Part shown: piece by piece, positions 1 through 21,012 of the stretch
How the letters are laid out: each line of letters opens with the position of its first letter
How positions within the stretch are numbered: the first letter of the stretch is position 1
Source: a virus
IMG/VR virus record: IMGVR_UViG_3300043403_000097
Span: 1 to 21,012 of that record
Length of the DNA stretch: 21,012 bases
Direction: 5' to 3' (one strand)
Translations under genes and position numbers: made by a program
The notes under the pieces: model-generated
Database searches by the model: none
What the model was told of the DNA's origin: nothing
Seen by the model: the letters and a program-made list of their open reading frames with translations, nothing else

Positions 1-1
1 A

Positions 2-928
2 ACTAAATCAAATTTTACAAAGTATGCAAACGAAATTGATATTCTCTCAGGTGGATTCCCCTGCCAACCATACAGCAGCGCAGGTAAGCGGCTTGGAAAA
101 GAAGATGAACGCCATTTATGGCCGGAAATGCTTAGAGCAGTACGGGAGATTTCCCCGGTCTACATTGTGGGGGAGAACGTTAGCGGCCTTACTAATTGGA
201 ACGGGGGAATGGTATTCGACGAAGTGCAGGCTGATATGGAAAATGAAGGCTACGAAGTGCTCCCGTTTTTACTTCCAGCTTGCGGTGTCGGCGCTCCCCA
301 CAGAAGGGATAGAATTTGGTTTATTGGCTACTCCGCAAGCAATAGACGGAAACGGAACGGGCAGAGAATTGAGATTGAAAAGGGATTGCAACAGAGACCC
401 GAACCAGCCGGGCAGTTGGCGGGGGGATTTGAAGGACTATGCAATGCAGGGGATGCTACCGACACCGGAAGCAAGCAACCACAAGAATGGACACCGGAGC
501 GAAACGGCAAGGATACAAAGGAAAAAGGAACAGGGTTGGACAATAGGATTAAACGACAGGGCAACATTGGGGCTATTGCCAACACCGGATTGCAGCGACA
601 GGCGGAGCGACAACAGCACCCAATGGGGATTGAGCAAATATGCGAAGAACGAATTATTACCAACACCAATGCAGCCAGGGAACGGGGGAACAAATGGAAA
701 AGCGAAAACAAAAGAAATATATGGGACGGGTTCCCAACTAAACCCCCAGTATGTAGCCGAAATGATGGGCTTTCCGACAGATTGGACGGAGTTACCTTTC
801 CTAAGTGGCGAAGCGAAAGTTTAAAAGCATTTGGTAACGCAATAGTGCCACAGGTAGCGTATGAGATATTTAAAGTAATAAATGCGATGGCTAACACACC
901 CCACACCGCCGCCAGCGATATTGTATAA
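2..928 (+). CDS. C5-cytosine DNA methyltransferase, 5' end cut by window
   Basis: Transfers a methyl group from S-adenosylmethionine to carbon 5 of cytosine in a short DNA target. The frame is open from the first bases, so the N-terminal SAM-binding part lies outside the window. Visible in order: the catalytic loop GGFPCQPYSSAG with its Cys (bases 50-85), ENVSGL (motif VI region), PHRRDRIWFIG (motif VIII), a long target-recognition region rich in ANTG, TNTN and TDTG units, and a final SLKAFGNAIVPQVAYEIF (motif X). The stop TAA lies inside the left core of the following attC-like site, so this is the gene of cassette 1. No partner restriction enzyme is visible, so it may be a solitary phage or cassette methylase. 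A long second frame overlaps it (24-824). The family call is secure; the target sequence is unknown. Confidence 0.93.
   Translation, partial: TKSNFTKYANEIDILSGGFPCQPYSSAGKRLGKEDERHLWPEMLRAVREISPVYIVGENVSGLTNWNGGMVFDEVQADMENEGYEVLPFLLPACGVGAPHRRDRIWFIGYSASNRRKRNGQRIEIEKGLQQRPEPAGQLAGGFEGLCNAGDATDTGSKQPQEWTPERNGKDTKEKGTGLDNRIKRQGNIGAIANTGLQRQAERQQHPMGIEQICEERIITNTNAARERGNKWKSENKRNIWDGFPTKPPVCSRNDGLSDRLDGVTFPKWRSESLKAFGNAIVPQVAYEIFKVINAMANTPHTAASDIV
24..824 (+). CDS. Overlapping alternate-frame ORF in the methyltransferase gene
   Basis: A 266-codon frame, +1 relative to the methyltransferase, lying wholly inside it. It does not read like a random shadow. It contains WYSTKCRLIWKMKAT and FYFQLAVSALPTEG, then four spaced units of the type LLPTPxxxD (LLATPQAID, MLPTPEASN, LLPTPDCSD, LLPTPMQPG), and ends with LNPQYVAEMMGFPTDWTELPF. 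From memory, proteins with this order (WxSTxCxLTWK, LLPTP repeats, LNPxxVxxMMGFPxxWTxL) are annotated in many phages and Bacteroidota beside C5 methylases; this could not be checked here. Each LPTP unit here is the same DNA as an ANT or TNT unit of the methylase frame. It may be a true overlapping gene, a target-recognition domain moved between frames, or a frame kept open by constraint on the other frame. No clear ribosome binding site precedes base 24. Confidence 0.42.
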   Translation: MQTKLIFSQVDSPANHTAAQVSGLEKKMNAIYGRKCLEQYGRFPRSTLWGRTLAALLIGTGEWYSTKCRLIWKMKATKCSRFYFQLAVSALPTEGIEFGLLATPQAIDGNGTGRELRLKRDCNRDPNQPGSWRGDLKDYAMQGMLPTPEASNHKNGHRSETARIQRKKEQGWTIGLNDRATLGLLPTPDCSDRRSDNSTQWGLSKYAKNELLPTPMQPGNGGTNGKAKTKEIYGTGSQLNPQYVAEMMGFPTDWTELPFLSGEAKV

Positions 929-1019
929 CGGTGGCGATTGGCGAAGTAAAAGCCTTGCACTACCGTTAAAATTTAGCACTACACTTGATGGCTTTTATTT
1001 TGCCAATTGCGTGTTATAG
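923..1019 (+). repeat. attC-like recombination site A (end of cassette 1)
   Basis: A 97-bp imperfect palindrome between the methyltransferase and the next gene. The left core GTATAAC (923-929) and right core GTTATAG (1013-1019) match the layout of integron R'' and R' boxes. The arms GCGATTGGCGAAGTAAAAGCC (934-954) and 990-1010 pair at 18 of 21 positions, and the other three are G-T wobbles. The loop is 35 bases. It is about 88% identical to site C at 2794-2890. The stop of the methyltransferase is inside the left core. Confidence 0.78.
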
Positions 1020-1061
1020 CCAGTGCTTTTTACGGAATTATTTATTTATAAAAACAATAAA

Positions 1062-1523
1062 ATGGAACAAAAAGAAATGTCAATTAGTGGTTTATATTAC
1101 CGCTACAAAAAAACCTCCGATGATGATATTCGGAAGCATTTAGGCAACATCAAAATAGTGGTGTTAGAAAATAAAGGTGTTGGAACAATACAAGGTTATT
1201 ACCCACTTTCAGAAGAAGCAATGACTAAAATTTTAGAGAAACCGAGAAATGTTTCTTTAAGTTTTGATGCTACCGAAACAGCAGACAAGCCAATTGAGAA
1301 CTTGAAAGAATATAAGACCATTCAATATTTAGTAAAATCAACTTCTCGTTTTTTTCTAAAGCCTGATGTGGGTGAGATTTTTGACCAAATACATTACAGA
1401 GATTTATTTGATAGCAAAATAAAAGCTATTCAGTATTTGTCAGGTGCATACGAAACACTTCCTGATACAGATGGGGAACATTTTGTTATGGAAGCTAAAC
1501 TTTTGGTTGATGTTGGTTCTTAG
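1062..1523 (+). CDS. Hypothetical protein of cassette 2
   Basis: I do not recognise this 153-aa protein. It is soluble, with no signal peptide or membrane segment. It begins MEQKEMSISGLYYRYKK and mixes charged residues with hydrophobic strands, for example IKIVVLENKGVGTIQGYYPL. The frame is open further upstream to a GTG at 1023, but that would start beside the attC core. The ATG at 1062 follows an A-rich stretch, usual for Bacteroidota, and is preferred. It is the only gene of a cassette whose ends (1013 and 1536) are complementary, and it is markedly more AT-rich than the phage genes on the right. Its function is unknown; cassette genes are often accessory or defensive, but nothing in the sequence shows that here. 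Confidence 0.8.
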   Translation: MEQKEMSISGLYYRYKKTSDDDIRKHLGNIKIVVLENKGVGTIQGYYPLSEEAMTKILEKPRNVSLSFDATETADKPIENLKEYKTIQYLVKSTSRFFLKPDVGEIFDQIHYRDLFDSKIKAIQYLSGAYETLPDTDGEHFVMEAKLLVDVGS

Positions 1524-1529
1524 CATTGG

Positions 1530-1648
1530 CTATAACGTCTGCGGCTTTGTGCAGGCCGTTATATCGCTTGGCTTTGCACTTAGTTGACAAATAGATGAAG
1601 TTGGGATTTAGGTGTCAGACGGGGCTTGCACAAAACCGTTTGTTATAT
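1530..1648 (+). repeat. attC-like recombination site B (end of cassette 2)
   Basis: A 119-bp imperfect palindrome with left core CTATAAC (1530-1536) and right core GTTATAT (1642-1648). The left arm at 1541-1559 (CGGCTTTGTGCAGGCC) pairs with the right arm at 1619-1639 (GGGGCTTGCACAAAACCG) with small bulges. Its sequence differs from sites A and C but its architecture is the same, as in integrons, where attC sites share structure more than sequence. The left core is the reverse complement of the start of its own cassette (GTTATAG at 1013). Confidence 0.75.
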
Positions 1649-1697
1649 GTTGTTTTTTTGTGCTGCGGAGTATTTTAAACTTTAAAGTATTATACTG

Positions 1698-1934
1698 ATG
1701 AAACTTTTTGAAGAGCCTGAAAAATGGCAAGAACATTGGGAAGGGATGCCTGAATTTATACAGGAAAAACAAAAGCCTTATGCTCAAATTATTTTCAGAT
1801 TTGAGAACGAAGAAGATTTACAAGACTTCGCAAAAGTTATAGGGCAAAAGCTAACTAAGAAAACTAAAAGCTGTTGGCATCCGTTTAAATCACATTGGGG
1901 GAACGCTAAAAAAGTATGGGAAGATGAAGCCTAA
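1698..1934 (+). CDS. Small hypothetical protein paired with the glycosyltransferase
   Basis: A 78-aa soluble acidic protein beginning MKLFEEPEKWQEHWEGMPEF, with a central alpha/beta-looking stretch (PYAQIIFRFENEEDLQDFAKVIGQ) and a tail TKKTKSCWHPF. I recall similar small proteins (need-type strand, then an xDFAxxIGQ helix, then TKSxWxP) encoded next to phage glycosyltransferases of the type that follows, but cannot check this. Its last 11 bases overlap the start of the glycosyltransferase, so the two are translationally coupled and likely work together, perhaps as subunit or adaptor. It shares cassette 3 with that gene. Confidence 0.82.
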   Translation: MKLFEEPEKWQEHWEGMPEFIQEKQKPYAQIIFRFENEEDLQDFAKVIGQKLTKKTKSCWHPFKSHWGNAKKVWEDEA

Positions 1935-2799
1935 ATATCCTGTTTATATTATTTCTAAAGGCAGGGCAAATAGCTGCCTTACTGCAAGGGAATTAAAATT
2001 AATGAACGTACCTTTTAAGCTTGTGATTGAGCCACAGGAATACGAAGATTATAAGCATATTACTGATGATATTTTAGTATTGCCATTTAGTAATTTAGGG
2101 CAAGGCTCAATACCTGCAAGGAATTTCGTTTGGGAACATTCAATTAATGCAGGATTTGAAAGGCATTGGATTTTGGATGATAATATTGAGGGCTTCCATA
2201 GGCTACATAAAAATATGAAGCCAAAAGTAACAAGCGGTACAATTTTTAGGTGTGCAGAAGATTTTACAGATAGATATGAGAATATAGGAATATCGGGGTT
2301 TAACTATTATTCGTTTTGCAAAACTACTGATAGTGTGCCACCATATTATTTGAACACCCGTATTTACTCCTGCATCCTTATTAAAAACGATTTGCCTTAT
2401 CGGTGGCGTGGTAGGTACAATGAAGATACAGATTTGAGCCTACGGGCTTTAAAAGATGGTTGGTGTACTATTTTATTCAATGCTTTCCTTGCCGGCAAAG
2501 TAACTACAATGAGAATGAAAGGTGGCAATACTGACAATGTTTATACTGATGAAGATAACAGGATGAAATTTGCAAAGGCTTTAGAAGAACTGCACCCTGA
2601 TATTGTAAAGGTTACATGGAAATTTAACAGGTGGCATCATCAAGTAGATTACAGGGTATTTAAGAATAACCGATTAATAAAAAAGCCTGATTGTATAATT
2701 GAAAAAGATAAGTATAGGATGGTTCTAAAAAATGTTGAAATATATAACGTCAAGCCGAAAAATGATATGCAGTGTGGCGTGGGAAAAAATAACATATAA
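1924..2799 (+). CDS. TET-associated-type GT-A glycosyltransferase
   Basis: A 291-aa protein with a GT-A-like start (YPVYIISKGRANSCLTARELK), a VVEPQEY-like strand end (LVIEPQEYEDY), FSNLGQGSIPARNFVWEH, and WILDDNI with DDN at residues 85-87 as the likely metal and nucleotide-sugar site. Later come YSCILIKNDLPYRWRGRYNEDTDLSLR and MKGGN. This order matches the phage glycosyltransferases linked to TET/JBP base-modification systems (TAGT family), which are proposed to add sugars to modified DNA bases. The family assignment is from memory; the substrate is inferred. Its neighbour in the array is a cytosine methyltransferase, so DNA modification is the natural guess. No TET-like dioxygenase is visible. 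The stop TAA lies in the left core of attC site C. Confidence 0.72.
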   Translation: MKPKYPVYIISKGRANSCLTARELKLMNVPFKLVIEPQEYEDYKHITDDILVLPFSNLGQGSIPARNFVWEHSINAGFERHWILDDNIEGFHRLHKNMKPKVTSGTIFRCAEDFTDRYENIGISGFNYYSFCKTTDSVPPYYLNTRIYSCILIKNDLPYRWRGRYNEDTDLSLRALKDGWCTILFNAFLAGKVTTMRMKGGNTDNVYTDEDNRMKFAKALEELHPDIVKVTWKFNRWHHQVDYRVFKNNRLIKKPDCIIEKDKYRMVLKNVEIYNVKPKNDMQCGVGKNNI

Positions 2800-2890
2800 C
2801 GGTGGCGATTGGCGAAGTAAAAGCCTACCACTACCGTTGATTTTCAGCACTACGCTCGATGGCTTTTATTTTGCCAATTGCGTGTTAGGC
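2794..2890 (+). repeat. attC-like recombination site C (end of cassette 3)
   Basis: A 97-bp imperfect palindrome with left core ATATAAC (2794-2800) and right core GTTAGGC (2884-2890), the latter a perfect GTTRRRY. The stem arms are identical to those of site A and about 12 of 97 bases differ overall, mostly in the loop and the outer cores. The left core extended outward is the reverse complement of the start of its own cassette at 1642, with one mismatch in 17. Confidence 0.8.
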
Positions 2891-2935
2891 GATGCCCTTT
2901 CGAGAATTTAATTAATAACAATAAATAAAAAAACA

Positions 2936-3349
2936 ATGGAATTAGAAGTAAAACATTTAGCACCTTATTTGCCTTATAGTTTAAAACTACAATATGTAGA
3001 AAGAGAAAAGGTAATATCAACTGGCATAATTCAAAGTATTAGCCAAAACAATTCAGAAACACACCCAACGAGGGTAAGTATTAACTATCAAGGTGAAGAA
3101 TATATTTGGATGTATAAACCAATGTTGAGAAGAAAAACACACTTACATACCTTGCAAAGCGAAATATTAATTAGATGGGGCGGTGGCTTGTCTGATAAAG
3201 CAAAAGCACAATGGTTGAAAGAAGTAACCGATGATATGCTTTATTCAGCATTTAATTCACTTCGTTACGATTTTGTCGAATTGATGTTGGAAAATCATAT
3301 TGACGTATTCGGTCTTATAGATGCTGGACTTGCTACGGAGATGTCATAG
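2936..3349 (+). CDS. Conserved phage-type hypothetical protein of cassette 4
   Basis: A 137-aa protein starting MELEVKHLAPYLPYSLKLQY and ending ENHIDVFGLIDAGLATEMS. The two ends match a hypothetical family I recall as common in Bacteroidota phages, prophages and conjugative elements (opening LAPYLPYGLK, ending FDVFGLIxxGLA). Its function is unknown. The middle has a beta-rich part (TRVSINYQGEEYIWMYKPML), compatible with a small nucleic-acid-binding or beta-barrel fold, but that is a guess. It sits in the last cassette, directly before the truncated cassette end and the tyrosine recombinase. Confidence 0.82.
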   Translation: MELEVKHLAPYLPYSLKLQYVEREKVISTGIIQSISQNNSETHPTRVSINYQGEEYIWMYKPMLRRKTHLHTLQSEILIRWGGGLSDKAKAQWLKEVTDDMLYSAFNSLRYDFVELMLENHIDVFGLIDAGLATEMS

Positions 3350-3362
3350 GGTTTCGCCTAAC
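3347..3362 (+). repeat. Truncated attC-like end of cassette 4
   Basis: The sequence ending TTTCGCCTAAC (core GCCTAAC at 3356-3362, a perfect RYYYAAC) is the reverse complement of the start of the same cassette (GTTAGGCGA at 2884), with 13 of 15 bases matching when extended outward. No hairpin arms and no right core follow before the tyrosine recombinase. The array therefore seems to end in a half site. Confidence 0.55.
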
Positions 3363-3414
3363 TACTATATGTAATCAACGTATCATAATTAATTAATAAC
3401 CAAAAACTTACCCC

Positions 3415-4248
3415 ATGCAAATTCCTAAGCATATAGAACTATACAGGAAAGACCTGATGCTAAAAAACTATGCTTCATCAAGCATTGATAACTACGTTAG
3501 TCAGGTTAAATGTTTCCTCGAATATTTTAATGGAAAGTTCACCGAGCCTGCTAAAGTAAATGAATCAGCTATTAAAGATTGGCTACTAATGGCTAATTCT
3601 ATTAATGGCAGGAAGCATAGGCTATCAGCATTAAAATTGTTCTATGCCTTAACGGTTAAACAGCCAATGAAATTTAAGTACATTGAGTATCCCCGTTCTG
3701 AAAAGAAACTGCCAATTGTTTTATCCCAGGAGGAAATTCAGAAAATGTTTGACGTTTGCGAAAACCTGAAACATAAAGCAATTCTTGCATTATTATATAG
3801 TGCCGGGTTAAGAGTATCTGAATTGATAAACCTTAAATGGGCTAATCTTGATAGGTCGCGTAAAATAATAAACATCATTGGTGCTAAGGGAAATAAAGAT
3901 AGGCAGGTGCCGCTTGCATCAGAACTAATAACCGTGCTTGAAAAATACTACCTGGCATACCATTCTATTGAGTATGTTTTCAATGGTCAAAAGGAACTAC
4001 AATATAGCGATAGAAGTGTTTTGCAGGTTGTAAAGCAGCTTGCCAATAAAGCAGGAATAAAGAAAGACGTTTGGACACACCTGATCAGGCATTGCAGCTT
4101 TACCCACATGGTGGAAGCTGGTACGGATATAAACATAATCCAAAAAATTGCCGGCCACAACAACGTAAAAACAACCCATCTGTACACCCACTTATCTCAT
4201 AACATCATCAGCAAGGTTTATTCGCCAATATCTAATATGCGTATGTAA
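3415..4248 (+). CDS. Tyrosine site-specific recombinase, XerC/D-like
   Basis: Cuts and rejoins DNA at specific sites through a phosphotyrosine intermediate. Its 277 aa comprise an N-terminal SAM-like core-binding domain (about 1-90) and a C-terminal catalytic domain. Likely catalytic residues: R133 in LLYSAGLRVSEL, K158 in GAKGNKDR, H222 and R225 in HLIRH, H248 in AGHNN, and nucleophile Y257 in HLYTHL. All are present, so it should be active. It lacks the extra segment that marks integron integrases (IntI). It starts 52 bp after the half site that ends the cassette array and reads away from it, so it is either the phage or element integrase, or a Xer-like enzyme acting on the cassettes. A cognate att site could not be identified. 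Confidence 0.94.
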   Translation: MQIPKHIELYRKDLMLKNYASSSIDNYVSQVKCFLEYFNGKFTEPAKVNESAIKDWLLMANSINGRKHRLSALKLFYALTVKQPMKFKYIEYPRSEKKLPIVLSQEEIQKMFDVCENLKHKAILALLYSAGLRVSELINLKWANLDRSRKIINIIGAKGNKDRQVPLASELITVLEKYYLAYHSIEYVFNGQKELQYSDRSVLQVVKQLANKAGIKKDVWTHLIRHCSFTHMVEAGTDINIIQKIAGHNNVKTTHLYTHLSHNIISKVYSPISNMRM

Positions 4249-4280
4249 TAATTTTTTAACCTTGAAACAATAAATTAAAA

Positions 4281-4295
4281 GTCAAATCGTTTAAC
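4281..4295 (+). promoter_or_regulatory. Candidate operator, GTCAAANNNTTTAAC
   Basis: This 15-mer matches the palindrome GTTAAANNNTTTAAC, found perfectly at 12455 and 17489, with one mismatch in the left half. It lies four bases before the ATG at 4300, where a bound protein would block transcription or translation start. Confidence 0.35.
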
Positions 4296-4299
4296 TTTT

Positions 4300-4503
4300 A
4301 TGGATAACAAACAACCCCCAAAAGAAAAGGCACAATTGATGGTGTTGGAATATACACCCTTAGTATTAGGTATTAAAATGGCAAAAGCCTGCGCATTGCA
4401 CCAGGTTAATGATGTTATTTCCCTCCTGCTTGAATCTTTTCCATCAAGTAACGAACTCCCATACTATAAGGATGTAAGGGCAGAAATTGAAAAATTCTTT
4501 TAA
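4300..4503 (+). CDS. Small hypothetical protein
   Basis: A 67-aa soluble helical protein (MDNKQPPKEKAQLMVLEY, then ALHQVNDVISLLLESFP, ending YKDVRAEIEKFF). It resembles the short helical proteins common in Bacteroidota phage accessory regions, but no function is known to me. It is the first gene of a closely packed run to 7837. The start is preceded by an AT-rich stretch with the operator-like palindrome and no Shine-Dalgarno site. Confidence 0.75.
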   Translation: MDNKQPPKEKAQLMVLEYTPLVLGIKMAKACALHQVNDVISLLLESFPSSNELPYYKDVRAEIEKFF

Positions 4504-4507
4504 CTAA

Positions 4508-4696
4508 ATGAAAAAACTAAAAACATTTTTCCATTATTGGGGGGAGCTATGGGGTGCAGGCAACCTGCCTAACACAACTTTGTTTGATGTGCTTTACCGT
4601 AAACGTATCGGACCGCGCTCAGCATGGAAACTTGCCTGTCTGATCCATGCTCCTATAAACATTCCTGATCAACACGAAAACGAAATAAAGAAATGA
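4508..4696 (+). CDS. Small hypothetical protein
   Basis: A 62-aa basic protein (MKKLKTFFHYWGELWGAGNLPNT and RKRIGPRSAWKLACLIHAP). Not recognised. It starts four bases after the previous stop and its own stop overlaps the next start by ATGA, so it belongs to the same translation unit. It is hydrophobic and aromatic at the N-terminus, but not a clear signal peptide or membrane helix. Confidence 0.7.
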   Translation: MKKLKTFFHYWGELWGAGNLPNTTLFDVLYRKRIGPRSAWKLACLIHAPINIPDQHENEIKK

Positions 4697-5124
4697 AACT
4701 AATTATCTTTTTACTCCTAACTAATACCTGTTTCGCCCAAATCGTTTACTCAGGCGGTGCCGGGCTATCTCTCAATTTTGTTAGTGTAAACGCCTTTGCC
4801 GAAGCAGGTACAAGGGTAGGTTCTGCCGGTTATATCGGCGCTCAGGTTAATTTCAGATCATCTAACTACCCAGGATTAAGCGCCGCCCCCATTATCGGAT
4901 ACGCATGGAGTTGGAATAACAACAAAATACATGAGCTTACCACATTATTCTACGCCAAAGCAGATTACCCCATAATGGCTAATAGCGGTTACAAATCATA
5001 TTCCCACAACCCTTTCGGCTTCGGTGTCCGGCACTACATTTATAACACCCTTGTTGACCTTTCATACCAGCAATCACAAGTTCAACTCACAATAGGATAT
5101 TCACTAAATAAAATCTATAAGTAA
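4693..5124 (+). CDS. Secreted, probably outer-membrane beta-barrel-like protein
   Basis: 143 aa with a signal peptide (MKLIIFLLLTNTCFAQ, likely cut after CFA). The remainder alternates small and aromatic residues in strand-like runs (GGAGLSLNFVSVNAFAEAG, YIGAQVNFRSS, GFGVRHYIYNTLVDLSYQQ) and ends in a strand with C-terminal IYK. This pattern suits a small outer-membrane or surface beta-barrel of Bacteroidota. It overlaps both neighbours by 1-4 bases. In a prophage such a gene may alter the lysogen surface or exclude other phages; that is inference. Confidence 0.8.
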   Translation: MKLIIFLLLTNTCFAQIVYSGGAGLSLNFVSVNAFAEAGTRVGSAGYIGAQVNFRSSNYPGLSAAPIIGYAWSWNNNKIHELTTLFYAKADYPIMANSGYKSYSHNPFGFGVRHYIYNTLVDLSYQQSQVQLTIGYSLNKIYK

Positions 5125-5789
5125 TGAAACTAATACCAATTTTATTTAAACCCGAAATGGTTGCTGCTATTCTGGATGGCAGAAAAACTATGACAAGAAG
5201 GGTAATGAAATTAAAGCACCTTAACGGACATGAAGTAAAATCTATTCATAAAGATGGCTCCGGTAAGGGATGGATCGCATGGTCACCGCGTGAAGTAAGC
5301 GCGGAGGAAACGGCAAAACTTTACCCCGGTGAAGAAGGGTTTAAATGCCCTTACGGTAATCCAGGTGATATCCTTTGGGTCCGGGAAACATGGCGATTTA
5401 TTGACCATAGTGGGACCGGTATAAAATACTTTTACAAAGCAGGTGCATGTAAAACAGATTTAAATGATAGGTCTATAAATTGGAAGCCATCCTTATTTAT
5501 GCCAAAAGACGCCTGCCGCCTATTCCTTGAAATTACTAATTTCAGGGTTGAACGTCTGCAGGATATAAATGAAGCCGATGCCACTGCAGAAGGGTGCATA
5601 AGTACCGCCATTCTTAATAAAGAAGGGGATGACTATACCGGCTTATTCGCTTCTGAGCACTTCCATAATCTTTGGGAATCCATCAACGGGAAAGAATCAT
5701 GGAAAGAAAACCCATGGTTATGGGTCGTTGAATTTAAAGTATCTGCCCGTAACGATTATTTTACTAACCAAAAAGTACCTTCCAAATGA
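5124..5789 (+). CDS. ASCH-domain-like phage protein
   Basis: 221 aa. The order PILFKPEMVAAILDGRKTMTRR, CPYGNPGDILWVRETW, FYKAG, WKPSLFMPKDACRLFLEITNFRVERLQDINEADATAEG, FHNLWESING and NPWLWVVEF is that of a widespread phage family with an ASCH (RNA/ligand-binding, PUA-like) fold. Family members are annotated as hypothetical or ASCH-domain protein; the ASCH fold is thought to bind RNA or modified nucleotides. The length is normal. It is coupled by overlapping start and stop codons to both neighbours. The biochemical role is not established. Confidence 0.87.
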   Translation: MKLIPILFKPEMVAAILDGRKTMTRRVMKLKHLNGHEVKSIHKDGSGKGWIAWSPREVSAEETAKLYPGEEGFKCPYGNPGDILWVRETWRFIDHSGTGIKYFYKAGACKTDLNDRSINWKPSLFMPKDACRLFLEITNFRVERLQDINEADATAEGCISTAILNKEGDDYTGLFASEHFHNLWESINGKESWKENPWLWVVEFKVSARNDYFTNQKVPSK

Positions 5790-6109
5790 ATACAGCTAAC
5801 ACAAAAGAATTTTGCGAGAAACTAATTAAAGGTGTCGCAACCACAGCAGTACCCACAAAAGTACTATCCTACATCCTTAAAGTTCAATCAGGGGAGAAAG
5901 ATCCCAAAACCCCCGAACAAGTTAAAACATTCTTTATAAAAGAAGGTGTAAAAAAAGGCGATAAAGTCGCCACCGAATACGGTACCATAATCATTAACCA
6001 ACAACTCCAACCAACAAAGTATAAAGGCTATTACACTAATACCAAGTTCGGACAAGCCTACCTGGTTACAAGGGAATATTCACAGAACGCAATAATTTTG
6101 GAGGATTAA
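5786..6109 (+). CDS. Hypothetical protein
   Basis: A 107-aa, lysine-rich soluble protein (MNTANTKEFCEKLIKGVATT; KTPEQVKTFFIKEGVKKGDKV; ending YSQNAIILED). Not recognised. It has a helical N-terminal half and a strand-rich C-terminal half. It overlaps the ASCH-like gene by ATGA and is followed after three bases by the next start, so it is co-translated with them. The GGAGG inside its last codons is likely the ribosome binding site of the next gene. Confidence 0.75.
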   Translation: MNTANTKEFCEKLIKGVATTAVPTKVLSYILKVQSGEKDPKTPEQVKTFFIKEGVKKGDKVATEYGTIIINQQLQPTKYKGYYTNTKFGQAYLVTREYSQNAIILED

Positions 6110-6112
6110 GCT

Positions 6113-6328
6113 ATGGCTTTATTCACCACAACACTACAAGCAATTGATCCATCAGACGGTCAACTAAAACTATGGCAAGGCCCACACATCGAAGCAATTA
6201 GCTTTAATGATGCTCAACAGATATGTAACCAAACAGAACGAGGATACCTAAAGGTAGAGGGTAAACTACAATTTGAAACAACTTTTGAAGGGGAAATTAT
6301 CTTAGATCAAACATTTGAAATGAATTGA
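6113..6328 (+). CDS. Small conserved phage-type hypothetical protein
   Basis: A 71-aa protein (MALFTTTLQAIDPSDGQLKLWQGPHIEAISFNDAQQICNQTERGYLKVEGKLQFE). The segment ISFNDAQxxCNxxxxGYLKVxGKL resembles small Bacteroidota phage proteins I recall as hypothetical. Function unknown. GGAGG ends 9 bases before the ATG, one of the few Shine-Dalgarno-like sites here. The start context is AGCTATG, shared with four other genes. Confidence 0.75.
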   Translation: MALFTTTLQAIDPSDGQLKLWQGPHIEAISFNDAQQICNQTERGYLKVEGKLQFETTFEGEIILDQTFEMN

Positions 6329-6340
6329 AAATAAAATGAT

Positions 6341-6691
6341 ATGATACAAGCAAACGAATTAAGGATTGGGAACTGGGTGTTTAACCCTAAAAATAACTTT
6401 CATTTTAAAATAGATGGATTCCACATTTTAGACTTATGGGCGGGCGAAGATTGCAAATTTATTCAACCAATTCCCTTAACCCCTGAAATATTGGAAAAGG
6501 CGGGGTTTGAAAAGAATGGTAAGCGTTTTTCAAAAGACTGGTTTTATTTATGGTCGGATAATTACAATATTGTTTTTGCTTTAGCCGAAATGGAAGAATC
6601 AATAGGCAAGTATTTAAACATTGAATACGTTCACCAACTTCAAAACCTTTACTTCGATTTAACAGGTCAGGAATTAAATATACAACTATGA
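6341..6691 (+). CDS. Conserved phage hypothetical protein, NELRIGNWV type
   Basis: 116 aa with IQANELRIGNWVFNP at the N-terminus, PIPLTPEILEKAGFEKNG in the middle and YVHQLQNLYFDLTGQEL at the C-terminus. This is a very recognisable family of Bacteroidota phages and prophages, often present in several copies per genome and with no known function. Its 3' end (QELNIQL) is nearly the same at DNA level as that of the next gene. Its stop overlaps the next start by ATGA. Confidence 0.88.
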   Translation: MIQANELRIGNWVFNPKNNFHFKIDGFHILDLWAGEDCKFIQPIPLTPEILEKAGFEKNGKRFSKDWFYLWSDNYNIVFALAEMEESIGKYLNIEYVHQLQNLYFDLTGQELNIQL

Positions 6692-7047
6692 AACCATTTA
6701 ATTTAGAAGAAGCCTTAAAAGGGGCTAAGGTAGTTACCAGAGATGGCAGGGAAATATCTGAAATTCATAAATTTGAAAAAACTAAGAAGGATGCGTTTAG
6801 AATTGCGGTGGTCAGAGACGGCATGGTAAAATTGTACAGTGATGAAGGTAAGACAATATGGCTGAATGAATCCTGTGACGATCTTTTTATGGCACCTACC
6901 GAAAGAAAAGAATGGTTGGTAAGGGCATCAAAAGGGATGGCTTGCGCTCTTTGCAAAACTAAGGAGGAAGCGTATGCCCACTACTTAATTGACCAAGGCG
7001 GCACAATTCACGAAATAACTATACAGGAATTAAATATTGAGCTATAA
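6688..7047 (+). CDS. Conserved phage-type hypothetical protein
   Basis: 119 aa. The opening FNLEEALKGAKVVTRDGREI and the later VVRDGMVKLYSDEGKTIW fit a family I recall in Bacteroidota phages (opening KPFDLEAAKAGKPVxTRDGR), of unknown function with a beta-rich fold. The C-terminal half (WLVRASKGMACALCKTKEEAYAHYL) looks like a second small domain. It ends IQELNIEL; this 3' end repeats the end of the previous gene and, as TAAATATTGAGCTAT, recurs before the gene at 7541. Confidence 0.82.
   Translation: MKPFNLEEALKGAKVVTRDGREISEIHKFEKTKKDAFRIAVVRDGMVKLYSDEGKTIWLNESCDDLFMAPTERKEWLVRASKGMACALCKTKEEAYAHYLIDQGGTIHEITIQELNIEL
7031..7045 (+). repeat. Direct repeat copy 1, TAAATATTGAGCTAT
   Basis: A 15-bp sequence at the 3' end of the 6688-7047 gene, identical to 7528-7542. 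The two copies bracket the secreted-protein gene at 7057-7530. A related version (TAAATATACAACTATG) is at the junction near 6675-6690. Confidence 0.75.
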
Positions 7048-7056
7048 AAATCAGCT

Positions 7057-7530
7057 ATGAAAAAACTAATTACAACAATATTAATCATAACTACACTTGG
7101 CGGTTTTGCGCAAGTTGATACTATTAAATTTAAAGGTTTTTATAAACCAAATTGGCCTATAACAATTGATAGTTCTACTGGAATAGTTTTTTTTAAAACC
7201 GAATACGGCAAAATTGATACAGCATACGCTAATTATAACGACACTATTTCTGTATTGCTACTTGTTTCAATAGCAGATACAGTTTTAACAGGGGTTGCAT
7301 TCGTAATCCCCGCATGGGAAGTAAGAAGTGTTATAGTCAAAAATGAATACGCCTATGATAACCCAAACAAAGAAATCTATATCGGTGACGGGATGTTTTC
7401 AACGACTTTAATGGCACGTATCCCAAGATTAGTAAAGAACACTTACCCATCTCATATTAAATACCTCGCTATGAATAGAGAACCCCTGCCCACTAATTAC
7501 ATTGTTTGGATGAAACATAACACACAATAA
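7057..7530 (+). CDS. Secreted hypothetical protein
   Basis: 157 aa with a clear signal peptide (MKKLITTILIITTLGGFAQ, likely cut after GFA). The mature part is beta-rich with no recognised domain (DTIKFKGFYKPNWPITIDSS; ISVLLLVSIADTVLTGVAFVIP). It would be exported to the periplasm or surface. It is bracketed by two exact copies of a 15-bp repeat, so it looks like an added gene (a moron) within the run of small genes. The start context is AGCTATG. Confidence 0.8.
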   Translation: MKKLITTILIITTLGGFAQVDTIKFKGFYKPNWPITIDSSTGIVFFKTEYGKIDTAYANYNDTISVLLLVSIADTVLTGVAFVIPAWEVRSVIVKNEYAYDNPNKEIYIGDGMFSTTLMARIPRLVKNTYPSHIKYLAMNREPLPTNYIVWMKHNTQ

Positions 7531-7542
7531 ATATTGAGCTAT
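7528..7542 (+). repeat. Direct repeat copy 2, TAAATATTGAGCTAT
   Basis: Second exact copy of the 15-bp sequence at 7031-7045. It spans the stop of the secreted-protein gene and the first bases of the ATG at 7541. Confidence 0.75.
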
Positions 7543-7837
7543 GACTACCAAGCAAATGCCACCACTGCTTACCGAATTGCTTACACTGGAAACCTATAAT
7601 GACCCCATCGAAGGCAAGGTGTATAAAATTGCTGATGGCATTAGAATGTGGGATATTGTACTTACTCAGGAAGGTAAGTTTTTTATTTATGCTTACAATG
7701 GCACTAATCAGCCTGGACAATTTATTGGGAGGGAAGTCTTTACAGGGGTATCATCCGTATTTAAAATAACAGCCAATAACCATGACTGCTTTTCTATTGG
7801 TGCCGCAAATAGAGAAATACGGGGGAGTAATGTTTAA
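7541..7837 (+). CDS. Hypothetical protein
   Basis: A 98-aa soluble protein (MTTKQMPPLLTELLTLETYN; GKVYKIADGIRMWDIVLTQEGKFFIYAYNG; ending NREIRGSNV). Strands predominate, with no known motif. It is the last gene of the tightly packed plus-strand run. The start is within the second 15-bp repeat and has the AGCTATG context. Confidence 0.72.
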   Translation: MTTKQMPPLLTELLTLETYNDPIEGKVYKIADGIRMWDIVLTQEGKFFIYAYNGTNQPGQFIGREVFTGVSSVFKITANNHDCFSIGAANREIRGSNV

Positions 7838-8097
7838 ATGTTTTTACTCACGCTCCTTTCGTTACGGGGTAATTATATAAATCATGGGGGCTCATCCGCC
7901 AATGGGAAACGGAAATGCAGAACCGGGTGGGTGTCATTCCTGGCGCAAACGAAACGCAAACAAGGCAACCGGAAGCGGAACAAAGCAAGGCGATTGGTAA
8001 GCAAGGCAAACCAAAGCGCATGCCATCCTGCATGTAATCAATCATTCAACGTGGGAAAGTAAATGGTAATTGATAAAATAAAATGCATTGCTATGCG
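7838..8097. other. Region without a confident gene
   Basis: About 260 bp between the small-gene run and the serine recombinase region. It is rich in short purine-rich repeats (AGCAAGGC twice, GAAACGCAAAC). Two frames are open on the plus strand, 7838-8062 (74 codons, very basic) and 7884-8000 (38 codons), but neither has a convincing composition or a recognisable domain. It may hold the end of the upstream transcript or part of a recombination site for the serine recombinase. I see no strong terminator. Confidence 0.4.
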
Positions 8098-8129
8098 TTA
8101 TACAAATTAACCTCCATAACTTTGTATAA
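8098..8129 (+). promoter_or_regulatory. Inverted repeat and promoter of the serine recombinase
   Basis: Perfect 9-bp arms TTATACAAA (8098-8106) and TTTGTATAA (8121-8129) are separated by 14 bp. TAACTTTG at 8117-8124 matches the Bacteroidota TAnnTTTG element and overlaps the right arm. The ATG follows at 8143. The layout suits autoregulation, or a recombinase-binding subsite of a res type, since resolvase subsites are about 28-34 bp imperfect palindromes upstream of the gene. No second or third subsite was found. Confidence 0.55.
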
Positions 8130-8142
8130 TAAATAAGCCATT

Positions 8143-8787
8143 ATGTCACAATCAATTGCATATTACCGCGTATCCACCGACAAGCAAGGGATAAGGGGTT
8201 TGGGTATGGAAGCCCAACGCGGACAAGTGGAAGCATTCTGCAAAGCAAATAACCTGCAGATCATTGGGGAATATTGCGAAGTGCAATCAGGTAAGAATGA
8301 TACGAGGGAACAATTATGGAAAGCTATTGACCATTGTAAAAAAATAAAGGCAGTGCTGGTAATAGCCAAGTTGGACCGGTTAAGTAGATCCGTTTCGTTT
8401 GTCAGTAAGCTGATGGATAGCAAGGTAGAGTTTAAGTGTGTGGATATGCCACAAGCTAATACATTAATGCTGCACATCATGGCTGCCTTCGCTCAGCATG
8501 AAAGGGAAGTAATAGGGCAAAGAACAAGTGCAGCCATCCAGGTAAAGATTACCAACGGGGCTAAATGGGGACAAGGGATCAAGGCCACTGCTCAGGCTCG
8601 CAAAGCCGAATCATTATCCTTCGCCGGGATGGTAGCGCCTATCTTCCGGCAACTGCAGGCAGAAGGCTTCGTAACCATCCATCAGATCATGAATGAATTG
8701 AATTACCGGCAAGTACCAGGCCCAAGTGAAAAGCCATGGAATACCGCCTCAGTGTCAAGATACCGGACAAAGTGCGCTACATTGTAG
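8143..8787 (+). CDS. Serine recombinase, resolvase/invertase family
   Basis: 214 aa. The catalytic domain starts AYYRVSTDKQ with the nucleophile Ser11 and Arg9, then GMEAQRGQV, LVIAKLDRLSRS (the conserved arginines) and AFAQHEREVIGQRT, as in resolvases and invertases. The C-terminal part (FRQLQAEGFVTIHQIMNELNYRQVPGP, NTASVSRYRTK) is a small helical DNA-binding tail. It lacks the long zinc-ribbon region of large serine integrases, so inversion or resolution is more likely than integration. It is a second site-specific recombinase beside the tyrosine enzyme at 3415. An inverted repeat and promoter lie directly upstream. It ends with TAG, showing TAG is a normal stop here. Confidence 0.94.
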   Translation: MSQSIAYYRVSTDKQGIRGLGMEAQRGQVEAFCKANNLQIIGEYCEVQSGKNDTREQLWKAIDHCKKIKAVLVIAKLDRLSRSVSFVSKLMDSKVEFKCVDMPQANTLMLHIMAAFAQHEREVIGQRTSAAIQVKITNGAKWGQGIKATAQARKAESLSFAGMVAPIFRQLQAEGFVTIHQIMNELNYRQVPGPSEKPWNTASVSRYRTKCATL

Positions 8788-8828
8788 GATAATTGGGTTT
8801 AGATTTCTCTAATTTAAGATTTAGACAA

Positions 8829-8871
8829 GCCTAAAAATATCTTTCGGCAACCCATACGCAAGCGTTTAGGC
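8829..8871. terminator. Weak inverted repeat between convergent genes
   Basis: GCCTAAA (8829-8835) and TTTAGGC (8865-8871) are perfect 7-bp arms with a 29-bp loop, in the 95-bp space between the converging serine recombinase and the leftward operon. A two-way terminator is expected here, but no tight stem plus T-run is seen, so the call is weak. Confidence 0.22.
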
Positions 8872-8882
8872 AGTTATTGCTG

Positions 8883-9281
8883 TTATTTACGTGAATATTT
8901 CGCCTCGTCTAAATCCCAAGTAATATAATAAAAGTGATCAAACTGATCCTCAGTGGCCTTTAAATAGGCCTTAGCCTTATCAGTAAGCCCATAAACCAAC
9001 TCAGGCCTATTACCCCTTGATGTAGCCATTGCATTGCCTGTTTTGGTCACTAAGCCCCACTGGTGAAGTATGCTTAGTTCGTTGGCTATCCTCATTTTGC
9101 TTTCCTGTTTCTTATCTACAAAGCCGCGAAAGGTTGCAATTTTCTTGCAGGTGTTGTGTCCTAACTTAATTGCATAGCAAAGCAGCAGTTCCAATGGTGT
9201 TAGGTGGAAGTCGTAATGGGTTTCCTTCCTTGCCTTCTCCATTGCAATCCACGCCCTGAAACCATCAATTTGTTGTTCCAT
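8883..9281 (-). CDS. Winged-helix-like hypothetical protein
   Basis: 132 aa. The middle reads as a winged helix: HLTPLELLLCYAIKLGHNTCKKIA, MRIANELSILHQWGLVTKTG and a wing ending RPELVYGLTDKAKAYLKA, similar in layout to MarR or phage replication-region DNA-binding proteins. No exact family is recognised. It is the last gene of the leftward operon, downstream of the helicase, so a role in late early-phase regulation is possible. C-terminal residues are acidic and aromatic (DQFDHFYYITWDLDEA). Confidence 0.72.
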   Translation of the reverse strand: MEQQIDGFRAWIAMEKARKETHYDFHLTPLELLLCYAIKLGHNTCKKIATFRGFVDKKQESKMRIANELSILHQWGLVTKTGNAMATSRGNRPELVYGLTDKAKAYLKATEDQFDHFYYITWDLDEAKYSRK

Positions 9282-9313
9282 AATATTGGTTTTTAATTAT
9301 TTACAAAGGTTAT

Positions 9314-9520
9314 TTAATATACTTTAAGGATTCTTTCGTCAATAGGTCTGCGGTCAGATGAATCAATTGGCTTTAAGTTTAAAAATGTGTTTAGGAAGTC
9401 TGCCATTTGCTGAATTGATTGATAGATTATTTGGTGCTGTCTGGGGTAATCTTCCTGCCTGTTTTTGGTATTGCGCTTAACTTTTAGCAATAGCTTATCT
9501 GCTACGTTCTGTTCTTCCAT
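9314..9520 (-). CDS. Small hypothetical protein
   Basis: A 68-aa charged protein beginning MEEQNVADKLLLKVKRNTKNRQ with a helical centre (HQIIYQSIQQMADFLNTFLNLKP). Not recognised. It starts two bases after the previous gene ends, so it is co-translated with it. Confidence 0.68.
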   Translation of the reverse strand: MEEQNVADKLLLKVKRNTKNRQEDYPRQHQIIYQSIQQMADFLNTFLNLKPIDSSDRRPIDERILKVY

Positions 9521-9522
9521 AA

Positions 9523-10038
9523 CTACTTGGTTTTAAGTTGTTTCAAAATTTCTTTTAAAGTTAGATTTATGTCTGCAAGGTAGTGTTCGGGGTATTGGTA
9601 ATTGGTGGTTGGTTTGGTTACCTGCATCCCATTGTATTTAGTCCAATCCGGTTCATCAAGTGGCATCGTCACCGGCCTTTCCAGCTTCTTCATATTCTCT
9701 TTAAACTGTTCTTCTGTATCCTGCTGTGGCTGCTCAGGATAAAAAAGCCTGTCTGTTATTTGGGTAATAGAACCTGGTTCTAATGCATGTTTATCAAAAT
9801 CCTGCTCAATGTAAGCTCCCACAAGGTCGGGCTTAGGATGTATCCTTTGGTGCATGGGTTCTAATCTTTCCGAAACAAGATTGGTAAGGTTGGCGTAAAT
9901 TTCATCAAGCAGGTCACCAACTGTAACTATCAGATGATCTTGCGGCTTGTCAAGACAATCCGATTGTGCTTTTTTCACATCTTCCAGGCTTAACATCTGC
10001 AGTTTTTCATCAAATTTCGTTGTTTCTTGTTTTTCCAT
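9523..10038 (-). CDS. Hypothetical protein
   Basis: A 171-aa acidic soluble protein with helical ends (MEKQETTKFDEKLQMLSLED; DINLTLKEILKQLKTK) and a proline-rich, likely unstructured middle (FYPEQPQQDTEEQFKENMKK, RPVTMPLDEPDW). No recognised domain. It lies between the helicase and two small genes of the replication operon, so a replication accessory role is possible but unproven. Confidence 0.75.
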   Translation of the reverse strand: MEKQETTKFDEKLQMLSLEDVKKAQSDCLDKPQDHLIVTVGDLLDEIYANLTNLVSERLEPMHQRIHPKPDLVGAYIEQDFDKHALEPGSITQITDRLFYPEQPQQDTEEQFKENMKKLERPVTMPLDEPDWTKYNGMQVTKPTTNYQYPEHYLADINLTLKEILKQLKTK

Positions 10039-10045
10039 GATGTAA

Positions 10046-10117
10046 TTAATTTATAAAGTTATCATTCTTGCCACCTGCGGGCTTCATGGCTGGCTTATCT
10101 ACTCTTCCTGTGTGCAT
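10046..10117 (-). CDS. Possible 23-aa ORF in the helicase downstream gap
   Basis: The 104-bp gap below the helicase gene holds one small frame, MHTGRVDKPAMKPAGGKNDNFIN, preceded by ACACAGGAAG-like purines only within its own codons. It could be a short co-translated protein, or simply spacer. No known family. Confidence 0.25.
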   Translation of the reverse strand: MHTGRVDKPAMKPAGGKNDNFIN

Positions 10118-10142
10118 TGTAAAGGCAGGTAGTTTTTAAGGG

Positions 10143-11522
10143 TTAAAATGGGTCTATATGCTCAGTGCTTTGTTTTTGGTTTGTAAGGTCAACGGATTGT
10201 GTGTAGTCCTGCTGGTACAGTTCGGTGAATTTCATTGTGGGACCATCAAACTGCATTTTATTGTGAAACAGGTTGCCGTTCCTCCATTTCCTGCATATTA
10301 AGTCGGCTTCCCTTTCGGTGCTGCTGCCATCAGAATTGGTAAGCAACCCAATAGCATAGTCCCTGTGCAGGAAAAGTACCACATCTGCATCCTGTTCAAT
10401 GCTGCCGGATTCTCTCAAATCGTAAAGCTGTGGGTACCGTGCAGGTCCTTGTCTGTTAGTGGCTCCCCGGTTAAGCTGAGCTAAAAGGATCACCACCATA
10501 TCAAGCTCCCTTGCCATCAGTTTTGCGCCTTTGGATATTTCAGCCACTTGCTGTTCCCTGATTTGGTTTTTCTTTTCCTCAACTGAAACAAGCTGGAGGT
10601 AGTCAATAATCAGGGTTTTTGCACCCATTTTTGCAAGTTTTGCTGCTTTGGTTTTTATTGACCGAATGTTTACCCCTGTTTGGTCGCTGATAAAAATTGG
10701 CAGTTTTGCTATCTCCCCTTGCTGTTTTGAGTAGAAGTGATCGCGTTCTCTTGCATCCCGGTAAAGGTCTTGGTAGATTGCCTGGAATGGGATGTTTGTC
10801 TGAACGGATGCAACCCTTGCTGCTATTTGCTCGTTGCTCATTTCAAGGCTAATTATCCCTACTGGGCTTTTGTTTTTGGCGACATTGATTGCGATTTGGC
10901 CCATAAAGGCAGATTTGCCTACGGATGGCCTTGCCCCGATTACCACCAGATCACCGGGGTTCAATCCAATACCGTTATCCAGGCAGGTAAACCCTGTTTC
11001 CACCTTTGGTTTTGTTTTCATTGAATCGGTTTGGTGCATCAGGTTAATCATCGCATCTTCCATATTAATCCATTCCTTTGCTGCTGTTGGTGGCTGCAGG
11101 CTGTCAATCTTTTCCCGGATTGTGGCCCAATGTTCTTGCAGGTCGTTTTGGTTGGAAAAGTTGGCGGTAAGTTTTTGGATTTCCCTGTTTGCGTGGCATT
11201 CCCGAATGATAGCAGCATAGAAAACCATATCCTCAATTCCGGTGGCGTTCATGGTAAGGGTAGTAATCAGGTAGCTGAAATTTGGGTTATGTGGCAGGTC
11301 AAGCGGTTTCTTAGCATGCCCCTTCTCAACGTAGTATGCAACGGTTATGGGTGTGACTTGCATTGATTTTTCGTAAAGGAATTTCAGTGTTTTGAAAATC
11401 CCTTGGTGAAAGTTCACATAAAAGTGCTCAGGTTCCAAAAGTTCAAGTACTTCCTGAATAACCATTGGCTCCATGATTGCCCTTCCGAGTAGTGCCGCTT
11501 CTATTTCGATTGCTTTAGTCAT
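10143..11522 (-). CDS. dnaB: Replicative DNA helicase, DnaB family
   Basis: 459 aa; a hexameric 5'-3' helicase that unwinds the phage replication fork. The N-terminal DnaB domain (IEIEAALLGRAIMEP, EHFYVNFHQGIFKTL) is followed by the RecA-like domain with Walker A GARPSVGKSA (about 196-205), GIISLEMSNEQIAAR, Walker B TLIIDYLQLV (about 303-312), LLAQLNRG, LRESGSIEQDADVVLFLHRD and a final arginine-rich strand. The length is normal. The frame stays open 54 codons further upstream, but that would lie inside the preceding gene. The ATG at 11522 makes an ATGA overlap with that gene's stop and begins with the usual DnaB start, so it is chosen. Coupling to the replication protein upstream fits a loader-helicase pair. 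Confidence 0.95.
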   Translation of the reverse strand: MTKAIEIEAALLGRAIMEPMVIQEVLELLEPEHFYVNFHQGIFKTLKFLYEKSMQVTPITVAYYVEKGHAKKPLDLPHNPNFSYLITTLTMNATGIEDMVFYAAIIRECHANREIQKLTANFSNQNDLQEHWATIREKIDSLQPPTAAKEWINMEDAMINLMHQTDSMKTKPKVETGFTCLDNGIGLNPGDLVVIGARPSVGKSAFMGQIAINVAKNKSPVGIISLEMSNEQIAARVASVQTNIPFQAIYQDLYRDARERDHFYSKQQGEIAKLPIFISDQTGVNIRSIKTKAAKLAKMGAKTLIIDYLQLVSVEEKKNQIREQQVAEISKGAKLMARELDMVVILLAQLNRGATNRQGPARYPQLYDLRESGSIEQDADVVLFLHRDYAIGLLTNSDGSSTEREADLICRKWRNGNLFHNKMQFDGPTMKFTELYQQDYTQSVDLTNQKQSTEHIDPF

Positions 11523-12337
11523 GCTGTTTGTTTTTCGTTCATCACCCATTTTGAAAGTCCTGCTGCAAATTGCTGTGGTGTAATCCCCTTGGTCCACTCC
11601 CTTTTTTCGATCAGCCAAAGGTTGTACTTGTGCATTGCGGTGGATAGTAGTTGGCTGTCGTTTGTTGGTGACTTCCCTGACCACATGCAGGTCAATTCCC
11701 TAACCTTGTTCCAATAGTTAGATTTTTTCATCATGGCTATGTCGTAGAAAATTGATGAATACAATCCCGGATTTTCGGTTTCAGGTGGGGGTGGATTTTC
11801 GGCGCTTCCCGCGCCTGTCCCCTCTATCTCTCCTCTCTCTCTTACTCTTACTCTTACTCTATCTCTTTGGGACGCCGACAATTCCTTTTGTCGCTGCGAC
11901 AATTCATATTGTAGCTGCAACAAGTCTAATTCTCGCTCGGTTGTAGCTGCGACAATTAAGCGGTCAATTCTTTGCCTTTCAGCATCCTTATCCCTTTTTT
12001 CCTGTAAAGTATCCATTCGCTTCTTTAAACCGGAGCTATATAGCAAATTGTCAACAAGCGACAACGCTGCGACTTTTGGGTTTGTCGCTGCGACAATAAA
12101 CCTGTTTAGTTCATCGGCTTGGCATCCAAAGTGTCTGGAAAGGGCAAGGCAAACCATATCATCCCACTCAATTTCGTAATTATCGGACCTTGTTAAGTAT
12201 TCAATAATTTTAAAATAAAGGGCATATCCGGTTAATCCAAACTGCATTTCCAGCATCATTATCTTATGGTCCATGCTTGCATTTGCATCGTGCTTGAACC
12301 ATTCTGCAGATACTTTTTTTACCCTTCCTGCTGCCAT
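11519..12337 (-). CDS. Replication protein with DUF4373 / Lin1244-type N-terminus
   Basis: 272 aa. The N-terminal part (VSAEWFKHDANASMDHKIMMLEMQFGLTGYALYFKIIEYL) is the DUF4373 domain, found in replisome organisers and initiators of phages and in DnaD-like proteins. A basic linker (QRDRVRVRVRERGEIEG) and a proline-rich hinge lead to a C-terminal helical domain (NYWNKVRELTCMWSGKSPTN) that may bind the helicase. It probably recognises the origin and brings in DnaB, which is encoded next with an ATGA overlap. The ATG at 12337 is chosen over 12376 because it gives the usual MAxxxKKxxxxWF start and leaves the structured leader outside the coding part. The gene contains iteron-like palindromes. Confidence 0.85.
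   Translation of the reverse strand: MAAGRVKKVSAEWFKHDANASMDHKIMMLEMQFGLTGYALYFKIIEYLTRSDNYEIEWDDMVCLALSRHFGCQADELNRFIVAATNPKVAALSLVDNLLYSSGLKKRMDTLQEKRDKDAERQRIDRLIVAATTERELDLLQLQYELSQRQKELSASQRDRVRVRVRERGEIEGTGAGSAENPPPPETENPGLYSSIFYDIAMMKKSNYWNKVRELTCMWSGKSPTNDSQLLSTAMHKYNLWLIEKREWTKGITPQQFAAGLSKWVMNEKQTA
11819..11870 (+). repeat. Pyrimidine tract with CTTACT tandem repeats
   Basis: An almost pure C/T run on the plus strand inside the replication gene, including CTTACT repeated three times. It encodes the RVRVRVRERGE linker, so whole-repeat length changes stay in frame. It borders the iteron-like palindromes and could act as an unwinding or protein-binding element of an origin. Confidence 0.6.
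11888..12096. repeat. Iteron-like palindromes, candidate origin of replication
   Basis: Palindromes related to TTGTCGCTGCGACAA lie at 11888-11902 (perfect), 11909-11923 (TTGTAGCTGCAACAA), 11941-11955 (TTGTAGCTGCGACAA), 12061-12075 (core CGCTGCGAC) and 12082-12096 (perfect). A half copy (GCCGACAATT) is at 11873. On the coding strand the first two are read as LSQRQ and LLQLQ, but the other three are read in another frame as VAAT or VAAL. The DNA sequence rather than the protein is therefore what repeats. Initiator genes of phages often contain their own origin, as in lambda O. Confidence 0.6.
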
Positions 12338-12352
12338 TCTGAGAAATAAAAT

Positions 12353-12438
12353 AACCCCCTTTGTGGTGGAATGCACGCCGGGGGTTGGTAAAAATTACCG
12401 GTATTTACCTGGCAGGATTCCACCCACTGGCAGGTAAA
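12353..12438 (-). promoter_or_regulatory. Structured leader with possible kissing loops
   Basis: Three hairpins read leftward before the replication gene. H1 has arms 12404-12415 and 12427-12438 (TTTACCTGGCAG / CTGGCAGGTAAA, 11 of 12 paired, 11-base loop). H3 has GGTAA and TTACC at 12387-12399 with a 3-base loop. H2 has AACCCCC and GGGGGTT at 12353-12359 and 12380-12386. The H1 loop contains ATTCCACC (12417-12424), the exact complement of GGTGGAAT (12365-12372) in the H2 loop. After H2 the minus strand reads TATTTTATTT, then the ATG at 12337, so H2 resembles an attenuator. I know of no matching RNA family. Confidence 0.55.
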
Positions 12439-12445
12439 ACTTACA

Positions 12446-12469
12446 CAAATTTAGGTTAAACTGTTTAAC
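12446..12469 (-). promoter_or_regulatory. Promoter with palindromic operator for the replication genes
   Basis: On the minus strand TAAATTTG (12453-12446) matches the Bacteroidota TAnnTTTG element. One base upstream lies the perfect palindrome GTTAAACTGTTTAAC (12455-12469), between the -7 and -33 positions, a good place for a repressor. Transcription would start near 12440, exactly at the first leader hairpin. The -33 element is not clear. Confidence 0.55.
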
Positions 12470-12476
12470 TATCATA

Positions 12477-12800
12477 TCAAAACAATCTCATTTGTACCAC
12501 CGGACCTGCCGGCACATAATACTTCCATGTATGTTCCAACCTATCATAACTACCATCTTTCATTACATCGGTTTTTACTGCCAAAGATTCCTTAGTAAGA
12601 TTAGTAAGCGCCCTTCTTATGCTTGTAAGTGGGCAATTACGTCCTGTTTGGATGTAAATAGCGTGTACTTCGGTTGGGCTCAGGCTTTCTGGGTAGTAAA
12701 GTTTCAGGATGGTAAGTACGGCTTCGTCCTGCTTTGCCGCCTTACCTTCATAATCCTTTACCTTACTTCCTGCAGTGCCCGTGTCGTGGTAGTGGTTCAT
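12477..12800 (-). CDS. Winged-helix-like phage protein with clamp-binding-like C-terminus
   Basis: 107 aa. The centre (LSPTEVHAIYIQTGRNCPLTSIRRALTNLTKESLAVKT) reads as a winged helix in which the recognition helix contains TSIRRALTNLT, followed by a wing with YDRLEHTWKY. I recall similar proteins in Bacteroidota phage replication regions, with no established function. The protein ends VVQMRLF; QxxLF at a C-terminus is the form of the bacterial beta-sliding-clamp-binding motif, so it may be recruited to replication forks. The start codon lies within a threefold 7-bp tandem repeat. The gene precedes the operator and leader of the replication genes. Confidence 0.78.
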   Translation of the reverse strand: MNHYHDTGTAGSKVKDYEGKAAKQDEAVLTILKLYYPESLSPTEVHAIYIQTGRNCPLTSIRRALTNLTKESLAVKTDVMKDGSYDRLEHTWKYYVPAGPVVQMRLF

Positions 12801-12813
12801 GGTTCATGGTTCA
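12793..12813. repeat. Three tandem copies of TGGTTCA at a gene start
   Basis: An exact 7-bp unit repeated three times, covering the start region of the leftward gene at 12800. Each unit gives an ATG on the minus strand in a different frame (12800 and 12807). Slippage would move the spacing to the upstream stop by 7 bp. Confidence 0.7.
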
Positions 12814-12815
12814 GA

Positions 12816-13541
12816 TTAGCTGTAAATGATGGTAATTCCTTTTTCTTTTGCTGTTTGCAGGCCCATTTCACTCAATTGTTCCCATGCCTTTGCCTGCAGG
12901 AAAACAAGCTCAGGGCTTTCAAGCCAAAATTTTGCGCCTCCTGCATCAGTAACATCAAGGCATATTTCAACCAAAAATGTAACCTTCATAGCGCCAATGA
13001 TAGGTTCAGCTTCCAAGGTAATAACTTCCGGCAACCCTGTTTGTACCTTCTTTTGGTACTCAATAGCTTTGTTTCCCCTATTATCGGTATCGGCTCCTAC
13101 CTTCCCGCTTGTGCTGGCAGAAAACCTTTGAAGTCCGGTAAGCAGCGCCAAATATTGGTCCTGATTAGGGAAAAGGTGCGCAGAATAGCGTAGTTTCTTA
13201 ATCAATGCATCGCGGGTAAACGTCCTTGCTTCATTAATATCAAGTTCTTCAAGGTTCGGGTTGTTTTTTGCGCTACCTGAAATAGTAAGGCTGGCCGGAT
13301 CTGTCGGGTTGGTGTGCAGGGTAATGGTTTTCTTCGCGCATTCAACCATGATCAGGCTTTTGGTGTAACCAGGGTTGGTCACATTATCCGGTGCTTCATC
13401 AAGCGGCCGGGTGTGAAGGAAGTTTTCAACTGCCATCAGGTCTCCAGCAAATGTTTTTGCTACCGGGTTACGGTACTCAGGGGCCTTGCCTTCATAAATA
13501 AGGTAGGTGCCGGGTTCAATCAACTTTGTTTCAGTTTTCAT
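12816..13541 (-). CDS. Conserved phage-type hypothetical protein
   Basis: 241 aa. The N-terminal part is beta-rich (EPGTYLIYEGKAPEYRNP); the middle has KKTITLHTNPTDPASLTISGSA, LDINEARTFTRDALIKKLRYSAHLFPNQDQYLALLTGLQRF, and the C-terminal third returns to strands (PEVITLEAEPIIGAMKVTFLVEI). I recall homologous proteins in recombination and replication regions of Bacteroidota phages. The layout somewhat resembles DUF2303/YfdQ proteins, but I cannot assign it. It overlaps the small membrane-protein gene upstream by 11 bases and is clearly in the same operon. Confidence 0.8.
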   Translation of the reverse strand: MKTETKLIEPGTYLIYEGKAPEYRNPVAKTFAGDLMAVENFLHTRPLDEAPDNVTNPGYTKSLIMVECAKKTITLHTNPTDPASLTISGSAKNNPNLEELDINEARTFTRDALIKKLRYSAHLFPNQDQYLALLTGLQRFSASTSGKVGADTDNRGNKAIEYQKKVQTGLPEVITLEAEPIIGAMKVTFLVEICLDVTDAGGAKFWLESPELVFLQAKAWEQLSEMGLQTAKEKGITIIYS

Positions 13542-13653
13542 CTGATTTACTTTTTGAATTTAAAAAATCTTTTGTGAGGATAAGCAGCAAAACAGTGGCT
13601 ATCGCTCCATAAACCATCTGTTTTGCGCTTAGGATTAAATGCAGGTCAACCAT
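13531..13653 (-). CDS. Small single-span membrane protein, 40 aa
   Basis: A short frame, overlapping both neighbours, starts MVDLHLILSAKQMVYGAIATV and continues LLLILTKDFLNSKSKSDEN. Residues 14-26 form a hydrophobic helix followed by a positive, polar tail, so it is likely a single-span inner-membrane protein. Its ATG overlaps the end of the coiled-coil gene (ATGGTTGA) and its last 11 bases overlap the start of the next gene, which supports real coupled translation. Small membrane proteins of this kind in phage early operons may act on the host membrane; the function is unknown. Confidence 0.6.
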   Translation of the reverse strand: MVDLHLILSAKQMVYGAIATVLLLILTKDFLNSKSKSDEN

Positions 13654-14074
13654 TAGTCACCGCCCTTAAATGCTGGTGGATGGTAGTCTGCTTTTCATCA
13701 GGGCGAAGGCGGCGGGAGTATATTAGTTCCCCGTCCTCGTCATAAACTTCAACCATACCGGTTTCGTAATTCTGCAAATGGTATTGGATACCATTGCGTT
13801 CTTCCTGGCGTGTGCGGATCGCCTGCAGTACCTTTTTCTTTTCGGTAACCTTTTCCTTAATCCTTTCGTTCAGGCCTTTAACAAGCTCAGCCTTTTCCTC
13901 AACCATATCGCTATGGTCAAGTACAATAGTGCTCAGGCTATCTTTCCTGGCGGTTAATTCTTCTTCGGTAAGGGGTTTGTAATAACTCCCTTCTTCGATC
14001 TTGTCTGCCTGTGCATGCAGTAACTCTCTGCGCTCATTAAGGCTCAGTTCGGGCATAAATGTTTGTGTTGCCAT
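13646..14074 (-). CDS. Coiled-coil hypothetical protein
   Basis: 142 aa. A long charged helical stretch (about residues 30-95, with EKAELVKGLNERIKEKVTEKKK) is followed by a short beta hairpin (GMVEVYDEDGELIYSRRLRPDEKQ). The RRLRPDEKQ ending is reminiscent of small conserved phage proteins in early operons, but no function is known to me. It may form a dimer through the coiled coil. Confidence 0.78.
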   Translation of the reverse strand: MATQTFMPELSLNERRELLHAQADKIEEGSYYKPLTEEELTARKDSLSTIVLDHSDMVEEKAELVKGLNERIKEKVTEKKKVLQAIRTRQEERNGIQYHLQNYETGMVEVYDEDGELIYSRRLRPDEKQTTIHQHLRAVTNG

Positions 14075-14107
14075 CTGATTTGTTTTTGTTTGTGAAAAAA
14101 TATTTTA

Positions 14108-14302
14108 CTATTCGTTTTCCTTGTTAATCAAATAATCCAATTTGCTTGGGAGAAGTATGTCCACCCTGAATGGCATCTTTGTTGCCCTTCCTAACATTTC
14201 CATTTCCCTTATCAGGGCTTTCCACCTTGTTTCCCTTGTTGCTTCCGGCAGGCTGTTCAGGCTCTCTATGTCCACCGTCAACTGCATCTTCGTGTACTTC
14301 AT
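14108..14302 (-). CDS. Small hypothetical protein overlapping the next gene
   Basis: A 64-aa frame (MKYTKMQLTVDIESLNSLPE; ETRWKALIREMEMLGRATKMPFRVDILLPSKLDYL) with natural composition and regular helices. It overlaps the 115-aa frame at 14124-14471 for almost its whole length. Because that gene's tail is low-complexity while this frame is well formed, both may be translated. It ends with TAG. Confidence 0.5.
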   Translation of the reverse strand: MKYTKMQLTVDIESLNSLPEATRETRWKALIREMEMLGRATKMPFRVDILLPSKLDYLINKENE

Positions 14303-14471
14303 TTTTAAATAATTTTACATTCATTGGAAATTTCTCACCTGTTCGCATATTCCGAACAAACAATACCGGATCACTTTGACCTATAATAATAATTGTATCA
14401 CCTGGTTCTGCATATATCCGTTTACTGTTCGTTGTGCTTTTAATCTGTGTTCTTGCTATCACTATCAACAA
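14124..14471 (-). CDS. Hypothetical protein with disordered tail and clamp-binding-like end
   Basis: 115 aa. The first half is a small beta domain (RIYAEPGDTIIIIGQSDPVLFVRN, KFPMNVKLFKNEV). The second half is Gly, Asn, Lys and Pro rich and likely unstructured, ending SPKQIGLFD. QxxLF close to a C-terminus is the form of the beta-sliding-clamp-binding motif, usually carried on flexible tails. A second, well-formed frame overlaps this tail. It overlaps the gene upstream by 32 bases. Confidence 0.65.
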   Translation of the reverse strand: MLIVIARTQIKSTTNSKRIYAEPGDTIIIIGQSDPVLFVRNMRTGEKFPMNVKLFKNEVHEDAVDGGHREPEQPAGSNKGNKVESPDKGNGNVRKGNKDAIQGGHTSPKQIGLFD

Positions 14472-14808
14472 TATTTATGGTTTCACCATTTATTATTCCA
14501 TCAATAAGGGTTTCAACTGTTTCGCGAGTTTCAGGGGTAAGCTGTACCAGCTTTTCAAGTATCGCTTCATTTGTCCACTGGTCGCTTGCCCATTCCCTGC
14601 GCAATACGGTTCTGTAATCTTCACCAAGTCCGGGTGCTGTTAGTATATCCATGTAAGCCTTTTCAATCCTGCCCAATGCTACCTTACAGGCTTTCTTTAC
14701 TACGCTGTTATCGCTTGGTATATCAGCCATTGTCGCTTTCATCAGGTCTTTGCTGCGTTTTAGGCTTGCTATACTATTCAGCAGGCTTGTTGCTCCCTTC
14801 ATTGCCAT
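14440..14808 (-). CDS. Hypothetical protein
   Basis: A 122-aa, all-helical looking soluble protein (TSLLNSIASLKRSKDLMKATM; VVKKACKVALGRIEKAYMDIL; EAILEKLVQLTPETRETVETL). Not recognised. It overlaps the upstream gene by 35 bases and the downstream gene by 32, typical of this compact operon. Confidence 0.75.
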   Translation of the reverse strand: MAMKGATSLLNSIASLKRSKDLMKATMADIPSDNSVVKKACKVALGRIEKAYMDILTAPGLGEDYRTVLRREWASDQWTNEAILEKLVQLTPETRETVETLIDGIINGETINIVDSDSKNTD

Positions 14809-14968
14809 GGTCTTTATCTTTTTTTATCCTTTTATCCTTTCTTGCGGCTGCATTTTTTTTTTGATAAACCTTTTGTTGTGGGTAGTTAGTAAACCAATTA
14901 AATGATGATATTTTTTGTCCGGTTATAGGGCAAATACCTCCATCACGAAATATTTCTGTTTTAGCCAC
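14774..14968 (-). CDS. Small basic hypothetical protein, GTG start
   Basis: 64 aa. The N-terminal part has EIFRDGGICPITGQKISSFNW, which looks like half of a zinc-binding knuckle but with one Cys only. The C-terminal half is strongly basic (KKNAAARKDKRIKKDKDH). The start is GTG, placed directly against the TAA of the MBL gene. Function unknown; nucleic-acid binding is a guess from charge. Confidence 0.6.
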   Translation of the reverse strand: MAKTEIFRDGGICPITGQKISSFNWFTNYPQQKVYQKKNAAARKDKRIKKDKDHGNEGSNKPAE

Positions 14969-15703
14969 TTAGAAAGGTGTTTTATTAAAATCAATAGTCG
15001 TTCCATTGGTTGCTATATGCACCTGCATACATCCGGTTTCTTCCTTTATCCTGCGCTCAAATTCCTTTTCATTGCTGTTGCTATCACTTAGGTGGCACAC
15101 TACCAGGTTATTCACCTGCTTAGTATCGGTAGTTGTTATGAACTGGATCATCGTGTCAATGCTCATGTGGCTTTTTAATATCCTGTTAGCAAGGAAGCCG
15201 GGAGCTTTAGCCATCAGTATTTCTTCATCGTAATTAGCCTCTACAATGATGTTATTCAGGTCGGGGAATTGGTGCTCTATATAATAGGTGTCGGTTGCAA
15301 ATAGGATATTACCCATTTCCTTATGACTAATCAGGTATCCCATTGGCTCTGCAGCATCATGCTTTATCGGGAAGGGTATTACTTTCCACCGGTTACATAT
15401 TGTAACCATTTCAAAACTTTTTGCTTTTTTAGCAAAGAAGCTATCCCCTGTTTTCATTTTTTCATGGGTACCATTGCTTGCGTATGTTGTTACTCCTGCA
15501 CCAATCATGTCCTTTGCGCTTTTGCAGTGGTCAAGGTGTTCGTGGGTAATCAGGCAGGCATCAACTTTATTTATCCGGTAATCAATAGCCTTTTTGATCA
15601 GGTCAAACCTAACTCCGGCTTCCAGGCAAAGTATGTGGCCTTGGCTATCAATAAGCAGGTAACAGTTACCTTTGCTGCCGGTGGAAAGGATGTGCAATTT
15701 CAT
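14969..15703 (-). CDS. MBL-fold metallo-hydrolase, probable nuclease
   Basis: 244 aa. A metallo-beta-lactamase fold: ILSTGSKGNCYLLI and LEAG at the start, then the metal motif THEHLDH (H54, H56, D58, H59), a later His in PIKHDAAEPMGY, Asp in ILFATDTYYIEH and a C-terminal VVCHLS. The order is that of the YycJ/WalJ-like and phage MBL proteins, which are thought to be nucleases. In many phages an MBL protein is encoded near RecT and may supply the exonuclease that prepares single strands. That role fits here, since no RecE, YqaJ or lambda-type exonuclease is visible. It overlaps the upstream gene by ATGA. Confidence 0.88.
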   Translation of the reverse strand: MKLHILSTGSKGNCYLLIDSQGHILCLEAGVRFDLIKKAIDYRINKVDACLITHEHLDHCKSAKDMIGAGVTTYASNGTHEKMKTGDSFFAKKAKSFEMVTICNRWKVIPFPIKHDAAEPMGYLISHKEMGNILFATDTYYIEHQFPDLNNIIVEANYDEEILMAKAPGFLANRILKSHMSIDTMIQFITTTDTKQVNNLVVCHLSDSNSNEKEFERRIKEETGCMQVHIATNGTTIDFNKTPF

Positions 15704-15912
15704 TTGGCTTCCTCCTTACTATTCTTGTATTTCTCGGTTGTTTCAAACTCAATTTTTACCGCATCATTCAAATTAAAATTGCCACCTTTTTCCGCTATGC
15801 CTTCATACATTTTAACCATTATCTCGGCAGTTGGGTCGTTTACTGAAATACCTACAAGGGCCATACCAAGTCTCATGTAGTCAACCCTTTTTTTTAACGT
15901 CAATTTTTCCAT
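15700..15912 (-). CDS. Small hypothetical protein
   Basis: A 70-aa protein (MEKLTLKKRVDYMRLGMALVG; DPTAEIMVKMYEGIAEKGG; ending KIEFETTEKYKNSKEEAK). It is helical and charged and not recognised. The start has the AGCTATG context, and its stop overlaps the MBL start by ATGA, so the two are coupled. Confidence 0.72.
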   Translation of the reverse strand: MEKLTLKKRVDYMRLGMALVGISVNDPTAEIMVKMYEGIAEKGGNFNLNDAVKIEFETTEKYKNSKEEAK

Positions 15913-16009
15913 AGCTTGCTTTTTTTGCTTTTAAAAAAGTGGGGGTACCATCATCGTAAGTATCAATTGGTCGCTGACAGATAAGGCGTTTATTTACTCG
16001 GTTGTCCAT
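15881..16009 (-). CDS. Possible 42-aa ORF
   Basis: A short frame, starting MDNRVNKRLICQRPIDTYDDG and ending KASYGKIDVKKKG, overlaps the first 32 bases of the next gene. Composition is protein-like, and the overlap resembles the other gene joints here. No Shine-Dalgarno site and no known family. Confidence 0.32.
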   Translation of the reverse strand: MDNRVNKRLICQRPIDTYDDGTPTFLKAKKASYGKIDVKKKG

Positions 16010-16090
16010 GTCTTTCCATGCTTATGTCATCCCGCTACGCCAATTGCCTTTCTCAACTACTCTCCCCCCGGTCGTTATCCATAGTTGCCG

Positions 16091-16162
16091 TGGCTGGGTT
16101 GGGGGATTCGAACCCTCGTCTGCGGATTAGTCTCCGCTATTCTACCATTGAACTACAACCCG
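16091..16162 (-). tRNA. Irregular tRNA-like gene, anticodon uncertain
   Basis: On the minus strand, CGGGTTG pairs with CAACCCA (6 of 7). A D-arm (TAGTTCAATGGTAGAAT), an anticodon stem GCGGA/TCCGC and a T-arm with GGGTTCGAATCCC follow, and it ends in GCCA. The anticodon loop has 6 bases with the 5-bp stem (GACTAA) or 8 with a 4-bp stem, never the normal 7, and the T-stem is imperfect. The total is 72 nt, about 3 short. It is clearly derived from a tRNA but may be degenerate or non-canonical. It sits between early genes in an otherwise untranslated stretch. Confidence 0.62.
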
Positions 16163-16221
16163 GTTGCCGGTCTATTCCCGGCTGTCAAAAAAAAATAATC
16201 AGTCCATTTAATTAATTGCCT

Positions 16222-16242
16222 TTACTTCATGGTGACCTCCTT
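16222..16242 (-). promoter_or_regulatory. Strong Shine-Dalgarno before a two-codon ORF
   Basis: The minus strand reads AAAGGAGGTCACCATGAAGTAA, a near-perfect Shine-Dalgarno with a 4-base spacer before ATG-AAG-TAA (Met-Lys-stop). In phage DNA of a Bacteroidota host, where such sites are rare, it stands out. The frame is also open upstream without ATG for about 27 codons (GYIKSTTQIIQDPKQEAFF), so it might instead be the end of a small gene using a rare start. Confidence 0.4.
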
Positions 16243-16297
16243 TTTTTCGTTAAAAAATGCTTCCTGTTTGGGGTCTTGTATGATTTGTGTGGTACTC

Positions 16298-16531
16298 TTA
16301 ATATAGCCTGCTTACCGGTAACCCCAACTTTCTTTTCAGATCCCATTGTGCACGGGCAAGCACATTTGCCTTAATCTTCTTAGCCATATCCCCCTTTTTA
16401 ATCTTGTTTATTTCATTTAGAACACGATTTACTGCATTGGTACTATTGCAATAATATGTGAGATTTAATCCTGCAGGGGTGTTGGCTTCTCTATGTGCCA
16501 TTCTTCCTAAAGTTATTTTCCTGTTGTTCAT
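16298..16531 (-). CDS. Small basic hypothetical protein
   Basis: A 77-aa, strongly basic protein (MNNRKITLGRMAHREANTPA; NAVNRVLNEINKIKKGDMAK; ARAQWDLKRKLGLPVSRLY). Not recognised. The charge suggests nucleic-acid binding. It follows RecT after 18 bases and has the AGCTATG start context. The region below it (to 15913) holds the tRNA-like gene. Confidence 0.7.
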   Translation of the reverse strand: MNNRKITLGRMAHREANTPAGLNLTYYCNSTNAVNRVLNEINKIKKGDMAKKIKANVLARAQWDLKRKLGLPVSRLY

Positions 16532-16549
16532 AGCTGTTTTTTGTTTTGA

Positions 16550-17470
16550 TTAAAAATCAGGGCCCTCCTCCACCATTTCCGGCTCAGGATCGGCTTGTTT
16601 TTTTGTAATTCCCGATTCTACCTGTGCGGGCTGTGTTGGCTCGTCAAAAGAAACAACCTGCCCACTGTTAGCCTTGGTATCAATCTCCTTCCTTACTTCG
16701 GTGTAAGTAGTATCTTCAACCCTTACCACTTCTTCGGGTTCACCATCATCAAACAGGCTGCTGTCGGTGCTGGTATTGATCAGCAATTTTAAGGCGCGGT
16801 TAATAACCGTTTTCTTAGCCATTTCCTCTGGAAACTTAATATGGGCAGGGCTGTTTCCATTGTTGGCCTTGTTCTGCTGCCAACTGCGCTGTATCTGGCC
16901 GAATGTCATATACTCTGCCCTGCGTTCCCCGTTTTCAAGGATGGCAATGGCGTATGCTCCAACAATCTTACCACCGTCAATCTTGGTAAGGTCAGGGTTA
17001 TGCTTAATGATGCGCATTTTGCCGGTTTCAAGGTCAATGGCAGGCTGAAATTCTTCCCCTTCATAAACTACCTGTGCGTTAACGTCTTTTAACCCTGCAA
17101 CCCTGCGGGCTACGGATACGCTGCCCATGTAACTACGCTGCATTTGGAGCTTTCCACCGTAAGCAATAAAGTAGCATTGCTTTTTGTCGGGGTTAAGGCC
17201 CTGGATAACCATACTCATAAGCCCATTGGCAATACTTTCCTTGCTGCAGGATTCAAGCACGTTTTTACCGTTCTTATCAAGCGTTTCAAGCAGCATCAGG
17301 TGTGCGCTTTTCAGTGCGTTTGCTGCGCTGTAATCGGGTGGCAATTGAATGTCCTTTGCCTGCTGCATGGCGCTTACCCTTGCAAGTACCTGATCGGTTA
17401 TTGCCCTTGGTTCCGCTTTCGCTACTGCAGTTGTTGTGCCGGGTGCTGCCGGTGCTTTTACATCACTCAT
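16550..17470 (-). CDS. recT: RecT-family single-strand annealing protein
   Basis: 306 aa. Binds single-stranded DNA and anneals complementary strands in phage recombination. The core has the RecT order: SANALKSAHLMLLE, SKESIANGLMSMVIQGLNPDKKQCYFIAYGGKLQMQRSYMGSVSVARRVAGL, KIVGAYAIAILENGERRAEYMTFGQIQRSWQQNK, and FPEEMAKKTVINRALKLLIN. The last 60 residues are acidic and likely disordered, as common in this family where partner proteins bind. The neighbours upstream (Rad50-like ATPase) and downstream (MBL protein) probably complete the recombination system. A palindrome GTTAAATGATTTAAC sits 19 bases before its start. Confidence 0.96.
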   Translation of the reverse strand: MSDVKAPAAPGTTTAVAKAEPRAITDQVLARVSAMQQAKDIQLPPDYSAANALKSAHLMLLETLDKNGKNVLESCSKESIANGLMSMVIQGLNPDKKQCYFIAYGGKLQMQRSYMGSVSVARRVAGLKDVNAQVVYEGEEFQPAIDLETGKMRIIKHNPDLTKIDGGKIVGAYAIAILENGERRAEYMTFGQIQRSWQQNKANNGNSPAHIKFPEEMAKKTVINRALKLLINTSTDSSLFDDGEPEEVVRVEDTTYTEVRKEIDTKANSGQVVSFDEPTQPAQVESGITKKQADPEPEMVEEGPDF

Positions 17471-17488
17471 TTTTTTATGTTGATTTTA

Positions 17489-17503
17489 GTTAAATGATTT
17501 AAC
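17489..17503 (-). promoter_or_regulatory. Palindromic operator candidate before recT
   Basis: GTTAAATGATTTAAC, a perfect palindrome of the form GTTAAANNNTTTAAC, lies between recT and the small membrane gene. It has the same form and nearly the same spacing to the following gene signals as the one at 12455. Downstream TAAAATCA is a poor match to TAnnTTTG. Confidence 0.45.
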
Positions 17504-17504
17504 C

Positions 17505-17624
17505 TTATTGATCATTAAGGTCGTTTTCTACGCTTGTGTCAACTCCTACCATTTCAAGGAAGCATACAAGGATAACTGCCATTAATGTTGCTACGTTGTA
17601 AGCAAAATTTTTAATCGTTTTCAT
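17505..17624 (-). CDS. Small single-span membrane protein, 39 aa
   Basis: A short frame, starting MKTIKNFAYNVATLMAVILV and continuing CFLEMVGVDTSVENDLNDQ. Residues about 9-27 form a hydrophobic helix after a positive N-terminus, and the tail is acidic, giving an N-in single-span topology. It lies between the ATPase and recT on the same strand with good codons. It is similar in size and layout to the 40-aa protein at 13531-13653 but not clearly related by sequence. Function unknown. Confidence 0.58.
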   Translation of the reverse strand: MKTIKNFAYNVATLMAVILVCFLEMVGVDTSVENDLNDQ

Positions 17625-17656
17625 GATGATCGTTTTTGTGGTTTTTAAAATTAGTC

Positions 17657-17672
17657 CCCTGTAGAAACAGGG
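17657..17672 (-). terminator. Short hairpin after the ATPase gene
   Basis: CCCTGT (17657-17662) and ACAGGG (17667-17672) form a perfect 6-bp stem with a 4-base loop, in the 80-bp space between the ATPase and the small membrane gene. No T-run follows directly on the minus strand (ACTAATTTT), so it is at best a weak or partial terminator, or an RNA processing or stability element. Confidence 0.35.
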
Positions 17673-17704
17673 CACGTTACTTTTTGCTTGCTTATGAAAA
17701 AAGG

Positions 17705-19756
17705 TTATTCTTCAAACATTACTACCTGCCTGGCCGCACCAATGCTTTTTAAACTACTCGGATCATTTTTTGGAGCATCGTACCCTGGCGGGCTCACAAA
17801 TAGCTTAATAATTTGGCTATCTACGTGCACAAACTCATTTACTGCCTCAGCATTGTCTACAAAGATTGGCGCGTACACATTATAGTGCCTGCACAACACA
17901 TTTATAATTTCCAGCCCTGCGTTAATCTTTGCTGCGTTATTTGCATCGCTGTACGGTACCCCATTAATCAGGGCTTCGCATGTAGGCTTTTCGCCTCCGT
18001 TAATCTGCTGCTCAAATAGCTTAAACTTAATGGTGCGGAACATTTCATTTACTCGTTTTTCCACCGTACCCATGTATTCCTTTTCAAACTGCTGTACGGA
18101 AAATTCTGCTGCTTCAAGGTCGGCAAGTTCCTGATTCTGGTTTTGCAGTTGTGTGGTAAGCTCAGCTATCCGGGCTTCAATGCGGGGTAATTCACCTGCC
18201 TTTGCAATGGCGCTTACATCCTCCATTTCGCGGGCTTTCAGGCTTATCTTTTGTGTTTGGTATGCATCGCTGGCGCTTGTGTCAACTGGTTCAGCGTTTA
18301 CGGCTTCCATTGTTGCCTTTGCTTCGTTGGAAGTTGTTACTGCTGCCAATAAGTCTGTGCTTTCGGCTTTCAGATCATCAAGGCTTACCGCTTCTTTTGG
18401 CTTTTCATTTTCTGCCTTAATTTGGTCGGCTATATCCAAAAGTTCAGCTACCAATACTTTATGCCTGGCGGTAAGGTTTTCAGCTTGTTTGTTCAGGTTA
18501 TCAAGGGTTACTCCATCGCGCTTACCTTGTTCACGAAGATCCGCAAGTTTATCTGCTTTTGCTGCTGCATACTGCTGCCGGGCTGCTTCAAGTGCCGTTT
18601 GCACTCTTTCTTCCGGAAGTGGTTGATGGCAGGCTGCGCAACTTGTGGCAAGGTTCAGGCCAACTTCATTAAAGGTTTTAGCGTTTTCGTCCTTCCATGC
18701 TTGTCGGGTAATTGCAAGGCTATTATTCAGCCTTTCAATTCGCTGCACGGTTGTTTGCAGGTCGGTTTCTACCAGTTTTTTTTCGCCTGTTACCCTTGCT
18801 TGCCGGGCTTCAAGTTCGCGGGTGCCGGTACCTTGCTTGGCAATCAGGTCATTATATTGCTGCTCTATTTGGCGCTCAACTTGCCTAACTTTAAGTACGG
18901 CATCATCATACACCCTTGCTGCGTTGTTTACCTTATTCCTGCGCTCCTGCTGTGCTGCAGTACCCGTTTGCAGGGCTTCATCAATTACGGCTATCTGCTG
19001 CCTTATACCGGCCAACTCCTTTTCAATTGCTTTTACATCAATAAAATCGGGTTTGCTGCGCTCCGCTTCATCAATCCTTGCCGGGATGGATTCAAGTTCT
19101 GCTTTGATCCGGTTTTTCTTTGCCAGCAATTCCCTGCGGTAGTCTGTGGTGGTTTTGCCGGAAGTAAGTACATCAAGTAACGCTGCCATTCGGTGTTTAT
19201 TATCCGGGGTGGTAATTTTATCCAATACCATTGCATTGCTTATGGTACCTGCCATTTTAATAAGCACTCCCCGGCGTTCTTCCCACTTCAATTTTACGTT
19301 AAAGTGCAATGGATTGGTAATGGCTTTAAAAAGTTCCTCACTCACCAGGCTTGCAATCTTTGCCTGATATTCTCCCTTTTTTAAGGGTACATCATTCCAG
19401 TAGTAGCTTGTTTCATTACCGGAAAGTACTTCTTCTGCCTGTCCGCGTGGCTTGGTCCATTTTTCCTGCAATACCTTACGAAGATCATTACGTACACCAT
19501 CCACCATAAGAATAGCGTTTACTTCATGGTCAAGGTGGTTAATTACCCGGTTGTTAGCATCAAGGGTTTTAACCTCAAAGTCGCTCCTTCCGTTGCTGTC
19601 CTTATCAAATAGTAACCAAAGGAATGCATCAACCCTTGTGGTTTTTCCCCCTCTGTTTGGCTCGCTTATGCTTTTTCCTGCGGGCTCAAAGTTTTCTACA
19701 AGCTGCCTGATTCCTTTAAAGTTGATCAGGCCCAACTGTTTAAGTTCAATTTTCAT
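17705..19756 (-). CDS. Rad50/SbcC-like ATPase with zinc hook
   Basis: 683 aa. N-terminal ATPase half with FKGI, a P-loop region EPNRGGKTT (residues 32-40) and DAFLWLLFDKDS, typical of phage recombination ATPases. There follow long coiled coils, a central CxxC zinc hook (CAAC, 373-376), a second coiled coil, and a C-terminal half with NAAKINAGLEIINVL (signature region) and Walker B IFVDNAE (631-637). Such proteins organise DNA ends for a nuclease. Here the nuclease may be the MBL protein; no SbcD-like partner is seen. The P-loop is odd: the first Gly of GxxxxGKT is Glu. It is smaller than cellular SbcC (about 1000 aa). It overlaps the upstream frame by ATGA. Confidence 0.9.
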   Translation of the reverse strand: MKIELKQLGLINFKGIRQLVENFEPAGKSISEPNRGGKTTRVDAFLWLLFDKDSNGRSDFEVKTLDANNRVINHLDHEVNAILMVDGVRNDLRKVLQEKWTKPRGQAEEVLSGNETSYYWNDVPLKKGEYQAKIASLVSEELFKAITNPLHFNVKLKWEERRGVLIKMAGTISNAMVLDKITTPDNKHRMAALLDVLTSGKTTTDYRRELLAKKNRIKAELESIPARIDEAERSKPDFIDVKAIEKELAGIRQQIAVIDEALQTGTAAQQERRNKVNNAARVYDDAVLKVRQVERQIEQQYNDLIAKQGTGTRELEARQARVTGEKKLVETDLQTTVQRIERLNNSLAITRQAWKDENAKTFNEVGLNLATSCAACHQPLPEERVQTALEAARQQYAAAKADKLADLREQGKRDGVTLDNLNKQAENLTARHKVLVAELLDIADQIKAENEKPKEAVSLDDLKAESTDLLAAVTTSNEAKATMEAVNAEPVDTSASDAYQTQKISLKAREMEDVSAIAKAGELPRIEARIAELTTQLQNQNQELADLEAAEFSVQQFEKEYMGTVEKRVNEMFRTIKFKLFEQQINGGEKPTCEALINGVPYSDANNAAKINAGLEIINVLCRHYNVYAPIFVDNAEAVNEFVHVDSQIIKLFVSPPGYDAPKNDPSSLKSIGAARQVVMFEE

Positions 19757-19980
19757 ACAAAAAGTTGTTTAAGAATATGAGGAATTTTAAACGTTAATTT
19801 AGAACAGTTGCGTACGCTGCGTAAAGATTTATTTCCTGCAGGGCTTTTCCTACTGTTAAGTCTTTGCCTTTTCGCAAGTCTCCCTTGCATTTCAATATGC
19901 AGCGCATCCATTGCATTACGGTAGGACATGCGCCGGGGCGAAGCTGCCACATTGGTTTGATTGCTAAGATTGTCATACAT
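19753..19980 (-). CDS. Small hypothetical protein, frame ambiguous
   Basis: Two overlapping frames compete here. The 75-aa frame (MYDNLSNQTNVAASPRRMSY, ending LKQLFV) ends in an ATGA overlap with the ATPase start, which favours it. The 60-aa frame at 19794-19976 (MTILAIKPMWQLRPGACPTV, ending INLYAAYATVLN) has the more protein-like composition. Only one is likely real, or both. Neither resembles a known family. The gene lies between an HTH protein and the ATPase. Confidence 0.42.
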   Translation of the reverse strand: MYDNLSNQTNVAASPRRMSYRNAMDALHIEMQGRLAKRQRLNSRKSPAGNKSLRSVRNCSKLTFKIPHILKQLFV

Positions 19981-19982
19981 AA

Positions 19983-20192
19983 CTATTTTGATGTTTGTTT
20001 TTGTATAAGATTCTGAATGGCGTTGGTTTCCAGCACTTTTTCAATGCTTGCCTTATCATACATAAGTACCCGCTTATTGCCAAGGTAGCTGTAACGGATA
20101 TTTACTTTATCCCTGTTCTTAATCAGCCAACTGCGGCTCGTTCCAAGCCATTCGCATGCTGTTTCTTCATTAATCCACTTGCTGTGCTGCAT
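19983..20192 (-). CDS. Small HTH DNA-binding protein, excisionase-like
   Basis: 69 aa. NEETACEWLGTSRSWLIKNRDK is a MerR/HTH_17-type helix-turn-helix, followed by a wing (IRYSYLGNKRVLMYDKASIEKVLE), the form seen in excisionases and phage regulatory proteins. A start 17 codons further upstream (20243) is open but would overlap the preceding gene by 74 bases; the ATG at 20192 overlaps by 23 and begins next to the domain, so it is preferred. It may regulate the early genes or assist a recombinase. It ends with TAG. Confidence 0.78.
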   Translation of the reverse strand: MQHSKWINEETACEWLGTSRSWLIKNRDKVNIRYSYLGNKRVLMYDKASIEKVLETNAIQNLIQKQTSK

Positions 20193-20436
20193 TCTCAATA
20201 AATTTATTTGCTTCCTGTAAAATGGGGTTGTTGGTTTCGTCAATAATCATGCTTGCCTTTTCTTCATAGTAAAAGCATATAAGTTTAAATACTTCATCGC
20301 TGCATCGCTTAAACCTCATTGCCCTTCGAACTGTTTCGCCACTTATAGGGGGCTTAGCCAGTGCGGCAATCTTTTCCCCATCTCCGGGGCTAAAAAGCAC
20401 TTCCCACTGTTTAAATAATGTATCAGGTATAACCAT
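20170..20436 (-). CDS. HTH-like hypothetical protein
   Basis: 88 aa. The segment DGEKIAALAKPPISGETVRRAMRFKRCSDEVFKLICFYYEEKA reads as a repressor-like helix-turn-helix with a following helix. I recall similar short proteins in Bacteroidota phage regulatory regions (KCSDEVFKxxAxFY). The last 20 residues overlap the next gene. It overlaps the antirepressor frame at its 5' end by 94 bases, see the note on that gene. Confidence 0.68.
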   Translation of the reverse strand: MVIPDTLFKQWEVLFSPGDGEKIAALAKPPISGETVRRAMRFKRCSDEVFKLICFYYEEKASMIIDETNNPILQEANKFIENAAQQVD

Positions 20437-21011
20437 AATTTAATTTTATATTTATCTGTTAATAAAGGCCTTGCGCCTCCGTTGTTAAGTTGAATTTTGT
20501 TTGAAATATCCGGGTTAAGTAGCCGGTGTATAAACGCCCTGCCTGCTTCTGTCCATACAGTAAGTACGCTTGTTCGCGGCTGTCCACTTGCATCGGTATA
20601 GGTGCTTGTGCGGGTTGAGGTTAGTCCCTTATCATGGTATTTACTATATAAAACCCATGTGCTACCCTGCCGATAAAGAACATTAAGGGCTGAAAGGGTT
20701 TTATTCAGTTCCATTGCGCTCATGCCAAGTTCTTTGGCAATAATAGTAGTAGCATGCGTACTTTGGCTTTCGAGTACCTTATTTACATACTCAACCTTTG
20801 GGGCGGCCTTTTTCAGTTCCTTTTCCTGCAGTGCCTTAGTTTCTTCAAGTTTTTCGTTTTCGCGCTGTAGCCTTTCGTTTTCTTCGGCAGATTGCAAGAG
20901 TAAGGTGGCCACTTCCTTAACCCCCATTTGAGCAATAGCGGCTAATGGGTCGGCAACGGCTTTGCGGGCTGCTTTTTCTACGGATATAAAGTAGCGCCTT
21001 GCTTCCTTACC
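20343..21011 (-). CDS. Phage antirepressor with KilAC (ANT) domain, 5' end cut by window
   Basis: The frame runs off the right edge. The first visible part (KEARRYFISVEKAARK) is the end of an AntA/AntB- or BRO-type N-terminal domain. Then come a coiled linker (ENERLQRENEKLEETKALQEKELKKAAPKVEYVNKVLES) and the KilAC domain (TIIAKELGMSAMELNKTLSALNVLYRQGSTWVLYSKYHDKGLTSTRT, TVWTEAGRAFIHRLL). Such proteins block the phage repressor and switch on early or lytic genes. The last 35 residues run into the next gene in another frame; a +1 frame would stop earlier (KFNLTTEAQGLY), so the 3' end may carry an old frameshift or lost stop. Confidence 0.9.
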   Translation of the reverse strand, partial: GKEARRYFISVEKAARKAVADPLAAIAQMGVKEVATLLLQSAEENERLQRENEKLEETKALQEKELKKAAPKVEYVNKVLESQSTHATTIIAKELGMSAMELNKTLSALNVLYRQGSTWVLYSKYHDKGLTSTRTSTYTDASGQPRTSVLTVWTEAGRAFIHRLLNPDISNKIQLNNGGARPLLTDKYKIKLWLYLIHYLNSGKCFLAPEMGKRLPHWLSPL

Positions 21012-21012
21012 T

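What the first reader, a model, noticed from the sequence alone, without database searches (positions are those of the whole stretch)
923..3362. Integron-type cassette array whose cassette ends are mutually complementary
Seen: three attC-like palindromes and one half site follow the genes. For each complete cassette, the bases at its start are the reverse complement of the bases at its end, well beyond the 7-bp core. Cassette 2: GTTATAGCCAGTGC at 1013 against GCATTGGCTATAAC at 1523, 13 of 14. Cassette 3: start at 1642 against end at 2784-2800, 16 of 17. Cassette 4: GTTAGGCGATGCCCT at 2884 against the end at 3348-3362, 13 of 15. Within a linear site the two cores match poorly because they come from different cassettes. 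This is what integron cassette circles predict. Known: attC sites have R'' and R' boxes and a structured single strand. Inferred: a mobile cassette array in a Bacteroidota phage or prophage with no IntI in view.
Basis: partly seen in the sequence, partly recalled or inferred. Interest (0 to 1): 0.88.

Follow-up and report, generated by a model that had tools for sequence, protein, structure and literature searches.

The report
Phage integron with reversed gene cassettes
A bacteriophage fragment carries its own gene-capture platform (a recombinase, its docking site and a row of swappable gene cassettes) that is built like a bacterial integron but with the cassettes in the opposite polarity and a different recombinase, and the same arrangement recurs in dozens of other environmental phage contigs, where most recognisable cargo genes modify DNA.

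Summary
In detail: three palindromic sites, a half site, and cassette ends complementary over 15 nt (14/15, 14/15, 13/15; only these three of 508 GTTA..TAAC pairs in the window reach 13). Position 11 does not pair normally: T at the cassette end, usually G at the start. The rule holds in dozens of other viral contigs. The half site at 3347-3373 is attI-like, and the gene 52 nt beyond it (3415-4248) is a tyrosine recombinase. 73 of 81 loci examined (window included) have the same half site before the start codon. Near-identical phages carry different or reshuffled cassettes, broken exactly at TAAC|. In five of six informative cases only the palindrome 5' of a gene stays with it; in the sixth both flanks are shared. 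So the unit is attC-gene, reversed relative to canonical integrons, and genes point toward the recombinase. The recombinase clade lacks the ~41-residue IntI insertion. Folding favours the gene strand, and the excised circle over the array. Integrons and attC clusters in phages are published, and class 1 cassettes also show extended end complementarity. The autonomous, reversed, IntI-free phage version appears undescribed in the library searched. Recombination itself is inferred.

The parts
2..928 (+). C5 cytosine DNA methyltransferase (cut by the window edge), the gene left of the first palindrome; whether it is a cassette or a fixed phage gene cannot be told because its start is outside the window
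   Evidence: Pfam PF00145 E 1.9e-34; its end ...ATATTGTATAAC has the T-N6-TAAC pattern
930..1012 (+). attC-like palindrome 1, travels with cassette 1
   Evidence: Perfect 21-bp inner stem with three G.T pairs on the gene strand; same family in 24 other viral contigs
1013..1536 (+). Cassette 1 body from GTTA start arm to TAAC end arm; ORF 1062-1523, unknown function
   Evidence: Ends complementary 14/15; no Pfam match
1537..1641 (+). attC-like palindrome 2 (different sequence family), travels with cassette 2
   Evidence: 15 of 16 stem positions paired
1642..2800 (+). Cassette 2 body; ORFs 1698-1934 (unknown) and 1924-2799 (TET-associated glycosyltransferase, TAGT)
   Evidence: Ends complementary 14/15 and 16/17; PF20691 E 2.2e-47
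2801..2883 (+). attC-like palindrome 3, same family as palindrome 1, travels with cassette 3
   Evidence: 91% identical to palindrome 1 over the 93-nt repeat
2884..3362 (+). Cassette 3 body, the one beside attI; ORF 2936-3349, PHROG 10841, unknown function
   Evidence: Ends complementary 13/15; PHROG match E 2.5e-14
3347..3373 (+). attI-like half site: cassette end arm TAGGGTTTCGCCTAAC joined to the conserved arm TACTATATGTA
   Evidence: Same arrangement in 73 of 81 loci; base table
3415..4248 (+). Tyrosine recombinase, 277 aa, presumed cassette recombinase
   Evidence: PF00589 E 3.4e-38; NF040815 194 bits, under its 220 cut-off; fold nearest XerA 5hxy Z 22.8 and IntI4 2a3v Z 20.4; clade

Best explanation
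This is a phage-borne integron-like cassette platform. The tyrosine recombinase at 3415-4248 inserts small circular cassettes into an attI-like site just upstream of its own start codon. Each cassette is a palindromic attC-like site followed by one or two genes and ending in a cassette-specific T-N6-TAAC arm. In the circle that arm faces the complementary GTTA-N6-G start arm across the palindrome and gives an extended hairpin; in the array the two outer arms at each site come from different cassettes and mismatch. Most likely the gene strand folds and is the recombining strand, exchange occurs within TAAC, and the longer hairpin in the circle favours capture over loss. Cassettes therefore stack between the phage gene upstream and attI, with their genes pointing toward the recombinase. 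Recognisable cargo is mostly DNA-modifying enzymes, so the platform probably lets phages swap anti-restriction genes. Shown by comparison: unit boundaries, attI association, polarity, cassette shuffling and strand bias of the stems. Inferred: catalysis by this recombinase, single-strand recombination, the circle-versus-array switch and the anti-restriction role.
For: attI-like half site upstream of the recombinase in 73 of 81 loci, 77 of which have 80 nt or more of upstream sequence. Contigs 99.985% identical over 6,856 bp from attI rightward have unrelated cassettes to its left (L112/L113). L113 and L115 share four cassettes at 98.8-100% identity in a different order; in the three whose right end is a called site or attI (A, B, D) the break is exactly at TAAC| on both sides. 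Five of six informative contexts keep only the left palindrome with the gene, one keeps both flanks, none keeps only the right. 49 of 51 cassette ORFs read toward the recombinase. Cassette ends complementary in 56 of 67 last cassettes versus 4 of 62 controls. Inner stems: 112 with G.T excess on the gene strand against 1 the other way. Circle form more stable than array form in 130 of 132 sites, gene strand more stable than its complement in 131 of 132. Cargo: 25 of 89 cassette proteins at most match methyltransferase families N6_N4, C5, Dam, MT-A70 or the Mom modification family.
Against: No recombination, circle or read-level junction was observed. The exact empty attI derived from L112/L113/L115 was not found. 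11 of 67 last cassettes lack a recognisable partner start. 19 of 59 loci with 2 kb or more upstream have no palindrome passing the caller. The informative contexts are few and two come from one phage group. The circle-stability comparison is partly built in, because units were chosen for complementary ends. The recombinase could also serve another purpose such as phage integration.
Confidence: 0.85

Rival explanations
1. An ordinary IntI-dependent cassette array without integrase (CALIN), picked up from a bacterial integron and moved by a host or superinfecting IntI; the neighbouring recombinase is an unrelated phage integrase.
For: CALINs in phages are published, and IntI1 integrated five of six tested phage attC sites (PMC9892861). 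Core AAC/GTT pattern and palindrome size fit attC. Many site-1 contigs show no recombinase in the part held, and P12002L carries such cassettes with no recombinase annotated.
Against: The recombinase sits at a conserved attI-like site directly at the array end in 73 of 81 loci. The palindrome moves with the gene downstream of it, opposite to IntI cassettes.
Confidence: 0.08
2. The recombinase is the phage's own lysogeny integrase and the half site is attP; the cassette array beside it is spread by homologous recombination between phages.
For: A tyrosine recombinase beside its attachment site is the usual phage arrangement (general knowledge); phages recombine often.
Against: Breaks fall exactly at TAAC between otherwise unrelated sequences, shared cassettes are reordered, and a 550-nt cassette is shared at 95% between two unrelated phage contigs (L082/L083). 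None of this is expected from homologous exchange.
Confidence: 0.05
3. The palindromes are transcription terminators or RNA elements and their gene-strand fold is selected for RNA.
For: The gene strand forms the better hairpin with G.T pairs, as an RNA would. The hairpins lie between genes.
Against: Cassette-specific complementarity between start and end hundreds of bases apart, breakpoints at TAAC|, half sites without a hairpin beside the recombinase and shuffled gene order are not explained. Both roles could coexist.
Confidence: 0.02

Closest known systems
Integrons (intI - attI - cassettes with attC; class 1 and chromosomal)
   Same: Recombinase gene beside attI, array of promiscuous single-gene cassettes, palindromic sites with AAC/GTT cores, cassette-specific arms that match in the circle; class 1 cassettes share extended end complementarity. 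Relative to the recombination polarity the recombinase is divergent from the array, as in canonical integrons.
   Different: The site lies 5' of the gene in the mobile unit, genes point toward the recombinase, the recombinase lacks the IntI insertion and forms another clade, spacers between outer and inner stem are mostly unequal (about 5 vs 1-2 nt), and the gene strand folds better.
Phage integrons and CALINs of Qi et al. 2023 (PMC9892861)
   Same: Cassette arrays in phages, methyltransferase cargo. Polaribacter phage P12002L holds sites and end arms of the present type.
   Different: That work found complete integrons with bacterial-type IntI, one integrase without cassettes, or arrays without integrase; it remarked on divergent attC directions in P12002L. 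In the passages read it names no dedicated non-IntI recombinase with its own attI and no reversed polarity.
XerA / XerC / XerD tyrosine recombinases
   Same: Size, domain layout, no IntI-type insertion, best profile and fold scores.
   Different: Scores are below the equivalog cut-offs. Known Xer enzymes resolve chromosome dimers at dif sites (general knowledge); this clade sits beside cassette arrays.

Membership tests
Integron (strict, IntI-based) | IntI-type integrase with the extra insertion before the HxxR motif | tested here: not met
   Distance from the first Arg motif to HxxRH is 86-92 residues versus 132-134 in three IntI proteins; IntI form a separate supported clade; TIGR02249 159 bits against a cut-off of 265 and matched in two pieces
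Integron (strict, IntI-based) | attI site beside the recombinase gene where cassettes enter | tested here: met
   73 of 81 loci; right arm shared, left arm supplied by the last cassette; entry there is inferred from L112/L113/L114/L115 differences
Integron (strict, IntI-based) | Cassette = gene followed by its attC, entering in the orientation that puts the gene start next to attI | tested here: not met
   The palindrome 5' of the gene moves with it, and the gene end abuts attI; definition of the canonical cassette from PMC2674596
Integron (strict, IntI-based) | Palindromic recombination sites with RYYYAAC / GTTRRRY cores 57-141 bp apart | tested here: met
   (T/C)AAC and GTT(A/G) cores with inner stems; window sites about 97-119 bp including cores; the RRRY part is only loosely followed. 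Size range from PMC3053210
Integron (strict, IntI-based) | Folded single strand of attC is the recombining form | not testable with these tools
   Only folding energies and strand bias were computed
CALIN (array without integrase) | No recombinase associated with the array | tested here: not met
   Recombinase 52 nt from the half site in the window and beside the array in most relatives
XerA-type recombinase (NF040815) or XerD | Equivalog score cut-off | tested here: not met
   194 bits against 220 for NF040815, 174 against 330 for XerD
XerA-type recombinase (NF040815) or XerD | Acts on a dif site of the host chromosome | not tested
   No dif-like site was sought

The most novel reading that the evidence does not exclude
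A second kind of integron, encoded by phages: a recombinase clade without the IntI insertion acts on the folded coding strand of cassettes whose polarity is reversed, and a cassette-specific 15-bp arm, complete only in the excised circle, biases the reaction toward capture. Phages of many lineages would share a common pool of such cassettes, rich in DNA-modification genes.
Probability: 0.5. Interest if true: 0.9.

Novelty: new variant of a known kind. Interest (0 to 1): 0.82.

Why it matters
It would give phages their own gene-capture platform, independent of host IntI, with cargo suited to evading restriction. It would show that the integron principle works with inverted cassette polarity and without the IntI-specific insertion, which bears on how integrons evolved and on what makes their recombination strand-specific. 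It also turns the extended end complementarity of cassettes, seen here in class 1 cassettes too, into a testable idea about why circles integrate rather than stay out.

Tried and rejected
Rfam at gathering threshold found only a tRNA and no attC family. There is no nucleotide match to palindrome 1 in isolated phages, and no isolated-phage recombinase is close (best listed 34% identity). The exact empty attI was not found. The idea that extended end complementarity is unique to this array was rejected, because class 1 cassettes have it. The first strand-bias count (265:32) was biased because the site caller accepts G.T pairs, so it was redone with a symmetric caller. Most of the chromosomal relatives examined in Flavobacteriales (mostly 345-387 aa) showed no attI-like motif or cassette sites nearby; L183 has an attI-like half site and L201/L205 a related motif, so the system is probably not strictly viral. 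Terminase and portal searches matched only some contigs. The weak PHROG 'toxin' label on cassette 1 (E 0.0018) was not used. The second structure prediction, the covariance-model tools and the remaining viral scans were not needed.

Full report
OBSERVATION. The window is a 21,012-base linear IMG/VR virus record with phage genes: RecT, SbcC-like, replication initiation, DnaB and KilAC anti-repressor. Palindromes lie at 930-1012, 1537-1641 and 2801-2883.

RECURRENCE. The right arm of palindrome 1 occurs in 24 other viral contigs and in 3 contigs of the genome collection. Whole sites align at 86-95% identity with mostly different sequence on the left. A systematic caller found many further palindromes of other sequence families in the same contigs, in arrays of several to more than ten units (for example G006, G009, G017).

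END RULE. The start of a cassette (GTTANNNNNNGNNNN) is the reverse complement of its end (NNNNTNNNNNNTAAC), with sequence specific to each cassette. Over 52 different cassettes selected for at least 11/16, positions 1-15 match at 65-100% except position 11 (2%: the end has T, the start usually G), and positions 16-20 match at 15-25%. In 67 loci with an identified attI and at least 700 nt upstream, 56 last cassettes find a partner start with at least 12/15, versus 4 of 62 with swapped ends; a palindrome directly precedes that start in 50 of 56. Class 1 cassettes show the same principle over about 12 nt: aadA2, qacL, aadB and aac(6')-Ib match over their first 12 nt, others less.

RECOMBINASE AND attI. 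The gene at 3415-4248 is a tyrosine recombinase. Its first four viral relatives all carry a cassette end joined to a TAYYATWTGT-like arm upstream of the start codon. Six of the contigs searched that carry palindrome family 1, the window included, have such a recombinase on the same strand; in the five others a TAAC end arm lies just upstream of it, with a TATTATATGT-like arm in three of them (G002, G008, G009) and a more diverged one in G006 and G017. An alignment search found 295 encoded relatives in IMG/VR, of which the best 80 were fetched. With the window, 73 of 81 have the half site. Its base table shows T at 98% ten bases before the final C, then TAAC, then TA(C/T)TATATGTA. Profile and fold comparisons put the protein nearest XerA and IntI4, but the stretch that holds the IntI insertion is about 41 residues shorter than in three IntI proteins, and the clade is separate.

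POLARITY AND MOBILITY. L112 and L113 are 99.985% identical over 6,856 bp from attI rightward, with unrelated cassettes to the left and a common outer flank. L113 and L115 share four cassettes at 98.8-100% identity in a different order. Read base by base for three of them, identity begins at TAAC before the palindrome and ends at TAAC after the gene; the next palindrome to the right, or attI, differs. Over all loci six deduplicated contexts were informative: five keep only the left site, one keeps both flanks, none keeps only the right. 49 of 51 cassette ORFs read toward the recombinase. The canonical cassette is defined as running from the first T of R' to the G of the next R', with attC after the gene (PMC2674596), and bottom-strand choice is held to orient cassettes for expression from Pc (PMC11023631). 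Here the unit is the reverse. Seen from the other strand, the recombinase, attI and array have the canonical divergent layout; only the genes inside the cassettes are turned round.

STRUCTURE. With a caller that treats G.T and A.C alike, 112 inner stems have more G.T than A.C on the gene strand and 1 the reverse. With DNA parameters the circle form is more stable than the array form on the gene strand in 130 of 132 sites (mean -26.2 vs -17.8 kcal/mol; random-end control -18.0), and the gene strand is more stable than its complement in 131 of 132. The circle-array comparison is partly built in because units were chosen for complementary ends, and the site caller used there favours the gene strand; one search is the fair test of strand.

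CARGO. Of 89 cassette proteins, 12 match N6/N4 methyltransferases, 5 C5 methyltransferases, 4 Dam, 2 Mom, 2 MT-A70, 1 TAGT and 1 PAPS reductase. In the window, cassette 2 encodes a TAGT glycosyltransferase and a C5 methyltransferase precedes the first palindrome. An anti-restriction role is inferred.

LITERATURE. Qi et al. 2023 (PMC9892861) reported 3 complete integrons, one integrase without cassettes and 17 CALINs in phages, and IntI1 integrated five of six tested phage attC sites. Their Polaribacter phage P12002L carries sites and end arms of the present type on the strand of its methyltransferase genes. IntegronFinder 2.0 reports very few complete integrons in the Bacteroidetes group (PMC9024848). 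Searches of the open library found no description of a dedicated phage recombinase with an attI of this kind or of reversed cassettes; the library lacks most subscription papers and all bioRxiv preprints.

LIMITS. No recombination was observed. The empty attI was not found. Terminase matches support phage origin for only part of the contigs beyond IMG/VR's own call. Some relatives lie on cellular contigs (L183, possibly L201 and L205). Membership in IntI-based integrons fails on two tested features, which lowers the claim 'is an integron' but not the claim 'works like one'.

Noticed in passing
window:8143-8787 (+): A serine recombinase (resolvase domain) lies 4 kb downstream of the array, so the phage has two unrelated site-specific recombinases; which one, if either, serves lysogeny is unknown.
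   Followed up: no
window:4300-7530 (+): A run of small genes downstream of the recombinase on the same strand, some matching PHROGs of unknown function (for example 5124-5789, phrog_874; 6341-6691, phrog_10066); it may be transcribed together with the array and recombinase.
   Followed up: no
window:16094-16162 (-): A tRNA gene within the phage region.
   Followed up: no
L209 (Flavobacteriaceae MAG, G026 C42:110000-128000): Two palindromes, one of the window's family, on a 152-kb contig from a cellular bin with no recombinase hit on that contig; prophage or chromosomal cassettes.
   Followed up: partly
L183 (G110) upstream of its recombinase: A 4.1-Mb Flavobacteriales genome contig has the same half site (GCACTTGCAGGTAAC joined to TATTATATAT) before a 270-aa recombinase, directly after a gene whose end reads like a C5 methyltransferase.
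   Followed up: partly
L219 (Polaribacter phage P12002L), about 29-41 kb, minus strand: Cassettes of the present type, with the position-11 G/T rule, surround methyltransferase and Mom-like genes of a published lytic phage; a cultured model for experiments.
   Followed up: partly
L181, L178, L179 (class 1 integrons on plasmids): Complementarity of cassette ends reaches about 12 nt in several class 1 resistance cassettes, well beyond the 7-bp core; no description of this was found in the papers searched.
   Followed up: partly
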